This document shows, piece after piece, positions 1 to 64,000 of a DNA stretch of 64,000 nucleotides; the stretch's first letter is position 1; each line of letters opens with the position of its first letter. The translations under genes and the position numbers were made by a program. The DNA is from Anaerolineae bacterium. GTDB lineage: Bacteria; Chloroflexota; Anaerolineae; Anaerolineales; Villigracilaceae. The notes under the pieces are model-generated. The model was not told the DNA's origin. It made no database searches and saw only the letters and a program-made list of their open reading frames with translations. The stretch covers positions 1-64,000 of the forward strand of contig QEXW01000061.1 in assembly GCA_003130845.1 (NCBI GenBank), in the 5' to 3' direction.

Positions 1-980
1 GGGGTTTCGGTGGGGATAGGTGTTTCGGTGGGTGGCGGCGTCTCGGTGAGTGGGTTCTCTATCGTCAAACGGTCACCAACGGAGGGGATAGTAGTTAATA
101 CGCCTGTTCCGGTCGAGACTCGTGCGGTGCATTCGATATTGGTTTGTCCGGCTTGTAGTCCTAGCACGTCGAACGTGAAGACGTTTCCACCAATTTGGGC
201 TTTTTGGCCGTTGCTGCCGGCAATTGCTACAATGAATCTACCATCTTGAGGGCCGTTGATAGCGACTGCTGGGTCGGTGCCGAACAAGGTAGTTATGACG
301 ATGTTGCTGATGGAAATGAGCGCCGGATTGAAGGAACAGACAAATTCCGCGCTGCTATAGCCGCCGGTTGGAATGTTGTTCAAGCGGACGGTAGCGGTAG
401 AACTTTGCCCTAGCAGGATGCTTGTTGGCAGGACGCTCGTCGTGACCGAAGGACCTGTGGGGACTGTTTCAGTCGGCACAGGCGTTTCGGTGGGCAGAGG
501 CGTTTCGGTAGGCAGAGGGGTTTCTGTAGGCAGGGGCGTTTCCGTTGGGACAGGCGTTTCGGTGGGAGGCATTTCCATCTCGCGGAAGGTCATCATGTAG
601 TAGCCGCTGCCCGAAGCCGGTTGAACCTGAATGGCATAGTTGCCAGCCGGTTGGGTACTGGTGAGCGACCCGGTGGCTTCTGCCAGGGGGGTGCCGCTTG
701 CATCCAGCAAGGTGAGCAGAGGAATCAGGTCACCGCTGATGGGTGTGACGGTGACTTTGAAAGCATGCGGCTCGGTGAATGTGAATTGCCAACGTTCATA
801 GGTGCTGGCGTTCACATATCCGAAGTACGTGGCGTTCCACACCGACAGGTCGCGGGTGATGATGGAAATGCCCGATTCGGTCATGATGCTGGCGCTGGCA
901 CGGGCGTGTTGCCAAACACCAATCACAGAGGTCAGCAAGAGCATTAACGTGAAGATGTGGAACAGGGGCTTAGCCTTCAT
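1..980 (-). CDS. Secreted PPC-like / cohesin-like surface protein, N-terminal part (runs off the window)
   Basis: The reading frame starts at the ATG read leftward from 980 and stays open to the window edge, giving about 326 residues. An AGGAG box lies about 8 bases upstream of this ATG. Residues 1-24 form a signal peptide (MKAKPLFHIF then a hydrophobic run ending QHARA). Next comes a beta-rich region resembling bacterial pre-peptidase C-terminal (PPC) domains (YERWQFTFTEPHAFKVTVTP, GNYAIQVQPASGSGYY). A threonine/proline linker of repeated PTETP units follows, then a domain like a cohesin/carbohydrate-binding fold (QSSTATVRLNNIPTGGYSSA through SVGDRLTIENP), then a second PTETP linker at the edge. 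This is a modular exported protein; the catalytic or binding part may lie beyond the window. The domain names are my recognition by pattern. Function unknown. Confidence 0.75.
   Translation of the reverse strand, partial: MKAKPLFHIFTLMLLLTSVIGVWQHARASASIMTESGISIITRDLSVWNATYFGYVNASTYERWQFTFTEPHAFKVTVTPISGDLIPLLTLLDASGTPLAEATGSLTSTQPAGNYAIQVQPASGSGYYMMTFREMEMPPTETPVPTETPLPTETPLPTETPLPTETPVPTETVPTGPSVTTSVLPTSILLGQSSTATVRLNNIPTGGYSSAEFVCSFNPALISISNIVITTLFGTDPAVAINGPQDGRFIVAIAGSNGQKAQIGGNVFTFDVLGLQAGQTNIECTARVSTGTGVLTTIPSVGDRLTIENPLTETPPPTETPIPTET
467..572 (-). repeat. 18-bp tandem repeat encoding the PTETP linker
   Basis: About six imperfect copies of an 18-bp unit encode (V/L)PTETP on the minus strand. 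Similar units recur at 1-45. The differences are mostly at third codon positions, so the repeat is kept at protein level as a flexible linker between exported domains. Confidence 0.8.
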
Positions 981-1249
981 TTTGGGAATTCTCCTTTCAA
1001 TTGCAAATTGGGAAGCCTGATGATGCATAACGGATAGAAACCGGCTGAGTGGAAGATGTTTAAAATCCCTGCAGCACCGGCTTACATGCCTGTATGGCAA
1101 ACATAGGTGTTGAGCGTTTATGGGTGGTCAATGCGTTTCGCTAGAACCTGGTTCTCAACTCACGTTTGCATTGTAGAGGCAGGCAAGAGGCCCTTCAATT
1201 GCAGGAAAGTTGCCGGGGGATTGCAATATGATTACCAAAATGAAAGGTG
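981..1249. other. Intergenic region between leuS and the secreted PPC-like gene
   Basis: No supported gene. A 62-codon plus-strand reading frame at 1107-1295 has no ribosome-binding site and runs into the leuS terminator. The minus-strand promoter and 5' leader of the secreted protein gene must lie here. I found no convincing -35/-10 pair and no riboswitch consensus. Confidence 0.5.
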
Positions 1250-1290
1250 GATAAAAAAAGTGACAGCCACTTGCACAGTGACTGTCACTG
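1250..1290 (-). terminator. Rho-independent terminator of leuS
   Basis: On the minus strand, 20 bases after the leuS stop, AGTGACAG pairs with CTGTCACT (1282-1289 with 1259-1266). The stem is followed directly by seven T. Confidence 0.85.
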
Positions 1291-1310
1291 AATGAGCCGC
1301 GAAGAAGGGG

Positions 1311-3773
1311 TTAGATGACGATATTGACCAACTGTTTGCGCACAACAATCACCTTCTTCGGCTGGCGGCCTTCCAGGTAAGGTGCAACGGCGTTTAGGGC
1401 GGCGGTGCGGATGTCATCTTCACTTGCTTCGATAGATAAGGTGACGCGCTCGCGCAGTTTACCGTTGACCTGCACCGGAATGATGATTTCGTCTTCTTTG
1501 GCTGCTTCTTCGTCCACTGTGGGCCATGCCTGTAAGTGAATGCTATATGGCTTCCCCAACACTTCGCTCCACAGTTCTTCGGCAATATGGGGGGTCACGG
1601 GCGCCATCATTTTTAAGTACAGTTCTTGCGCTTCGCTCCAGGCAGGCGTACCTGCTGCGCCGGCTTCCCGCGCTTTATACATCTCGTTGAGTAGTTCCAT
1701 CAGCGCGGAAACGATGGTGTTGAACTCGAAGTTTTCGAAATCGCGCGTGACTTTGCGCAAGGTCTGATGTGTTTTTCGGCGCAGGTGGCGCAAGGTTTCA
1801 GCGGAGGCTGTGCCTGGTTGGTTTTCATCGGTGAACAGCATCCAAACTCTTCTCAGCCAGCGGGCTGTGCCTTCAATGCCTTGGCTATCCCAGGGGGCGC
1901 CCATATCCCAGCGGGCAAAGAACATCAGGTAAGCGCGCACCGTATCGGCCCCGTAGCGTTCGACCAATTCATCAGGTGCGACCACATTGCCGCGACTTTT
2001 GGACATTTTTTCGCCATCTTCACCCAGCACCATGCCCTGGTTGCGCAATTGCAGCATGGGCTCGTTGCCTTGGGTGATGCCCATATCGCGCAAGGCTTTG
2101 TGGAAGAAGCGTGTGTAAATGAGGTGCATGGTGGCATGTTCGATACCACCGGTGTAGGTATCTACGGGCATCCAGTAGTTGTATTCACGTTCATCAAACG
2201 GCACATCTTTGCGCCAGGGTGAAAGGTAGCCCAGGTGATACCAGGAGGAACACATGAAGGTATCCATGGTGTCGGTTTCTCGTTCCGCTGGGCCGCCACA
2301 GACTGGGCAGGTGGTATGCTTCCAGGTGGGGTGGAATTTGAGCGGACTTTCGCCGGTTGGCCGCCATTCCACATCTTCAGGCAATAAGACGGGCAGTTGG
2401 TCTTCTGGGACTGCGTTCCAGCCGCACTTGTCACAATAAATCATCGGGATGGGCGCGCCCCAATAGCGTTGCCGGCTAATCAGCCAATCTCGTAATTTAT
2501 AGGTGACAGCCAGTTTGCCGATGCCTTTCTGCTCCAGCCATTGGGCTACAGCCAAAATGCCGGGATTTTCGCGGCCTTTTTTGTCATTGACTTGGGTTCC
2601 GTTGAACGGCCCAGAGTTGACCATCACGCCGCCACCGGTGTAGGCTTCGGTCATGGTTTCGCCATTCAGGGGGGCTTCCCCTTCCGGTTGAATCACCGGG
2701 ATGATGGGCAGGTTGTATTTGCGTGCAAAGGCAAAGTCGCGCGTATCATGCGCTGGCACAGCCATAATGGCGCCGGTGCCGTATGTCATCAGGACGTAAT
2801 CGGCAATCCAAACCGGGATGCGCGCACCGTTGACAGGGTTGATGGCATATCCACCGGTGAAGACGCCGGTTTTTTCTTTATCGGCAGCCTCGCGTTCGAT
2901 GTCGCTTTGGCGGGCGGCTTGCAATTGATAGGCTTGTACGGCTTCGCGTTGTTCGGGTGTGGTCAACGATTCGACCAACGGGTGTTCGGGGGACATGACC
3001 ATGAAGGTAGCGCCCCACAGCGTATCGGGTCGGGTGGTAAAGATTTCGATGTCCTCGCCGCTTTCGGTTTTGAAAATCACAGAAGCGCCTTCGGAACGTC
3101 CAATCCAGTTGGTTTGCAGCACGCGCACTCGCTCTGGCCAATCAATGCCGTCGTAGCGCAACAATTCTTCGGCATATTGGGTGGTCTTAAAGAACCATTG
3201 CTCTAGGTCTTTTTTGATGACGGGCGTGTTACAGCGTTCGCAATGCCGGTCTTCGCCCCATACTTGTTCGCGCGCCAGGGTGGTATTGCAATTGGGGCAG
3301 AAATCTACCGGGGCTTTTTTTCGATACGCCAGGCCATGCTTGTACAGTTGAATGAAGAACCACTCAGTCCATTTGTAATAATCTGGTTCGCAAGAGACGA
3401 TTTCGCGCCGCCAGTCGAACATCGCACCCATTGAGCGAAGTTGCTTGCGCATCCGTTCGATGTTCTGGCGGGTACGCACCATCGGATGAATGCCGCTCTT
3501 GATGGCAGCGTTTTCGGCGGGTAGGCCAAAGGCATCGAAGCCCATCGGGAACATGACATTGTAGCCTTTCATGCGCATAAAGCGGGCGCGCGCATCCGAG
3601 GGGGTCATGGCATACCAGTGACCAATGTGCAAGTCGCCGCTCGGATAAGGGAGCATGGTCAGGGCGTAGTGTTTGGGTTTGCTTTCGTCAATGTCGGCAT
3701 GGTATAGCCCGTCGGCCTCCCAGCGGGCTTGCCATTTGGGTTCGATTTCTTTGGGTGCGTAGGGTTTGCTCAT
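1311..3773 (-). CDS. leuS: Leucyl-tRNA synthetase
   Basis: Charges tRNA-Leu with leucine in the cytoplasm (class Ia synthetase, 820 residues, normal for bacterial LeuRS). The HIGH signature is PYPSGDLHIGHW, the KMSKS loop is DGEKMSKSRGNVV, and the editing (CP1) domain carries TTRPDTLWGATF. Zinc-type cysteine pairs are visible (FCPNCN and YCDKCGWN). The start is placed at 3773 (MSKPYAPKEIEPKW) because an AGGAG box sits 6 bases upstream and homology begins there. A longer in-frame ATG at 3956 would lie upstream of the T-box terminator, inside the untranslated leader. Expression is controlled by the T-box leader at 3845-4110. Identification is certain. Confidence 0.97.
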   Translation of the reverse strand: MSKPYAPKEIEPKWQARWEADGLYHADIDESKPKHYALTMLPYPSGDLHIGHWYAMTPSDARARFMRMKGYNVMFPMGFDAFGLPAENAAIKSGIHPMVRTRQNIERMRKQLRSMGAMFDWRREIVSCEPDYYKWTEWFFIQLYKHGLAYRKKAPVDFCPNCNTTLAREQVWGEDRHCERCNTPVIKKDLEQWFFKTTQYAEELLRYDGIDWPERVRVLQTNWIGRSEGASVIFKTESGEDIEIFTTRPDTLWGATFMVMSPEHPLVESLTTPEQREAVQAYQLQAARQSDIEREAADKEKTGVFTGGYAINPVNGARIPVWIADYVLMTYGTGAIMAVPAHDTRDFAFARKYNLPIIPVIQPEGEAPLNGETMTEAYTGGGVMVNSGPFNGTQVNDKKGRENPGILAVAQWLEQKGIGKLAVTYKLRDWLISRQRYWGAPIPMIYCDKCGWNAVPEDQLPVLLPEDVEWRPTGESPLKFHPTWKHTTCPVCGGPAERETDTMDTFMCSSWYHLGYLSPWRKDVPFDEREYNYWMPVDTYTGGIEHATMHLIYTRFFHKALRDMGITQGNEPMLQLRNQGMVLGEDGEKMSKSRGNVVAPDELVERYGADTVRAYLMFFARWDMGAPWDSQGIEGTARWLRRVWMLFTDENQPGTASAETLRHLRRKTHQTLRKVTRDFENFEFNTIVSALMELLNEMYKAREAGAAGTPAWSEAQELYLKMMAPVTPHIAEELWSEVLGKPYSIHLQAWPTVDEEAAKEDEIIIPVQVNGKLRERVTLSIEASEDDIRTAALNAVAPYLEGRQPKKVIVVRKQLVNIVI

Positions 3774-3844
3774 TCTTGCTCCTTGTGATGGGAGTTGGTC
3801 ATCCGGTTTACGGATAACGGGTTGGCTATTGCATGGTAGGAACA

Positions 3845-4110
3845 TAAACAAAAACGTCCCTCGCCATCCTGGGACGAAGGGACGCTCCGCGGTACCACCC
3901 GGTTTGCAACACAAGCCAATGCTTGCATTGCCGCTTTGAGATGCGATAACGGGCAATCCCGGCGCCGACTACCTGCGAAACGGTTCGCTTTCCCCGGCGC
4001 AGCTTTCCATAAAGAGGAGGACAGGCGAGTTCGGTCTCAAAGGCGCTCCCTGGGGCGCTGTGTTGGGCTTCCACCTCACTCTCCCAACTCGCTGATGGGA
4101 TGACCTACTA
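3845..4110 (-). promoter_or_regulatory. T-box riboswitch controlling leuS
   Basis: The minus strand carries the T-box core GGGTGGTACCGCGG at 3900-3887, followed at once by a strong intrinsic terminator (3886-3850: GCGTCCCT...AGGGACG then five T). This is the usual layout in which uncharged tRNA paired to UGGN stabilises the antiterminator. Upstream is a stem I region whose base can form from GCGAGTT (about 4092-4086) and AACTCGC (about 4032-4026). A CTC triplet next to GAA there is a plausible leucine specifier codon, but I could not fold the leader to confirm it. Expected effect: leuS is read through when charged tRNA-Leu is scarce. Confidence 0.92.
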
Positions 4111-4131
4111 CTCCTGCCTTGGCTTTTAGGC

Positions 4132-4157
4132 GCAGGACAGGCAAAAGCCTGTCCTGC
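4132..4157 (-). repeat. Perfect 11-bp hairpin between tRNA-Ala and the leuS T-box
   Basis: GCAGGACAGGC and GCCTGTCCTGC are exact reverse complements around a 4-base loop. No run of T follows on the minus strand, so this is a poor intrinsic terminator. It may be a processing site separating tRNA-Ala from the leuS leader, or a weak attenuator. Confidence 0.6.
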
Positions 4158-4166
4158 TTGCTTGTG

Positions 4167-4239
4167 TGGACCCAGGGGGATTCGAACCCCCGACCTTCTC
4201 AATGCCATTGAGACGCGCTCCCAACTGCGCTATGGGCCC
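4167..4239 (-). tRNA. tRNA-Ala (anticodon GGC)
   Basis: A 73-base cloverleaf. Acceptor GGGCCCA pairs with TGGGTCC, the anticodon stem is TCTCA/TGAGA with loop ATGGCAT (anticodon GGC), and the T-arm is GGGGG-TTCGAAT-CCCCC. The acceptor stem has the G3-U70 wobble pair that specifies alanine. CCA is not encoded. Confidence 0.96.
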
Positions 4240-4261
4240 GTTTGGTTTTGTGGCGGGCGTG

Positions 4262-4290
4262 ATTGTATAGCAGAACTGCGATTTCGTCAA
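4262..4290 (-). promoter_or_regulatory. Sigma-70 promoter of tRNA-Ala (and possibly leuS)
   Basis: On the minus strand: TTGACG (4290-4285), 17-base spacer, TACAAT (4267-4262). It lies 22 bases before the tRNA. No separate promoter is obvious between the tRNA and the T-box, so it may also drive leuS. Confidence 0.85.
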
Positions 4291-4345
4291 CGGTTTTTCT
4301 ATGCTTTCCATTTGGTTTGAAGCACCACAATCAGGTGTTCACAGG

Positions 4346-4351
4346 TATAAT
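4346..4351 (+). promoter_or_regulatory. Probable -10 box of the L,D-transpeptidase gene
   Basis: A perfect TATAAT 23 bases before the ATG at 4375. No good -35 hexamer is visible 16-18 bases upstream. Confidence 0.45.
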
Positions 4352-4374
4352 TTACATTCCTGATTGTAATCTTT

Positions 4375-5547
4375 ATGAAACGGCGTTTCTTACTCGTATC
4401 GGTACTGCTTCTGTTGTTTTCCTACATCCCGCCGCGTTGGGTTGCGGCAGAATCTGTGCTTTTGCCAGAAACCAACAGCGGCGCGGTGCTGTGTGCACCG
4501 GGCGTGTATCCTGAATCCTTTGGTGATTGCGTTCCGTTGGGCCCCTCGGTGACCCTGACCCGAATGGCGCAACTCGGGCTTGAATATCCGCCGCGTTCTT
4601 TACCGGCGCTCAAACCTGACCCTTCATTGAATGTCTTGCCGTATCGGTACTACAAAGTGGATAATACCACCGGCACGGGGTTTTATCCCTCGCTGGAAGC
4701 CGCTATCGAGCGCCGAGGCGCAACCCGCATCTTGCCGCCTGGACGCTTGTTATACGTCGTGTACACCTCGCGCATTGACACCGAGCGGCAGGGAACTTAT
4801 TTTTTGCTTCCTTCGGGCAATTACATGCCGGGCGATGGTTCAACAGCCCAGGTTGCTAGTTCCTTTCAAGGCCTGGAATTTCAGGCAACGCCGCGCAATG
4901 CGTTTGGCTGGGTGATTCATCCCTCCGGCGCGCCGGTGTATGCTCAACCTGGGCGGTTCAGGCCTGCTTTGCGCACCCTGGCACGTTTTGATGTGGTGCA
5001 AGTTTATTCGCGCCAGAACATTGAAGGGGTAGAGTGGGTGCTGATTGGCCCCGATGAATGGGTGGAAGACCGTTTGATTGGGGTTGTTCAACCCAAGGCA
5101 ATTCCTCCGCAGGGAGTTACCAATGACCGTTGGATTGAAGTGAACCTGGCCGAGCAAACCCTGGCGGTGTATGATGCCAAGCGCTTGGTGTTTGCTACAC
5201 TGGTTACGACCGGCGTAGAACCGTTTTACACCCGTCCGGGCTTGTTCCCGATTTACAAAAAATTGGAAACCGAAAATATGCAAGGCGCGTTCGAGGCCGA
5301 CCGCTCTGATTTTTACTATCTAGAGAACGTTCCTTGGACGATGTATTTTGATAAGGCGCGTGCTTTGCATGGCGCTTATTGGGGGACCATGTTTGGTTAT
5401 CCTGCTTCACATGGCTGTGTCAACTTATCGGTGGGTGATGCCAAATGGTTGTTCTTATGGGCCAAGGAGGGGGATTGGGTTTGGGTGCATGACCCCAGTG
5501 GTCAAACACCTACTGACCCATCGTTTTATGGTGATGGCGGCGCGTAA
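4375..5547 (+). CDS. L,D-transpeptidase (YkuD domain), exported
   Basis: A 390-residue exported protein. Residues 1-25 are a signal peptide (MKRRFLLVSVLLLLFSYIPP...). The C-terminal catalytic domain begins near WIEVNLAEQTLAVYD. It carries the YkuD signature: HGAYWGTMFG followed by SHGCVNL with the catalytic cysteine near residue 348. In this family that cysteine forms 3-3 crosslinks in peptidoglycan or attaches proteins to it. The middle part (residues about 60-240) has no domain I recognise but may be SH3-like. The gene stands alone on the plus strand, convergent with the redox lipoprotein gene (12 bp gap, no terminator visible). Family assignment firm, exact substrate unknown. Confidence 0.9.
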   Translation: MKRRFLLVSVLLLLFSYIPPRWVAAESVLLPETNSGAVLCAPGVYPESFGDCVPLGPSVTLTRMAQLGLEYPPRSLPALKPDPSLNVLPYRYYKVDNTTGTGFYPSLEAAIERRGATRILPPGRLLYVVYTSRIDTERQGTYFLLPSGNYMPGDGSTAQVASSFQGLEFQATPRNAFGWVIHPSGAPVYAQPGRFRPALRTLARFDVVQVYSRQNIEGVEWVLIGPDEWVEDRLIGVVQPKAIPPQGVTNDRWIEVNLAEQTLAVYDAKRLVFATLVTTGVEPFYTRPGLFPIYKKLETENMQGAFEADRSDFYYLENVPWTMYFDKARALHGAYWGTMFGYPASHGCVNLSVGDAKWLFLWAKEGDWVWVHDPSGQTPTDPSFYGDGGA

Positions 5548-5559
5548 TACAAGGCTGCG

Positions 5560-6096
5560 TTATTTCAGCACGCTCTCAAACGCAGCTTCGAATTCTTGCT
5601 CGCGCACGAAACCATTCCAACGTTTTACGACCTGCCCATATTTATCTAATAACACAAAATAGGGTTGATACTGAAAGCCGTATTCGCGTTGCAAAGCGCT
5701 CGTGGCAGGGTCACTTGCATCGAGGAAGAAGAAGTCAATCTGACCGGCGTATTTTGCTTCTAGCCCATGCACCATGGGCGCCATGGCACGGCAGACTGGT
5801 CAGGTATAGCGGAAGAATTCCAACAGGACGGGTCTTCCTTGGCCAATTTGCACACTTGCCGGGTCGCTGGCCATCAACTCATCGCCGCGCGAAGTGGCTT
5901 GCAGGGTGGGTTGTGATAAGGGTGGCGAGAGTTGTGTGGCGGTGAGTGTCGCATTTGAAGAGGGTGTTTCCGTCTGAGGGGGAACTGTCGTTGCAGAGGC
6001 AGAGATTTCCTTGCTTTCCGTAGGTACCAGTGGGGGCACGGTGGGAACACAGGCACTTAACAATAAAATCATGGCGAAGGTCAGAAAAGGTTTCAT
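5560..6096 (-). CDS. Thioredoxin-like lipoprotein, candidate selenoprotein (in-frame TGA at 5800-5802)
   Basis: Reading through one TGA gives a continuous 178-residue protein. Residues 1-16 are a lipoprotein signal (ILLLSAC lipobox). A Thr/Pro/Ser-rich tether follows, then a thioredoxin-like domain from about residue 80. Around the TGA the sequence is LLEFFRYT-[TGA]-PVCRAMAPMV. The TGA therefore falls exactly where the first Cys of a CxxC motif belongs (U-P-V-C). The downstream half is intact and thioredoxin-like (IDFFFLDASDP, YQPYFVLLD with the cis-proline). A hairpin suited to a bacterial SECIS starts 10 bases after the TGA. It is the last gene of the cluster with the ABC transporter and the peroxiredoxin-like protein. 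Alternatives: a nonsense mutation or a sequencing error in a TGC/TGT codon. No selenium-insertion genes lie in the window to confirm it. Confidence 0.72.
5769..5789 (-). promoter_or_regulatory. Candidate bacterial SECIS hairpin
   Basis: On the minus strand GTGCCATG (5789-5782) pairs fully with CATGGTGC (5776-5769), with two G-U wobbles, around loop GCGCC. The loop opens with G and begins 18 bases after the TGA. Short bacterial SECIS elements have a small apical loop with an early G at about this distance. Found by eye, not folded. Confidence 0.5.
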
Positions 6097-6179
6097 GGTT
6101 TTGTACTCACAATAAAGTAGATGGGATTTTGGAAGATTGATGGTTTGCCAATTCGTTTATTCTCAGATGGACTAATGCT

Positions 6180-6965
6180 TTAATGCTCGCCTCCTTGTGC
6201 TAATGCTAGGATTTCTGCGCGCGTCTCGTAGATGCGCACCAGTTTCCCATCGCGCATTTGCAAAACACGGTCAACGTATTGACACATACGCAGGTCATGG
6301 GTGACCATGATGCCGGCGCGGTCATTCTCGTGAATGAGAGCAGCAAAGGTTTGTACGACTTGAAAAGCGCGTTCAGTATCTAGGCTGGCGGTTGGCTCAT
6401 CGGCCAGCACAACGGTTGGTGAGTGAATGAGGGCGCGGGCAATTGCTACCCGTTGCTGTTGACCGCCCGACATTTGACTGGGCAAATTGTACAGGCGCTC
6501 ACCCAGTCCCAAGCGGGCAAGCAGTTCGGCCGAGCGTATCCGCCCGGCTTTGTCTAGTCGGTTGTTAAGGCGCAACATGAGTTCAACGTTTTCGAGTGCG
6601 TTGAGAAACGGAATCAGGTTGTTCGATTGAAATGTGAAGCCAATTTTCTCGCGGCGCAGGCGTACGCGTTCACGTTCGTTCATGCGGGCCAGGTCCTGGC
6701 CATCAATCAGCACTTGACCACTGGTAGGGGTGAGCAAGGCTGCTAAGATGGAGAGCATGGTGGTTTTTCCTGACCCGCTCGGCCCAACCAGCGCTACGAA
6801 TTCCCCTTGCCGCACGCTAAACGAGACGTCATCGACCGCATTGATTGGCCCGGTATCGGTGAGGAAGGTTTTAACGACGTTACGCACTTCAAGCGCAATC
6901 GGTTTGGCCTCGCTTTGTTTTTCTGCGATGATGTTTTGAATGGGATGTGTAACGATAACACTCAT
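6180..6965 (-). CDS. ABC transporter ATP-binding protein (MacB/LolD type)
   Basis: A 261-residue ATPase subunit that powers the FtsX-type permease encoded 8 bp upstream. Walker A is GPSGSGKTT, the Q-loop lies in FTFQSNNLIPF, the signature is MSGGQQQRVAIARAL, Walker B is VVLADEPTASLD and the H-loop is IMVTHDLR. This subfamily couples ATP to lipoprotein release, peptide export or mechanotransmission rather than nutrient import. No periplasmic adaptor gene is beside it. Substrate unknown. The 84-bp gap to the redox lipoprotein gene is compatible with one transcript. Confidence 0.92.
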   Translation of the reverse strand: MSVIVTHPIQNIIAEKQSEAKPIALEVRNVVKTFLTDTGPINAVDDVSFSVRQGEFVALVGPSGSGKTTMLSILAALLTPTSGQVLIDGQDLARMNERERVRLRREKIGFTFQSNNLIPFLNALENVELMLRLNNRLDKAGRIRSAELLARLGLGERLYNLPSQMSGGQQQRVAIARALIHSPTVVLADEPTASLDTERAFQVVQTFAALIHENDRAGIMVTHDLRMCQYVDRVLQMRDGKLVRIYETRAEILALAQGGEH

Positions 6966-6973
6966 GCTTTCTC

Positions 6974-8137
6974 CTATGAAAGGCGCAATGCTTTGAGTGG
7001 TTCAATGCGCACTGCGTAAATTACTGAGACCAACCCACCGAGAGGGCCTATCAGCAAAAGGGCAACGAGTGCCAGCGCAGAGGCCGCACCGTTGAAGAAG
7101 AGCGGCACCGTAGGAGGAAAGCCAAGTGAGAACAGATACGTCAGCAGGCCGCCAATGGCCACACCAAAGGCTGTTACCAGCGAAATCTGAATCACTGCTG
7201 CCGCACCGACGACCGGATTGGAGGCACCAATCGCTTTTAATACACCAATTTGCGGTACTTTTTGCAACACTTGAATTTGAAAAAATCCGCCAATCACCAA
7301 AATACCAATGAGTAGCGTGAACCCGCCCTGGGTTTGCACGGTGCCTTGCTGCGCCGAGTAGCCGGGGATGTTATTAATGGTGGTTTGGATGTCAGCCACC
7401 TCGATATTCTTGACGCTGCTCAGCAATTTTTCTTTCATCTGTTCTATCTGCGTTGAGTCTTTTAGGCGCACAACGATGATGTTGATGGCTGCTACGGTGT
7501 TCCCTAATTCGGCATCGGATTTCGGGCGTATTTTTTCCCACACGGAGGGCGTGACGAAGATCGAAGGCTGGAAGAAATATGCTTGCCCGCTGGTTGTGCC
7601 GACCACTTTCAGGTCGTAAAATTCGTCCTCCACGCCTTGGGTGGAACGAACGGTGATAGTATCTCCAATTTGGATATCGGTACGGTCTAACACACGTTGG
7701 TCTACAATCACTTCACGCGCAGTCGCCGAGAGAAACGTGCGCCCGGCGGTCAGTTGCGGGAAGCCTGGCCGACCGGCTTCTACGCCCAGCAGAGAAACCT
7801 TGAGCACCTCGTTCTTGCTGCCAGGAGGCAACAGGATGGCCGTGCTGGAGGTGGAGATGGGGCCGGCATCTTCTACGCCCTCTACACGGCGCACCGCGCG
7901 TAAGGTGGATTGGCGCAATCGGCTGGCCGAGATGATGTAGTCCGATTTTTCCAAAAACACTACCAATTGCCCATCTAGCTTGGAGATGTATTCACGGTTG
8001 TTCGTTCCCAATCCCTCACCCAGCGCAGCGATGAATAAGACGAGCAAAGTGATGAGCGCAATCACTAGGCTAACCAGCAAAAAGCGCCCTTTGTTGCGCC
8101 AGATTTCTTTGAATGCTAGATAAAATGCCAAACTCAT
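6974..8137 (-). CDS. FtsX/MacB-type ABC transporter permease
   Basis: A 387-residue membrane subunit: one N-terminal helix (FLLVSLVIALITLLVLFIAA), a large extracytoplasmic domain (residues about 45-260), then three helices at the C-terminus. This is the type VII ABC (MacB/DevC) topology. Its start codon overlaps the stop of the peroxiredoxin-like gene by 4 bp (ATGA), showing translational coupling. It pairs with the downstream ATPase. The cargo is unknown; the redox neighbours suggest a role linked to oxidative or thiol stress, which is inference. Confidence 0.88.
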   Translation of the reverse strand: MSLAFYLAFKEIWRNKGRFLLVSLVIALITLLVLFIAALGEGLGTNNREYISKLDGQLVVFLEKSDYIISASRLRQSTLRAVRRVEGVEDAGPISTSSTAILLPPGSKNEVLKVSLLGVEAGRPGFPQLTAGRTFLSATAREVIVDQRVLDRTDIQIGDTITVRSTQGVEDEFYDLKVVGTTSGQAYFFQPSIFVTPSVWEKIRPKSDAELGNTVAAINIIVVRLKDSTQIEQMKEKLLSSVKNIEVADIQTTINNIPGYSAQQGTVQTQGGFTLLIGILVIGGFFQIQVLQKVPQIGVLKAIGASNPVVGAAAVIQISLVTAFGVAIGGLLTYLFSLGFPPTVPLFFNGAASALALVALLLIGPLGGLVSVIYAVRIEPLKALRLS

Positions 8138-8748
8138 GTTGATTTTGCTCCCCCCATAATAGGTGACTCCAATGGCATGCCCCAGTCCATGCCCATCACA
8201 CCGCGCAACAGCAGGTCAACCGGTGGATGATCGGCAATATCATCATAATAATAGGGCAGGCGGATTTTGCCATCGGGGCCGATGATAAACGTGCCAGACA
8301 TCTGCATGGCATCTTGTCCGGCTGGTGGCAATTCGGCCTTCCAACCCTTTTCGCGCGCAAGTTTGCGGTTTGAGCGCCAGACGCGCAGCGACAAAATGGA
8401 TTGCCAGAGCGAGGCGCGCCCCAAGCCATAAGCGCGATAGGCTACGCGTTGCGGGTCAGCCAAGCAGATGGCGCCAGGCGCACGCTCTGCACAAAAGGCT
8501 TTGGCGGCTTCGGGAGTCCCTTGGGTGACAATGACCAGGGAAAGGCCTTTGGCAGCCATTTCCGGTTTGTATTGAATGAGGGTGTCCACCATCTCCTTGC
8601 ATTGTGGACACCCAAAATGGCGCGTGAAGGCTAGCACCAGCACGCGGTTCTGCCACAGGGTGGAAAGCCGGATAGGTTGCCCTTCGACGGTGAGAAGTTC
8701 AACATCCGGTGCAGAGTCGTTGAATTTTAGGTGTGACATCTTTGACAT
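8134..8748 (-). CDS. Peroxiredoxin-like (AhpC/TSA, PRXL2-type) protein
   Basis: A 204-residue cytoplasmic protein with a thioredoxin fold. The active-site region is AFTRHFGCPQCKEM, so both cysteines of CxxC are present. This TRHFGC pattern is typical of the peroxiredoxin-like group that also includes selenocysteine versions in other organisms. The C-terminal part has MSGTFIIGPDGKIRLPYYYD, the usual strand after the cis-Pro. It is the first gene of the redox/ABC cluster. Starts at 8748 or 8739 (second ATG) are both possible. Probable thiol peroxidase or oxidoreductase; substrate unknown. Confidence 0.85.
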   Translation of the reverse strand: MSKMSHLKFNDSAPDVELLTVEGQPIRLSTLWQNRVLVLAFTRHFGCPQCKEMVDTLIQYKPEMAAKGLSLVIVTQGTPEAAKAFCAERAPGAICLADPQRVAYRAYGLGRASLWQSILSLRVWRSNRKLAREKGWKAELPPAGQDAMQMSGTFIIGPDGKIRLPYYYDDIADHPPVDLLLRGVMGMDWGMPLESPIMGGAKST

Positions 8749-8890
8749 GTACAGGATTGTAATCTAGGGGTGTATCAAACACTATCAAGAAAATGTTAAT
8801 GTTTTATAACGATTTTGGCAGATATAAAAACCATGCTAGCCATTCGGTACTTTGGTTTTTGGGACATGGATGCACGCCGAAAACGCGGGA

Positions 8891-8915
8891 TTTTTCTGGG
8901 CTTTCTTCAGAAAAA
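8891..8915. repeat. Hairpin copy of a dispersed intergenic repeat
   Basis: TTTTTCTG and CAGAAAAA are exact reverse complements around GGCTTTCTT. The same 14 bases TCTGGGCTTTCTTC recur at 60485-60498. A GTGCGGTGACT-like motif that follows recurs near 16593 and in part near 60560. Confidence 0.55.
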
Positions 8916-8991
8916 CTGTGCGGTGACTAGAAACCAGGCAGTGCTTTGCGGTGTGTGCCAAAATCTCCTTCTAGATTTCCTAACTTTACGG

Positions 8992-8997
8992 TATAAT
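8992..8997 (+). promoter_or_regulatory. Probable -10 box of the rpmH operon
   Basis: A perfect TATAAT 157 bases before the rpmH start, with only a weak -35 (TTCTAG) 17 bases upstream. It implies a long leader. Confidence 0.5.
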
Positions 8998-9154
8998 GGC
9001 GTGCCGCTCAAGCATTTGAACGGCCTGCTTTTTGTTTTGCTCAAGCCGCTGACCGGGAGAGACCCGGCAAATTGTGTGCCGAGGATCGTTCCCAGCCAGG
9101 TTCTATTCAAATCCAGGAAAGCGGTCATTATCTTTCATTGCACGAGGTAAAGGA

Positions 9155-9328
9155 ATGGCTACCAAGCGTACATATCAACCGAAAATTCGCCGCCGGGTGC
9201 GTGTGCATGGCTTCCGTTCACGCAATTCCACTGCTGATGGGCGTGAAGTATTACGCCGTCGCCGCCAGCGCGGTCGTTATAAACTGACGGTGAAGTCGAA
9301 CAATCACGTCAAGCGGATTCGCTGGTAA
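9155..9328 (+). CDS. rpmH: Ribosomal protein bL34
   Basis: 57 residues, starting [20 protein letters not shown]. The core matches L34, which is usually about 44 residues and ends near GRYKLTV. Here an extra basic tail of roughly ten residues ([11 protein letters not shown]) follows. The start at 9155 is chosen because MxKRTYQP is the invariant N-terminus. First gene of the rpmH-rnpA-yidD-yidC-jag cluster. Confidence 0.96.
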
Positions 9329-9383
9329 GGCGTGCTGGGGCCATTGCCCCTGGTACTTGCCAGATGTTTCGTGTGAGTTGCCG

Positions 9384-9746
9384 GTGAAGCGCCGCTTTCG
9401 CTTGACCCGGTCTACCGATTTCAAGCGGGTGCGAAGTGAAGGAAAGTCTTACGCGCACCCGCTTGTTGTGTTGGTTACCGTTCGGTCGCAGGATGAGCCA
9501 TCGCTCCGTGTTGGCGTCAGTGCTAGCCGCTCGATGGGCAAGGCTGTGCATAGAAACCGCGCCAAACGCCTGTTGCGCGAATCCATACGCCCGCTTTTGT
9601 CACAGCTCCCTAGCGGCTGGGACTTGATTCTCATCGCACGCGCGCCTGTCCTGCAGGCGCCTTTCCAGGAAATTCAGACCGCGCTGCAAGGTTTGTTGCG
9701 GCGGGCAGGGTTACTCAAGCACGAAACATCTGACCATGTGCGCTGA
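9384..9746 (+). CDS. rnpA: Ribonuclease P protein component
   Basis: A basic protein of about 120 residues that assists the catalytic RNase P RNA in maturing tRNA 5' ends. The family signature [15 protein letters not shown] is present, preceded by [17 protein letters not shown], which is the normal N-terminus. A GTG at 9384 (VKRRFRLT) fits the usual start. An ATG 27 bases upstream at 9357 would add nine unconserved residues. It overlaps yidD by 11 bp, which is common in this cluster. Confidence 0.93.
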
Positions 9747-10029
9747 ACATTATTTACCGAATGAATATCCCAACGAACCTGCTTTGCGCGATTTGCCGCG
9801 TACACCTGGCAACTGGCCTCGTTTGCCGTTGCTGGCGCTCATCCGGCTGTATCAAATGACTCTCTCTAAAGCCATGCCGCCTAACACGTGCCGGTTTTAT
9901 CCTTCTTGTTCTCATTATGGCTATCAGGCCATTTATAAATATGGCGCGCTGAAGGGCGGGTTGATGGCTATCTGGCGCATTCTGCGCTGCAATCCGTTCA
10001 ATCCGGGCGGGTACGACCCCGTTCCTTAG
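9736..10029 (+). CDS. yidD: Membrane protein insertion efficiency factor YidD
   Basis: 97 residues. The conserved core [38 protein letters not shown] and [12 protein letters not shown] is the YidD family. These small amphipathic proteins sit at the inner membrane and assist YidC-dependent insertion. The first 30 residues are an extra proline-rich N-terminal segment. Position between rnpA and yidC supports the call. Confidence 0.95.
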
Positions 10030-10037
10030 GAGTTTCG

Positions 10038-11144
10038 ATGAAGTTCAATCGCCTACTTTTGTTTGTGTTGTTCATGTTACTCACCCTGGCCTTGAGCGCA
10101 TGTGGCGCCCCCCCGGCGACCAACTGGCCAGGGCTTTCGACCGATGGGGACAAGATTTATCTTTCCAGCAGCAGTCACGTATACATTGTACAAGCCCAAA
10201 CCGGCACCGAATTGACTGCTAACCTGTCTGGCAAAGTGATGCCTTTACGCTTCCCATTAGAATTCGATGGACGTATGAGCTTTTATGCGCCGCCAGCGCT
10301 GGCTCCCAATGACTTGTTTATCGTTGGAAGCGCCTCTTCCACCGGTCACGCTCTCTATGCGGTCAATGCCTCGCAGGCTGCGATTGTGTGGTCTTTTGAA
10401 GGCACCAAGCCTTGGCTGGCCGGGCCACTCCTGTTCAACGATACCGTTTTTGCTCCGGCCGGGGATGGTTATCTCTACGCCTTCGACTTAACTGGCAGTC
10501 AACGTTGGGCCAAAAAACTGTCCGAGCATGCCTTGTGGACTGCACCCGTCACCGATGGAACAAATGTGTACCTGGCCACGCTTGACCACATGCTCTATTG
10601 TCTTGATCCCAAAACCGGCGAAACATTGTGGAGCAAAGACCTGGAGAATGGCATCATTGGCGCGCCGGCTTTAGTAGATGGCATCCTGTACATTGGTACG
10701 CTCTCTGGTAAGTTGCACGCCATCGAGGCCGCTACCGGCAACCTGAAATGGGTAAAAACGCTGGAAGGCGGCATTTGGGGTACTCCTGGCTTACGTGATG
10801 GCACACTCTACATTGGCACTGTCTTTGGGCATGCAGGCAAATTTTATGCTCTGGATGCCGCTACCGGCGAGGTGCAATGGTTCCGTGACGAAGAAGGCGC
10901 GATTGTGGCCGGTCCGCTTGTGCTGGCAGAGCAGATTGTTTACGTAACCGAGTTGGGACGTGTGCAATCATTGGACCTGAGCGGTGCACCCAAATGGCAA
11001 GATAACTTCGAGAAAAACAAAATCTACACCGCGCCTTTATTGGTCAATGATATGATTGTTGTTGCACCGATGGGCTCGCAGTTCCTGATGGTCGCTTACG
11101 ACCAAAACGGCGCCAAAAAATGGACCTTTACCCCTGCACGATAG
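10038..11144 (+). CDS. PQQ/WD-like beta-propeller lipoprotein (BamB-like)
   Basis: A 368-residue predicted lipoprotein with lipobox LALSACG at about residue 22. The rest is a string of PQQ-type beta-propeller blades, each with a repeat such as YLYAFDLTGSQRWAKKL, LYCLDPKTGETLWSKDL, LHAIEAATGNLKWVKTL and FYALDAATGEVQWFRDE. BamB-like proteins are scaffolds in membrane-protein assembly. A similar supporting role for YidC is plausible from its place between yidD and yidC (8-9 bp gaps), but this is inference. Its insertion in this otherwise conserved cluster is unusual. Confidence 0.85.
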   Translation: MKFNRLLLFVLFMLLTLALSACGAPPATNWPGLSTDGDKIYLSSSSHVYIVQAQTGTELTANLSGKVMPLRFPLEFDGRMSFYAPPALAPNDLFIVGSASSTGHALYAVNASQAAIVWSFEGTKPWLAGPLLFNDTVFAPAGDGYLYAFDLTGSQRWAKKLSEHALWTAPVTDGTNVYLATLDHMLYCLDPKTGETLWSKDLENGIIGAPALVDGILYIGTLSGKLHAIEAATGNLKWVKTLEGGIWGTPGLRDGTLYIGTVFGHAGKFYALDAATGEVQWFRDEEGAIVAGPLVLAEQIVYVTELGRVQSLDLSGAPKWQDNFEKNKIYTAPLLVNDMIVVAPMGSQFLMVAYDQNGAKKWTFTPAR

Positions 11145-11153
11145 GATGAAACC

Positions 11154-11966
11154 ATGTGGGATTTGCTGATTGTCACCCCGTTTACCAACATCTTACTCTT
11201 CATCTATGCGTTAATTGGTAATTTCGGCATTTCTATTATCTTGTTCACTCTTCTCATTCGCATTGCTACGCATCCCATCATGGCCAAGCAAATTAAATCT
11301 GGTGCGGCCATGCAAGAATTAATGGCCTCTGAAGAGTGGAAAAAAATCCAAGAAAAATACAAAAACGATAAAGAAAAGCTGGCACAAGAACAAATGCGCA
11401 TCTATCAAGAACGAGGCATCAATCCCTTTGGGTCTTGCTTGCCGACGCTGATTCAACTTCCCATCTTGATAGGTTTTTATCAGGGTATTGTGCGTGCCAT
11501 TTCGGCCACACCCATGCAGATGATTGACTTAGTGCGCGGCATTTATCCTTGGCTCGAAAACATCACTGCCAAAGCCAGTCTCTCCGCGCTCATCCCGATT
11601 AATAGTCAATTCTTGTGGATGGATTTAGGCCAACCGGAGCGTGTCATCATCCCTGGCTTGGCTTTTGGCATTCCGGTTCTGGCGATTATTGTTGCCCTGA
11701 CCACTTACATCCAAACCAAACTCACCATGACCCCGCCGGCCAATCCCAACGACCAGACGGCCATCATGAACCAACAAATGAGCATCATGATGCCATTGAT
11801 GTTGTTTTATTTTTCTCTCAACTTTGCTTCTGGCTTGGCCGTCTATCTCATTGCCAGTAATATCATTGGCATTCTACAATATGCTGCTTTAGGCAAAGTG
11901 AACTGGAGCAATCTGTTTGGCAATCCTGCGCAGTCTACTACTCCTGCTAAAAAAACCGGCAAATGA
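11154..11966 (+). CDS. yidC: Membrane protein insertase YidC/Oxa1
   Basis: 270 residues, the short Oxa1/SpoIIIJ form without the large periplasmic domain of proteobacterial YidC. It inserts membrane proteins with or without Sec. Helices are visible at about residues 10-35 (LLFIYALIGNFGISIILFTL), 105-125, 155-180 and 205-235. The cytoplasmic loop has the conserved ERGINPFGSCLPTLIQLPI. The region after the last helix is short and ends in lysines. The neighbours yidD and jag are the family's standard partners. Confidence 0.95.
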   Translation: MWDLLIVTPFTNILLFIYALIGNFGISIILFTLLIRIATHPIMAKQIKSGAAMQELMASEEWKKIQEKYKNDKEKLAQEQMRIYQERGINPFGSCLPTLIQLPILIGFYQGIVRAISATPMQMIDLVRGIYPWLENITAKASLSALIPINSQFLWMDLGQPERVIIPGLAFGIPVLAIIVALTTYIQTKLTMTPPANPNDQTAIMNQQMSIMMPLMLFYFSLNFASGLAVYLIASNIIGILQYAALGKVNWSNLFGNPAQSTTPAKKTGK

Positions 11967-11975
11967 AGAGGACCC

Positions 11976-12683
11976 ATGGAACGAACTACATTGGAAATAA
12001 TCGCTCCTACCGTAGAAGAAGCCGTTGCGCGTGGCCTAGAGCAGTTGGGCGTTTCATCCGATAAAGTTGTTGTAGATATTCTGGACGAGGGTTCTAAGGG
12101 TTTTTTAGGCTTTGGCGCGCGTCAGGTGCGGGTACGTCTGACACTTAAGCCAAGCGAGATTGCACCGGCTGTGGAGGCCACCTCCTCAACTCTCGTTGCT
12201 TCTTCGCCGGTGGCCGAGCATTTACTGGAATTTGCTGCTCAAACGACGCGCGACCTGCTGAGCCGGATGAAAATTAACGCCCGGGTTAGCACCCGTTATG
12301 GCGAGGCCGACCTCGAAGGGGAAGTCCCGCTCCTGGTGGACATTCGTGGAGAAGACCTAAGTATTCTGATTGGCCGCCGTGCCGAAACACTGAACGCGTT
12401 GCAATATATCCTTGCCCTGATTATTAGCAAAGAAGCCGATAAATGGGTGCAAGTCGTGGTAGATGTAGAAGGCTATCGCGCCCGCCGTGAACGCCAATTG
12501 CGTCAGTTGGCGCGTCGTATCGCTGAACAGGCCATTCGAACCGGCAAACGTCAGGTGTTAGAACCGATGTCCTCGGCCGAACGGCGCATCATTCACTTGG
12601 AATTGCGAGACCACCCTGCAGTCACCAGCGAATCGATTGGTGAAGAGCCAAATCGTAAGGTGACCATTGTGCCGAAAAAATAG
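11976..12683 (+). CDS. jag: RNA-binding protein KhpB/Jag (R3H domain)
   Basis: 235 residues with three domains in order: Jag-N (residues 1-52, EEAVARGLEQLG and the KGFLGFGARQV motif), KH (about 75-150, IRGEDLSILIGRRAETLNAL) and R3H (about 165-235, RRIAEQAIRTGKRQVLEPMS). The R3H arginine and histidine positions are kept. Family members bind RNA and act in cell envelope or elongation control, often with KhpA. It lies 9 bp after yidC, the usual order. A strong terminator follows. Confidence 0.93.
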   Translation: MERTTLEIIAPTVEEAVARGLEQLGVSSDKVVVDILDEGSKGFLGFGARQVRVRLTLKPSEIAPAVEATSSTLVASSPVAEHLLEFAAQTTRDLLSRMKINARVSTRYGEADLEGEVPLLVDIRGEDLSILIGRRAETLNALQYILALIISKEADKWVQVVVDVEGYRARRERQLRQLARRIAEQAIRTGKRQVLEPMSSAERRIIHLELRDHPAVTSESIGEEPNRKVTIVPKK

Positions 12684-12751
12684 CAAACAAAGTGAACACT
12701 CACCTGATTTTTGTACAAAATTAGGAGAGGTAACTTTTCTCACTTCAGCAT

Positions 12752-12797
12752 AAAACGGCACCAGGGCGTGTTTTGTCACCCCGTGGTGCCGTTTTTT
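12752..12797 (+). terminator. Rho-independent terminator after jag
   Basis: AAAACGGCACCA pairs with TGGTGCCGTTTT, with the GGG/CCC bases inside extending the stem. It ends in six T. It closes the rpmH-jag transcript before mutS2. Confidence 0.9.
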
Positions 12798-12917
12798 ATC
12801 CATTCGAGCGATGTTTGAACGGCAATTCTGCCCTCCATCTACCCAGTTGGGGAAAAGGTGCCCGGTCGGGTTTTGTTTTTGCATCTGTTGTGGCATGTTT
12901 GAGGACGAAAGATTGCG

Positions 12918-15488
12918 ATGGACTCGAAAACCCTGATGGTTTTGGAATACCCAAAAGTGTTGGAACGCTTGGCCGCGCATTGCGAGTTTTCTGCCTCGCG
13001 CGAACAAGCGCTTGCTTTGCAGCCGACCGATTCGTATGACCTCGCGTTGACGCTCCTACAAGAGACGACCGAGGCTCGGCATTTGCTTTCGGTGCATGCT
13101 GTCGGGATTGGCGGAGCGCACGATATTCGTCCACAAGTTGAATTGGCGCGGCGGGGGGGTGTATTAGAGCCCAAAGATTTGCTTGACATCAAATCGACAC
13201 TCATTGCGTGTCGTGAACTCAAAAAAACACTCGAAAAAGCGCGCAAAACGGCTGTTGCATCGACAGATTCCGCATCGCCAACCCGTCGTACAACCAAGTC
13301 ACAGGCCCATCCTGCCGAACCGATTACCTACCTCTACCCCCGCCTGGCCGAGCTTGCCTTGGCATTACCTTCACCCCTTGGCCTGGTAGATGCCATCTCG
13401 CGTGCGGTGAATGACCGAGGCGAAGTGCCAGATTCGGCCTCCCCGAAATTGGCAGCCATCCGCAAGGAATTGCGCATAGCGCATGAGCGCCTGATGGGGC
13501 GTTTACAGCGCTATCTTACCGACAGCGCAACTGCGCCTATGCTGCAAGACTCCATCATTACCCAACGCGAAGGTCGCTATGTGATTCCCCTGCGTGCAGA
13601 ATTTAAGGGCCAAATCAAAGCCATTGTGCATGACCAATCCTCCAGCGGCGCTACCCTGTTCGTTGAACCCTTGGCAGTCGTTGAGTTAAACAACGAATAT
13701 CGTGAAAAACAACTGGAAGAGCGCAATGAAATCCTTCGTATTTTGGCCGAAGTCTCTGCTCAAGTCGGTGCAGCCGCGGGCGAATTGTTACCCGGCATCG
13801 AAGCCTTGGCGCAAATTGACCTGGCTTTTGCCAAAGCCAAGTATGCAGAAGAAATTCGCGCCACCGAGCCGATACTTCATCCCCTTCCCAAAGTTTCTGC
13901 CCGACGCAGCGCACAAAATACGCAAGCAACCCTTTCTGACCAGATTCCACAAGCCAAAATTCGCTTGTACCAAGCGCGTCATCCCCTGCTTGATGTAGCC
14001 ACCGCTGTTCCCAACGATATCGAATTACCGCCTGGTGTGCGGGCCGTGGTTATCACCGGCCCAAACACCGGTGGCAAGACCGTTTCACTCAAAACCGTTG
14101 GCTTGCTGGTGCTCATGGCGCAAAGTGGGCTGCACATCCCGGCCCAGAGCGGCTCAGAACTGAGCATATTCCAGGATGTATTTGCCGACATCGGCGATGA
14201 GCAATCCATCGAGCAATCCCTGTCAACCTTTAGCGGTCACATCACGAATATCATTCGCATTCTCAAACAGATAAATGCCCACACGCTGGTCCTCTTTGAT
14301 GAACTGGGCGCTGGCACAGACCCACAAGAAGGTGCAGCCCTGGCGCGCGCCATCCTACAGCATTTGCTAGAAACCGGTTGCACGGCCTTTATTGCCACCC
14401 ATTATCCCGAGCTGAAAACCTTTGCTCACAGCACACAAGGTGTAGTGAACGCCTCGTTGGAATTCGATATTGCCACTCTGCGCCCGACCTATAAGTTGAC
14501 CATTGGCCTGCCGGGACGTTCTAACGCCTTAGCCATTGCCAGCCGTTTGGGCCTGCCTGAAACGATTGTAAGCGCGGCTCGCAGCGTGGTCAACCCAGAT
14601 GAGTTACGTGCCGACAAGCTGCTTGATGACATCCGTAAAGAACGCAACCGCGCCAGCCGTGAACGCGAAAAAGCAGAAAAAATTCGCCAACAAGCCGAAG
14701 CCGTGCGTCGTGAACTGGCGCAACGACTTGAAAAAATCGAAGAGGAACGCCGCGAGGTCATTGCCCGCGCCAAAGCCGAAGCCGAGCTGGAAGTGGAAGT
14801 GCTCAAACGCAACCTGGCACACTTAAAAGCACAATTGAAAAAATTGCGCCAGCCGCTGCAAGCGCTAGAACATCTGGAAGAAAAGGTGGATGCGGTAGAA
14901 GCCAAAGTGGCTGCGCCCGTCGAACGAAAGATAACCGGTGAAAACAATCTACAACGGATTGCCTCTCCGCTCAAATTGGGCGAAAAAGTTGTTTTGCGTT
15001 CGCTTGGCTCGGAAGGAATTATCACTGCGCTGAGCGAGACCGATGCAGAAGTGCAAGTTGGCCCCTTGCGCGTGCGGGCCAAACTAGGAGAAATTATGCG
15101 CAAGGCGGAGGCAGAAACCGCAGAAACTGCGCAAGGCGTGACCAAGGAACAGCCAACACAGCCTGCCCAAAAAAGCCGCAAAAAAACACACGCCTCGCTT
15201 TCTTCCACAACATATTTTTCTACTTCTTCATTCGCATCTCCTGGTATGGAACTCGACCTGCGTGGTCAACGCGCAGAAGACGCGATTACTATCCTGCAAA
15301 CCTATCTCGAAAAAGCCTATCTCGCTGGCATGCCCTTTGTGCGCATTATTCATGGCAAAGGGACCGGTGTGCTGCGTCAAGAAGTCCGTGCTGCGCTGAA
15401 AGGCCATGAATATGTGGCCTCGTTTGAGGAAGGACATCCTAACGAAGGCGGGGAAGGGGTAACCGTGGTGAAATTGGCCAAAGAATAA
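12918..15488 (+). CDS. mutS2: Endonuclease MutS2 / ribosome-rescue ATPase
   Basis: 856 residues. The order is N-terminal MutS core and clamp region (1-330), ATPase with Walker A ITGPNTGGKTVSLK, Walker B LFDELGAGTDPQEG and FADIGDEQSIEQSLSTFSGH, a long coiled coil (about 560-660), then a C-terminal Smr domain (about 775-856, MELDLRGQRAEDAI and HGKGTGVLR). MutS2 proteins lack mismatch recognition. They suppress recombination or split collided ribosomes depending on the species. Two Ala/Ser/Thr/Lys-rich spacers (near residues 113-136 and 740-770) are longer than usual. Single gene between terminators. Confidence 0.95.
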   Translation: MDSKTLMVLEYPKVLERLAAHCEFSASREQALALQPTDSYDLALTLLQETTEARHLLSVHAVGIGGAHDIRPQVELARRGGVLEPKDLLDIKSTLIACRELKKTLEKARKTAVASTDSASPTRRTTKSQAHPAEPITYLYPRLAELALALPSPLGLVDAISRAVNDRGEVPDSASPKLAAIRKELRIAHERLMGRLQRYLTDSATAPMLQDSIITQREGRYVIPLRAEFKGQIKAIVHDQSSSGATLFVEPLAVVELNNEYREKQLEERNEILRILAEVSAQVGAAAGELLPGIEALAQIDLAFAKAKYAEEIRATEPILHPLPKVSARRSAQNTQATLSDQIPQAKIRLYQARHPLLDVATAVPNDIELPPGVRAVVITGPNTGGKTVSLKTVGLLVLMAQSGLHIPAQSGSELSIFQDVFADIGDEQSIEQSLSTFSGHITNIIRILKQINAHTLVLFDELGAGTDPQEGAALARAILQHLLETGCTAFIATHYPELKTFAHSTQGVVNASLEFDIATLRPTYKLTIGLPGRSNALAIASRLGLPETIVSAARSVVNPDELRADKLLDDIRKERNRASREREKAEKIRQQAEAVRRELAQRLEKIEEERREVIARAKAEAELEVEVLKRNLAHLKAQLKKLRQPLQALEHLEEKVDAVEAKVAAPVERKITGENNLQRIASPLKLGEKVVLRSLGSEGIITALSETDAEVQVGPLRVRAKLGEIMRKAEAETAETAQGVTKEQPTQPAQKSRKKTHASLSSTTYFSTSSFASPGMELDLRGQRAEDAITILQTYLEKAYLAGMPFVRIIHGKGTGVLRQEVRAALKGHEYVASFEEGHPNEGGEGVTVVKLAKE

Positions 15489-15571
15489 AAAAGGAACATT
15501 TTGTGGTGCGTCGGCGTCAGTATTTTATTCACCGAGAAATTGTACTCAGACGGTGATGGAAGGAGATATCT

Positions 15572-16369
15572 ATGAAAGAGTTAATCATCTTGCTAGCGGT
15601 TCTAGCCCTACTGACATCCAACCTGGCCTGTCGTACGCTCCTTCCAGAGACATCTGATTCAGACGAAGCACAATCAAGACAGTACGAGGCGGTTTGCCAG
15701 GAATCCGTCTCTGGCGTGCGGGCGCTCAGAGAAAATCTTGAATTTCCCCAGCACTTTCTCAAACCGCATCCCAGCAAACAGGGCGGTGAATTCGACCCCA
15801 ATGCCTATTTCGACGTTCTGACGCGCCTGAAAATGCAGGATGGCTGGACGCTCGACTATGTGTATTACCAGGATGGGTTTGGCGGGTTGCCTATGCTGTA
15901 TGCCCGTCCGCTTGACCAACCACCCTATCCAACCGACATCGAATACTATGCTGCCAACCCCCCGAATTTCCTCGCTTCGGTCGTGGTGGAAGACAGCCCG
16001 GAAGGATACCTGCAATTTGCGTTCTTGAGCCTAACCGCCGACCAATTTTACCTGCACTGGCACGCCCGATCCAAAGACTGGCAGCTGCTGTGCGGCGCAA
16101 GCGACATCGAGCGCGTCATCAACGAGCATCAAGGTCAAAACTACGACAAGGAAATGACCCCGGCCCAGATTGCCAAGGCACGCGCCATCGAGCATCCTGC
16201 CCCAGAAATCGAACTGCGGGCTGACCGCGCCATCCTGCGCCTGTTGATATTCAGCAACTGGAAAGGCTTCGTCCGCCGCACCTACACCATCAGCCGGGCG
16301 TTCCCGCACGAAATCCTGGATGCCAAAGACCAAACGCTGGTGGAATACAATTGGGGAATTATCTATTAG
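15572..16369 (+). CDS. Lipoprotein of unknown function
   Basis: 265 residues with a lipoprotein signal ending LLTSNLAC (Cys near residue 20). The mature part has repeated aromatic motifs (LDYVYYQDGFGGLPMLYARP, EYYAANPPNFL, FYLHWHARSKDW) and no family I recognise. An AAGGAGATATC ribosome-binding site precedes the ATG. A hairpin follows the stop at 16408-16439. Likely anchored on the outer face of the membrane. Confidence 0.7.
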   Translation: MKELIILLAVLALLTSNLACRTLLPETSDSDEAQSRQYEAVCQESVSGVRALRENLEFPQHFLKPHPSKQGGEFDPNAYFDVLTRLKMQDGWTLDYVYYQDGFGGLPMLYARPLDQPPYPTDIEYYAANPPNFLASVVVEDSPEGYLQFAFLSLTADQFYLHWHARSKDWQLLCGASDIERVINEHQGQNYDKEMTPAQIAKARAIEHPAPEIELRADRAILRLLIFSNWKGFVRRTYTISRAFPHEILDAKDQTLVEYNWGIIY

Positions 16370-16407
16370 CCGAAACAAACTCGTTTTCCATCAGATACAT
16401 TGCTTTA

Positions 16408-16439
16408 CCACGTGTTTGGGCCAATCCCCAAACTCGTGG
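16408..16439. terminator. Possible bidirectional terminator hairpin
   Basis: CCACG-(T)-GTTTGGG pairs with CCCAAAC-(T)-CGTGG between the convergent lipoprotein and threonylcarbamoyl-AMP synthase genes. No good T-run on either side, so termination is uncertain. Confidence 0.45.
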
Positions 16440-16469
16440 TGACGTTAATCCAGGGCTACATGCGAAAGA

Positions 16470-16617
16470 AACACAGAAGACATAGAACACACGGAATGTA
16501 CGGAAAGAGCTTTGAAAACGTTGATTTTTCCCGGCTACCGGCCACTTTGTTGTTTAGACGCGGATTCACGGTCCAATTTTGAAACTGCACGGTGACTGAA
16601 ATTTAATTCTGCATTCA
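16470..16617. repeat. Degenerate dispersed intergenic repeat
   Basis: Non-coding. Contains AAACACAGAAGACATAGAACAC-like text and CTGCACGGTGACTGAAA. These resemble intergenic stretches near 8910-8935 and 60440-60575, so they are likely decayed copies of one repeat family. Confidence 0.4.
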
Positions 16618-17634
16618 CTATTCCGCACTTTGAATTCGGCTCGCCGCCCTCATCAGCCTGTCCCGCACGGCCAGCCCCAGGCCGCTTTCGCCATAATCGC
16701 GGCACAAAATCAGGTCCACGCCTTGCCCGTCCAGCCAGCGCATTCCAGCGTAAATGTGGCGGGCAATGCTGTTTAAGTCTGAACCTAGACGATAGACCAC
16801 CGCACCGGCCTGTTCCAAGGCCCCGGCTTCTTCGTCCGCCGCCAGCACGCCGACCTTGCGCACGCGACCTTGTTCCGCCAAACAGGCACGCAACGCATCC
16901 CGCGCATGTTCCCCCACAAACAGAATCATCTCGGCGCGAGGGGCATAGTGCTTCTCCAAGAGACCCGGCGAGGGCAGGCCCGGCTCCGCTTTGCGCTTCT
17001 GCCCCAGCACCGTCACCGGCCCGATGACCGCTTCCAGCATCTCGCGCGTCACCCCGCCAGGGCGCAGGATGCGCGCCGGGGTGGTGGAGATGTCAAGGAC
17101 GGTCGATTCGACCCCAATCGTCGCGGACCCGCCATCCAGGATAAGGTCGATTCGCCCGCGCAGGTCGTGCCAGACGTGCAGGGCGGTGGTCGGGCTGGTG
17201 TGACCGAAGCGGTTGGCCGAGGGTGCGGCAATCGGTAGCCCTGTTTCGTGCAGTAATGCCAGGGCGATGGGATGATTCGGCACACGCACCGCAACCGTTT
17301 CCAGGCTGGAAGTGACCAAATCTGGCACGGCGGGCTGTTTGGGCAGGATGAGCGTGAGCGGACCAGGCCAGAAGGCCTGCATCAGCCGGTAGGCTGTTTC
17401 GGGTACGGAACGCGCAACCAGCGGGACCTGTTCCACCCTGGCCAAATGGACGATGAGCGGGTCGGCAGATGGTCTCTCTTTGGCGGTGAAGATTCCGGTC
17501 ACGGCTTTCGCATCTAAAGCATTCGCACCCAGCCCGTAGACCGTTTCGGTGGGAAAAGCCACCAGCCCGCCGTGTTTGAGAACTTCGGCGGCACGGGCAA
17601 TGTTTTCGGGGGTAGCAGCAAGCAATTCCGTCAT
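16618..17634 (-). CDS. L-threonylcarbamoyladenylate synthase (Sua5/YwlC)
   Basis: 338 residues. It makes threonylcarbamoyl-AMP from threonine, bicarbonate and ATP, the first step of t6A formation on ANN-decoding tRNAs. The N-terminal YrdC domain has GGLVAFPTETVYGLGANA, KERPSADPLIVH and APSANRFGHTSPT; the C-terminal Sua5 domain (about 210-338) starts after ARILRPGGVT. The start is set at 17634 (MTELLAATPENIARA), where homology begins. An upstream in-frame ATG at 17676 lies inside the palindrome 17664-17698. Divergent from the AONS/KBL gene. Confidence 0.93.
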   Translation of the reverse strand: MTELLAATPENIARAAEVLKHGGLVAFPTETVYGLGANALDAKAVTGIFTAKERPSADPLIVHLARVEQVPLVARSVPETAYRLMQAFWPGPLTLILPKQPAVPDLVTSSLETVAVRVPNHPIALALLHETGLPIAAPSANRFGHTSPTTALHVWHDLRGRIDLILDGGSATIGVESTVLDISTTPARILRPGGVTREMLEAVIGPVTVLGQKRKAEPGLPSPGLLEKHYAPRAEMILFVGEHARDALRACLAEQGRVRKVGVLAADEEAGALEQAGAVVYRLGSDLNSIARHIYAGMRWLDGQGVDLILCRDYGESGLGLAVRDRLMRAASRIQSAE

Positions 17635-17663
17635 GGGGTCACACTCGGTGTGTCGCGAGCGGT

Positions 17664-17698
17664 TATTGTAGCGCAAGATGAGTTCTTGCGCTACAATA
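17664..17698. promoter_or_regulatory. Perfect 15-bp palindrome in a divergent promoter region
   Basis: TATTGTAGCGCAAGA and TCTTGCGCTACAATA are exact inverted repeats around a 5-base centre. Each arm holds TACAAT, a -10 match, pointing outward to one of the two flanking genes. It may be a shared operator or an overlapping promoter pair. Confidence 0.6.
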
Positions 17699-17726
17699 GC
17701 CCCATTCTTTTTTTCAGGAGTTTGTT

Positions 17727-18935
17727 ATGGATTTCAACACTGACGATTCGGTTTCGCGGCGCATTGCCGTTCTTACCCAGCGCGCAAAATATTTGCGTGA
17801 AAATAACCTGTATTTTTATAACCAACCTGTGCAAGAGTTGCGCGGTGGCTCCAAAGTGATTGTCAACGGGCGTGAGATGGGGATGTACGCTTCCTATAGT
17901 TATTTGGGATTAATCGGTCATCCACGCATCAATGCGGCGGCCAAAGCAGCCATTGAAAAATATGGCACCGGTACGCATGGTGTACGCACTTTGGCTGGCT
18001 CGCTGACCATCCATCGTGAACTGGAAGAAACAATCGCAGATTTCAAACGCGCTGAAGCGGCCATTACGTATACTTCGGGTTACGCCACCAACCTGACGGT
18101 TATCTCGACCCTGATGGGACGCGGTGATTATGTGCTTTCGGATAAACTCAACCATGCTTCGATTGTGGATGGCTGCCTGATGTCGGGCGCGGAGTTTCGG
18201 CGCTTTCGACACAACGATATGGAAGACCTGGAAAAGCGCCTGCAGCAAGTGCCCCAGGGCGCGGCCAAGCTGGTGGTGGCCGATGCGGTTTTTAGCATGG
18301 ATGGCGATGTGATTGACCTGCCGCGCATGGTAGAACTATGTCGTAAATATGATGCTTATCTGATGATTGATGAAGCCCATTCGGTCGGTGTCTTGGGGAA
18401 GACTGGGCGTGGCATTGAGGAGCATTTTGACTTATGGGGCAGTGTGGATATTAAGATGGGAACACTCTCTAAGACCATTCCCTCCGTCGGCGGATATGTG
18501 GCCGGTAAGAGAGAACTGATAGAGTTTCTGCGGCACGCTTCACGGGCCTACATTTTTTCGGCTGCACTTCCGCCAGCGCAAGCAGCAGCAGCAAACGAGG
18601 CCTTTAAGGTCATCCTGGATGAGCCTTGGCGAATTGAAAAATTGACCTACAATGCCAAGTTGTTCATTGAAGGCCTAAAGGGCATGGGTTTTGATACTAT
18701 GCAGACTTCCACCGCGATTGTGCCGGTGTTATGCGGTACAGATGAACGCGCCTTCGCGATGACCCGCGCCTGTCAGGAAAACGATGTATTTGTTTTGCCG
18801 GTCGTTTCGCCGGCTGTGCCAGAGGGCCTCTCCCGCTTGCGCGCTACCGTTTTAGCTTCGCATGAAGAAGATGAAATCAAACGTGCAATGGGCGTAATTG
18901 GCAAGGCGGGCAAGGAATTGGGAATTATTCAGTGA
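17727..18935 (+). CDS. Alpha-oxoamine synthase (KBL/AONS family)
   Basis: 402 residues of a PLP fold-type I enzyme that condenses an amino acid with an acyl-CoA. The family includes 2-amino-3-ketobutyrate CoA ligase, 8-amino-7-oxononanoate synthase and serine palmitoyltransferase. The PLP lysine lies in GTLSKTIPSVGG, the aspartate motif is LMIDEAHSVGVLG and the glycine-rich start is YLGLIGHPRI. There is a good ribosome-binding site (CAGGAG) 7 bases upstream. No biotin or threonine genes are adjacent, so the substrate remains open; a sphingolipid- or aminoketone-type product cannot be excluded. Confidence 0.88.
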   Translation: MDFNTDDSVSRRIAVLTQRAKYLRENNLYFYNQPVQELRGGSKVIVNGREMGMYASYSYLGLIGHPRINAAAKAAIEKYGTGTHGVRTLAGSLTIHRELEETIADFKRAEAAITYTSGYATNLTVISTLMGRGDYVLSDKLNHASIVDGCLMSGAEFRRFRHNDMEDLEKRLQQVPQGAAKLVVADAVFSMDGDVIDLPRMVELCRKYDAYLMIDEAHSVGVLGKTGRGIEEHFDLWGSVDIKMGTLSKTIPSVGGYVAGKRELIEFLRHASRAYIFSAALPPAQAAAANEAFKVILDEPWRIEKLTYNAKLFIEGLKGMGFDTMQTSTAIVPVLCGTDERAFAMTRACQENDVFVLPVVSPAVPEGLSRLRATVLASHEEDEIKRAMGVIGKAGKELGIIQ

Positions 18936-18941
18936 ACAGTC

Positions 18942-18986
18942 AATGGTCATCGGTGCAATCGAGAACGCTACCGATGACCATTTCTT
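18942..18986. terminator. Terminator hairpin between convergent genes
   Basis: AATGGTCATCGGT pairs exactly with ACCGATGACCATT (18970-18982), followed by TCTTTC on the plus strand. Separates the AONS/KBL gene from the beta-glucosidase gene. Confidence 0.65.
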
Positions 18987-20321
18987 TCATCCCGGAAACA
19001 TCTTCTCCAACGCTTCAGGCGCATATTTTTTGACCATCTCGCTCGAAAGGCCGTTTTCTTTGCAAATTTCAGCATATAAATCCACGCTGGGGCGGCGGAT
19101 GCGCGCCTGGGTTTCCACATCCAGCCCCCACAGGCCAAAGCGCTGCGTCCAGCCGCGCTCCCATTCGAAGTTATCTACCAGCGACCAGTGGTAGTAGCCT
19201 TTCACCGGCCAGTTGAAGTTGACGGCGCGCCAGACCTGCTGAATGTGTTGCGCCAGGTAACGGGGGCGAATGCGGTCATCGGGGTCATCCACGCCGTTTT
19301 CTGTGATGATGATGGGCAGGTCGGGATAGGTCTTCACGGCCCACTTGAGACTGTCAAACAACCCTTGGGGAATGTTGGCAATGAATTTTGTGGCCGAAAA
19401 ATCGGAATCGGCCGGGTAATAGCGGCGGGCGAAGAGTTCCTTGGGGTTGAGCAAGTCGAATTTGACAGTATCCACCGAGTAGTAGTTCAGCCCCAGGTAA
19501 TCCTGCAGGCCTTTCACTTCAGGAATGCGCACATTCCCGAGCGGCGACTGCATGACTCCCGTGCTGATGGCGCTGGGGAAGGCCAGGTTAATGCCCTTGT
19601 ACTGGATGTCGCGCATCAACGCATCGAGCGGCATCCAGGAGCGCGCCGCCACCATCGGGCGATAGTGCAGGGCATAGCCCACGCGCGCCTCGCGCTGCAT
19701 TTCGTGAATGGCCTTGTATGCGGCGGCATGGGCGCGCAGCATGTTGGCGAGGACCCGCATCGCCAGGTTCATACCCTTATGACCGGATTTTCCGGTCGGG
19801 AAATCGCCCGCCACGTAGCCGTTGAGCGCGTACACGTTCGGCTCGTTGATGGTACACCACAGGTTGGTGTATTCTTTGAGCGCTTCCACCACTTTGCGGA
19901 CGTATTTTTCAAACAGCGGCACGACCGTTTCATTTTCCCACGAATCCTGCTCGAACAGCCAGAGCGGGTCGCTAAAGTGGTGCAGCGTGACCATCGGCGT
20001 AATGCCGCGCTCGTTCATGCCGCGCAGCATGGCGCGGTAACGCTCCAGCGCGTCTTCATCCCAGCGGTCGGGGGTTGGCTGGATTCGACTCCACTCCACC
20101 GAAAGGCGGTGCGCGTTTTGACCGGTCTCGGCGGCGCGGTCCATGTCTTCTTTCCAGCGTCCGCCCCACCAATCGCAGGCCAGGCCAGATTTGTGCTTGG
20201 TGCGCCCCTGTTCTTCCCAGTAGTACCAGTTGTTGTTGGTGTTATTGCCTTCCACCTGGTGCGCGGCAGTGGCGCAGCCCCACAGGAAGCCTTTGGGGAA
20301 ATGGATGGTTGCTTCGGGCAT
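18987..20321 (-). CDS. GH1 beta-glucosidase/beta-glycosidase
   Basis: 444 residues. A retaining beta-glycosidase of family GH1, probably cytoplasmic since no signal peptide is present. The acid/base glutamate is in TINEPN and the nucleophile in IITENGV. Other family marks are FPKGFLWGCATAAHQVEG, HRLSVEWSRIQP and the C-terminal YYHWSLVDNFEW. It starts at 20321 (MPEATIHFPKGF), preceded by AAGGAG; the longer ATG at 20357 lies upstream of that site. Hydrolyses beta-glucosides or related disaccharides; exact specificity is not readable. Confidence 0.94.
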   Translation of the reverse strand: MPEATIHFPKGFLWGCATAAHQVEGNNTNNNWYYWEEQGRTKHKSGLACDWWGGRWKEDMDRAAETGQNAHRLSVEWSRIQPTPDRWDEDALERYRAMLRGMNERGITPMVTLHHFSDPLWLFEQDSWENETVVPLFEKYVRKVVEALKEYTNLWCTINEPNVYALNGYVAGDFPTGKSGHKGMNLAMRVLANMLRAHAAAYKAIHEMQREARVGYALHYRPMVAARSWMPLDALMRDIQYKGINLAFPSAISTGVMQSPLGNVRIPEVKGLQDYLGLNYYSVDTVKFDLLNPKELFARRYYPADSDFSATKFIANIPQGLFDSLKWAVKTYPDLPIIITENGVDDPDDRIRPRYLAQHIQQVWRAVNFNWPVKGYYHWSLVDNFEWERGWTQRFGLWGLDVETQARIRRPSVDLYAEICKENGLSSEMVKKYAPEALEKMFPG

Positions 20322-20348
20322 GCGTTTCTCCTTAAGGTTGACAGGCGC

Positions 20349-20378
20349 GGAGTCCAAAATCTCCTGATTTTGGACTCC
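20349..20378. repeat. Perfect 12-bp hairpin upstream of the GH1 gene
   Basis: GGAGTCCAAAAT and ATTTTGGACTCC are exact inverted repeats around CTCCTG. No T-run follows. It lies between the HEWIH lipoprotein gene and the GH1 start, so it may be a processing hairpin or operator. Confidence 0.5.
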
Positions 20379-20416
20379 ATTTCGCTGGTATTTAATTGTA
20401 AACCCAAATCGCCGCG

Positions 20417-21637
20417 TTACGGGCAGGGCGAGCCGGTATCCACCCCGGTTTCTGAAAAATCCTGCCGTCCATCGCGGCAGAAATTGCCGATGAACTGAAT
20501 GTGGCGCGGATAGTGAGCCGCGAGGACGTGTTCGTACCAGGAGATGTTCCCGCCCACTTCCCCGGCGTGAGGGCAGAAGCCCGCCGAAGCCACGTTGTTA
20601 CAGTCCATCCAATCCGGGTCCCATTCGCAAAAGTCAATGCTGGGGAACCAATCGAGCGGGTCGGGCGAGCCCGTTCCGCAGGCCGGCCAGGCGGCATGTT
20701 GCCAATGCTCCCAATCCGGGCCAACGTCCTGGTACAGGTCGGGGACATCGTTGACATAGTACAAGGCCCAATCCAGGTTATGAATCCACTCGTGGACGAG
20801 CGGCTCATACATCCGCCGCCCGGCAATCGTCACCCAGCCGCAGATGTCGTTGTATTGGATGTAGGAATACCCGGCCCCGTGAATGGTCAACGAGCCGTAG
20901 GAACTGCCGCACCAGTAGGCCAGCCGCTGGTTTTTCGCGCGGTCGAACACGCCGCTGACCACGTACACAAAGTCCGTATCCGTGCCAACGTAGGGGTTCA
21001 GCAATTCATCGTCAATTTCGAACGGCCCAATGACGAAATCCGGTGCGGTGAAGCCGGTATAGGCGTGCGGCAGGACGATAAACTCCAGTTGCAAATCGAG
21101 CGCGCCCTCGGTCCACGCATACGTCAGGTCGCGTACCAGGCGCATATCGGCGATGATGTTCTGGATTTCTCGTTCGGTCAGGGTGATTTCCACGCAGGTT
21201 TTGTGTTGGAAGCCGGCATAGGCTGGGTCGCCCAGCCGCTCTGGCGGGATTCCGGTGTGCGGGGCGGGTGGGTCGTGCTCTTCCCAGGTGCAATCGCAAT
21301 CGCCGCAGGCCGCCCCGGCGAACACGCTTCCACTGGCAAACTCATTCCCCACCAGGCAGGTGGTGAGCGGCGAGAGAATGAAGACCTGGAATTTCGGCGT
21401 GGAATGCATCACCCCCATCCCTGGCAAGCGCGTTCTGCTCAGGATAGGGGTGGCGCTGGGCAGCAGCCTGGGGGTGAAGGTGGGCAGACTGGTGGGGCTG
21501 GAAACAGGCAGCGGGCTAACCCGGGTGGCAAGTGGCGTGATGTTGGTAACAGTCACCGGGCGCGAGAAAGGCTCTGGCGTGTTGCAGGCCAAGCTTGCAG
21601 CACAGAGCGCCAATACAAAGACAAAAAAACGGTTCAT
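20417..21637 (-). CDS. Lipoprotein with HExxH metalloprotease-like motif
   Basis: 406 residues. The signal ends AASLACN (lipobox, Cys at about 18), followed by a Thr/Pro-rich tether to about residue 70. The mature region holds VHEWIHNLDWALYY, an HExxH zinc-peptidase pattern, within a domain rich in Trp, Tyr and Cys (CGSSYGSLTIHGAGYSYIQY, CGWVTIAGRR). A run near residue 105 has several cysteines (CGDCDCTWEEHD). I do not recognise the family. A third zinc ligand cannot be assigned. It may be a surface metallopeptidase, or the HExxH may be chance. A 12-bp hairpin follows downstream. Confidence 0.65.
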   Translation of the reverse strand: MNRFFVFVLALCAASLACNTPEPFSRPVTVTNITPLATRVSPLPVSSPTSLPTFTPRLLPSATPILSRTRLPGMGVMHSTPKFQVFILSPLTTCLVGNEFASGSVFAGAACGDCDCTWEEHDPPAPHTGIPPERLGDPAYAGFQHKTCVEITLTEREIQNIIADMRLVRDLTYAWTEGALDLQLEFIVLPHAYTGFTAPDFVIGPFEIDDELLNPYVGTDTDFVYVVSGVFDRAKNQRLAYWCGSSYGSLTIHGAGYSYIQYNDICGWVTIAGRRMYEPLVHEWIHNLDWALYYVNDVPDLYQDVGPDWEHWQHAAWPACGTGSPDPLDWFPSIDFCEWDPDWMDCNNVASAGFCPHAGEVGGNISWYEHVLAAHYPRHIQFIGNFCRDGRQDFSETGVDTGSPCP

Positions 21638-21710
21638 CTCTTACTCCTCCCAGAGAGACACTACGCTCTCCTCCCCCCAGACGCCGCGCTGTCTTGTTTT
21701 GTTCCAGAAT

Positions 21711-22454
21711 TCACATCTTGTTCTTTTGCCGCGCGAAATGTGCTAGGTACAGCGCCACCGACCCGGCCACCGCCGCATTGAGCGATTCGATGTGGCCGCG
21801 CATGGGCAATTTCATCAAGACATCGCAGGATTTGCGCGTCAGCGGGCGCATGCCCTCGCCCTCCGAGCCGACCACCAGCCCCAGCGCGCCATCCAGCCGG
21901 ACCTGACTGGCGTCTGTTGTCTCCCTGCCGCCTTCCAGCCCCACCACCCAGGCCCCAGCGTGTTTCAGTTCTAGGATGGCCTGGTGCAGGTTGGCCTGCG
22001 CCACCAGCAGATGTTCGCTCGCCCCGGAGGAAGCATTGACCACCGCCGGAGTCACTTCCACCGTTCGCGCCAGCGGGATGACTACGCCATGCACGCCCAC
22101 CGCTTCTGCCGTGCGCAAGAGCGCGCCGAAGTTTTGCGGGTCGTTGAGCGTATCCAGCAGCAGCACAAAGAGCGGCTCGGCGCGTTTTTCGGCCTGCTCA
22201 AACATCTCGGTCAGGTCAGCATACGGGTAGCCGGACGCTTCCAACACCACACCCTGGTGATTTTGGTGGATTTTATCCAAGCGGGCGCGCGGCACTCTTT
22301 CGATTTTGCACTTGCGCTCCTGGGCCAGTTTCACAATCTGCGCCAGTTTGTCGCTTGGCTGGAGGCCTTCTGCCAGCCAGAGCGAAAACACCTGCCGCCG
22401 CCGGGCGCGCAGGGTTTCGTAAACGGCGTTGCGGGAGTAGAGGAATTCTTTCAT
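21711..22454 (-). CDS. rlmB: TrmH/SpoU-type rRNA 2'-O-methyltransferase (RlmB-like)
   Basis: 247 residues. It methylates a guanosine 2'-OH, by family most likely in 23S rRNA. The N-terminal substrate-binding domain (1-80) is followed by the knotted SPOUT domain with motifs LLDTLNDPQNFGALLRTAEA, LGLVVGSEGEGMRPL and LPMRGHIESLNAAVAGSVAL. The start ATG at 22454 (MKEFLYSRNAV) is the usual RlmB N-terminus. A TTG two codons upstream is adjacent to the stop of the GH2 remnant. It is the only complete gene of a housekeeping type in this stretch. Confidence 0.92.
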   Translation of the reverse strand: MKEFLYSRNAVYETLRARRRQVFSLWLAEGLQPSDKLAQIVKLAQERKCKIERVPRARLDKIHQNHQGVVLEASGYPYADLTEMFEQAEKRAEPLFVLLLDTLNDPQNFGALLRTAEAVGVHGVVIPLARTVEVTPAVVNASSGASEHLLVAQANLHQAILELKHAGAWVVGLEGGRETTDASQVRLDGALGLVVGSEGEGMRPLTRKSCDVLMKLPMRGHIESLNAAVAGSVALYLAHFARQKNKM

Positions 22455-22460
22455 GGTCAA

Positions 22461-22703
22461 TTACCGCCCGCCCTGCCAGGAGGAGGGCAACTCGAACTCC
22501 GTCTCGTACCAGGCCAGGCCGGTCTCATCGCGCCCGGTCTCAAACTGCTCGTTCCAACTACCCGGCACGGCAATCGGGCGGTGGAGGGGCAGGCCATTTT
22601 GCCAGTTTTCCGCCCCGCCGCGCCCCTCGGGGTCGAACGAAAAACGCCACAGCCCGTCCAGTTCCAGCAGGGCGCGGCAACAATTGGTTTGCGGTCTGAG
22701 CAT
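22461..22703 (-). pseudogene. Remnant of a GH2 beta-glucuronidase (N-terminal 80 residues)
   Basis: 80 codons that match only the start of a GH2 beta-glucuronidase. MLRPQTNCCRALLELDGLWR, IAVPGSWNEQF and AWYETEFELPSSW correspond to the first part of the sugar-binding domain. UidA-type enzymes are about 600 residues and continue after this point with the jelly-roll and the catalytic barrel. Here a TAA ends the frame and rlmB begins 6 bases later, so the rest has been deleted. The frame itself is still open, so either the loss is recent or a short protein is still made. No signal peptide. Confidence 0.8.
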
Positions 22704-22824
22704 GGTGATTCTCCGCGAAAAGGAAAAGATAAGGCGATTCTACCAGCCTTAGGGCTTTTTCTGCATCAAAGCCATTCGCTCTGGCTTTCTCACAGCATGA
22801 CAAATGTCACGCTCTGAATATGAC

Positions 22825-22853
22825 TTGACTCTTGTTTTCAAAAATGCTACTAT
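22825..22853 (+). promoter_or_regulatory. Sigma-70 promoter of the carbohydrate locus
   Basis: TTGACT, 17-base spacer, TACTAT, about 50 bases before the first SorC gene. Confidence 0.8.
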
Positions 22854-22864
22854 TGATTTGAAAA
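22835..22864 (+). promoter_or_regulatory. Candidate SorC operator
   Basis: Exact inverted repeat TTTTCAAA (22835-22842) and TTTGAAAA (22857-22864) spanning the -10 box. The placement fits repression or autoregulation by the adjacent SorC-type regulator; binding is inferred. Confidence 0.45.
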
Positions 22865-22903
22865 TAATTTCGTTTATGAAAAAATTCTCAAATTGAGCCT
22901 GCC

Positions 22904-23860
22904 ATGAACAAACTCTCCCCTCTCGATGAAACCCGCTTGCTGGTCAAAGTCAGCAAGTTGTATTACGAAGAAGGTTTATCGCAAGAGGAAATCCTTGCCC
23001 GGCTCCATCTTTCACGTTCCAAAATCTCCCGTTTGTTGCAGCAGGCGCGCGAAGCAGGCATCGTTCAAATTTCCGTGGTGACGCCAAAGCATCTTTTCTC
23101 CGACTTGGAAAGCCGCCTGGAGCGGCAGTTTGGCTTGCAAGAAGCGCTGGTGGTCGAAAGCCATGCCGAAGATTCTCCCGAAAGCCTGTACCGAGGTTTG
23201 GGAATTGCGGCAGCGGGCTATCTGGAGCGTTCCCTGAACGGGTTCAACACGCTGGGCATTTCGTGGGGTGCAACCCTAAACAGCATGGTGGCAGCGATTC
23301 GTCCGCTGACGGGGTTTTCGGGCAAGGTTGTGCAAATCATCGGCGGGCTAGGACGCCCCGAAGCAGAAGTCCATGCCACCGAATTGTGCCGCCGCCTGGC
23401 GCGCGCGCTGCACGCCCAGCCAGTCTTACTCCCTGCCCCAGGGGTGGTCCCTACACCCCAAGCGCGCCAGGTCCTGCTGGCGGATGCCGATGTCAAACGG
23501 GCGGTGGCGCTCTTCGAGACGTTAGATTTGGTTTTTGTGGGCATTGGCGCCCCCACGCCCGATTCGGTGCTTATGCGCGCCGGGTCTATTCTTTCTGCCG
23601 ATGAACTGGCGCTCTTGCGCGAGCGGGGCGCGGTGGGCGATATTGCCTTGCGATTTTTTGATGAGCATGGCCTGCTGGTGGAATCGGAAATTGACCGGCG
23701 GGTGGTTGGAATTACGCTTGCACAGTTGAAACAGGCGCGCCGGGTGGTTGGCGTGGCGGGCGGGCCGCAAAAATTTCAATCTATCCGCGCTGCATTACGC
23801 GGCGGCCTGCTGCATGTGCTGATTACCGATTCTCAGACGGCTGAACAGCTATTGCGATGA
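22904..23860 (+). CDS. SorC-family sugar-responsive transcriptional regulator, copy 1
   Basis: 318 residues. An N-terminal helix-turn-helix (residues 10-55, KVSKLYYEEGLSQEEI and LHLSRSKISRLLQQAR) is followed by the SorC sugar-phosphate-binding domain (about 60-318, with ERQFGLQEALVV, GISWGATL and GVAGGPQKF). Family members bind a phosphorylated sugar effector and control the neighbouring catabolic operon, often as tetramers. It is the first gene of the plus-strand carbohydrate locus and a close paralogue of the regulator at its end (36637). Confidence 0.92.
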   Translation: MNKLSPLDETRLLVKVSKLYYEEGLSQEEILARLHLSRSKISRLLQQAREAGIVQISVVTPKHLFSDLESRLERQFGLQEALVVESHAEDSPESLYRGLGIAAAGYLERSLNGFNTLGISWGATLNSMVAAIRPLTGFSGKVVQIIGGLGRPEAEVHATELCRRLARALHAQPVLLPAPGVVPTPQARQVLLADADVKRAVALFETLDLVFVGIGAPTPDSVLMRAGSILSADELALLRERGAVGDIALRFFDEHGLLVESEIDRRVVGITLAQLKQARRVVGVAGGPQKFQSIRAALRGGLLHVLITDSQTAEQLLR

Positions 23861-23891
23861 CTGGAAATCATTCTTTTTATCAAGGAGAACC

Positions 23892-24494
23892 ATGACTCAA
23901 CAACAAATTTTAGACCTGGCTGCGGATGTTCTTGCGACAGAACAGCGCGCGCTCTCCAGCCTGGTCGGGCAACTTGGCCCGTCTTTATCGAATGCAGTAG
24001 AAATCCTTTTGAATTGCCGAGGGCATGTGATTGTCTCTGGCTCTGGCACTTCGCATGCGGTTGCCCTGCGTTTTGCCCACCTGCTCTCGTGCGTTGGCAC
24101 GCCGGCTTTCTTCCTGCACCCTGGCGATAGCCAGCACGGTGCGGCGGGGGCGGTGCGCGCCGGGGATGTCTGGATTGGGCTTTCCAAAGGCGGTGAAACT
24201 GCCGAAGTGTGTTACCTGGCCGGGGTGGCGAAAAAACGCGGCGCGACGGTGATTGCTATCACCGAAAATGCCCAATCCACCCTGGGCCGGAGCGCGGACT
24301 TGGTGCTGGAAGTCAAAGCCCCGGAAGGCGTGGACCCCTTCGGGATGGTGGCAACCGGCAGTTCGCTCTTCAACTCGGCCTTGTGTGATGTCATCTGCGT
24401 GGCGCTGCTTCAATTGCGCGGCTACACCCTGGAACAATTTGGCGAAACCCACCCCGGCGGCGCTGTCGGGAAAAAACTGAAAGGAATTTTCTAA
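23892..24494 (+). CDS. SIS-domain sugar-phosphate isomerase (KpsF/GutQ-like)
   Basis: 200 residues, one SIS domain, without the CBS pair found in full-length KpsF. Key motifs are VIVSGSGTSHAVALRFAHLL, LSKGGETAEVCYL and THPGGAVGKKLKGIF. KpsF/GutQ enzymes interconvert ribulose 5-phosphate and arabinose 5-phosphate; other SIS isomerases act on hexulose 6-phosphates. Spacing is 31 bp after the regulator and 2 bp before the dehydrogenase gene, so it belongs to the locus. The substrate is probably a phosphorylated intermediate of this pathway. Confidence 0.86.
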   Translation: MTQQQILDLAADVLATEQRALSSLVGQLGPSLSNAVEILLNCRGHVIVSGSGTSHAVALRFAHLLSCVGTPAFFLHPGDSQHGAAGAVRAGDVWIGLSKGGETAEVCYLAGVAKKRGATVIAITENAQSTLGRSADLVLEVKAPEGVDPFGMVATGSSLFNSALCDVICVALLQLRGYTLEQFGETHPGGAVGKKLKGIF

Positions 24495-24496
24495 CC

Positions 24497-25540
24497 ATGC
24501 AAGCCGCCTACATTACCGCTCCTATGCACGTAGAAGTGTGCGAAACGCCCGCCCCCTCTTTGCCTGCCGATGGCTTGCTCCTATCCGTCAAAGCCTGCGG
24601 GGTGTGCGGTTCGGACCTGCGCCGCTGGCGCGAAGGCCCGGCCCAGGGCAGCGAAACCCTGATTGCTGGGCATGAAATCTCTGGCGAGGTGCTGGCTGTC
24701 GGCCCGCAAGTGACCGGCTATCAGGTGGGCGAACAGCTGGCCGTTGCGCCGGATGTCCACTGCGGAACGTGCTACTACTGTGAACACGGCCTGTACAACC
24801 TGTGTGATACGTTGCGACTGATAGGCATCACCCCCGGCTGGAACGGCGGCTTTGCCGAAGTGCTGGCGCTGAGCGGCGAAGTGTTGCGCAATGGCATTGT
24901 TCACCGCGTTCCTGCCAGTCTCACCTTTCCCCAGGCTGCCCTGGCCGAGCCGCTCAGTTCGGTGTTGGCTGCCCATGAACAGGCGCGCACCACCCTGGGT
25001 GATACGGTGGTGGTGATGGGCGCCGGGCCAATTGGCTGCCTGCACATGGCCGTGGCGCGGGCGCGCGGGGCGCGGGTGATTCTCTCCGAGCCGAGCGCCG
25101 TCCGCCGTCAGATTGCCGAACGCTTTGGCCCAGAATTGGTTCTCGACCCTTCCAGTCAGGACGTGGTGGCTGAAGTGCGCCGGGTCACCGGCGGGCGCGG
25201 CGCTGAGACGGCCATCTGTGCCAATCCGGTGGCCGCCACCCACGCCCAGGCGGTGGAACTCGTCCGCAAGCGTGGCACGGTCGTCTTGTTCGGCGGTTTG
25301 CCCAAAGCCAACCCCCAAACCACGCTAAATGGCAACCGCATTCACTACGACGAACTGCGCGTCATTGGCACATTCTCGTATCACCCCACCTATCACGCCC
25401 TGGCGTTGGAGGCCATTCGGCGCGGGCTGGTGGACAGCGACCAAATCATCACCCATACCTTCCCGCTTGCGCAGGCTGCCCAGGCTTTTGAGCAGGCTGC
25501 TAGCGGCGAAGCGCTCAAGGTGATGGTCATCATGCAATAA
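24497..25540 (+). CDS. Zinc-dependent alcohol/polyol dehydrogenase (MDR family)
   Basis: 347 residues. Medium-chain dehydrogenase with catalytic-zinc motif CGVCGSDLRRW and IAGHEISGEV. The structural-zinc cysteines are in DVHCGTCYYCEHGLYNLC and the Rossmann motif is VMGAGPIGCLHMAVARARG. The closest general group is sorbitol/threonine dehydrogenase-like, acting on a secondary alcohol with NAD(P). In this operon it probably oxidises a polyol or reduces a keto-sugar. Tightly packed between the SIS and SAF-domain genes. Confidence 0.9.
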   Translation: MQAAYITAPMHVEVCETPAPSLPADGLLLSVKACGVCGSDLRRWREGPAQGSETLIAGHEISGEVLAVGPQVTGYQVGEQLAVAPDVHCGTCYYCEHGLYNLCDTLRLIGITPGWNGGFAEVLALSGEVLRNGIVHRVPASLTFPQAALAEPLSSVLAAHEQARTTLGDTVVVMGAGPIGCLHMAVARARGARVILSEPSAVRRQIAERFGPELVLDPSSQDVVAEVRRVTGGRGAETAICANPVAATHAQAVELVRKRGTVVLFGGLPKANPQTTLNGNRIHYDELRVIGTFSYHPTYHALALEAIRRGLVDSDQIITHTFPLAQAAQAFEQAASGEALKVMVIMQ

Positions 25541-25560
25541 AGCACGCAAAGGACGGACGT

Positions 25561-26907
25561 ATGATTGGACTGAACTACGAACTCGAACAACGCGAAGCCG
25601 CCGGCAACCCCGTGCGCGTTGGCCTGGTAGGCGCCGGGCAGATGGGCACCGACGTGGTCGCTACCACGAAGATGATGAAGGGCGTGCGGGTGGTCGTTAC
25701 GGCAGATATTGACCTAGAACGGGCGATTTCCGCTTATACCATTGCCCAAATCCCCGGCGATGTGGCCATCGTCTCTACAGCGGCTCAAGCCGATGAAGCG
25801 GTGGCTGCCGGCAAGTTGGTGGCCACGCAAGATTATCGCGTCGTGGCCGACATGAAGACCGTGCAGGTCATGCTCGAAGCCACCGGCGTTCCCGAAATTG
25901 GTGCGCGCGCTGCCCTGCGCGCTGCTCGCACCGGGCAAGATTTGGCGATGATGAACGTGGAAACCGACATCACCGTCGGCCCTATCCTGCACTGGTACGC
26001 CCGTCAAAAGGGGGTACGTTACGCCCTGGCCGCCGGGGATGAACCCGCCGCCTGCAAGGAACTCTATGACCTGGCGGTGGCGATGGGCTTTACCGTTGTG
26101 GCTGCCGGAAAAGGCAAGAACAACCCGCTCAACCGGCACGCCTCGCCCGCCGACCCGGCCATCCAAAAAGAAGCCGCGCGGCGCGGCCTGAGCCCCAACA
26201 TGCTGGTTGAATTTGTGGACGGCTCGAAAACGATGATTGAAATGGCGGCCGTCTCGAACGCGACTGGCCTCATCCCCGATGTGCGCGGCATGCATGGCCC
26301 CACCACCGACCGCGACCACTTGAATCAAACCTTTGCCCTGAAAGAAGACGGCGGCGTGCTGAACCGGATAGGCGTGGTAGATTATGGCATTGGGCGCGTG
26401 GCCCCCGGCGTGTTCCTGATTGTGCGCACCGACCACCCCCGTTTGCGCGAGGCGATGGTCTTGCGCGATATGGGTAAAGGTCCCTATTACACTCTCTTCC
26501 GCCCCTTCCACCTGTGCAGTATCGAAGTCCCGCTCACTTGCGCCATGCTGGGCATTCGCAAGCAATCGAACATGGTGCCGCTCGACCGCCTGGTTTCGGA
26601 AGTCTTTGCCGTTGCCAAACGCGACCTGCACCCTGGCGACACGCTGGACGCCATCGGCGGCACAGCCTATTACAGCCTAATTGATACCTACGAAAACGCC
26701 AAAGCCGAATGCCTGTTGCCGATTGGCCTGGCCAAAGGCGCGCGGGTCATCCGCCCGGTCAAGATGGACACCCCCATCACCTGCGCGGATGTCGAAATTC
26801 AGCCTTCCACCGTCTTCCAACTGCGTCAATTGCAGGAGCAATGGTTTGAGCAGAAAATCGGCCAAGCCGAGCTGCTCGCCGCCCTAGATGCACTCGCCAG
26901 CGATTAA
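25561..26907 (+). CDS. SAF-domain NAD(P)-binding oxidoreductase (homoserine-dehydrogenase-like)
   Basis: 448 residues. The N-terminal Rossmann fold ([16 protein letters not shown], residues about 18-35) resembles homoserine dehydrogenases. The C-terminal third resembles an SAF domain ([19 protein letters not shown] near residues 400-425). This matches the poorly characterised COG4091 group, annotated elsewhere as predicted homoserine dehydrogenase with SAF domain. No threonine pathway genes are near, and the neighbours are sugar enzymes, so a sugar-derived aldehyde, lactone or keto acid is likelier. A ribosome-binding site is poor. The reaction cannot be named from the sequence. Confidence 0.8.
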
Positions 26908-26926
26908 CCGAAAGGAGAAATGTATC

Positions 26927-28336
26927 ATGCCCAAAGCAACCCTAGCCGTTATCATCGGCAACCGCGATTTTTTCCCCGACCGGCTGGTGACCGAAGCGCG
27001 CGCCGACATCCTGGCGCTCTTCCAGGAAATGGATATTGAGCCGGTCATCCTGGATGAACAGGCCACCAAACTGGGCGGCGTGGAAACCTGGGCGCATGCC
27101 CGTATTTGCGCCGACTTATTCAAGAAGCACGCCGACCGCATAGATGGCATCTTGGTCGTCTTGCCCAACTTCGGCGATGAAAAGGGCGTGGCCGATACGG
27201 TCAAACTCTCCGGGCTAAACGTGCCGATTCTGGTGCAGGCGTACCCCGATGACCTGAACCAACTGACGGTGGAACGCCGCCGCGATGGCTTTTGCGGCAA
27301 AATTTCGGTCTGCAATGACCTGCGACAATATGGCTACGCCTACACCCTCACTGACCTGCACACCGTTCATCCCCTCACCGATAGTTTCCGCGCCGACCTG
27401 GCGCGCTTCGTCGGCGTTTGCCGCGTGGTCAAAGGGCTGAAGAACGCCCGTTTTGGGGCCATCGGCGCGCGGCCCGGCAACTTCAACACCATGCGCTTTA
27501 GCGAGAAAATGCTCCAAGCCTACGGCATGAGCGTGGTGACGGTGGACCTTTCGGAAATCTTCGGTAAGGCCGCCAAGCTGAGCGATGATGACTCTCGCGT
27601 GAAGGACAAACTGGCTGCCATCAAAGGCTATGCCAAGCACGATTCCGTGCCTTCACCCTCCCTGCTGCGCATGGCGAAACTGGGCCTGGTTATTGAAGAT
27701 TGGATGAAGGAATACGACCTGGTCGCCAGCGCCATTCAGTGCTGGACTTCGCTGCAGCAGAACTATCACATCAACGTTTGCACCTTGATGAGCATGATGA
27801 GCGACCAACTCATGCCCTCGGCCTGCGAGGTGGATATTACCGGCGTAGCCTCCATGTACGCTCTGCAACTGGCATCTGGCTCGCCCAGTGCGCTGGTGGA
27901 TTGGAACAACAACTACGGCGGCGACCCCGATAAGTGTGTCCTGTTCCACTGCGGCAACTGGGCCAAGAGTTTTCTGCCCGATATTGAAATCAAGAACGCC
28001 GAAATCCTGGCCACCACCCTCGGCACCGAAAACACCTACGGCGCGGTGGCAGGGCGCGTTCCCCCTGGGCCGCTGACCTTTGCGCGCATTAGCACCGATG
28101 ACAATCAGGGACTTATCCGTACCTATGTGGGCGAAGGCCTGTTCACCGATGACCCGCTCGATACCTTTGGCGCGCGTGCTGTTGTTCACGTTCCCGGCCT
28201 GCAAAAAATGATGAAATACATCTGCAAGAACGGCTTCGAGCATCACTGCGCCATGAACGCCTCGCACTCCGCCGCCATCCTGGCCGAAGCCTTCGAGACG
28301 TACTTCGGATGGGATGTGTACCATCATGTTGGGTGA
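26927..28336 (+). CDS. L-fucose/L-arabinose isomerase-like sugar isomerase
   Basis: 469 residues. The N-terminal Rossmann-like region and C-terminal barrel match the FucI/AraA superfamily. [31 protein letters not shown], the metal-site region LIPDQL-like [19 protein letters not shown], and the ending [17 protein letters not shown] with histidines are visible. These enzymes convert aldoses to ketoses with Mn. It starts at 26927 after AAAGGAG; the longer ATG at 26888 overlaps the SAF gene. It probably feeds the FGGY kinase downstream. Specificity unknown and divergent from canonical fucose enzymes. Confidence 0.85.
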
Positions 28337-28457
28337 GGCTGAGAATGGCCTACAAGCGCGCAGAAGGAGGTGGTTGGCAAAAAAGAGGAGATGAGAACTC
28401 AAAAAAGGATACAGACTGTCCGTCCAGGCAAAGGAAGCAGACAATCTGTACCCGATG

Positions 28458-28479
28458 GTTATGGAGATAAATCCATAAC
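28458..28479 (+). repeat. Hairpin before the solute-binding-protein gene
   Basis: GTTATGGA and TCCATAAC are exact inverted repeats in the 194-bp gap between the isomerase and the binding-protein genes. No T-run. Possibly an mRNA-stability element or processing site. Confidence 0.4.
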
Positions 28480-28530
28480 GGCTGTATTCTACCAAACCAG
28501 TCTGATTTTGAGAAAGAAAAAGGAGTAGAA

Positions 28531-29550
28531 ATGAAACCCCTGGTTCGCATCTTTTCCGTTCTGCTCGTCTTTGCATTTCTGATGGCTGCCTGCACTCCTG
28601 CTACCCAACCTGCCGATAGTGGCAAGAAACAGTACACCATCTGCTTTGCCTTTCAGGACCTCGAGACCGAATTCTGGATGGCTGGTCACAAGGCCATCAC
28701 CGAGACCCTAAAAGCAAGAGGCTATAAGGTCGTCGAAGTCAACTCGCAAGAAGACGCCAACAAGCAGCTGGAGCAGGTCAAGAACTGCATTGCCCAAAAA
28801 GTAGATGGCATCATCGTCATCCCCGTAGATGGCTCGATTGCCTTGAAACTGATTGCTGAGGCGAACAAGGCGGGTATTCCGATTGGGATTTTCAATCGCC
28901 CGCCCCAGAGCGATGAAGGCAATGCCCTGACCGTCGTGGCGAACAATGAGAAAATCGCCGAAGCCACCGTCGAATACATGGCGCAGGAAGCCAAGAAACT
29001 CGGACGCAAGGTGAAGCCACTCATCATGGTCGGCGACTTGGGTGACCCGAACGCCGTAGGCCGCAAACAGGGCTTCTACAATGTCATCAACAAGTATCCT
29101 GACCTGTTCGAGACCCCGGTGGAAGTGGCAACCAAATGGAATGCTGATGTGGCCCGTGATGGCCTGCAAGCCGCGATGACTGCCAACCCCGATATTGACT
29201 TCATCTTCACCTCGTCCGATTTCCTCTACCCCACCATCCAGGGCGTGCTGGAGCCGCTTGGCAAGTGGAAGAAGATTGGTGAGGAAGGCCACGTTATCAT
29301 GGGCGGCCTGGATGGAGATAAGACCGCCTGCTCCCTCATGCAACCCGGCAACGCCTATGTGGACGCGACCGGCGTGCAAGACCTGTACTTTGAAGCCCAA
29401 ACCTTGCTCGACGCCATCGTCAAGGCCATTGAGGCTGGCGAAAAACAGCCCGACGCCTGGCTGGACGATCCCGGCTTTGCCCTGACCCAAGGCAACATGG
29501 CAACCAAAGAAATGGACATGTGGGGCTGCAAATTGTTCCACGGCAAATAG
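28531..29550 (+). CDS. Sugar ABC transporter substrate-binding lipoprotein (RbsB-like)
   Basis: 339 residues. Signal with lipobox FLMAACT (Cys about residue 21). The mature part is a pentose/hexose-binding protein of the RbsB (periplasmic binding, cluster B) type: KQYTICFAFQDLETEFWMAG at the start, IAQKVDGIIVIPVD and TVVANNEKIAEATVEYMAQE. It captures the sugar outside the cell and delivers it to the two permeases that follow. It has its own 194-bp leader and a hairpin after the stop, suggesting extra expression relative to its partners. Confidence 0.93.
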   Translation: MKPLVRIFSVLLVFAFLMAACTPATQPADSGKKQYTICFAFQDLETEFWMAGHKAITETLKARGYKVVEVNSQEDANKQLEQVKNCIAQKVDGIIVIPVDGSIALKLIAEANKAGIPIGIFNRPPQSDEGNALTVVANNEKIAEATVEYMAQEAKKLGRKVKPLIMVGDLGDPNAVGRKQGFYNVINKYPDLFETPVEVATKWNADVARDGLQAAMTANPDIDFIFTSSDFLYPTIQGVLEPLGKWKKIGEEGHVIMGGLDGDKTACSLMQPGNAYVDATGVQDLYFEAQTLLDAIVKAIEAGEKQPDAWLDDPGFALTQGNMATKEMDMWGCKLFHGK

Positions 29551-29572
29551 ACATTTCTCCTTTCTCCTGCGT

Positions 29573-29596
29573 GGGGGCGGGCATCTGTCCGCCTCC
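29573..29596 (+). repeat. Intercistronic hairpin after the binding-protein gene
   Basis: GGGGGCGG and CCGCCTCC pair with one mismatch around GCATCTGT. It may protect the upstream mRNA; this is a common position for such hairpins in ABC importer operons. Confidence 0.4.
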
Positions 29597-29640
29597 GCGC
29601 CCTACTTGCGAATAAAAACTCTCTTGTGAAAGGACTTGGA

Positions 29641-30717
29641 ATGACCGTTACACCTAAATTTTCTCCTGAAGCGGTTTCCAACACGCTAAAAACCTTCATC
29701 CAACGGCTGCTCCTGTCGGAATTTTTCATCTTCTATTTGTGCGTTGCGCTGTTCGTGGCGCTGACGCCTTTCATTCCGGTCATCGCCAGTCCATATAATC
29801 TCTCAAACCTATTCTCGAACACCTGGCCGCTCTTTGCCGTTGCGATTGGGCAAACCTTCGTGCTGATTATCGCCGGGATTGACCTCTCGCAAGGCGCAAT
29901 CATCTCCTTCACCAGCGTTATCGGCGCCTCCCTGATTGCCACCAAAGTGGACCCAGCTGTGTTTGGACAAAGCCCTATTTGGGGCAAATTGCTCTTCGAG
30001 GATGGCGCTATCCTGGCGCATACCCCGCTCGGCGTGCCGATTGCCCTGTTGACGATGATACTGGTCGGCTTGCTGATTGGGTTTCTCAATGGCGCAATTA
30101 TCGCTTACGCGCGCATTCCGGCCTTCATGGTCACGCTGGTTACGCAGATGTTCTTTGCTTCGCTGGCCATTTACTTCGTCAAATCGGAAAACATCATCAA
30201 CCTGCCCAAAAGCTTCACCAGCATCGGCGCGGATTCGGGGCTGCTCTCCATCCCGTTGGTGATGACGGTCGTCCTGGCGGTGGTGGCGCACTTTGTCTTG
30301 AGTCGCACCGTGTTCGGGCGCTGGCTGTATTCGATTGGCACGAACCTGCGCGCTGCGGTGGTTTCGGGCGTGCCGGAGCGTAAAGTCATCATCCTGACCT
30401 ACATGTTCAGCGGGTTTTGCGCCGCCTTCGCGTCTATCATCTACTCCTCGCGCATGGAAATGGGACGCCCCACCCTGGGTGCGCCTTTCCTGCTCGATAT
30501 TGTCGGTGGGGCAGTCATCGGCGGCTCCAGCCTGGCGGGCGGCAAGGGCAAAGTCATCTGGACCTTTTTCGGCGTCTTGTTCCTGGCCTTGCTGGGCAAC
30601 GCGCTTTCCCTGCTCAACGTACCGTTTTTTTGGATTGAGATTGTCAAAGGGTCGGTTATCCTGGCTGCCGCGCTGATTGATGTAACCCGTACCCGCATTC
30701 TTCAATATCACGTCTAA
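29641..30717 (+). CDS. Ribose-type ABC transporter permease, subunit 1
   Basis: 358 residues, about eight to ten membrane helices (SEFFIFYLCVALFVALTPFI, ILIGGTLV-like IGQTFVLIIAGIDLSQGAII, VTLVTQMFFASLAIYF). The GIDLSQG/GIDLSVG motif and the EAA-like PERKVIILTYMFSGFCAAFA define RbsC-type permeases. Start chosen at 29641, 6 bases after AAAGGA; a GTG at 29626 overlaps that box. It probably forms a heterodimer with subunit 2. Confidence 0.92.
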   Translation: MTVTPKFSPEAVSNTLKTFIQRLLLSEFFIFYLCVALFVALTPFIPVIASPYNLSNLFSNTWPLFAVAIGQTFVLIIAGIDLSQGAIISFTSVIGASLIATKVDPAVFGQSPIWGKLLFEDGAILAHTPLGVPIALLTMILVGLLIGFLNGAIIAYARIPAFMVTLVTQMFFASLAIYFVKSENIINLPKSFTSIGADSGLLSIPLVMTVVLAVVAHFVLSRTVFGRWLYSIGTNLRAAVVSGVPERKVIILTYMFSGFCAAFASIIYSSRMEMGRPTLGAPFLLDIVGGAVIGGSSLAGGKGKVIWTFFGVLFLALLGNALSLLNVPFFWIEIVKGSVILAAALIDVTRTRILQYHV

Positions 30718-30728
30718 AGGTGAAGACG

Positions 30729-32240
30729 ATGGACGATTTCATTCTCCAGTTCTTCGGCATCAACAAGAGTTTCTTCGGCGTCAAAGTGCTGAAAAACGTC
30801 AATATTGAGATTCGGCGCGGGCATGTGGTGGGGTTGATTGGTGAAAACGGCGCGGGAAAATCCACGCTCATGAACATTCTCGGCGGAGTCGTTCCATTTG
30901 ACAGTGGAAAACTGCTGCTCGATGGACAGGAATATGCCCCACGCAACCCGGCGGAAGCCGCCCAAGCCGGTATTGCCTTCATTCACCAGGAATTGAACTT
31001 GTTCAACAACTTGAGCATCGCCGAAAATTTCTTCATCAGCGGATTCCCCAAATGGGGAAAAACGCCTTTGATTGACCGCAAACGCATTCGTCTTGCGGCG
31101 CAGGAGTTCCTGGCCCAGGTGGACTTGAACATTTCCCCTGATATGACGGTGGAAAAACTCTCTCCCGGCGAACGGCAGTTGGTAGAAGTGGCCAAAGCCC
31201 TCAGCCAAGACGCGCGCATTATCATATTTGATGAACCGACCACTTCTCTCACTGCCCGCGAAACCGAGCGACTGTTCGGCATCATCGAGCGGCTGAAATC
31301 GGCCGGAAAAACCATCATCTATATCTCCCATATCCTGCGCGATGTACTGCGCCTGGCCGATGAGATTGTCGTCTTGCGCGATGGCGAAGTGGTCAAGACC
31401 GGCCCCAAGCGCGCCTTCAACATCCAGACCATGATTTCCTCGATGGTGGGGCGCTATCTCGGTACGTTGTACCCGGAACGCACCTCGCGGCCAACCGATG
31501 AAATGGCGCTGGAAGTGCGGCATCTTTCCAAAGCCGGCATCGTGCATGACATCACTTTCTCGCTTTACAAAGGCGAAATTCTGGGCGTCTTTGGGCTGAT
31601 GGGCTCTGGGCGTTCCGAATTGGCTCACATTCTCTTTGGCCTGGATACACACGACAGCGGCGAAATCCTTGTCGAAGGCAATCCACGCAATCACCGCACG
31701 CCGCGCAAGAGCATTCAACAAAACATGGCCTTCGTCACCGAAAACCGGCGCGAGGAAGGGTTGCTGATGACCGCTACGGTCGCTGAAAATATGGGATTGG
31801 TGGCTTTGCCCCGCTATGCCACTCCGCTCGGCGGAGTCCTCCGCCAGTCTTTGCTGGCGGAATCTATCCGTAACACCGTATCTTCGCTGCGTGTCAAAGT
31901 AAACGACGCCTTCCAGAACCAGGCCAAAGGACTGAGTGGCGGCAATCAGCAAAAGGTCGTGCTGGGCAAATGGCTGATGAACAATCCCTCCATCCTGATT
32001 GTGGATGAGCCAACGCGCGGCGTGGACGTGGGCGCGAAATATGAAATCTACTCCATCATCAACGAAATTGCTGCCAAAGGCGCGGCGGTCTTGTTCATCT
32101 CTTCGGAAATCGAAGAACTGATTGGCGTGTGTGACCGCATCCTGGTGATGGGTGTTGGCGAAATTTTGGGACAATTCAGCAGAGCAGAATTCAACCGCGA
32201 GCGCATTTTACAAACCGCATTTCGGGAAGGTGGCAAATGA
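30729..32240 (+). CDS. Sugar ABC transporter ATPase (RbsA/MglA-like, two ABC domains)
   Basis: 503 residues, duplicated ABC domains. First: Walker A GENGAGKSTLMN, signature LSPGERQLVEVAKAL, Walker B IIFDEPTTSLT. Second: degenerate Walker A FGLMGSGRSEL, signature LSGGNQQKVVLGKWL, Walker B LIVDEPTRGVDVGAK. The degenerate second Walker A is normal in this group. Start at 30729 (ATG) after AAAGGTGAA. It overlaps permease 2 by 4 bp. Confidence 0.95.
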   Translation: MDDFILQFFGINKSFFGVKVLKNVNIEIRRGHVVGLIGENGAGKSTLMNILGGVVPFDSGKLLLDGQEYAPRNPAEAAQAGIAFIHQELNLFNNLSIAENFFISGFPKWGKTPLIDRKRIRLAAQEFLAQVDLNISPDMTVEKLSPGERQLVEVAKALSQDARIIIFDEPTTSLTARETERLFGIIERLKSAGKTIIYISHILRDVLRLADEIVVLRDGEVVKTGPKRAFNIQTMISSMVGRYLGTLYPERTSRPTDEMALEVRHLSKAGIVHDITFSLYKGEILGVFGLMGSGRSELAHILFGLDTHDSGEILVEGNPRNHRTPRKSIQQNMAFVTENRREEGLLMTATVAENMGLVALPRYATPLGGVLRQSLLAESIRNTVSSLRVKVNDAFQNQAKGLSGGNQQKVVLGKWLMNNPSILIVDEPTRGVDVGAKYEIYSIINEIAAKGAAVLFISSEIEELIGVCDRILVMGVGEILGQFSRAEFNRERILQTAFREGGK

Positions 32241-33274
32241 GAATCCAGACCAATCACCGCTGGCTGCTCTTCGTCTTGCGGAACATCTCTCTTCTCTTGT
32301 TCGTGTTTATTTTCGTTGCGTTCAGTCTGTTCAATGAGCGTTTTGCCTCGCTACGCAACTTCGAAAACATCATCCTGGCCTCCGCCGATGTAGGCATCGT
32401 GGCAATTGGCATGACCTTCGTCCTGCTGACCGGCGGCATTGACCTTTCGGTCGGCGCGACCATGTACATCACCGGCGCGATTGTGGCGCTCATGCTGGAA
32501 GACGGCTGGGGCGTGGCCGCTGCCATTCCCTGCGGCATTTTAGCCGGAACGCTGTGGGGCTGTTTCAACGCACTACTCATTAGTCGGGTGCGCATTATCC
32601 CCTTCATGGTCACGCTTGGCACGCTCACTGCCGGGCGCGGGCTGGGACTGCTCATCACCGAATCCCGCCACATCTCCGTTCCCAATGAAATGCGCTTTGG
32701 GGCCGTGCGCGTCTTCGACCTGGTGCCAATTCCTGTGTTGGTTTTTGCGCTGATGGTGCTGGTCGCAGTCGTCATTCTCAAATATACTCCTTTTGGCCGT
32801 CAGATTTACGCTATGGGTAACGATGTCGAAGCCGCCAAGAAAGCCGGTCTCGATACCACGCGGCTGACCGCTGCCGTTTACATCATCAGCGGATTCTGCG
32901 CGGCGGTGGCTTCCGTCATTTCCATCAGCCAGGTGGGCAGCGTTTCGGCCTCGTTTGGGCGCGGAATCGAGTTTCAGGCCATTGCCGCCTCCGTGTTGGG
33001 CGGCACCAGCCTGTTCGGCGGCGTGGGCAACGTCTTCCCCGGCACGGTCATCGGCATCCTGCTGATTCAAATGATACAAAACGGCCTGATTTTCATGCGC
33101 GTTGACCTGTACCTGCAAGAAATGGTCAAAGCGCTGGTGATTCTTTTTGCAGTCTTTGTAGACGCACAGCGCATGGGCCTGATTAAGCGGCTCGAACGGC
33201 GCAATATTCGGCTGGAAAAGCGGATTGCCCGCCCAGCCGAAGCCAAAAAACTGGAGTGGACGGCATGGCAGTAA
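32237..33274 (+). CDS. Ribose-type ABC transporter permease, subunit 2
   Basis: 345 residues, RbsC-like, with IGMTFVLLTGGIDLSVGATM, VTLGTLTAGRGLGLLITESR and TRLTAAVYIISGFCAAVASV. Eight to ten predicted membrane helices. It differs clearly from subunit 1, so the pair probably makes a heterodimeric channel. The stop overlaps the kinase start region by 10 bp, supporting coupled translation. Confidence 0.93.
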   Translation: MRIQTNHRWLLFVLRNISLLLFVFIFVAFSLFNERFASLRNFENIILASADVGIVAIGMTFVLLTGGIDLSVGATMYITGAIVALMLEDGWGVAAAIPCGILAGTLWGCFNALLISRVRIIPFMVTLGTLTAGRGLGLLITESRHISVPNEMRFGAVRVFDLVPIPVLVFALMVLVAVVILKYTPFGRQIYAMGNDVEAAKKAGLDTTRLTAAVYIISGFCAAVASVISISQVGSVSASFGRGIEFQAIAASVLGGTSLFGGVGNVFPGTVIGILLIQMIQNGLIFMRVDLYLQEMVKALVILFAVFVDAQRMGLIKRLERRNIRLEKRIARPAEAKKLEWTAWQ

Positions 33275-34779
33275 ATCTTCTTGGCCTCGATATTGGCACC
33301 ACCGGCTGCAAAGCCCTGATTTTTGACTCGGATGGCGCGCTGCTGGCCAAAGCCTCGCGCGAATACGCCGTTTCCTTTCCCCGCCCGCAGTGGGCCGAAC
33401 AGGACATGGAAGCCGTCTGGCGGCTGGCGCAAGAAGCCATCCGCGAAGCACTCGCCGCGGCCGGGGTCAAAGAAATTGCCGCCATCGCTCTTTCGGTGCA
33501 TGGCGAAGCCGTCACGCCGGTTGACGGGGCGGGTCGTCCGCTACGCCCCACCATTCTGGGCATGGACACGCGCACCGGCGCGCAAAATGACTACCTGCGT
33601 GAACGCTTTGGCGGCGAGGCGCTCTTTCAGCGCACGGGCATGCCCATTCACACCATCAACACCTTGCCCAAACTGTTGTGGATACGCCAAAACGAGCCAG
33701 AAATCTGGCAAACCGCCGAGAAATTCCTGCTGGTTGAAGATTTCCTCATTCACAAACTAACCGGTCAGGCCGTCATCAGCGACTGCCTGGCCTCACGCAC
33801 CCAACTGTTCAACCTAACGCAAGGGGATTGGGACGAGGAGATTCTCTCTGATTTGGGGCTGGACCCGGCGCGTTTGGCGCAAATCCGCCCTGCGGGAGCG
33901 CCGGCCGGAACGCTCAAGCCGGAACTTGCCTCCGATTTCGGGCTGCTTCGTCCCCCGCTGGTCGTCACCGGCGGCCACGACCAAGCTTGCGGCGCGTTGG
34001 GGGTTGGCTCCACCACGCCGGGGATTGCCTCCGTCTCTACCGGCACGGCAGAAGTGGTCGAACTGGCGCTCGCCTCCCCCAACGTCAGCCAACCGCTCTA
34101 CCAGGGCAACCTCTCGGTTTATCGGCATGTCGTGCCTGGCTTGTTCCTGGCAATGACCCTCAACCATAGCGGCGGCCTTTCGCTGCGCTGGCTGCGCGAT
34201 ACGTTTTGCGAACCGCAAATCGCGCAGGCTGCCCAAACCGGCGCCGACGCCTACGACCTGATGGTTTCGGGCGCCCCGGCAGGCCCCACCGGTCTGCTCG
34301 TCCTGCCGCACTTTTCGGGCAGCGGCACGCCCACCTTCGATACCCAATCCAAAGCCGCCATCCTCGGCCTGACCTTCTCTCATGACCGCCCAGCCCTGGC
34401 CAAAGCCTTTCTGGAAGGCCTGACCTATGAACTGCGCCTGAACCTGGATTTGCTGCGAGCGGGCGGCGCGCAGATTGACGTGCTGCGCGCTATTGGTGGC
34501 GGCGCCAAATCCAAATTGTGGCTGCAACTCAAAGCCGATATGACCGGCATTCCCGTCGTTGCCCCAAAAATCACCGAGGCCGCCGGCTTCGGCGCGGCCT
34601 TGTTGGCCGGGGTGGGCGCGGGAGTCTTCCTCTCCGCCGCCCAAGCCGCCAACCGCTTCCTGCAACTAACTGAAACCTATCTTCCTGACCCGGCGCGTCA
34701 GGCCGCCTACGAGCGCTTGTATCAACTTTACCGCCAGGTCTATCCCGCCGTTGCGCCCATCAGCCATCAACTCTCCTGA
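33265..34779 (+). CDS. FGGY-family carbohydrate kinase (xylulokinase-like)
   Basis: 504 residues. Phosphorylates a ketose or polyol with ATP. The phosphate-1 loop is NLLGLDIGTTGCKALIFD; family signatures follow in ALSVHGEAVTPVD, VVTGGHDQACGALGVG and IGGGAKSKLWLQ. It is closest to xylulokinases in general pattern, but FGGY specificity is not predictable this way. Start at ATG 33265 (MAVNLLGL). It lies directly after the importer, so it probably traps the isomerised sugar as a phosphate. Confidence 0.92.
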   Translation: MAVNLLGLDIGTTGCKALIFDSDGALLAKASREYAVSFPRPQWAEQDMEAVWRLAQEAIREALAAAGVKEIAAIALSVHGEAVTPVDGAGRPLRPTILGMDTRTGAQNDYLRERFGGEALFQRTGMPIHTINTLPKLLWIRQNEPEIWQTAEKFLLVEDFLIHKLTGQAVISDCLASRTQLFNLTQGDWDEEILSDLGLDPARLAQIRPAGAPAGTLKPELASDFGLLRPPLVVTGGHDQACGALGVGSTTPGIASVSTGTAEVVELALASPNVSQPLYQGNLSVYRHVVPGLFLAMTLNHSGGLSLRWLRDTFCEPQIAQAAQTGADAYDLMVSGAPAGPTGLLVLPHFSGSGTPTFDTQSKAAILGLTFSHDRPALAKAFLEGLTYELRLNLDLLRAGGAQIDVLRAIGGGAKSKLWLQLKADMTGIPVVAPKITEAAGFGAALLAGVGAGVFLSAAQAANRFLQLTETYLPDPARQAAYERLYQLYRQVYPAVAPISHQLS

Positions 34780-34805
34780 CCCGCTTCCCCAACCCATGTT
34801 GCGCC

Positions 34806-35897
34806 ATGAAAACTCTTTTCCATCTCTCGCCTGAACAATTCACCCCCCAGGAAACGCCGCTCGTTGAATACGGTGAACTGTCCGCCAGCGCCTTCCGCTA
34901 CCCAAGCGGAGTCTGCGCTTTGCGTCTGAAAAATTCGCTGGGAGAGTTGGTCTTGCTGCCCTACCAGGGCCAGCAGATTTGGGACGTGACTCTGCGCGGG
35001 CGGCGGCTGACGATGAAATCGATGTTCGACCAGCCCCACCCCACGCGCGATTTTCTCGCCACCTATGGCGGCTTCTTACTGCATTGCGGGGCAACCGCTA
35101 TGGGCGCTCCGGGCGCGCAAGATACCCATCCCTTGCACGGCGAATTGCCCAACGCGCCCTACCAAACCGCTGCGCTGGTCTGCGGAAGCGATGAAACCGG
35201 CGCATACATTGGGCTGACCGGCTCTTACCGCCACACGCTGGCCTTCAACTACAATTACGAAGCCCGGCCGCTGGTGAAACTGTATGCCGCCTCATCGGTT
35301 TTCGCCGTTTCGATGACTATCCACAACCTGAAAGCCTCGCCCATGCCGCTCATGTTCCTGGAACATGCCAACTTCCGCCCGGTAGATGGCGGGCGGCTCG
35401 TCCAGACCGTTCCATGCGACCCGCAAAATATGCGCGTGCGCGCCAACATCCCGCCTTTTATGCAAGTCGCGCCCGGCTACCGCGAATTCGTCCAAACTTT
35501 GCAGGAACACCCCGAAAGGCATTTGGTCTTCGCGCCCGGCCTGGTCTATGACCCGGAAATCGTGCTGTATCTCAACTATCTTGCCGATGAAACCGGCTGG
35601 GCGCGCACCCTGCACATCCACCCCGATGGCAGCGCCGACGTGTTGCGCCACCGCCCTGCCCAGTTGAATTGCGGCGTGCGCTGGATTTGCCGCACCGCCG
35701 ACCAAGACGCGCTTGGCATGGAACCCTGCACCGCCGAAGTGGAAGGCTTCAGCGCCGAAAAAGCCAAAGGCAACCTGCGTATGCTCGCCGGCGGCGATTC
35801 ATTCGTTTCTGAATTGCAAGTTGGCGTCTTGACGCCCGAAGAAACCCGCGCGGAAGAACTGCTGGTTCAGCAAACCCTGGCGAGAACTGCCCTATGA
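34806..35897 (+). CDS. DUF4432 / aldose-1-epimerase-like protein
   Basis: 363 residues. A galactose-mutarotase-like fold in the DUF4432 group: LLPYQGQQIWDVTLRGRRL, THPLHGELPNAPY (a HGE motif with a likely catalytic His) and HNLKASPMPLMFLEHANFRP. It probably interconverts sugar anomers. Start at 34806 with weak ribosome-binding site. Overlaps the epimerase by 4 bp. Confidence 0.83.
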   Translation: MKTLFHLSPEQFTPQETPLVEYGELSASAFRYPSGVCALRLKNSLGELVLLPYQGQQIWDVTLRGRRLTMKSMFDQPHPTRDFLATYGGFLLHCGATAMGAPGAQDTHPLHGELPNAPYQTAALVCGSDETGAYIGLTGSYRHTLAFNYNYEARPLVKLYAASSVFAVSMTIHNLKASPMPLMFLEHANFRPVDGGRLVQTVPCDPQNMRVRANIPPFMQVAPGYREFVQTLQEHPERHLVFAPGLVYDPEIVLYLNYLADETGWARTLHIHPDGSADVLRHRPAQLNCGVRWICRTADQDALGMEPCTAEVEGFSAEKAKGNLRMLAGGDSFVSELQVGVLTPEETRAEELLVQQTLARTAL

Positions 35898-36562
35898 GCA
35901 TCCTGCTGGCGGCTTCCATTCTTTCTGCGGACTTCTCCCGGCTTGGCGAACAAATCCAGGCGCTTGAACAGGGCGGCGTGGACTGGCTGCATATTGACGT
36001 GATGGACGGTCACTTCGTCCCCAACCTGAGTTTTGGCCCGTTCCTTTTGCCGGTGGTCAAAAAACACACTTCCCTGCCGCTCGATGTGCATCTCATGATG
36101 GAGAACCCGGATGGGCTGATACCGGCCTTTATCGCGGCAGGCGCAGACATCCTCACAGTCCATGTGGAAACCTGCCCGCACCTGTATCGGACTTTGCAAA
36201 CGATTCGGGCCTCTGGCTGCCAAGCGGGCGCGGCGCTCAACCCGGCTACCCCGCTGGAGAGCCTGCGCGAGGTGGTACACCTGTTAGATGTCGTCTTGAT
36301 TTTGGGAAACAACCCCGGCTTTTCCGGTCAGGGCTGGTTCCCTGAAATGGCCGCCAAAATCAAGCGCGCTGCCCGTTTCCTCACCGAACATGGTTCCTCC
36401 GCCATCCTCCAGGTAGATGGCGGAATGACCTGCCAAACGCTGCCCGAAGCCTACCAGGCTGGCGCGCGCGCCTTCGTCAGCGGCAGTGCGATTTTCAATT
36501 CTTCGGGCGGCATTGCGCATGGCATTCAATCCCTGCGCGCCGCAGTTCAGACGGCAGCCTGA
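35894..36562 (+). CDS. Ribulose-phosphate-3-epimerase-like protein, divergent
   Basis: 222 residues of a TIM barrel in the RPE family. Metal and phosphate elements are visible: ASILSADFSRLGEQI, WLHIDVMDGHFVPNLSFGP, LDVHLMMENPD, VDGGMTCQTLPEAYQAGA. The usual VNPGFGGQ loop reads GNNPGFSGQGW here. That change near the substrate phosphate suggests a relative acting on a different sugar phosphate (such as a 6-phosphate hexulose or tetrulose phosphate) rather than the housekeeping enzyme. Ends the catabolic part before the second regulator. Confidence 0.86.
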   Translation: MSILLAASILSADFSRLGEQIQALEQGGVDWLHIDVMDGHFVPNLSFGPFLLPVVKKHTSLPLDVHLMMENPDGLIPAFIAAGADILTVHVETCPHLYRTLQTIRASGCQAGAALNPATPLESLREVVHLLDVVLILGNNPGFSGQGWFPEMAAKIKRAARFLTEHGSSAILQVDGGMTCQTLPEAYQAGARAFVSGSAIFNSSGGIAHGIQSLRAAVQTAA

Positions 36563-36579
36563 CCTTTCAGCCGTTCTGG

Positions 36580-36608
36580 TTACGCATGAGAGCGGGCGGG
36601 GTTATAAT
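36580..36608 (+). promoter_or_regulatory. Promoter of SorC copy 2
   Basis: TTACGC, 17-base spacer, TATAAT 29 bases before the ATG at 36637. It gives the second regulator its own promoter inside the locus. Confidence 0.65.
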
Positions 36609-36636
36609 CTGCTTCATCCTGCCCTGTGAGAAGCCC

Positions 36637-37599
36637 ATGCCACGCTCCAAAAACCAACCCGACCTGCGCTTGCTGACCAAAGTCAGCAAACTGTATTACG
36701 AAGACAACCTTAACCAGGATGAAATTGTCGAACGCCTGCACATTTCACGCGCCACCATCTCCCGTTTGTTGGCGCAAGCGCGTGACCTGGGGATTGTGAA
36801 AATCATGGTGGTGCCGCCCTCCGGCACCCATGCCACGCTGGAAACGCGCCTGGAACAACAATTCGGCCTGCAAGAAGCCATCGTTGTAGATGTTCCATCC
36901 CCAACTTCTCCCCCAACGATGGCACGCGAACTGGGCGCAGCGGCGGCCAATTACCTGCTGCGCGTCATTACGCCGCAGGATGTGATTGGCGTCTCGTGGG
37001 GATACACCATCCGGGGCATGGTTGCCGCCCTTGAACCCCGCCATTTGCCCGATGTGCGCATTGTTCAGATGACCGGCGGCATTGGCAAACCCGAATCCGA
37101 AGCGCACGCCACCGAATTGTGCCGCGCTATGGCACGTACGCTCGCCTGCAAACTGGCGCTGCTGCCCGCGCCGGGCGTGGTGCGCAGCCGCGAAACGCGC
37201 GATGTGTACCTGCTGGATGAACACGTCCGCGCCGCCATGCAACTCTTGCCAGAGATTACCCTGGCCTTTGTTGGCATCGGGTCGCTCAACTCCTACACCA
37301 TCGCCACCCGCGATGAGAGCATCCTAACAGACGCCGATATTCAGGAGGCGATTTCTGCCGGGGCGGTGGGCGATATTGCCAACCGCTTCCTGAACGCGCA
37401 AGGCCAACCGCTGCAGGTAGAATTAAACGAACGCATTATCGGCATTGACCTGGAGCAACTGCGGCGCATTCCGCGCGTCGTGGGCGTAGCCGGCGGGGCA
37501 GAGAAATTCGAGGCCATCCGCGCCGCGCTGCGGGGCCAACTCATCAACGTCCTCATCACTGACCAGAAAACCGCCGAGGCGCTGGCGGCATCCGGCTGA
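36637..37599 (+). CDS. SorC-family transcriptional regulator, copy 2
   Basis: 320 residues. The same layout as copy 1 at 22904 with closely similar HTH and effector domains: KVSKLYYEDNLNQDEI, LHISRATISRLLAQAR, EQQFGLQEAIVV and GVAGGAEKFEAIRAALRG. Start chosen at 36637, because the ATG at 36586 lies within the promoter. A terminator follows. The two copies bracket the locus and may respond to different intermediates. Confidence 0.92.
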   Translation: MPRSKNQPDLRLLTKVSKLYYEDNLNQDEIVERLHISRATISRLLAQARDLGIVKIMVVPPSGTHATLETRLEQQFGLQEAIVVDVPSPTSPPTMARELGAAAANYLLRVITPQDVIGVSWGYTIRGMVAALEPRHLPDVRIVQMTGGIGKPESEAHATELCRAMARTLACKLALLPAPGVVRSRETRDVYLLDEHVRAAMQLLPEITLAFVGIGSLNSYTIATRDESILTDADIQEAISAGAVGDIANRFLNAQGQPLQVELNERIIGIDLEQLRRIPRVVGVAGGAEKFEAIRAALRGQLINVLITDQKTAEALAASG

Positions 37600-37630
37600 C
37601 CCTCCCCTAGGAAACATCATCCTCACCAAC

Positions 37631-37661
37631 AACGCCAGGGAATTACAAACCCTGGCGTTTT
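37631..37661 (+). terminator. Rho-independent terminator of the carbohydrate locus
   Basis: AACGCCAGGG pairs exactly with CCCTGGCGTT (37650-37659), continuing into TTTT. Confidence 0.85.
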
Positions 37662-37764
37662 GCGTCCTTCCTGCCCAACCTGGCATCTCAAAAATTGCCT
37701 ATTGGAGAAGGGAGTCGCAATCTGGTAAGATAATCACAAGCCAAAATTCAATCCTCTCACCGCC

Positions 37765-38142
37765 ATGAAAACGCCCCTTCGCTTTCGAACCATCTTCCTC
37801 ACACTTGGCATTCTAAGCATCCTGTGTCTGCTTTCCCCGGCAGTCATTGGCATTGTCGCCGCCACCCTCACCTACGATGGCAACTGCTATGGCTTCACCG
37901 ATGGCGCGGCTCCCTGCTCGTGGTGGCAGTTTGCGCAAAACCAGGCATTTTACGGCCTGCTGATTGCTTTCATCCCGGCCGTGTTCCTGCTAATCGGCTG
38001 GCTGACTACCGGCGGTCTGTGGATTGCATTGCGCGGCCGCCAACTCCCCGCCTGGCAGGCAGCCCTCATCCCACTCGCCGCAGTTGCGATTGGCATTTTG
38101 CTGATTTCTTTCCTCCCGCTGTTTGCAGGGTTGCGCCGATGA
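37765..38142 (+). CDS. Small membrane protein of unknown function
   Basis: 125 residues with three hydrophobic segments: residues about 10-32 (FLTLGILSILCLLSPAVIGI), 55-80 (FYGLLIAFIPAVFLLIGWLT) and 95-118. No family recognised. It stands alone between the carbohydrate locus terminator and the convergent MBL gene. Short cysteine-containing loop (DGNCYGFTDGAAPCSWW) between the first two helices. Confidence 0.6.
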   Translation: MKTPLRFRTIFLTLGILSILCLLSPAVIGIVAATLTYDGNCYGFTDGAAPCSWWQFAQNQAFYGLLIAFIPAVFLLIGWLTTGGLWIALRGRQLPAWQAALIPLAAVAIGILLISFLPLFAGLRR

Positions 38143-38177
38143 AAACCCTGACCTGAACGCCAGACGGAAAACGAAAA

Positions 38178-38933
38178 TCAAAGTGTAATTCGCATCATAT
38201 CGTGCGCCAGGATAACTGGACCGGCGAAGGTTGTACGTGCTTCCTCGCTTGGGTCATTTTGCAAAAATTTGCCGGTGGGATGATGGACCAGATATAGCTG
38301 CTTGGCCTTGGCTTGTGTGGCAACTTCCCCGGCCTGGGCAGCAGAGGTATGTCCCCGAAAATTGCCGGTGGCCTCGTGCAAAAGAACATCCGTGTTTTGC
38401 GCTAGGCGAATTACCGCCGGGCAAGGTTCGGTATCGCAAGAGTAGGCCGCCGATTTGTTCTCGCGCTTAAACTCAAAGCGCAGGCCGATATTGGGCAATA
38501 TGTGACGAACAGGCGCAGCATACACGCGCAAAGAGTCTGATTCGAGCAACACGGTCATCTCTTCTTCCGGTAGCCGGTGAAATTCCACCGGGAAGAAATT
38601 CGGCCAAGTGCGCCAGTCAAACAAGTCCAGCATTTGTTCGACGCGCTCCAGGGTATAAGCTAAGCCATGAATTACAAGAGGGGTTTGGCGTCCGAGCAGC
38701 CACATGTCCATCAGAAACAACGGCAGGCCGCCTATATGGTCAGGGTGAACATGCGTGAGAATCAAGTCGGAGATGGCTTGAAAATCTAGCCTGGCATGTT
38801 CTAGCCGCACCAGCGGGTTGGTGCCACAATCCACCAGCACGATTTTCTCTCCTGTGCAGATGGCGAGATGGGTAGTCTCGCCCTGTGGGGTAGGAATAGC
38901 ATTCGAGGCGCCCAGCACAATGATTTCAGACAT
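38178..38933 (-). CDS. MBL-fold metallohydrolase (RNase Z-like)
   Basis: 251 residues. Metallo-beta-lactamase fold with the zinc motif THVHPDHIGGLPLF. Further marks are LVDCGTNPLVRLE, SAAYSCDTEPCPAV and LLHEATGNFRGHTSA, and the final H in LVHHPTG. The layout resembles RNase Z/arylsulfatase-like enzymes. Last gene of the 38178-50219 run, 2 bp after the fused permease gene. Substrate unknown. Confidence 0.86.
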   Translation of the reverse strand: MSEIIVLGASNAIPTPQGETTHLAICTGEKIVLVDCGTNPLVRLEHARLDFQAISDLILTHVHPDHIGGLPLFLMDMWLLGRQTPLVIHGLAYTLERVEQMLDLFDWRTWPNFFPVEFHRLPEEEMTVLLESDSLRVYAAPVRHILPNIGLRFEFKRENKSAAYSCDTEPCPAVIRLAQNTDVLLHEATGNFRGHTSAAQAGEVATQAKAKQLYLVHHPTGKFLQNDPSEEARTTFAGPVILAHDMMRITL

Positions 38934-38935
38934 GT

Positions 38936-40531
38936 TTAGGGTTGTAATTCGAGAGAACGACCGAGAGCCGCTAGCAAGACGCGCGGGGTCAGGTGTGCTT
39001 CAATCAGGCCGGCCAGCAACAATAACGGCACACAAATGCCTATAAAGATTTTTAGCATATCGGCCAGGGTGATAATCAGCGTTTCACCAATCGTTTTTCC
39101 CTCCAATGGTGTCACCAGGCGTACACCCAGATACAACACCCCCGAAGCCGCCAGGATAACGGAAGGAAGTTCAAAAACCCCATGTGGCAAGATGCCTGCC
39201 ACGAAGACCATCGCTGGAGAAAGCCCTACCAGTTGGGTGGCCGCCAACACGCCGCCGACCAGAGAAAAGTTCATTAAAAACGCCAAGATGCCCAACACCC
39301 CAAACGAGAAAAATCCGAGGGCAATCATCAGTAATTCGGCCCGCAGGTTATGCCAGAATAACGTAGAAGCGGATAACCCCATTTCTTGGTTGTCGGTAAT
39401 CAATAAGGCGCGGATGGCGCGCACGGCATCGCGGGCCGTTTCTTCGGGCAAAGAGACGTTGTGGGGGAGATTCATGTCCACGTACACATATGCAATCACC
39501 AACCCGATGATGCCCATCAGCAAGGTTAAAGAGAAGGCAGTGCGCATGGCACGTAGCGCACCCAACACTTCAACCCGATACCAACGTACCAAGCCGGTTA
39601 GGTCCAACCACAAAGCGCTAGAGAGAGTCAACGCATTGTGGTTGGATGGTGGGACGTGCTCGGTTTCGGCAGTGGCTTGCAAGGCTACCACAGCGCGCGC
39701 CTTGTTCTGCCAGATAGCGCGCAGATAGCGCACAAGTGCAAATGGCTGGTCGGAGCCGGTAAAGGCCCGGTAGAAAGTGTTCCACACCCATGCTAGGTTG
39801 AGCATGTCAATTTCGCGCCCAAGAAGATTTTCGCGCTTGAAATGCACTAGTCCCAGCCGAATTAAGAGTGCGCTCAAAATAGAAACGCCCAATACTGCCA
39901 CCCAAAGCACGTCATTCGTTCCCCAGAACATTAAGGCACTTTCTCCTTGAATGAGAAGCGCGACCGGAATAACGATGAATGAAGCCAGTAGGTTGGCAGC
40001 ACGCACAGAGGTAGATTGCGTGGAAATCACAATCGCGGCGCTTACCATCAAAACGGCCTGCACGGCGGTTAGTGCCAGGGTTTGGGCGATGAAATTCCAG
40101 GCTGGCCAAGGGATGTTTTGCCACCACAAGCCCAGCATGTACAATCCGATACTTAGGTAACTCACCGAAAGCGGTACCAACGTTCCGGCGATAAGTTTCC
40201 CCATGTAAAGGTGCCAGTCTTGCAGTGGGCTGGAAAGCAAAGGCTCAATTGTGCCGCGTTCTTTTTCGCCCACGAAGGCTTCCAGCGCTACGACGAGGGA
40301 AACCGTTACAGGAAAGAAGCCTACCACCAGAATCAGAAACGGCAGCAAGCGCTCGGCAATCAAATTGGCGCCGTATTGGTTGACGTAGTTGATGGTATAG
40401 CGGGCGGCAACATTCATCAAGTAGGGGAAGAACAACGTCAGGATAATCATTGGGAGCAGAATGCGCCAATCGCGCATTTGGTCCACCAGCTCTCGTTTTG
40501 CTACCAACCAGGCCAAGTCGAAGCGTTTCAT
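38936..40531 (-). CDS. ABC-2 permease fused to SpoIIM (stage II sporulation M) domain
   Basis: 531 residues. The N-terminal half (to about 290) is an ABC-2-type permease with six helices: IILPMIILTLFFPYLMNV-like start, AALEAFVGEKERGTIEPLLS and the SPLQDWHLYMGKLIAGT loop. A linker with no clear domain follows. The C-terminal half (about 320-531) is the SpoIIM/DUF95 type: LLMGIIGLVIAYVYVDMNL, LRAELLMIALGFFSFGVLG and VAGILPHGVFELPSVILAA with the conserved HG-E. Start overlaps the ATPase stop by 4 bp. Function unknown; SpoIIM homologues accompany ABC-type exporters in several bacteria. Confidence 0.85.
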   Translation of the reverse strand: MKRFDLAWLVAKRELVDQMRDWRILLPMIILTLFFPYLMNVAARYTINYVNQYGANLIAERLLPFLILVVGFFPVTVSLVVALEAFVGEKERGTIEPLLSSPLQDWHLYMGKLIAGTLVPLSVSYLSIGLYMLGLWWQNIPWPAWNFIAQTLALTAVQAVLMVSAAIVISTQSTSVRAANLLASFIVIPVALLIQGESALMFWGTNDVLWVAVLGVSILSALLIRLGLVHFKRENLLGREIDMLNLAWVWNTFYRAFTGSDQPFALVRYLRAIWQNKARAVVALQATAETEHVPPSNHNALTLSSALWLDLTGLVRWYRVEVLGALRAMRTAFSLTLLMGIIGLVIAYVYVDMNLPHNVSLPEETARDAVRAIRALLITDNQEMGLSASTLFWHNLRAELLMIALGFFSFGVLGILAFLMNFSLVGGVLAATQLVGLSPAMVFVAGILPHGVFELPSVILAASGVLYLGVRLVTPLEGKTIGETLIITLADMLKIFIGICVPLLLLAGLIEAHLTPRVLLAALGRSLELQP

Positions 40532-41457
40532 AACACACCTTCTGCTGCATGAGACATGGCTTTGAGATACAACATTTCCAACGTGCGCGGCACTTCTTGC
40601 ACGGAAATCACCTGGGCATGTTGCTCAATCAATTGTTGAATGATTAAAGGGTTGGCGATTGCGGGGTTTTCAGCCTGATAGAAAAAGCCATCGGCCTCCA
40701 CGCGGAGTAGCTGCACCCCCGCCGGCCAGTCCATTTGCTGTGGCTGCCAGTGACCAGAGAGTTTGACGTGGTATTCTGCCGGCCCCAGCAGGCGACGACG
40801 TAGTTCATCGAGCGTTCCTTGGATAAGAATGCGCCCTTTGTAGATGATGGCAATTTGGTCGGCGAGCATTTCGGCCTCGACCAGATTGTGTGTGCAGATA
40901 ATAATGCTGCGTTGAGAGGACCGTAAGCGGGCAATTTCATGCCGCACCAGTTGTGCGCTTTCTGGGTCCATCGCCGAAGTAGGCTCATCGAGCAAAAGCA
41001 CAGGGGGTTCATGGATGAGCGCCCGCGCCAGGGCTAGTTTTTGACGCATTCCTTTGGAATATTCCCCAGAGCGGCGATGCGCGGCATAAGCCAGGCCAAA
41101 GTATTCGAGCAGCTGGTCGGCGCGGCGTTTTCTTCGGACGGGGTCCAGGTCATACACTTGGCCAAAAAAATCGAGATATTCATGGGCCGTCATCCGTCCG
41201 TACAGGCCGTGCATTTCCGTCAGCACGCCAACCGAAGCGCGTACCTGTTCAGGTTGCTGCACTACATCGTATCCGGCTACTTTGGCCCAACCGCGCGTGG
41301 GGGTTAGCACCGAAGTCAACATGCGGACGGTGGTGGTTTTGCCTGCCCCGTTTTGGCCTAAAAGCGCCAATACTTGCCCAGGGCGCACGCTGAGGGTTAC
41401 GCCCTCAACTGCCTTAAAGGTATCAAAATGTTTGGTCAGGTCTTCACATTCAATCAT
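40528..41457 (-). CDS. ABC transporter ATP-binding protein (ABC-2 partner)
   Basis: 309 residues. Walker A LGQNGAGKTTTVRML, signature YSKGMRQKLALARAL, Walker B PVLLLDEPTSAMDPE and H-loop IIICTHNLVEAE. It is the partner of the fused permease encoded 4 bp downstream. Start at 41457 (MIECEDLTKHF); its ATG overlaps the lgt stop (ATGA). Typical drug/NatA-type ATPase, with the extra C-terminal region found in this class. Confidence 0.93.
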   Translation of the reverse strand: MIECEDLTKHFDTFKAVEGVTLSVRPGQVLALLGQNGAGKTTTVRMLTSVLTPTRGWAKVAGYDVVQQPEQVRASVGVLTEMHGLYGRMTAHEYLDFFGQVYDLDPVRRKRRADQLLEYFGLAYAAHRRSGEYSKGMRQKLALARALIHEPPVLLLDEPTSAMDPESAQLVRHEIARLRSSQRSIIICTHNLVEAEMLADQIAIIYKGRILIQGTLDELRRRLLGPAEYHVKLSGHWQPQQMDWPAGVQLLRVEADGFFYQAENPAIANPLIIQQLIEQHAQVISVQEVPRTLEMLYLKAMSHAAEGVL

Positions 41458-42281
41458 TGGAATTGTGACTTTTGGAATCGATGTCGCCAGACCAATGCGG
41501 CAACAGAACAAATCAAGACAATCAACATGAACGTCTGATTGGCATTGACTCCGGCGATTTGGGCTGAGTCTAGCCGCAGGAATTCCAGCAAAAAGCGTCC
41601 TAGCGGGTAGACAATCAGGTAAACCAGAAAAATATCGCCTGGCTTGAGCCTATCACCGAAGCGTCGCCCTACCCATAACAGTAGGAATAGATTGCCCAGA
41701 TTCCAGAGCGATTCGTACAAGAAAAGCGGATGGTAATACTCTACCTCGGCAAAACCGGGCAGACGATGTTGAGGGTCAATGTAGAGTTTCCAGGGCAGGT
41801 TGGTGGGGGCACCGTACAGTTCTTGGTTAAAGAAGTTGCCCCAGCGGCCAATGGCCTGACCGAGCGCCAGAGAGGGGGCTGCAATATCGGCCCATTCGGC
41901 AAAATGGAGGCGGCGCTTGCGCGTGAACAGATAGAGCGCAACGGCACCACCAATCACCCCGCCCGGCAATCCTAACCCGCCTTTGCGCAGGTTAATCAGG
42001 TCAAAGGGGTGGGTGAGGTAATACATCGTGTCAATACCCTGGGCTACGAGAGAAGGCGAGGGCGTAAAGACATGCCATAGCCGTGCGCCAATCACACCGC
42101 CAATCACCAGCCAAATCAGCAGGTCCCACACCACATCTGGGTCATGACCATGCTGTGCTGCTTGGCGGGTAGCCAGCCAGCCGCCAGCCAACGCCCCAGC
42201 CATGATGACCACACCGTAGTAGTACAGGATGAACTCGAAGCCAAAGAGGAAGAAGTGAATGCCTTCAAACGCAAACGTCAT
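41454..42281 (-). CDS. lgt: Prolipoprotein diacylglyceryl transferase
   Basis: 275 residues. It attaches a diacylglycerol group to the lipobox cysteine of exported lipoproteins such as those at 5560, 10038, 15572, 20417 and 28531. Seven or so membrane helices are visible. The Lgt signature is LALGQAIGRWGNFFNQELYG, and there is the early YYYGVVIMAGALAGGWLA and GLGLPGGVIGGAVALY. The start at 42281 follows AAGGAG; the longer ATG at 42383 overlaps the phosphatidyltransferase gene. Confidence 0.95.
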   Translation of the reverse strand: MTFAFEGIHFFLFGFEFILYYYGVVIMAGALAGGWLATRQAAQHGHDPDVVWDLLIWLVIGGVIGARLWHVFTPSPSLVAQGIDTMYYLTHPFDLINLRKGGLGLPGGVIGGAVALYLFTRKRRLHFAEWADIAAPSLALGQAIGRWGNFFNQELYGAPTNLPWKLYIDPQHRLPGFAEVEYYHPLFLYESLWNLGNLFLLLWVGRRFGDRLKPGDIFLVYLIVYPLGRFLLEFLRLDSAQIAGVNANQTFMLIVLICSVAALVWRHRFQKSQFQ

Positions 42282-42294
42282 CTCTTCTGCTCCT

Positions 42295-42912
42295 TCAGCG
42301 GCTGCGATGTACCTGCGAGCGCACTTTCCAGATGCGCTGCAAGGCCGTGATGTTTGCCAAGACGGCCACAATCCAGACGGCAATGACCGGTTGATTCAGC
42401 ACGAGCAGCGGGGCAATTACCAGGTAGCGTTCCAAACGGGTGAGAACACCGGTGTTGGCATCGAATTTGAGCGAATCGGCACGGGCTTTGACATACGAAA
42501 CGAGCACCGACCCGGCAGCAGCGATATAAACCGCGATTGCAGAAAGATGGTCGTTGATTTGCAGAAAGTGATATAGCAAACCGCCCAAAATAAACAGTTC
42601 AGAATAACGGTCGGTGACCGAGTCGACAAACGCACCGAACTCACTGGCCTCACCGCGCAGGCGTGCCATCGTCCCATCCAACGCATCGAACGGTGTGCAT
42701 ATCAACACAAACACACCACCCAGCACCATGTTGCCTTGTGCTAGGAACCAGGCTCCACCTATGTTGCCGAGCAGTCCCAGCATGGTCATCATATTAGGAG
42801 TGATGCCCAGCCGATTCAAGAAATTGCCCAGCGGGTCGAGAATGCCCTTGAACAGACCACGCATCAAGTCCGTAAATGTTTTCGATTTGGTGTTTTGCAC
42901 AGTTTTTTCCAT
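42295..42912 (-). CDS. CDP-alcohol phosphatidyltransferase
   Basis: 205 residues. An integral membrane enzyme of the PgsA/Pis family that joins a CDP-diacylglycerol to an alcohol. The signature DALDGTMARLRGEASEFGAF followed by VDSVTDRY matches DGxxAR-x8-Gx3Dx3D. Starts MEKTVQN at 42912; an ATG at 42975 overlaps the FtsK region. The acceptor alcohol (glycerol phosphate, inositol) is not clear. It makes phospholipid for the membrane in which Lgt acts next door. Confidence 0.88.
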   Translation of the reverse strand: MEKTVQNTKSKTFTDLMRGLFKGILDPLGNFLNRLGITPNMMTMLGLLGNIGGAWFLAQGNMVLGGVFVLICTPFDALDGTMARLRGEASEFGAFVDSVTDRYSELFILGGLLYHFLQINDHLSAIAVYIAAAGSVLVSYVKARADSLKFDANTGVLTRLERYLVIAPLLVLNQPVIAVWIVAVLANITALQRIWKVRSQVHRSR

Positions 42913-42984
42913 GGAAAACGAACATTCCTTTCTTCTTATTCTAACCCCGCCACTTAAATGCGAGATTACAAACAAACTACAACT

Positions 42985-45195
42985 TTATGAGTGTTCTTCC
43001 TCTACCGTATCGCCCTCTTCTTTATCAATCAACACTTCCCGCTCGCGGCCACCACCTTGCGAGGGGCCAACGACGCCGATTTCTTCGAGCTGGTCGAGCA
43101 AGCGTGCGGCGCGTGGGTAGCCGATTTTCAACCTGCGTTGCAATAACGAAGCGCTGGCGCGCTGGGTGGTGCGCACAACTTGAATGGCTTGTTCTATCAG
43201 AGCATCCTCGCCTTCTTCGGGTTCGGTCAGCAGGGTTTCCCAGGGAGGCGTATGGCTGGCTGTTTCGGGTGACATCTTTTGCCAGAAGGCAATCATCCGT
43301 TCGATTTCCTGGTCTGTCACCAACACACCCTGGGCGCGAATGGGGGTGCCAACTTCAGGGTTGAGAAACAGCAGGTCGCCCCGCCCAAGCAGCGATTCGG
43401 CCCCAGGGGTATCCAGGATAACGCGGCTATCTACGCTGGATGCTACGGCAAACGCTAGTCGTGCCGGAAAGTTGGCCTTAATCAGGCCGGTTACAACGTC
43501 GGTGCTTGGGCGTTGGGTTGCTACCACCAGGTGAATACCGGTTGCCCGCGCCATTTGGGCCAGACGCACCAAGTGATGCTCGGTTTGGTCGGGAGCCGAC
43601 ATCATCAGGTCGGCCAATTCGTCAATAATCGCGACAATGCGCGGCAAAGGTTTTTTCACCTTACGATTGTAAGCGGCAAGGTCGCGGGCGTGAACGCCTT
43701 CCAGCAAACGGTAGCGATGTTCCATTTCAACCACTAGCCAGCGCAAAACGCCCAGAATGCGCTGCACGTCCGTTTCTACTTTGCCAAGCAGGTGTGGCAG
43801 GCCATTGAAGCGCAGCAACTCGACCATTTTGGCATCAATCATCACCAGCCGCAGGTCTTCCGGGGCGTTATTCATGGCCAAACAGGTGGCAATGGAAGCA
43901 ATGGCGACAGATTTTCCTGAGCCGGTTTGTCCTGCCACCAGCAGGTGGGGCATACGGGCTAGGTCGGCGACAACCGGTTGGCCAGAGACATCGCGTCCGA
44001 GCGCGATGGCTAATGGCGCACCGATTTTGTTAAATGCCTCGCTTTCGAGCAAAGGCCGCAGGCGCACAACCGTTGTGCGCTGATTGGGGACTTCGATGCC
44101 CACATACGCCCGGCCTGGCACCGGGGCTTCAATGCGCAGGCGTTCGGCAGAAAGTGCTAGAGCCAGGTCTTTTTGCAGGGCCGCAATTTGCGCCACGCGC
44201 ACTTTCATCAGTTGGGCTTCTTCTTCGCTGGAGGCGCCCGGCTTTTTAATAAAACCGGGTTGTACGGCAAATTGGGTGACGGTCGGGCCAATCCGAAAGC
44301 CTGTCACTTTGGCCGGGATGCCAAATTCGGATAGTGTTTTTTCAATTAGCCCGGCTGTCTGGTTGATGTGTCGCTCATCGGGGCGGACGGATTGCTCGCC
44401 GAACAAGAGGTTGAGTGGCGGCAAGCGTTCGCCGCGCGCGACCGGCGCAACGGGTTTCGCTTGCTGTGTTTCGGGGATTTTAAAATTCTTACGAAATTGG
44501 GGCGGTAACGTCACCGGTTTTTTAGGAGGCAGGACCGGTTTGGGGGCTTCAGCCGGTGCTTCTACCGGGGGCTGTAGCGCTTCTTCTGGTGCAGGGGGTG
44601 GGGTTCCTGGCGGGGTTTCTCCGGCAATTTCCCATAACTTGGTTTCAAGAGGAGGCAGCAAGTTAAAGCCAAAAAACAGGGAAACCAACCAGGTGAAAAC
44701 GATGAGTGGTGCGCGTAGAAAATCACTTCCAAACAATTTGTTTAGCACAATTCCGGTAAACTCAGCCAGCGCCCAGCCCAGATAGCCGCCATCTTCGCCA
44801 TGTGCAGCGCGTTCGATGGAGACACCACCCAGTAAGGAGAACAAAGCGAGCGTGCTGAAGGCTGCAATTTCGAGCGCAATCACGCGCTCCCAGCGAATGC
44901 GCACATCCCCTTGCACGCGTTGACGCAAGAGAACCAGCCCTGCCAGGCCTGATGCAATGACTACGAACGCACTACCCCAGCCAAGCCATTTCCAAAGAAT
45001 GTTTGCCCAGGGGGTGAGCAGCAGGCCGCCCGTTAGGTCAATCAGTGCTAGCAGGGTCATCAGCGAAAAGGCAAGCAGAATGACCCCGGCGGCATCGGAT
45101 GCAAAACGGCCAAAGTGAGCGTAGGCGCGTTCTAGCCAGTCAAACCAATCGGTGGCTGTAGATTGTGCGGTGCGGTTGGAAGGTTCGCGAGACAT
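42985..45195 (-). CDS. ftsK: FtsK/SpoIIIE DNA translocase
   Basis: 736 residues. Four N-terminal membrane helices (about 30-180), a Pro/Ala-rich linker (about 195-250), the alpha-beta motor with Walker A VAGQTGSGKSVAIAS and Walker B IVAIIDELADLMM, and a C-terminal gamma winged helix (about 660-725, ASASLLQRRLKIGYPRAARL). Moves DNA across the septum and assists chromosome dimer resolution. The linker is short compared with E. coli FtsK and close to SpoIIIE. It sits inside an envelope-gene run. Confidence 0.95.
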   Translation of the reverse strand: MSREPSNRTAQSTATDWFDWLERAYAHFGRFASDAAGVILLAFSLMTLLALIDLTGGLLLTPWANILWKWLGWGSAFVVIASGLAGLVLLRQRVQGDVRIRWERVIALEIAAFSTLALFSLLGGVSIERAAHGEDGGYLGWALAEFTGIVLNKLFGSDFLRAPLIVFTWLVSLFFGFNLLPPLETKLWEIAGETPPGTPPPAPEEALQPPVEAPAEAPKPVLPPKKPVTLPPQFRKNFKIPETQQAKPVAPVARGERLPPLNLLFGEQSVRPDERHINQTAGLIEKTLSEFGIPAKVTGFRIGPTVTQFAVQPGFIKKPGASSEEEAQLMKVRVAQIAALQKDLALALSAERLRIEAPVPGRAYVGIEVPNQRTTVVRLRPLLESEAFNKIGAPLAIALGRDVSGQPVVADLARMPHLLVAGQTGSGKSVAIASIATCLAMNNAPEDLRLVMIDAKMVELLRFNGLPHLLGKVETDVQRILGVLRWLVVEMEHRYRLLEGVHARDLAAYNRKVKKPLPRIVAIIDELADLMMSAPDQTEHHLVRLAQMARATGIHLVVATQRPSTDVVTGLIKANFPARLAFAVASSVDSRVILDTPGAESLLGRGDLLFLNPEVGTPIRAQGVLVTDQEIERMIAFWQKMSPETASHTPPWETLLTEPEEGEDALIEQAIQVVRTTQRASASLLQRRLKIGYPRAARLLDQLEEIGVVGPSQGGGREREVLIDKEEGDTVEEEHS

Positions 45196-45200
45196 CCGGG

Positions 45201-46193
45201 TTATTTCCCGTCCAGTTTCAGGCTCAAGCCCAGGCGCTGACGCGCGGCATCCAGAGCCAAGATACGGACGTTGATGCGTTGTCCTTCTTTGAACGTTTCG
45301 CGCAGAGGCAGAGCATTTTCGGGAATTTGGGTGGCATGAACTAACCCTTCTAGGCCTTCATCCAGTCGGGCAAAGATGCCATAGGATGCCACGGTGGTGA
45401 TGGTGGCTGGAACGATGTCGCCAATTGCGTAACGCAGGTGCACCGTCTCCCAGGGGTTGGGTTGAAGGCGCTTGAGGCTCAATGCAATCCGACAGCGCTC
45501 AGGCAGAATGTCAAGCACTTGGACTTCCAAGCGTTGACCGATTTGAACGATATGTGCCGGATGGATGACGCGCCCCCAAGAGAGCTCGGAGATGTGAATC
45601 AGGCCTTCTACCCCGCCCAGGTCTACAAATACGCCGAAATCGGTGATGTTGGTCACTTCGCCGCTGGTGATTACACCCGGGCGCAAGTGTGAGAATAACT
45701 GGGCGCGCCGTCCAGCACCTGCACGCGCTGCCCGTTCTGAAAAGACGATGCGGCCCTCCGCCGCTACACATTCGATGACCTTCAGGCTTAAATCACGCCC
45801 AACATACGTAGCCAAAAATTGCTCACGCTCGTTGTCGGTCTGGCAGGTCATATCTACTAGATGTGAGTAAGGCACGAAGCCGGCCAGATTGTGGCCTTCG
45901 ACCAGCAAGCCGCCTCGGTTATAGCCTGTGACGAGTAGAGTGACGACCTGGTCTTGTTTGTACACCGTTTCGGCATACGCCCAGTCCACTGCTGGAGGGG
46001 CGGGTTTAGTTTCTACAGCGGCAGGCAAATTCAATGGCGGGGCTTTTGGCTGTTCGGACGGTGCAAACGATTCGACCCGCGCTCGCTGCATGGAAAACAA
46101 GCGTTCTTCGTCTGCCAGAACGGACTGCCACCATCCTTCATCGAGGGGCTCATCTGTTGTATCAACCGTTGGTGATTTGAGTGCATATACCAT
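45201..46193 (-). CDS. S1-domain RNA-binding protein (three S1 repeats)
   Basis: 330 residues with a non-conserved N-terminal 90 residues and three S1 RNA-binding domains (about 105-175, 180-245, 255-330). The clearest are SGEVTNITDFGVFVDLGGVE and IHISELS in the second and ATITTVASYGIFARLDEGLE in the third. It is shorter than ribosomal protein S1 (four to six S1 domains) and may be an S1-like auxiliary factor. Start at 46193 after AAAGGAGG, with a long spacer of about 14 bases. Confidence 0.85.
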   Translation of the reverse strand: MVYALKSPTVDTTDEPLDEGWWQSVLADEERLFSMQRARVESFAPSEQPKAPPLNLPAAVETKPAPPAVDWAYAETVYKQDQVVTLLVTGYNRGGLLVEGHNLAGFVPYSHLVDMTCQTDNEREQFLATYVGRDLSLKVIECVAAEGRIVFSERAARAGAGRRAQLFSHLRPGVITSGEVTNITDFGVFVDLGGVEGLIHISELSWGRVIHPAHIVQIGQRLEVQVLDILPERCRIALSLKRLQPNPWETVHLRYAIGDIVPATITTVASYGIFARLDEGLEGLVHATQIPENALPLRETFKEGQRINVRILALDAARQRLGLSLKLDGK

Positions 46194-46203
46194 TAAACTT
46201 CTT

Positions 46204-48126
46204 TCAACCTCCTTTTGCGGAGTTTCTTTGGGCTTCCATTTCCAAGATAGCCTTGGCCACCACTTCGACAGCAATGCGTTGCTTGCGATATAAATCTGCT
46301 TCGGACATGGCAAGGCGGCTGGCGACTTCGCGCACTTTGCGGCCTTCGATGAATTTCAAATCTAGAATATTATATAAAATCCATTCTGTTGTAAAGCGGC
46401 GTTCGCCTTCGGGGCGCACTTGTTCAACCGCGCGTTTGAGAATGGCCCGCAAGGCATTTGGCAAGTTGCCATCGTATTCTTTGCGGGCTGTTTCCTGCAC
46501 AATGCGCAAGTTCATTAAGGGAGATTCGGTTAGTTTAGGCCCGCCCCAGTAATGGTTGAGGGCTTCACGGACCCACTCGGCCACATCTGGCGCCGGAGGA
46601 AAGTCTTCGGTGAGCGCTGTCGCTGCGTCGAAGCGCCCCATAGCGCGGATGCGTTGAATCACTTCCACTTGGGGTTCCATCTCTTCGAGCGAACGGAAAA
46701 TCCGTTGTTGTAGTTGTCGGTCTTCGAGCGCTAACGCCGCCCGTTCTGCCAACAGCCAAAGGGCGTTGCGTTGGTCGGTTTCGAGCGTTTGTTGACCTGG
46801 GTTGCGCGCTACACCTAGCAGCCCAATCACCGGTGGTGGTTGGTCAGGGTTCATGCCAAGACTGCGGTGGGCATGCAGGGGCAAAATCCAGTGGTCATTC
46901 CAGAGAAATTCGTTTTTGCCACTCTCTTCTCGAACGATTTCTAGCGCTTGTGGTAGGTTGCCTCGCTCTAAAAAGGGCCGCCCAGCGGTAATGAGCAGAG
47001 AGGGTTCTGCTCCATCGAGCGCAGCCACGAAGGCCGAGGGAGATTGCATGTGGTCTCGTACAGCGGCGAGAATGGCCTCGAGGAACTGACGCAAGTCGCC
47101 CTGGGTGAGCAGGCGCTCTTCGATGTTTTGTAAGAAACTGAGTTCCGCCTTATCGCCGCCAAAAAAGAGCGCTCGTTCCCACACGGGGGCCAGCACGGTG
47201 ATGAGATGTTCCATGAGTAGGACAGTTGCCACCACGGCAACCGGTACGAAGGCGTTATAGGTGAGACCAAAGAACTCGCCACCTCGTCGCACCAGGGTCA
47301 GAACTGCCAAGGTGAGCGAAGCCGTTGCCGGGCCGCGCATAATCCACTTGAAGAGGCGACTCTTGACCACTCTATCAGGCCAGGAAACCCCAAAAAACGC
47401 TACGGCATACGCCATGATAACCAGTAAGATTCCCACTGCAATATTGATTAACGTGGATGCACTCCAAAACGCAAGTGGATATTCTTCTGCCAGGTGATAC
47501 CCAAACAGCATGTAGGGATAAGAACCCAGCGCTGGGGCGGTGGCTCCTGCCATCAGGTAGAACATGCGGCGGCGACCGGAACGGGTTAGCATGCGCCGGT
47601 AAGCGCGTAGGAAATTGAAGCCTGCTATCAGCATAGCCAGCAGGTAATACAGGGTGAATATGTCCGTCCACAGCGTGCGGCTGAGGTAGGGTGCAGTACG
47701 CGCTGTTGCTACGAGCGGGCCAACCAACTCACCCCAAATTAAGATTCCTAAGAAGGCCGCGGAAACTAGGTAAAGCGCACGCACAACCACTCTCCGGCGT
47801 CCGCGTGAGGGGCGCCCGGCTGTGACTAGCAGGGCATCGGAGAGGTGAATGTAAGAAGCCGGTAAAAAGACCAGCCCTAACCATTCTAGGCGCAGAAAAA
47901 GTTCGACCAGTTCGGTTGTTTCTACGGCGCTCTGAATGGATTCGGCGGTGAAAATCACCACGACCGAGAGCAAAATGATGGCAAACGAACGCGCTACCCG
48001 GTCACGCAGGTTGAATGTCAGCGCATATATCAGCAAGGAAAAAGCGGTGATGGCAATTCCCGCTGTGACAATCTGGTTGAGCGTTTTGACCCCCGCCAAA
48101 AAGCCATCCAACCAACCGCTAATCAT
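46204..48126 (-). CDS. 7TM-GAF protein with C-terminal helix-turn-helix, no kinase domain
   Basis: 640 residues. Seven or eight helices fill residues about 1-320 (like the 7TM region of histidine kinases). A GAF-type region at about 340-480 includes SAFVAALDG and LLAERAALALED. The C-terminal 150 residues end in ILYNILDLKFIEGRKVREVA, SRLAMSEADLYRKQ, a helix-turn-helix like sigma-70 region 4. No histidine-kinase H-box or ATPase motif is present. It may be a membrane-held transcription regulator. The gene 10 bp downstream encodes the S1 protein. Function not known. Confidence 0.75.
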   Translation of the reverse strand: MISGWLDGFLAGVKTLNQIVTAGIAITAFSLLIYALTFNLRDRVARSFAIILLSVVVIFTAESIQSAVETTELVELFLRLEWLGLVFLPASYIHLSDALLVTAGRPSRGRRRVVVRALYLVSAAFLGILIWGELVGPLVATARTAPYLSRTLWTDIFTLYYLLAMLIAGFNFLRAYRRMLTRSGRRRMFYLMAGATAPALGSYPYMLFGYHLAEEYPLAFWSASTLINIAVGILLVIMAYAVAFFGVSWPDRVVKSRLFKWIMRGPATASLTLAVLTLVRRGGEFFGLTYNAFVPVAVVATVLLMEHLITVLAPVWERALFFGGDKAELSFLQNIEERLLTQGDLRQFLEAILAAVRDHMQSPSAFVAALDGAEPSLLITAGRPFLERGNLPQALEIVREESGKNEFLWNDHWILPLHAHRSLGMNPDQPPPVIGLLGVARNPGQQTLETDQRNALWLLAERAALALEDRQLQQRIFRSLEEMEPQVEVIQRIRAMGRFDAATALTEDFPPAPDVAEWVREALNHYWGGPKLTESPLMNLRIVQETARKEYDGNLPNALRAILKRAVEQVRPEGERRFTTEWILYNILDLKFIEGRKVREVASRLAMSEADLYRKQRIAVEVVAKAILEMEAQRNSAKGG

Positions 48127-48149
48127 TTCGACCTTCCAAAAGTAGAGTT

Positions 48150-48683
48150 CTAAAGCGGACGTGAAAAAAATAAGGCTACATCTCTGGTGGAATAATATTG
48201 GTCATTATACCCGCAGAATTCAAACCCGAGTTTATAAAACATGCGAACTGCGGGCGCGTTTTTCGACTGCGTTTCAATAATAACGCGGCGCAACCCACGC
48301 TGAACACCCCAGTTTTCTACAGCGGCAATTAATTTGCGCGCTAGTCCTTGTCGGCGCACTGGACGCCCTACCACTATATCGGTAATCCAGACGGCATGCG
48401 GAACGAAGGCATCGGTAAAACGAATGTAGGCGATGGCTTCCATCCCGTGCATGGCGCTAAACATGGGGCGGATGTGCCAGGTATCGGGTAATTCTTGTGC
48501 CGGGCGTGGGTATTCTAACCGGATGGTACGCGGCAAGCGCACCTCGCGCAAGAGCGACTCGATTTGACCAGGTTCGCGGCGTACATCCAACTGCCAGACG
48601 TAATCGGTCTCAATTGAATGGTCAAGTGCTGCCAGGCGCGGCAGGTCGGTGGATACGGTGTTGCGAATCTCGATTTCGGCCAT
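48150..48683 (-). CDS. GNAT-family N-acetyltransferase
   Basis: 177 residues. Acetyl-CoA-binding motif VVGRPVRRQGLARKLIAAVE with IIETQSKNAPAVRMFYKLGF following, the core GNAT arrangement. A basic start MAEIEIRNTVSTDLPRLAALD is typical. The acceptor is unknown. It has a short 6-bp gap from the membrane-protein gene. Confidence 0.85.
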   Translation of the reverse strand: MAEIEIRNTVSTDLPRLAALDHSIETDYVWQLDVRREPGQIESLLREVRLPRTIRLEYPRPAQELPDTWHIRPMFSAMHGMEAIAYIRFTDAFVPHAVWITDIVVGRPVRRQGLARKLIAAVENWGVQRGLRRVIIETQSKNAPAVRMFYKLGFEFCGYNDQYYSTRDVALFFSRPL

Positions 48684-48689
48684 ACAGTT

Positions 48690-49361
48690 TCAGGGTGCCA
48701 CAATGCGAATAGGAATGATACAAGGCGGCAGAGTTTCACCTAGATTGTTGGTGGCAACCAGGCGTAACTGGTAATCGCCTGGCGTTAGGAGAGAAGTATC
48801 CCAAAGATTTAACTCTCCATCTATTTTTATTTGATTATCTGCCGCAATGGTCATCCATTCGTCACTGCCGGCCACAGCATACTCGTATTTGAAAAATCCT
48901 AAATCCGGCAAATTGACGGTGACGCGTGGAGTAATTTTACCTTTCAATGCCTCGCCTGGTTGAGGAAAGGTGAATATTAATTGATTAGGAAGACAACCCA
49001 CGCTGCCCGGCGGAGTGGGTATGGCGGTCGCATTGACCGGCGATGGATTGGATTGTGGCGGGACGCCTGCGGGAGCCGTCAGGCTCAAGGTGGCCGTTGG
49101 AATGAATGTAGAGGCCGGTAAATAGGGCGCAATAAACGTCACCAAGCAAAATTGGGAAAGCGCAATCAACACAAACAGCAGAAAGAATGAGCCGGAAATA
49201 CGTACCCGCTGGAAAATCAGCTCTTTTTCCAGGCCAAAGACTGCTAGTCTCCACTCTGACCAAGCCGAGAGCAAGGCGCGCAGAGAAACTGCAGCGCCTG
49301 CGCCTAAAATCAGGTAGATGAGTGTCTCATAGTCCTTGAAAAAGCGCAGCAGTGACTCCAC
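48690..49361 (-). CDS. Membrane-anchored extracytoplasmic protein of unknown function
   Basis: 223 residues. Two N-terminal hydrophobic stretches (LIYLILGAGAAVSLRALLSA and the segment near SFFLLFVLIALSQFCLVTFI) are followed by a Pro/Thr/Ala-rich linker and an exported beta-rich domain (ITPRVTVNLPDLGFFKYEYA, GDYQLRLVATNNLGETLPPC). The domain looks immunoglobulin-like, as in ligand or carbohydrate-binding surface modules. No further identification. Confidence 0.65.
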   Translation of the reverse strand: MESLLRFFKDYETLIYLILGAGAAVSLRALLSAWSEWRLAVFGLEKELIFQRVRISGSFFLLFVLIALSQFCLVTFIAPYLPASTFIPTATLSLTAPAGVPPQSNPSPVNATAIPTPPGSVGCLPNQLIFTFPQPGEALKGKITPRVTVNLPDLGFFKYEYAVAGSDEWMTIAADNQIKIDGELNLWDTSLLTPGDYQLRLVATNNLGETLPPCIIPIRIVAP

Positions 49362-49373
49362 AATTTCACCAGG

Positions 49374-50219
49374 CTAGGGCAATTTGTTTAATACACCACG
49401 CAACACGCTCTCCAGCTTGGGAACCATCACCTTGCCGGCCTCCAGCACCTCCTCGTGCGAAGTAATCGTATTTCCATCTAGGTTCGCTTTGTTGCTAATG
49501 CCTGAAATGCCCAAGACCCGCATCCCGCCATGGCGGGCGACAATCACTTCCGGCACGGTGGACATCCCCACCGCATCGGCGCCAACGGCGCGTAGAAAAC
49601 GCAAATCGGCCGGGCTTTCAAAGGATGGGCCGCTCAAGCCGACGTAGACTCCTTCGTGAAGTAAAACGCTGCGCTCACGAGCCGCTTGGCGGGCGAGTTC
49701 TAGCAAAGCGCGGTCGTAGGTTTGACTCATGTCTGGAAAGCGCACCCCTAGTTCTTCGATGTTAGGTCCAACCAGGGGGTTGAAGCCCATCATGCCAATC
49801 AAATTGAGATTATCTGTAATCAACATCAGGTCACCAGGTGCATAATCGGGATTGATGGCACCCGCTGCATTGGTGACCACTAACATTTCGATGCCCATCC
49901 GTTGCATCACACGCACCGGAAAGGTCACTTGTGACATGGAATAGCCCTCGTAGAAATGAACCCGCCCTTGCATAACCATGACGACCTGTTTTTCCAGTTC
50001 GCCGATGACGAGCCGACCGGCGTGTCCCCATACAGTGGAAGTTGGCCAGTGTGGTATCTCGGAAAAGGGGATAATATCGGCGTTCTCAATCGAATCGGCT
50101 AATCCCCCTAGGCCAGAGCCAAGAATCAGCGCTATAGTGGGGCGGTGTTGTGTACGGCTACGAACGGCCTCGGCGGCGGCATCCATTTGTTCGAGCGTCA
50201 TGAAAGGCTGATTTGTCAT
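49374..50219 (-). CDS. Purine nucleoside phosphorylase
   Basis: 281 residues of the low-molecular-weight trimeric PNP type (PunA), which splits inosine and guanosine with phosphate. Motifs are IALILGSGLGGLADSIE, GHAGRLVIGELE, MQGRVHFYEGY and VTNAAGAINPDYAPGDLMLI, with SNKANLDGNTITSHEEVL near the C-terminus. Starts are possible at 50219 (MTNQPFM) or 50231 (MDLNMT); I prefer the first. It begins the 50219-38178 run and provides purine salvage. Confidence 0.93.
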   Translation of the reverse strand: MTNQPFMTLEQMDAAAEAVRSRTQHRPTIALILGSGLGGLADSIENADIIPFSEIPHWPTSTVWGHAGRLVIGELEKQVVMVMQGRVHFYEGYSMSQVTFPVRVMQRMGIEMLVVTNAAGAINPDYAPGDLMLITDNLNLIGMMGFNPLVGPNIEELGVRFPDMSQTYDRALLELARQAARERSVLLHEGVYVGLSGPSFESPADLRFLRAVGADAVGMSTVPEVIVARHGGMRVLGISGISNKANLDGNTITSHEEVLEAGKVMVPKLESVLRGVLNKLP

Positions 50220-50339
50220 GTTTAAATCCATTTCTCTGAGGGGTTGGAATTTGTAGCAAAAATTATAACCTATCGTATCAACGCACAAAGCAGGTTTCTA
50301 AAACTTGCTTTATCAATTGCTTGTCACTGAAATACACCT

Positions 50340-53300
50340 ATGCTATCCTCAGCAACAATGAAGCCTCAAAAGAACCATTCTCTGGTCGCAAGTGGCTTAT
50401 TTGTGCTGATTTTTGCAGCACAGTTTCTGTTTCTGATACCTTATCCAAAGATATTCTTGTTTGCGGATATGCCCGAGTGGGTGGCGAATGTATTGGGTGC
50501 GGCGTTTTTCTTGCATGGCATCTTGCTCATCTCATCTAAGCTGTTCAATGCGCCCGCAGCGACGCAATCTATGTTCAATCTGGCTGCATCTACCATGCTG
50601 ATGATGATTGCCTGGACTTACTTTCAGTTTGCCCTGTTTATTGAGAGTTTTGTCCTAGCCGCCCTTGGGTTGGCATTTTTTTTGTGTAATTGGATGAAAA
50701 CCCGGCGAGAATGGCTGATTGTTATCTTGCAGTGGGTCAATCTTGGGATTGGGATTGGCTTGCTATGGCACCCTGAATTTCTTTTGACCGCACCCGTTTA
50801 TCATCCACTCCGCCAAATGCCGATTCTCTTGGCCATAGTGTTTGTTGGAAGTGCACTGGTGAGCTTGGCCATGGGATGGCTGCCGGCTTTCTATGGGGGG
50901 AAGGCCGGGCGTTTTTTGGCCTTGCCCTGGTTACTGTGGATATTGGCCTTCGTTCCTTCATTTGAGTTGCCCAATATTGGCGTTGCCATGAGCGTAGGGG
51001 TGCCACTGATGCTGCATGAATTTATCCCTTGGCAATGGGTCATTATGCGTCAGGGGATGGAAATCGGCCGCCGATTCTTTGTGCTGGTAGCACTCTCGCA
51101 GGCTGCTCTCCTGGTGCTTATGACTTGGGCCGTTCGCTATATCGAACTTAATTTGGGATTACAAGTGCAGGAAATTCGCTATGGCATGCTGATAGTGTTC
51201 AATTTTATGGGCTTGCTTTCGATTTTGACTGTGGTGTGGATTAATTTTTCGATTAACGGCGCGTTTGCCGGCTTGGCCGGCCTCAACCCGCAGACCCAGC
51301 CCCCCCAGCCTAAAGGCTTCTTGAAGCGTTTAGCCCATAGCATGTTGGAGCCATTTCAGGTTTCGCAAGCCTACATTGGTGAAATCGTTCAATCGCGGCG
51401 TGATTATGAAGCCTTGTTGGCGCAGCAATTGGCAGCAGAACGGCGTCGTGTTGCACAATTGAGCCTGCTGCATGACCTGAACCGTAACCTGGAAGTTGTC
51501 CTGGACCCACCCGTTGCTGCGCAATTGACTGTCAATGCTGTTCAGAATGCATTAGCGGGTTCGCTGGTTGTTGTCCTGCGTTATGATGAAGAGCGAGAAG
51601 AGATGGTGGTGTTGGCTGCCAGTGGTCCAAACGCCAGTCAAATTCCACCGGGCTACCGGCAATCCATTTCGGTAGGGATTATTGGACGCACAGCCCGTTT
51701 GCGCCGCACGCAACTTGCCTCGGATACGCATCTTGACCCGGATTATTTTCGCCTGGATGGTTGGGATGCTCGCTGTGAACTGGTAGTACCGCTGTTACAT
51801 CACCATCATCTGCGGGGGGTTATTCTGGTTGACCATCCGGAAGCCAATTATTTCGATGACAGCGATATACGTACACTCGAAACAGTCGCTATTCAATTGG
51901 TGACTTCCTGGCTGCGGAGCGAACATGACCAACGCCTGACCAATTTGATTAATGCTGGTATTAGTCTCTCGACCACCTTAGATGTCGAGAGCGTCATCCA
52001 ACAAGTCGCTCAGGTGGCGCAAAAGACCCTTGAGGCGCAATTCACCTTCGTGGCGCTTGTAGACCAAGTGGGTGGCTTTAACCGCACTGCGCATGTTGGT
52101 TATGCTCCCATTTTGTTAGAAGCACTCGCCACCGACCCAGGGGGGAATCATCTGATTCAATCGGTGCTAAATAGCACGGCCCCCGTGCGTTTACGCGATG
52201 TGCGCAAAAGATTTAGCAGCACTCCTACCGGCAGCAATGAACTGCGCAGCCTGCTGGCTGTTTCTATTCGCTTGCGGCAATCAGCCATCGGCGCTATTCT
52301 GGCGTTTGGCAAGCAAGGCGGAAATTCATTTTCTGAGAGTGACGAATCTCTCATTAGCCTGTTGGCAACGCAATCGGCGGCGGCGATTGAGTCCACTTGG
52401 CTGTATCAGGAATTGCGCTCGATGTTGACAACTGCTACGCATCTCTATCAACTCAGCACCAAAATTTTGCTCTCGGAACATCTTGCCGATGCCGCTAGCG
52501 CCATTGCCGAAACCGCTTTTCAACTGAGTAAAGGAATTGCTGCTGGCATTGTGTTACTCTCTCCCGAAAAAGAAGTGGAAGCGCGCGTGCAAATTGATGA
52601 AAGCGGTGTGCATCCTGGCTCGCAGCACCCCATGACGCTTATCAACGACGCACTTGAGCATGGACAAACCATTATTACCTCAGGACCAAACAACACCCAG
52701 CGTATTTGCCTGCCTTTGCAAACCCCGCGCCGCCAATATGGCGCGCTCTGGATACAAGTGGATGAGAACCAAACCGTCAGCAGCCGATTTTCGGATACCA
52801 TGCGTTCGCTGGCAAATCAGGCGGCCATTGCCCTGGAACGGGGCATTTTACTGGTCGAAACCCGTAAGCAGGCCGAACAGCTCGAAGCCGCTTACCGCCA
52901 ACTCGAGCTGACTTACGACCAAACGCTGCGTGCGCTCTCCTCCGCGCTAGATGCCCGTGACCGCGAAACAGAAGGTCACAGTCTGCGCGTCTCACGGCTA
53001 GCAACCGAGCTGGGTAAACGCGTGGGGCTGACCCCCGAACAGGCCAAGGTGATGGAACGCGGTGCTATCTTACATGATATTGGAAAAATTGGTATTAGCG
53101 ACACCATCTTGCTCAAACCCGGCCCACTGACTCCTGATGAGTGGGAAACCATGCGGCTGCATCCTGATATTGGCGCACGCATCATTGAGGGTATTCCCTT
53201 TCTGAAAGATGCCTTGCCGGTGATTCGGTATCATCAAGAACGCTGGGATGGGAGTGGTTATCCGATTGGCCTGAAAGGCTACGACATTCCCTTGATGGCG

Positions 53301-53486
53301 CGCATTTTCGCCGTCGTAGATGCCTTTGATGCGCTCACCTCCGAACGTCCTTACCGCAAACCTATCGCGGCGAGAGAAGCGGTGCAGTATCTGCGCCAAA
53401 ACGCAGGCATTTTATTCGACCCAGATATTGTCGAAGCGTTTGCTGATATGGTTGAAGACGATGCGTTAAACGAGCTATTCGAATAA
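50340..53486 (+). CDS. HD-GYP cyclic-di-GMP phosphodiesterase with GAF domains
   Basis: 1048 residues. Eight or so N-terminal helices (residues 1-310), two or three GAF-like regions (about 390-560, 570-720 and 720-850), then an HD-GYP domain (about 870-1040). The catalytic motifs are complete: HDIGKIGI, the histidine of HPDIGARI, HQERWDGSGYPIG and DAFDALTSERPYRKP. HD-GYP enzymes hydrolyse cyclic di-GMP. Alternative start at 50358 (MKPQKN). It precedes a GGDEF gene by 2 bp. Confidence 0.92.
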   Translation: MLSSATMKPQKNHSLVASGLFVLIFAAQFLFLIPYPKIFLFADMPEWVANVLGAAFFLHGILLISSKLFNAPAATQSMFNLAASTMLMMIAWTYFQFALFIESFVLAALGLAFFLCNWMKTRREWLIVILQWVNLGIGIGLLWHPEFLLTAPVYHPLRQMPILLAIVFVGSALVSLAMGWLPAFYGGKAGRFLALPWLLWILAFVPSFELPNIGVAMSVGVPLMLHEFIPWQWVIMRQGMEIGRRFFVLVALSQAALLVLMTWAVRYIELNLGLQVQEIRYGMLIVFNFMGLLSILTVVWINFSINGAFAGLAGLNPQTQPPQPKGFLKRLAHSMLEPFQVSQAYIGEIVQSRRDYEALLAQQLAAERRRVAQLSLLHDLNRNLEVVLDPPVAAQLTVNAVQNALAGSLVVVLRYDEEREEMVVLAASGPNASQIPPGYRQSISVGIIGRTARLRRTQLASDTHLDPDYFRLDGWDARCELVVPLLHHHHLRGVILVDHPEANYFDDSDIRTLETVAIQLVTSWLRSEHDQRLTNLINAGISLSTTLDVESVIQQVAQVAQKTLEAQFTFVALVDQVGGFNRTAHVGYAPILLEALATDPGGNHLIQSVLNSTAPVRLRDVRKRFSSTPTGSNELRSLLAVSIRLRQSAIGAILAFGKQGGNSFSESDESLISLLATQSAAAIESTWLYQELRSMLTTATHLYQLSTKILLSEHLADAASAIAETAFQLSKGIAAGIVLLSPEKEVEARVQIDESGVHPGSQHPMTLINDALEHGQTIITSGPNNTQRICLPLQTPRRQYGALWIQVDENQTVSSRFSDTMRSLANQAAIALERGILLVETRKQAEQLEAAYRQLELTYDQTLRALSSALDARDRETEGHSLRVSRLATELGKRVGLTPEQAKVMERGAILHDIGKIGISDTILLKPGPLTPDEWETMRLHPDIGARIIEGIPFLKDALPVIRYHQERWDGSGYPIGLKGYDIPLMARIFAVVDAFDALTSERPYRKPIAAREAVQYLRQNAGILFDPDIVEAFADMVEDDALNELFE

Positions 53487-53488
53487 AT

Positions 53489-55054
53489 ATGTTGAAACGT
53501 ATTTCTTCTCCAAAGGATTTGCCGGAACACGAAATTCAAAACATCCTGCGCCCTTCGTTATTGGGCGTCCTCTTGCTCAGCATTTTATTGGGCGGTTTTG
53601 CCTATTTCACACTGCCCAACGGTGAAGAACGCACCAGAGTGCTTTTTGTTTGCTCCCTTGGGGTGGGGTACAGTATTTTCCTCTTGTTCCGGTTTCGATA
53701 TTACACTTATCAGCACCCTGTATTTCGTATCATTTTCCTACTTTTTCATGCGGGTCTGTCTATCTTATCTCTCGATTGGGTCCCGCAACCTTTACTTACC
53801 TTCCCCGCAACGGCCATTCTCTTGGCTGTTACCATGACAAGCATTCTGATGGGGCGTGGTGCTGCTTACACGTATCTAGGGATTGTATTGCTTGGGCTGG
53901 TTGGACTACATCTCGCCAAAGGTACCGTCGCAAGCACGCTCCCTGGCGTCGTGGCCATCTCGGTTTTGGCGATGATAACGGTTGAATTTATTGGTAGCAT
54001 GTTTGGCATTCACTTTAATCGCATTCGTCGCCTTCAAATTATCAATGAGTTCGCCCGCCGCATCAATTCGACCATTGAGCAAGAACAAGTTCTTGCCATT
54101 CTAGGAGAAGCCATTCGTAATGCGATTCAAATTGATACTTGCTTTGTGGCAGTTGCGGTGGACGAAGAGCATCTCTTTGTATTGCTCATCTATGATGATG
54201 GACAATACTTCCCACCTTGTGAAGTAGAAATGGAAGGGACGCTCTCCGGTTGGGTGATTCGCAATCAGCGCTCGTTGTTTATTGCTGATTTAAGACAAGA
54301 TGTCAACCTGACAGGGGGTAAAACGTTTCTCACCGGCAATAACCGTGATAACGTTTGCTGGATGGGTGTTCCGATGAAAATTGGCGAGCGAGAAGGAGTA
54401 TTGGCAGTGGCTTCTTATACGGCTGGTATGTTCGATCGTACCGACCTAGAATTGCTGGAAAATTTGGCTCAACATACAGCCTTAGCGTTACACAATGCCA
54501 ATCATCATGCAGAAGTGGAATTTAAAGCACAACTTGATAGCCTAACGAACGTTTACAATCATGCCAGCATTATAAGAATTTTGGAAAGAGAATTGGAAAA
54601 AGCGCACGCTGCAGGCAAACCGCTTAGTCTGATTATGCTGGATATAGACTACTTCAAGCAGTACAACGATACCTACGGACACCAGACCGGTGATGAAGTG
54701 TTGGTACAGTTGGCGCAAACCATTAAGCGGAATATCAAATCTACCGATGCGGTAGGGCGCTGGGGCGGCGAAGAATTTGCTATCATTTTGCCCAACGCCA
54801 GCGGTGCGCAAGCTCTGCAAGTTGCGATGCGCCTGCAAATTGCCCTGCGCAATTTGTTTTTACACCCGCCGGAAGCCAAAACATTACCCTTCCCCACCAT
54901 CAGTCAGGGAATTGCCGAATTTCCAAGCGAGGCCACCAAGGGTGAAAAACTCATTCAATTGGCCGACCGGCGGTTATATATTGCCAAAGCGCGCGGGCGG
55001 AACCAAGTCGAGCCAGAACAGGCTTACTGGGAAGAGCAATCAGCCGACTCATGA
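53489..55054 (+). CDS. GGDEF diguanylate cyclase with TM and GAF domains
   Basis: 521 residues. Membrane helices to about 170, a GAF domain (about 190-345) and GGDEF (about 350-515). The active site is GRWGGEEFAIILPNA and the metal and base motif is LIMLDIDYFKQYNDTYGHQT. The product-binding I-site, usually RxxD, reads KSTD here, so feedback inhibition may be changed. It makes cyclic di-GMP that the neighbouring HD-GYP enzyme would degrade. It overlaps the convergent threonine aldolase gene by 6 bp. Confidence 0.92.
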   Translation: MLKRISSPKDLPEHEIQNILRPSLLGVLLLSILLGGFAYFTLPNGEERTRVLFVCSLGVGYSIFLLFRFRYYTYQHPVFRIIFLLFHAGLSILSLDWVPQPLLTFPATAILLAVTMTSILMGRGAAYTYLGIVLLGLVGLHLAKGTVASTLPGVVAISVLAMITVEFIGSMFGIHFNRIRRLQIINEFARRINSTIEQEQVLAILGEAIRNAIQIDTCFVAVAVDEEHLFVLLIYDDGQYFPPCEVEMEGTLSGWVIRNQRSLFIADLRQDVNLTGGKTFLTGNNRDNVCWMGVPMKIGEREGVLAVASYTAGMFDRTDLELLENLAQHTALALHNANHHAEVEFKAQLDSLTNVYNHASIIRILERELEKAHAAGKPLSLIMLDIDYFKQYNDTYGHQTGDEVLVQLAQTIKRNIKSTDAVGRWGGEEFAIILPNASGAQALQVAMRLQIALRNLFLHPPEAKTLPFPTISQGIAEFPSEATKGEKLIQLADRRLYIAKARGRNQVEPEQAYWEEQSADS

Positions 55055-56083
55055 AAGCACTTCTCGAAAGGCCTGAATGGTTTTATCTATGGCTGCATCA
55101 TCAATCCAATAATGCGTCACCAGCCGAAACCGCCGCTTGCCATCTGCATGGACCAAAATTCCGCGCGTCTGCATCTGCCTTTCAATTTGTTCTACGGTCA
55201 GGTGGACCGAATCGGCCAGGTTAAAATACACCATGTTGGTTTGCGGCACACCATCGAGCTGAATAGAGCGGATTTGGCCCAACCCCTCCGCCAGGCGGCG
55301 CGCTCGTGTATGGTCTTCTGCCAAGCGGTCTATCATCTGTTCCAGGGCCACAATCCCAGCGGCAGCAATCACGCCGGCTTGGCGCATACCACCGCCCAGG
55401 TGCTTGCGAACGCGCCGCGCTCGCGCAATAAACGCTTGCGAGCCGCACAATACCGAGCCCACAGGGGCACACAGCCCTTTCGAGAGACAAAAAGTGACCG
55501 AATCGAGCGGTGTAGTCAATTCGCGCGCTGCCACTCCTTGGGCTACGGCAGCATTGAACAAACGCGCGCCATCCATGTGAACTACCAGCCCGCGCGCATG
55601 AGCAAAGTTGGCCAGCGCACGGATATATTCTGGTGTCTGAAAGGTGCCTCCGCAGCGATTGTGCGTGTTCTCGATGGCAATCAGGCGGGTGATTGGCTCG
55701 TGAACATCCTCCGGGCGGATGAATGTTTCAATTTCTTCCAATGCCAGCGAGCCATCGGGCTGCTCGTGGATTTGCCGCGAGTGAATGCCACCCAGGGAAG
55801 ATATTCCCCCGCCCTCATACAAGACAATGTGCGATTGCGCTCCCACAATCACTTCATCACCGCGCTGACAGTGCGTGAGCAGGGCGATGAGATTGCCCAT
55901 TGTGCCAGAAGGCACGAACAGTCCTGCTTCCTTCCCCACCATTTCGGCAGCCATTTCTTGCAAGCGGTTGACTGTTGGGTCATCACCAAACACGTCATCA
56001 CCCAGGGGGGCAGCCGCCATTGCAGCGCGCATGGCAGGCGTCGGGTGCGTCACTGTATCGGAGCGCAAATCGATATATTCCAT
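55049..56083 (-). CDS. ltaE: Low-specificity L-threonine aldolase
   Basis: 344 residues, PLP-dependent; splits L-threonine (and allo-threonine) into glycine and acetaldehyde. The PLP lysine is in DSVTFCLSKGLCAPVGSVL; RSDTVTHPTPAMRAAMAAAP and VFVPSGTMGN-like LFVPSGTMGNLIALL mark the N-terminus. It lies 4 bp after the glyQS gene, and both concern glycine, so the pair looks functional. Confidence 0.94.
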   Translation of the reverse strand: MEYIDLRSDTVTHPTPAMRAAMAAAPLGDDVFGDDPTVNRLQEMAAEMVGKEAGLFVPSGTMGNLIALLTHCQRGDEVIVGAQSHIVLYEGGGISSLGGIHSRQIHEQPDGSLALEEIETFIRPEDVHEPITRLIAIENTHNRCGGTFQTPEYIRALANFAHARGLVVHMDGARLFNAAVAQGVAARELTTPLDSVTFCLSKGLCAPVGSVLCGSQAFIARARRVRKHLGGGMRQAGVIAAAGIVALEQMIDRLAEDHTRARRLAEGLGQIRSIQLDGVPQTNMVYFNLADSVHLTVEQIERQMQTRGILVHADGKRRFRLVTHYWIDDAAIDKTIQAFREVLS

Positions 56084-56087
56084 GCTG

Positions 56088-59087
56088 TTAGAAGCCTTCC
56101 AGTTTGCTCAAATCGGCAATTCCGTTGGCGAGCGCTGAAATTTGTCCAACCATTGCCAGGCGATTGTGGCGAATTGTTTCATCGTTGTCCATTACCAAGA
56201 CATGGTCAAAAAACGCGGTGATGGCCGGCAAGAGTTGTTGCAGGCTCACCAGCAGTTCATGGACTGTAACGGGCTTTTCCTTAAGCACTGCCTGCAAGGC
56301 AGAATATAGCTTGTGTTCTGCCTCTTCTACAAACTGTTGCGGCTGCACAGAAAGGTTTTGTGTAGAAAGGCCTGCACTCCGCACAATGCGCACACAGCGT
56401 GCATACCCCTCTAAAATTGGCATCCAATCCGAACGATGGACCCAGCTCGAAAGCTCTTGGACTGCCCTGTGCGAAGCGGCAGGATTGTGGCTTTGCGCTG
56501 CTAAAATGGCATCTACGACATCATAGCGGAAGCCTGCTTCGTTGAGCAAGACGCGCATCCGCCCTGTGAGGAACTCTAACACTTGGGTTTTGACTTCTAT
56601 CGAAACCGGAAGAGGCTGCAAGGCGGCCGAAACATCTATGGCCTGGCGCAAATCGAAATCGAGATTGTGTTCGATGAGTGGCTGCACCGTCCCAATGGCA
56701 GCACGGCGTAACCCAAAGGGGTCTTTGGTGCCGCTTGGGGCTAGCCCAACAGCAAACAGTCCTACCAGCGAGTCGATTCGGTCCGCGAGCGCTACAACCA
56801 CGCCTGGCAGTGTTTGTGGCACGGGTTGATAGTGTTCGCCGATGGCGTTTGCCACTTCAGTGGCTTCTCCGCTGCGCAGGGCATACTCGCGCCCAATCAT
56901 CCCTTGCAGCGAGGTCATTTCCGTCACCATTTGCGTGGTCAAGTCAGCTTTGACCAGGTAGGCTGCACGCTCGATAACCGCACGCTGTACATCGTCCAGA
57001 CCAAGCATGGTGCTGAGTTCAGTGGCTAGTTTCAAAATCCGCTCGGATTTATCGTACATCGAGCCGAGTTTGGTCTGGAAAACGAGTTTCTTTAAGCCAT
57101 CGCGGTAGTGCTCCAGTGGGAATTTAACATCTTCGCGCACAAAGAAATTCGCATCGGCAAAGCGTGCGCCCAACACATGCTCATTGCCCTGCCGAACAAT
57201 ATCCAGATGCTGGTCATCACCATTTCGAACCGCAATGAAGTAAGGAAGCAGCGCAATCTCCGCCTTGGGTGATGAGCGCGTAGCCGATGCCTGTTGCACC
57301 GGGAAGTAGCGCTGATGCTTCTTCATCGTCCCAATTAAGACATCTTTCGGCAAGGAGAGGAATTCAGGGTCAAAGCCGCCCAGCACGGCGGTTGGCTTTT
57401 CAATGAGATTGGCCACCTCGGCCAGCAAAGCCGGCTCAATCAGCGCCTCGCCGCCCACCGCAGCAGCTGCTGTCTGCACTTGTTCGGCAATCACTGTTTT
57501 GCGCTCTTCCACATCCAAAACAATTCCGGCTTGGCGGATAGCATCGGGATAGTCCTCGGCGGAGGAAATCACGATTTCTGGCGAGTCGTATGGACGTAGC
57601 CCGCGCGAGAGATGGCCGGATGAGACACCAGCATACGAGAATGGAATAACCGTTGAACCAAGCAAGGCAACCAGCCAGCGAATCGGGCGGCTAAAGGCAA
57701 CACCGCTATCGTTCCAGCGCATGGTTTTGCTAAAAGAAATCCCAGCGATGAGACTTGGCAGGGCTTCAGCCAATACTTCGGGCGCTGGACGGCCTTGGGA
57801 TTTCACAGTCGCAACGACATATTTGCCACCGTCCATTTCATGCGTTTGTAAATCGGTCACGGCGATGCCGTTTTTGCGCGCAAAACCCAGGGCAGCAGGC
57901 GTGGGGTTGCCGGCCGCATCAAAGGCTTTGTCGGCAGGCGGCCCCTTGACCAATTCTTCCCGGTCGGCTTGGATAGGGGCCAAGGCTTCTACAAAAACAA
58001 CCAGGCGTCGCGGCGTAGCCTGAACAGTCATCGGGCCGTGTGCTAGGCGCAATTCATCCAACCAGGCTGGAACGCGTTCGCGGAGTTGTTGCAGGGCTGT
58101 TTCCACGTCGCCAGCGGGCAATTCTTCCGTGCCAATTTCAAGCACAAAGGCCGATGGCTGCGTAGGAACAGGCATAGGCGCTTTGGCAGAGAGGGAATTT
58201 TTTCCCTCTGCTGTTTTGCGCAGCAGTGGGTAGCCCAATGCTTTTCTCTGCTCTAGGTATGCCAGTGCTACACGGCGCGCAAGCTCACGCATTTTGCCAA
58301 AGCTAGCTTGTCGCTCGGTTAGGCTGATGGCTCCGCGTGCATCTAACACATTGAACGCATGCGAAGACTTTAGTACATAGTCATGTGCCGGTAAGACCAG
58401 GCCAGCGGCGAGACAGGCCTCGCATTCGGCCAAGTACAATTCGTACATTTGACGGGCGCGTGTTACATCAGCAATTTCGTAGTAGTACTTTGAGTGTTCG
58501 TATTCCTCGCGGCGGCGGATTTCACCATAAGAAATTTGCTCGTTCCAGGGTTCGTTCCAAATGCCACTGGCATTGTTGAGCGCAATTAGGATACGGTCAA
58601 GCCCGTAGGTAATTTCTACCGCCACCGGGTCCAGCGTCACACCGCCGACCTGTTGGAAATATGTGAATTGGGTGATTTCCTGCCCATCCAGCCACACCTC
58701 CCAACCCAACCCCCAAGCCGAAATCGCGGGCTGTTCCCAGTTATCTTCTACAAAGCGAATATCATGTTGGCGGGGGTCAATCCCTAGCGCTTTGAGCGAA
58801 TCCAGATACATTTCTTGTGGGTTGCCGGGGTCGGGCTTGAGAATGACTTGATATTGATAATGCATTTGCAGGCGGTTGGGGTTTTCGCCATAGCGACCGT
58901 CATCGGGACGCACAGAGGGTTCGACATACGCCACATTCCATGGCTCTGGGCCGAGCACACGCAAAAAGGTGGCCGGATTCATCGTCCCTGCGCCCACTTG
59001 AGTGTAATAGGGTTGCCAAATCAGACATCCCCGCGAGGCCCAAAATTCTTGTAGTTTGATGATGATAGATTGAAAGGTGTGAGGCAT
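56088..59087 (-). CDS. glyQS: Glycyl-tRNA synthetase, alpha and beta fused
   Basis: 999 residues in one frame, where most bacteria have two chains. The alpha part (residues 1-290) has [20 protein letters not shown] and [17 protein letters not shown]. After a short linker (about 295-312) the beta part begins with [16 protein letters not shown]. It continues with GLRPYDS and ends in a DALR-like anticodon-binding region. Charges tRNA-Gly. No T-box core is visible upstream, unlike leuS and thrS. TATAAT at 59132-59137 fits its promoter. Confidence 0.95.
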
Positions 59088-59131
59088 GTGAAAGTTCCGA
59101 CTTTAGTTTCTTTTAGAATGATTGCGGGGGG

Positions 59132-59137
59132 ATTATA
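59132..59137 (-). promoter_or_regulatory. Probable -10 box of glyQS
   Basis: TATAAT on the minus strand, 45 bases before the start codon. The -35 is weak. Confidence 0.45.
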
Positions 59138-59264
59138 CCTTGAAAACCGGTCACCGATTCCTTGCCTGATTGGTTCTGGATACCAAGTGACAGGCCGCCT
59201 CTGTTATCTGCCAAAAAGTGCTGATTAACCAATTTGTGAAAAGTGTTTCAAGAGCGGAACGCGG

Positions 59265-59270
59265 TATAAT
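59265..59270 (+). promoter_or_regulatory. Probable -10 box of the phosphofructokinase gene
   Basis: TATAAT, 45 bases before the ATG at 59315. The -35 is weak. Divergent from the glyQS promoter. Confidence 0.5.
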
Positions 59271-59314
59271 CCAGCAAAATTTAAAGAAATCTTTGAACTT
59301 TTTTGGAGAAGGGC

Positions 59315-60439
59315 ATGTCCACACCTACGAATAAACCTATCAAGCGCGTTGCCATCAGCACCGGTGGCGGCGATGCGCCCGGCCTCAATGCAGTCATTCG
59401 CGCTGCTGTGCTGGCTGGTATGAAACGCGGTTGGGAAATGTATGGCATTCGAGATGGGTATCATGGCTTACTGAACCCGGAGCAGTACCCGGAAGGCGGC
59501 ATTGTGCGCTTAAACCGTGTCCGTGTACGCGGTATTACCCACCTGGGCGGCACCATCATCGGCACGAGCAACCGCAATCATCCCATGCGCTATCCCATTA
59601 CCTTGCCAGATGGAACCAAAGAAGAAGTAGACCGCACCGATGAAATTGTGCGCGCCTTTGCCTTGCACGGCTTAGATGCACTGATTACGGTGGGCGGCGA
59701 TGGCTCGCTGGAAATTGCGCAAGTGTTAGCCAAGAAGGGTTTGCGCGTGATTGCTGTGCCAAAAACCATTGACAACGACCTGGACAAAACCGACCTTACC
59801 TTTGGCTTCGACAGCGCCGTCGCCTTTGCTACTGAAGGCATAGACCGTTTGCACTCCACGGCTGCTTCGCACGGTCGTGTGATGGTGGTCGAAGTGATGG
59901 GGCGCTACGCCGGATGGATTGCGCTCGAAGCAGGCATTGCCGGCTCGGCAGACATCATCCTGATTCCTGAAATTCCGTATGACTTAAGCAAAGTCATGCA
60001 AAAAATTCAGGAACGCGAGGAGATGGGACGTTTCTTCACCATCGTGGTGGTCGCCGAAGGCGCCAAACCGATTGGAGGCACACTCTCGGTTATCGGTAAA
60101 GAAGCCGGGCGGGCGGAGCGCTTGGGTGGCATTGGCGAAAAGGTCGCCGCAGAAATCACCCGGCTCACCGGCAAAGAAACGCGCGTGGTGGTGTTAGGTC
60201 ATCTGTTGCGTGGTGGCACGCCGACCGCTTTTGACCGTGTGATTGCGCTCCGCTTTGGTGCGGCGGCGGTGCGCGCTTTGGAACAAGGGCTTTCGAATGT
60301 CATGGTTTCACTCGATGGGCAAAAAATGAAATTTGTTCCTATTGAAGAAGCCTATGGACGCATGAAATCTGTTCCACTCGATAGCGATATTATCCAAACC
60401 GCTAAAGACCTGGGAATTAGTTTTTGCGAGCCAGATTAA
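59315..60439 (+). CDS. pfkA: 6-phosphofructokinase (PfkA family)
   Basis: 374 residues. It phosphorylates fructose 6-phosphate. The nucleotide-binding start is VAISTGGGDAPGLNAVIR; the sites VTVGGDGS-like LITVGGDGSLEI, PKTIDNDLDKTD and VVEVMGRYAGWIALEAG follow. The position usually Gly in ATP enzymes before TIDND is Lys here, as in many PPi-dependent enzymes, while the GGDGS motif keeps the Gly of ATP enzymes. The phosphoryl donor is thus uncertain. Start at ATG 59315 after GGAGAAGG; an in-frame TTG at 59303 is less likely. Confidence 0.93.
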   Translation: MSTPTNKPIKRVAISTGGGDAPGLNAVIRAAVLAGMKRGWEMYGIRDGYHGLLNPEQYPEGGIVRLNRVRVRGITHLGGTIIGTSNRNHPMRYPITLPDGTKEEVDRTDEIVRAFALHGLDALITVGGDGSLEIAQVLAKKGLRVIAVPKTIDNDLDKTDLTFGFDSAVAFATEGIDRLHSTAASHGRVMVVEVMGRYAGWIALEAGIAGSADIILIPEIPYDLSKVMQKIQEREEMGRFFTIVVVAEGAKPIGGTLSVIGKEAGRAERLGGIGEKVAAEITRLTGKETRVVVLGHLLRGGTPTAFDRVIALRFGAAAVRALEQGLSNVMVSLDGQKMKFVPIEEAYGRMKSVPLDSDIIQTAKDLGISFCEPD

Positions 60440-60586
60440 TCGGCGAGCCACGTGTTTCGCACACACGGACTCACGCGGAAATTCTCTGGGCTTTCTTCGG
60501 AAAACACGCTGGTTGTCCGCGTTCCTGCGCGTTTGTCTGCGCCTAATTCTTAAAAACGGTGCGGTGTTTCGTTAATCGGCCAATCA
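60440..60586. repeat. Dispersed intergenic repeat copy
   Basis: Contains TTCTCTGGGCTTTCTTCGGAAAA (60482-60504, shown here in part). Its core of 14 bases is identical to one at 8895-8908. GTGCGGTG appears near 60559. Otherwise no gene. Confidence 0.5.
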
Positions 60587-60619
60587 AAAAACCGGAGGGG
60601 TTCTACCCTCCGGTTTTCT
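60587..60619. terminator. Bidirectional terminator between pfkA and thrS
   Basis: AAAACCGGAGGG pairs with CCCTCCGGTTTT, with A-rich and T-rich ends. It can serve both convergent genes. Confidence 0.88.
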
Positions 60620-60621
60620 TC

Positions 60622-62430
60622 TCACAACTCACTTGCCCGCCGCGTTATCCGGTCGGTGATACGTGCCTCGAACTCGGCCAAGGGGATGTTATTCAGTTGC
60701 GCTCCATCGCGCATGCGCAACGAAACCGTACCGGCAGCGGCTTCATTGGCACCGACCACCAGCATATACGGCACTTTGAACATTTGCGCGGCACGGATTT
60801 TGGCGTTCATCCGTTCTGAGCCTAAATCTGCGCTGACGCGTATGCCCCGCGCTCGTAGTTGCGCGGCCAGGTTAGCGGCATATTCGTTTTGCGCATCAGT
60901 AATCGGGATGACGCGCACCTGTTCGGGGGAAAGCCAAACCGGAAACGCCCCCCCGTAATGCTCAATCAGGAACCCAATCATGCGTTCGTGCGTGCTGAGC
61001 GGGGCGCGGTGAATGCACAGCGGCGTTTCTTCCTGCCCATCTTTGTTGACGAATTTCAAATCAAAACGCGCCGGCACGGCAAAATCTACCTGATTGGTGG
61101 CCAGGGTAAACTCGCGCCCAATCGCGCTCCAGATTTGCACGTCAATCTTGGGGCCGTAGAAGGCGGCCTCGTCTTCGGCCTCGACGAATGGCACGCCACC
61201 GTTCAACATGGCGCGTCGCACCATGTCCTCGGTTTTTAACCACAGGCGTTCATTATCCACATACTTTTTGCCCAGCCCCGCCTTGCTATGGAGCGAAAGG
61301 CGCATGACGTATTTCTGAATTCCAAACAAGTCGAAATATTTTTTATATAGTTCAACTACACCCATGAATTCCTGCTCAAATTGCTCTTCTGAGCAGTAAA
61401 TATGCGCATCGTTCATTTGCATTGAGCGTACCCGCATCAGGCCAAACAATTCACCGGATTTCTCGTACCGATAGCAGGTGCCGTACTCCGCCAGGCGCAG
61501 GGGCAATTCACGATACGAACGTGGGCGCGCACCGAAAATTTTGTGGTGCATCGGGCAGTTCATCGGCTTGATGTAGTACTTCACGCCTTCTTCGAGTTCC
61601 ATCGGTGGGTACATGCTCTCGGCGTAATACGGAAGGTGACCGGAGCGCAAAAACAAGTCTTCTTTCGTTAGGTGTGGCGTGCGCACGCGCTGATACCCGG
61701 CGCGTTCTTCCATCTCCTTGGCCAGTTTCTCGAGTTCCTCGATGAGAATGCCACCGTTTGGAAGCCACAGCGGCAACCCCGGCCCGACTTCGTCGTCAAA
61801 CGTGAAAATCTCCAGCTCTTTGCCCAGTTTGCGATGGTCGCGCTTTTTGGCTTCCTCCAGCATTTGCAGGTAGTGCTTTAAGTCATCCGGTTTTTCCCAG
61901 GCGGTGCCGTAAATGCGCGTGAGCATTTTGTTTTTTTCATCGCCGCGCCAGTACGCGCCCGCAATGGACATTAACTTGAAAGCGCTGGGGTTGATTTGCT
62001 TGGTGTTTTCGACATGCGGGCCACGACATAAATCCACGAAGGTATCGTGCTGGTAAATGGAGATTTCAGGCTTCGTATCAAGCGGGTTACCATATTCGTC
62101 GAAACCGCCTTTTTCCAGCCCCTCAATCAGTTCTATCTTGTAGGGCTGGTTCTGGAAAATTTGGCGCGCCTCTTCGGCAGAAATCACCTTTTTTATAAAT
62201 GGGTGCTGACCAGCCACAATCTGGCGCATGCGCTTTTCAATTTTTTCCAAGTCTTCTTGGCTAATTGGCTGTGGCAAGTCAAAGTCATAATAAAACCCAT
62301 TTTCGACCGGCGGGCCAATGGTATATTTGGTATCAGGATAAAACTCCAATACAGCCTGCGCCATGATATGTGCTAGCGAATGGCGGATACGATAAAGAAA
62401 CGTGTCTTCGTAACGGATATTTTCGGACAT
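60622..62430 (-). CDS. thrS: Threonyl-tRNA synthetase, lacking the TGS domain
   Basis: 602 residues; bacterial ThrRS usually has about 640. The protein begins directly with the N2 editing/SAD region (YEDTFLYRIRHSLAHIMAQA), so the roughly 60-residue N-terminal TGS domain is absent. Class II motifs are RSGHLPYYAESMYPP, MNCPMHHKIFG, and the anticodon-binding C-terminus (VRVIPITDAQNEYAANLA). Start 62430 follows AAAGGAG. Controlled by the T-box leader at 62440-62690. Confidence 0.95.
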   Translation of the reverse strand: MSENIRYEDTFLYRIRHSLAHIMAQAVLEFYPDTKYTIGPPVENGFYYDFDLPQPISQEDLEKIEKRMRQIVAGQHPFIKKVISAEEARQIFQNQPYKIELIEGLEKGGFDEYGNPLDTKPEISIYQHDTFVDLCRGPHVENTKQINPSAFKLMSIAGAYWRGDEKNKMLTRIYGTAWEKPDDLKHYLQMLEEAKKRDHRKLGKELEIFTFDDEVGPGLPLWLPNGGILIEELEKLAKEMEERAGYQRVRTPHLTKEDLFLRSGHLPYYAESMYPPMELEEGVKYYIKPMNCPMHHKIFGARPRSYRELPLRLAEYGTCYRYEKSGELFGLMRVRSMQMNDAHIYCSEEQFEQEFMGVVELYKKYFDLFGIQKYVMRLSLHSKAGLGKKYVDNERLWLKTEDMVRRAMLNGGVPFVEAEDEAAFYGPKIDVQIWSAIGREFTLATNQVDFAVPARFDLKFVNKDGQEETPLCIHRAPLSTHERMIGFLIEHYGGAFPVWLSPEQVRVIPITDAQNEYAANLAAQLRARGIRVSADLGSERMNAKIRAAQMFKVPYMLVVGANEAAAGTVSLRMRDGAQLNNIPLAEFEARITDRITRRASEL

Positions 62431-62439
62431 TCTTGCTCC

Positions 62440-62690
62440 TTTCTAAACAAAAACTCCCACCCCACACGGGGCGGGAGAGTGACTCACGCGGTACCACCCG
62501 ATTTACCCGAAAATCGCGCAACCGATTTACAGGCATCTCTTTGGCCGATAACGAGACCAACCGTTTTCCTTACTGGGCGCTTGTGCCGTTCTGGTCAACG
62601 CTCGCGGGTGGTTTTCAACGGTTCTGGCTGAAGCAGGCTCTCAATCTATGGCCGGCTCTCCCTGTCGGCAGAAACCCGTTTACTCGTCCC
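62440..62690 (-). promoter_or_regulatory. T-box riboswitch controlling thrS
   Basis: On the minus strand the T-box core is GGGTGGTACCGCG (62499-62487). It is followed by the terminator hairpin CTCCCGCCCC...GGGGTGGGAG and five T (62480-62449). Upstream sequence could form stem I, with ACC triplets that would suit threonine. I could not fix the specifier without folding. Read-through is expected when charged tRNA-Thr falls. Confidence 0.9.
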
Positions 62691-62724
62691 GGTCTTTGCG
62701 TTTGATAGGGGGCTTGCTTTTCAG

Positions 62725-62798
62725 TGGGCGGGATAGGACTCGAACCTACGGCCTTTGCGATGTCAACGCAATGCTCTAACCAACTGAGCTACCCGCCC
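62725..62798 (-). tRNA. tRNA-Val (anticodon GAC)
   Basis: A 74-base cloverleaf. Acceptor GGGCGGG pairs with CCCGCCC, anticodon stem TTGCG/CGCAA with loop TTGACAT (anticodon GAC), T-arm GTAGG-TTCGAGT-CCTAT. CCA is not encoded. No terminator is visible between it and the thrS T-box. Confidence 0.95.
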
Positions 62799-62810
62799 AG
62801 GCGAGTAAGT

Positions 62811-62839
62811 ATTATACACAGGGCGGCGAAAAAAGGCAA
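62811..62839 (-). promoter_or_regulatory. Promoter of tRNA-Val
   Basis: On the minus strand: TTGCCT (62839-62834), 17-base spacer, TATAAT (62816-62811), 12 bases before the tRNA. It may also drive thrS. Confidence 0.75.
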
Positions 62840-62935
62840 TGTTTTTTCAAGGTGTGGGCGAAGTTGCGGAGAAAATGGCTTTGTTTGCGCTCCACTCGCC
62901 CGTGTTCCGAACATCAATCTTGTGCCAAAAATTTG

Positions 62936-62964
62936 TTGACGCAAGTCGTTGACCGTGATACAAT
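62936..62964 (+). promoter_or_regulatory. Promoter of tRNA-Lys
   Basis: TTGACG, 17-base spacer, TACAAT, 14 bases before the tRNA start. Near-consensus. Confidence 0.88.
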
Positions 62965-62978
62965 CGGCACTCGCAAAT

Positions 62979-63050
62979 GGGCGTGTAGCTCAATGGCAGA
63001 GCAGCGGCCTTTTAAGCCGTTTGTTGAGGGTTCGATCCCCTCCACGCTCA
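62979..63050 (+). tRNA. tRNA-Lys (anticodon TTT)
   Basis: A 72-base cloverleaf. Acceptor GGGCGTG pairs with CACGCTC, D-arm AGCTCAATGGCAGAGC, anticodon stem GCGGC/GCCGT with loop CTTTTAA (anticodon TTT), T-arm GAGGG-TTCGATC-CCCTC. CCA is not encoded. Confidence 0.94.
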
Positions 63051-63051
63051 C

Positions 63052-63087
63052 AAAAAAGCCTCTCCGACACGGAGGGCTTTTTTGTTT
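63052..63087. terminator. Bidirectional terminator
   Basis: AAAAAAGCC and GGCTTTTTT flank TCTCCG/CGGAGG. On the plus strand it ends tRNA-Lys; on the minus strand it lies after the beta-phosphoglucomutase gene. Confidence 0.85.
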
Positions 63088-63116
63088 CTCAGTGGCCAAG
63101 GCACTTGCTCTTTTGG

Positions 63117-63764
63117 TTAGCCAAAAGCGGACAAGAGTTGTTGCAAGCGAACCGTTTCCAGCGAGGGTAAGACAAGATGCGCTCGCCCAACCCGTTCGCG
63201 CGGGCCTAGGCCAAGGGTCCAAAACCCGCCGGCCAGGGCGGCTTCGATGCCGGCGGCGGCGTCTTCAACCACCACGCACTGCCAGGGAGGCAGCCCCAAC
63301 TGGTCGGCGGCGTGCAGGAACAGGTCGGGGGCTGGTTTTTGGCGTTCAACGCTGTTGCCATCCGAGACGGCATCGAGCAGGGGGGCAATGCCCAGGCGTT
63401 CAATCACTTCGCGGGCGTTTTTGCTGGCCGAGCCGAGCGCCGCTTTCAGCCCGGCGGCGCGAATCTCTTCGAGCAGTTCCCGCGCCCCCGGCAGGACATC
63501 CGCCGGGGAGATTTCGCGGATGAATTCCAGGTAGTAGTTGTTTTTGCGCGCCATCCACTCTTGCAGCTGCTCTTCGGTGGCGGGGTGACCTTTGAGCAGG
63601 GTCAGCAACGATTCGCGGCGCGGAATGCCGCGCAGGGCTTCGTTTTCCTGGCGGGTGAACGGAATGCCCAATTCATCGGCCAGGCGTTTCCAGCCACGGT
63701 AGTGATATTCGGCGGTATCGGTCAGGACACCGTCCAGGTCGAAGATAAATCCTTTGATATTCAT
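63117..63764 (-). CDS. pgmB: Beta-phosphoglucomutase (HAD family)
   Basis: 215 residues. Converts beta-glucose 1-phosphate to glucose 6-phosphate. The HAD nucleophile motif is FIFDLDGVLTDTAEYHYRGW; the cap region has RGIPRRESLLTLL; the later motifs are LGSASKNAREVIERLG and VVVEDAAAGIEAALAGG. The start is set at 63764 (MNIKGFIFD) because GGAG lies 7 bases upstream; the ORF also opens at 63776. Its GH65 neighbour would supply the substrate beta-glucose 1-phosphate. Confidence 0.92.
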   Translation of the reverse strand: MNIKGFIFDLDGVLTDTAEYHYRGWKRLADELGIPFTRQENEALRGIPRRESLLTLLKGHPATEEQLQEWMARKNNYYLEFIREISPADVLPGARELLEEIRAAGLKAALGSASKNAREVIERLGIAPLLDAVSDGNSVERQKPAPDLFLHAADQLGLPPWQCVVVEDAAAGIEAALAGGFWTLGLGPRERVGRAHLVLPSLETVRLQQLLSAFG

Positions 63765-63777
63765 GGGTTTCTCCATA

Positions 63778-63825
63778 CCAAAAACGGCTGCCACTTCTGC
63801 GGGCAGAGATGGCAGCCGTTTTTTA
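63778..63825 (-). terminator. Terminator between the GH65 gene and pgmB
   Basis: AAAAACGGCTGCCA pairs with TGGCAGCCGTTTTT. It lies after the GH65 stop and just before the pgmB start, so expression of pgmB may depend on partial read-through. A-rich on one side and T-rich on the other. Confidence 0.8.
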
Positions 63826-63843
63826 GCCATCGAACAGGAAGGA

Positions 63844-64000
63844 TTATGCCTCCCCGACAGTGACGAGGTGTTGTTGGCCGCGTAGGGTGAAACGGAAGGC
63901 CAGGTTTTTCCAATGCGAGGGCAGGCGCGGATGGGTTTCCCAACTTCCATCGGGGTGGATGCGCAGGCCGCCGAAGCCGAAGACGACTGCTTGCCAGATG
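63844..64000 (-). CDS. GH65 disaccharide phosphorylase, C-terminal end (partial)
   Basis: 51 residues that end at TAA (63844-63846) and continue off the right edge. IWQAVVFGFGGLRIHPDGSW, PRLPSHWKNLAFRF and RGQQHLVTVGEA match the C-terminal beta-sheet domain of GH65 enzymes. These cleave maltose, trehalose or kojibiose with phosphate and release beta-glucose 1-phosphate. The pgmB gene next door fits this strongly. Exact specificity unknown. Confidence 0.8.
   Translation of the reverse strand, partial: IWQAVVFGFGGLRIHPDGSWETHPRLPSHWKNLAFRFTLRGQQHLVTVGEA

Follow-up and report, generated by a model that had tools for sequence, protein, structure and literature searches.

Translation of a thioredoxin-like gene in the 64,000-nucleotide stretch of Anaerolineae DNA analysed here (the window) raises the question of whether an in-frame TGA terminates the protein or is read as selenocysteine (Sec). 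With TGA translated as U, the gene on the minus strand (6096-5560 including the stop) comprises 178 codons followed by TAA, and its single in-frame TGA, which appears as TCA on the plus strand, encodes residue 99 in the context FFRYT-U-PVC, the first position of a UPVC motif lying within the thioredoxin domain. The initial annotation had described this arrangement, a 178-codon frame with TGA as the first codon of CxxC, although without naming the strand, and translation confirmed it. The frame is indeed open beyond the TGA, for 79 codons rather than the 78 counted earlier. Read with genetic code table 11, the same gene yields an ORF of only 98 aa (5800-6096, minus strand) ending at the TGA. 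Taking together the evidence presented below, which comes from sequence comparison, we put the probability that the UGA at residue 99 is read as Sec at about 0.96. The features of the locus are listed in Table 1.

Table 1 Features of the putative selenoprotein locus and its upstream neighbours in the window.
Feature	Position	Strand	Evidence
Putative selenoprotein gene: lipoprotein signal, Thr/Pro/Ser-rich linker and UxxC thioredoxin domain	5560..6096	-	Translation; PF00085/PF13098; family alignments; AlphaFold2; Foldseek
Predicted signal peptide with lipobox LSA-C (Cys16)	6049..6096	-	Sequence MKPFLTFAMILLLSAC; Cys16 column nearly invariant in the family
Predicted Sec codon TGA, residue 99, start of UPVC	5800..5802	-	Same codon in relatives; Cys in homologues from genomes without clear tRNA-Sec
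Candidate bacterial SECIS hairpin GCCCAUG-GUG-CAUGGGC	5763..5779	-	Covariation in 123 distinct sequences and alignment A2; -11.3 kcal/mol; bSECIS model
ABC transporter ATPase, upstream neighbour	6180..6965	-	PF00005; next to the selenoprotein gene only here and in L056/L195
FtsX-type permease, upstream neighbour	6974..8137	-	PF02687; same restricted adjacency
SelL-related peroxiredoxin-like protein, Cys form (GCPQC)	8134..8748	-	NCBIfam NF040769, above its cut-off

The product is predicted to be a bacterial lipoprotein on the basis of its N-terminal signal peptide, a lipobox (LLLSAC, judged by eye) and a Cys16 that is nearly invariant in the family alignment. The signal is followed by the linker, and the thioredoxin domain begins at about residue 85. 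The Pfam match to PF00085 spans the TGA (residues 87-171, E 1.2e-8, 35.3 bits against a gathering threshold of 23.5), and PF13098 (Thioredoxin_2) also matches, barely above its gathering score (28.8 against 27 bits). The domain model built with AlphaFold2 from a 33-row alignment, with Sec entered as Cys, adopts the beta-alpha-beta-alpha-beta-beta-alpha thioredoxin fold with a mean pLDDT of 93.4, and the best PDB matches retrieved for it by Foldseek are thioredoxins. Moreover, the Q144-Pro145 pair, with Pro145 at the cis-Pro position, is invariant in a 12-sequence alignment, and Q144 is near-invariant over the family alignments, in agreement with the earlier report of thioredoxin features, including the cis-Pro, downstream of the TGA. 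The protein is thus assigned to the thioredoxin fold by its Pfam score, its modelled topology and its cis-Pro, and very probably represents a membrane-anchored selenoprotein of the thioredoxin type.

We then examined how the TGA is distributed among relatives. Strong homologues were recovered when 396 genomes of the class were searched, and nearly all of them read as one TGA within an open frame. In a first sample all 30 homologues carried one TGA at the same codon, and a second set of 80 loci was taken from named public genomes, almost entirely Anaerolineae/Chloroflexi and partially overlapping the first. In the combined set, UxxC with one TGA occurs at the same column in 109 of 110 loci, and the 110th has the same TGA in a frame that is split upstream. 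Such recurrence of one TGA across homologues excludes chance. Purifying selection also persists 3' of the TGA, with a median pN/pS of 0.32 over 211 pairs. Under table 11 the frame does stop at the TGA, as would be expected if it were a sequencing error or a disabling mutation of TGC/TGT, but all 110 close homologues, drawn from many assemblies and independent genomes, share it at this codon, which makes a base-call error untenable, and the downstream selection together with the compensatory changes in the SECIS hairpin described below leaves an error or a pseudogene a negligible chance. One further family member (L142, on contig C213 of genome G207) contains two TGA codons, giving UPTU, and may carry Sec at both redox positions.

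Beyond Anaerolineae, a profile search of the phylum gave no match at family-level scores; the strongest one outside the class had an E value of 1.5e-21, and the frames matched there mostly lacked a TGA. In two weaker thioredoxin-like relatives from other classes of the phylum (L181 and L182) the motif also begins with a TGA (YUMGC and WUPSC), and these are perhaps independent UxxC selenoproteins. No plasmid homologue of the gene was found.

Downstream of the TGA, a hairpin with a 7-bp stem and the 3-nt loop GUG, G being first in the loop, begins after 20 nt and occupies nt +24 to +40 (the T of TGA being +1), with a UGA-to-loop spacing of 27 nt counted from the sequence. The published bSECIS model allows a loop of 3-9 nt, a stem of 4-16 bp, a G in the first two loop positions, a UGA-loop distance of 16-37 nt and an energy of at most -7.5 kcal/mol (PMC13188914), and the hairpin at 5779-5763 lies within all of these limits. 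Among 123 distinct homologous sequences, the first loop base is G in every one, and the six pairs of the stem are formed in 98.5% of cells. The 2000 shuffles used for comparison averaged 91.7% and never exceeded 93.4%; they exchanged codons only between sequences that share the amino acid of a column, so that every protein sequence was kept. In the 29-sequence alignment, changes on both sides were observed in five of the six pairs, and the covariation score was 0.442 against 0.227 +/- 0.023 for shuffled alignments, a value that no slid register equals. At the level of codons, the wobble position of a His codon on the 3' side of the stem changes together with a Met/Ile or Val codon on the 5' side, the combinations being A-U in 81 sequences, G-C in 35 and G-U in two. 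No Rfam match was found at this position.

The initial annotation had instead pointed to a hairpin 10 bases after the TGA with a G-led loop. A hairpin starting about 10 nt after the TGA does exist, with the loop CGC; the one that the family conserves, however, starts at 20 nt. When the window's own sequence is folded, the structure of lowest energy contains this competing hairpin and not the SECIS stem, the former being favoured by about 1.4 kcal/mol; single-sequence folding of the window is unremarkable (z -0.6 and -1.0). Because its z-scores are ordinary and the covarying hairpin is another one, the hairpin at 10 nt was rejected as the SECIS and is probably not functional in this role.

Reading of the UGA as Sec would need the corresponding machinery, and the genome contains complete genes for tRNA-Sec (78.3 bits, anticodon TCA), SelA (531.8 bits) and SelB (357 bits). 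For selD only a 5' fragment was recovered (L051, 3415-3597), which runs to the end of contig C30 of the source genome (G000) and missed the cut-off of the SelD model. This fragment has an in-frame TGA of its own, in SSCAGUASK, so that SelD, truncated here by the assembly, is probably a selenoprotein as well. Formate dehydrogenase is a classic selenoprotein; the two full-length genes for its alpha subunit in the source genome (L183 on C49 and L184 on C23) have no TGA within the match, and the enzyme is apparently not a selenoprotein in this organism.

Homologues with Cys at the Sec position (L136, L137, L139 and L140; L175, L177, L178 and L179) are more distant than the close homologues bearing TGA. 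Of the genomes checked for SelA, the two of the Cys form (G270 and G288) lack it and all 15 others have it, and four further Cys-form genomes (G003, G156, G238 and G293) gave only weak tRNA-Sec scores. When the top match of each genome was considered, a clear tRNA-Sec was present in 72/74 genomes with a TGA-bearing match, while six of the nine genomes with a non-TGA match were without one (Fisher p 5.8e-6, uncorrected for shared ancestry and with a tRNA-Sec threshold set by eye). The two TGA-bearing genomes without a clear tRNA-Sec are 69% and 78% complete. Genomes without a clear tRNA-Sec mostly have Cys at the same place. Two distant Cys homologues, L138 and L141, occur in genomes that have tRNA-Sec and may belong to a different subfamily. 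The selenoprotein candidacy proposed in the initial annotation is therefore borne out by the sel genes found in the genome (tRNA-Sec, selA and selB), by the conserved TGA and by the presence of either TGA or Cys at this position in relatives.

A TGA inside an open frame would also be seen if the whole genome read TGA as Cys, Trp or some other residue, or if readthrough were non-specific, neither of which involves selenium. In the window, TGA terminates 22 out of 46 long ORFs, indicating that it is an ordinary stop elsewhere; moreover, the Sec insertion genes and the covarying SECIS specifically fit Sec, and genomes without Sec machinery mostly have Cys in place of the TGA. We regard such a reading as highly improbable. 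Error, pseudogene and reassignment were accordingly all rejected on the grounds of conservation, selection, SECIS covariation, machinery and stop usage, and decoding of the UGA as Sec is the reading we retain.

Upstream of the gene, the SelL-related, permease and ATPase genes form a trio that is kept in ten relatives. The initial annotation had regarded a UxxC thioredoxin ending such a peroxiredoxin-like/ABC cluster as a new arrangement, a proposal that was not supported, since the trio is followed by the selenoprotein gene only in the window and in the sister genome G537, which we take to be the same genome as that of L056 (Anaerolineales SKYG2). A conserved operon with the peroxiredoxin and ABC genes was rejected for this reason, and with an adjacency that is only local, no partner can be read from the arrangement. 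In other relatives the selenoprotein gene lies in different contexts. Its commonest neighbour there, found at 45 loci, is a divergent gene that by eye resembles an aldehyde dehydrogenase and that does not point to any redox partner. No redox partner could be named from conserved neighbours in the relatives' loci. The SelL-related neighbour itself has Cys (GCPQC) in the window and its genus, while distant relatives from the same taxonomic order (L205 and L206) carry TGA in place of the first Cys of that motif.

Sequence evidence shows the Sec decoding potential, the SECIS, the fold and the lipobox; for the reaction direction, electron donor and substrate, we infer the following scheme. The UGA at codon 99 would be decoded as Sec by the genome's SelA, SelB and tRNA-Sec, directed by the SECIS 20 nt downstream, and the lipid anchor and flexible linker would tether the thioredoxin-fold domain on the outside of the cytoplasmic membrane. 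If the protein works as CxxC thioredoxins do, its Sec selenolate would attack a disulfide or a similar oxidised group, after which the resolving Cys102 would complete the exchange. The role would most likely be that of an extracytoplasmic thiol-disulfide reductase, for which CcdA is a plausible electron donor, a CcdA/DsbD_TM gene being located elsewhere in the genome. That the protein acts as a general reductase is the function towards which we lean by analogy.

Alternatively, Sec may be inserted into a protein that serves as an oxidase or isomerase (DsbA/DsbC-like), or as the dedicated partner of a single enzyme, for instance a peroxiredoxin or methionine sulfoxide reductase acting outside the cytoplasm. 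The near-invariant Gln before the cis-Pro, where Ile is usual in thioredoxin, the lack of the CGPC proline in the motif and the position of the gene after the SelL-related peroxiredoxin-like gene in two genomes are consistent with such a role. However, the best sequence and fold matches are thioredoxins, and the peroxiredoxin neighbour is not kept alongside the selenoprotein, so we consider these specialised roles rather unlikely and favour the general reductase.

UxxC families in PF00085 and PF13098 are already listed among prokaryotic selenoproteins (PMC9312934, PMC13188914). The window protein shares with the PF00085 family the Pfam domain, Sec as the first residue of CxxC and a bacterial SECIS in the coding region, but differs by its predicted lipoprotein signal and long linker, and it scores far below the curated cut-off of the canonical thioredoxin equivalog TIGR01068 (35.5 against 96.8 bits). 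With the UxxC thiol:disulfide interchange proteins of PF13098 (PMC9312934, PMC13188914) it shares UxxC and a PF13098 match, whereas its best Pfam match is PF00085. The membrane-tethered ResA/TlpA/DsbE reductases also present a thioredoxin fold at the outer face of the membrane, and many family members match them weakly; in contrast to these Cys proteins, the window protein would have Sec, and a lipid anchor in place of a transmembrane helix, and no conserved cytochrome-maturation neighbours were found in the relatives' loci. SaoT (NF040730) is likewise UxxC thioredoxin-like, but its model does not match the window protein and matches only 1/33 members (E 2.9e-4).

None of the NCBIfam curated selenoprotein models matched the window protein above its cut-off, and PMC9312934 and PMC13188914 make no mention of the lipoprotein subfamily, of Anaerolineae or of Chloroflexi, which, as open-licence literature, is weak evidence of novelty. 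Family-level matches are confined to Anaerolineae in the sampled phylum. Because of the missing NCBIfam model, the silence of the reviews and the class-confined matches, we place the protein in a new subfamily of UxxC selenoproteins. UxxC thioredoxin-like selenoproteins are a known kind, and what is apparently new is a lipoprotein subfamily confined to one class. On balance we favour its description as an uncatalogued, surface-anchored selenothioredoxin subfamily, apparently restricted to Anaerolineae, with Sec practically fixed in all genomes that possess the machinery.

Should the gap in the literature and in NCBIfam be real, these proteins would form a selenoprotein family with a predicted extracytoplasmic role as general thiol-disulfide carriers. 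Pipelines for which TGA is only a stop would annotate a truncated lipoprotein, and they may therefore overlook a redox protein that is widespread in an abundant environmental group. These genes would also offer a clean case of a SECIS shaping codon choice in a coding gene, with a change from Val to Ile/Met paired with a synonymous change in His. Moreover, selenium use outside the cytoplasm in Anaerolineae becomes testable.
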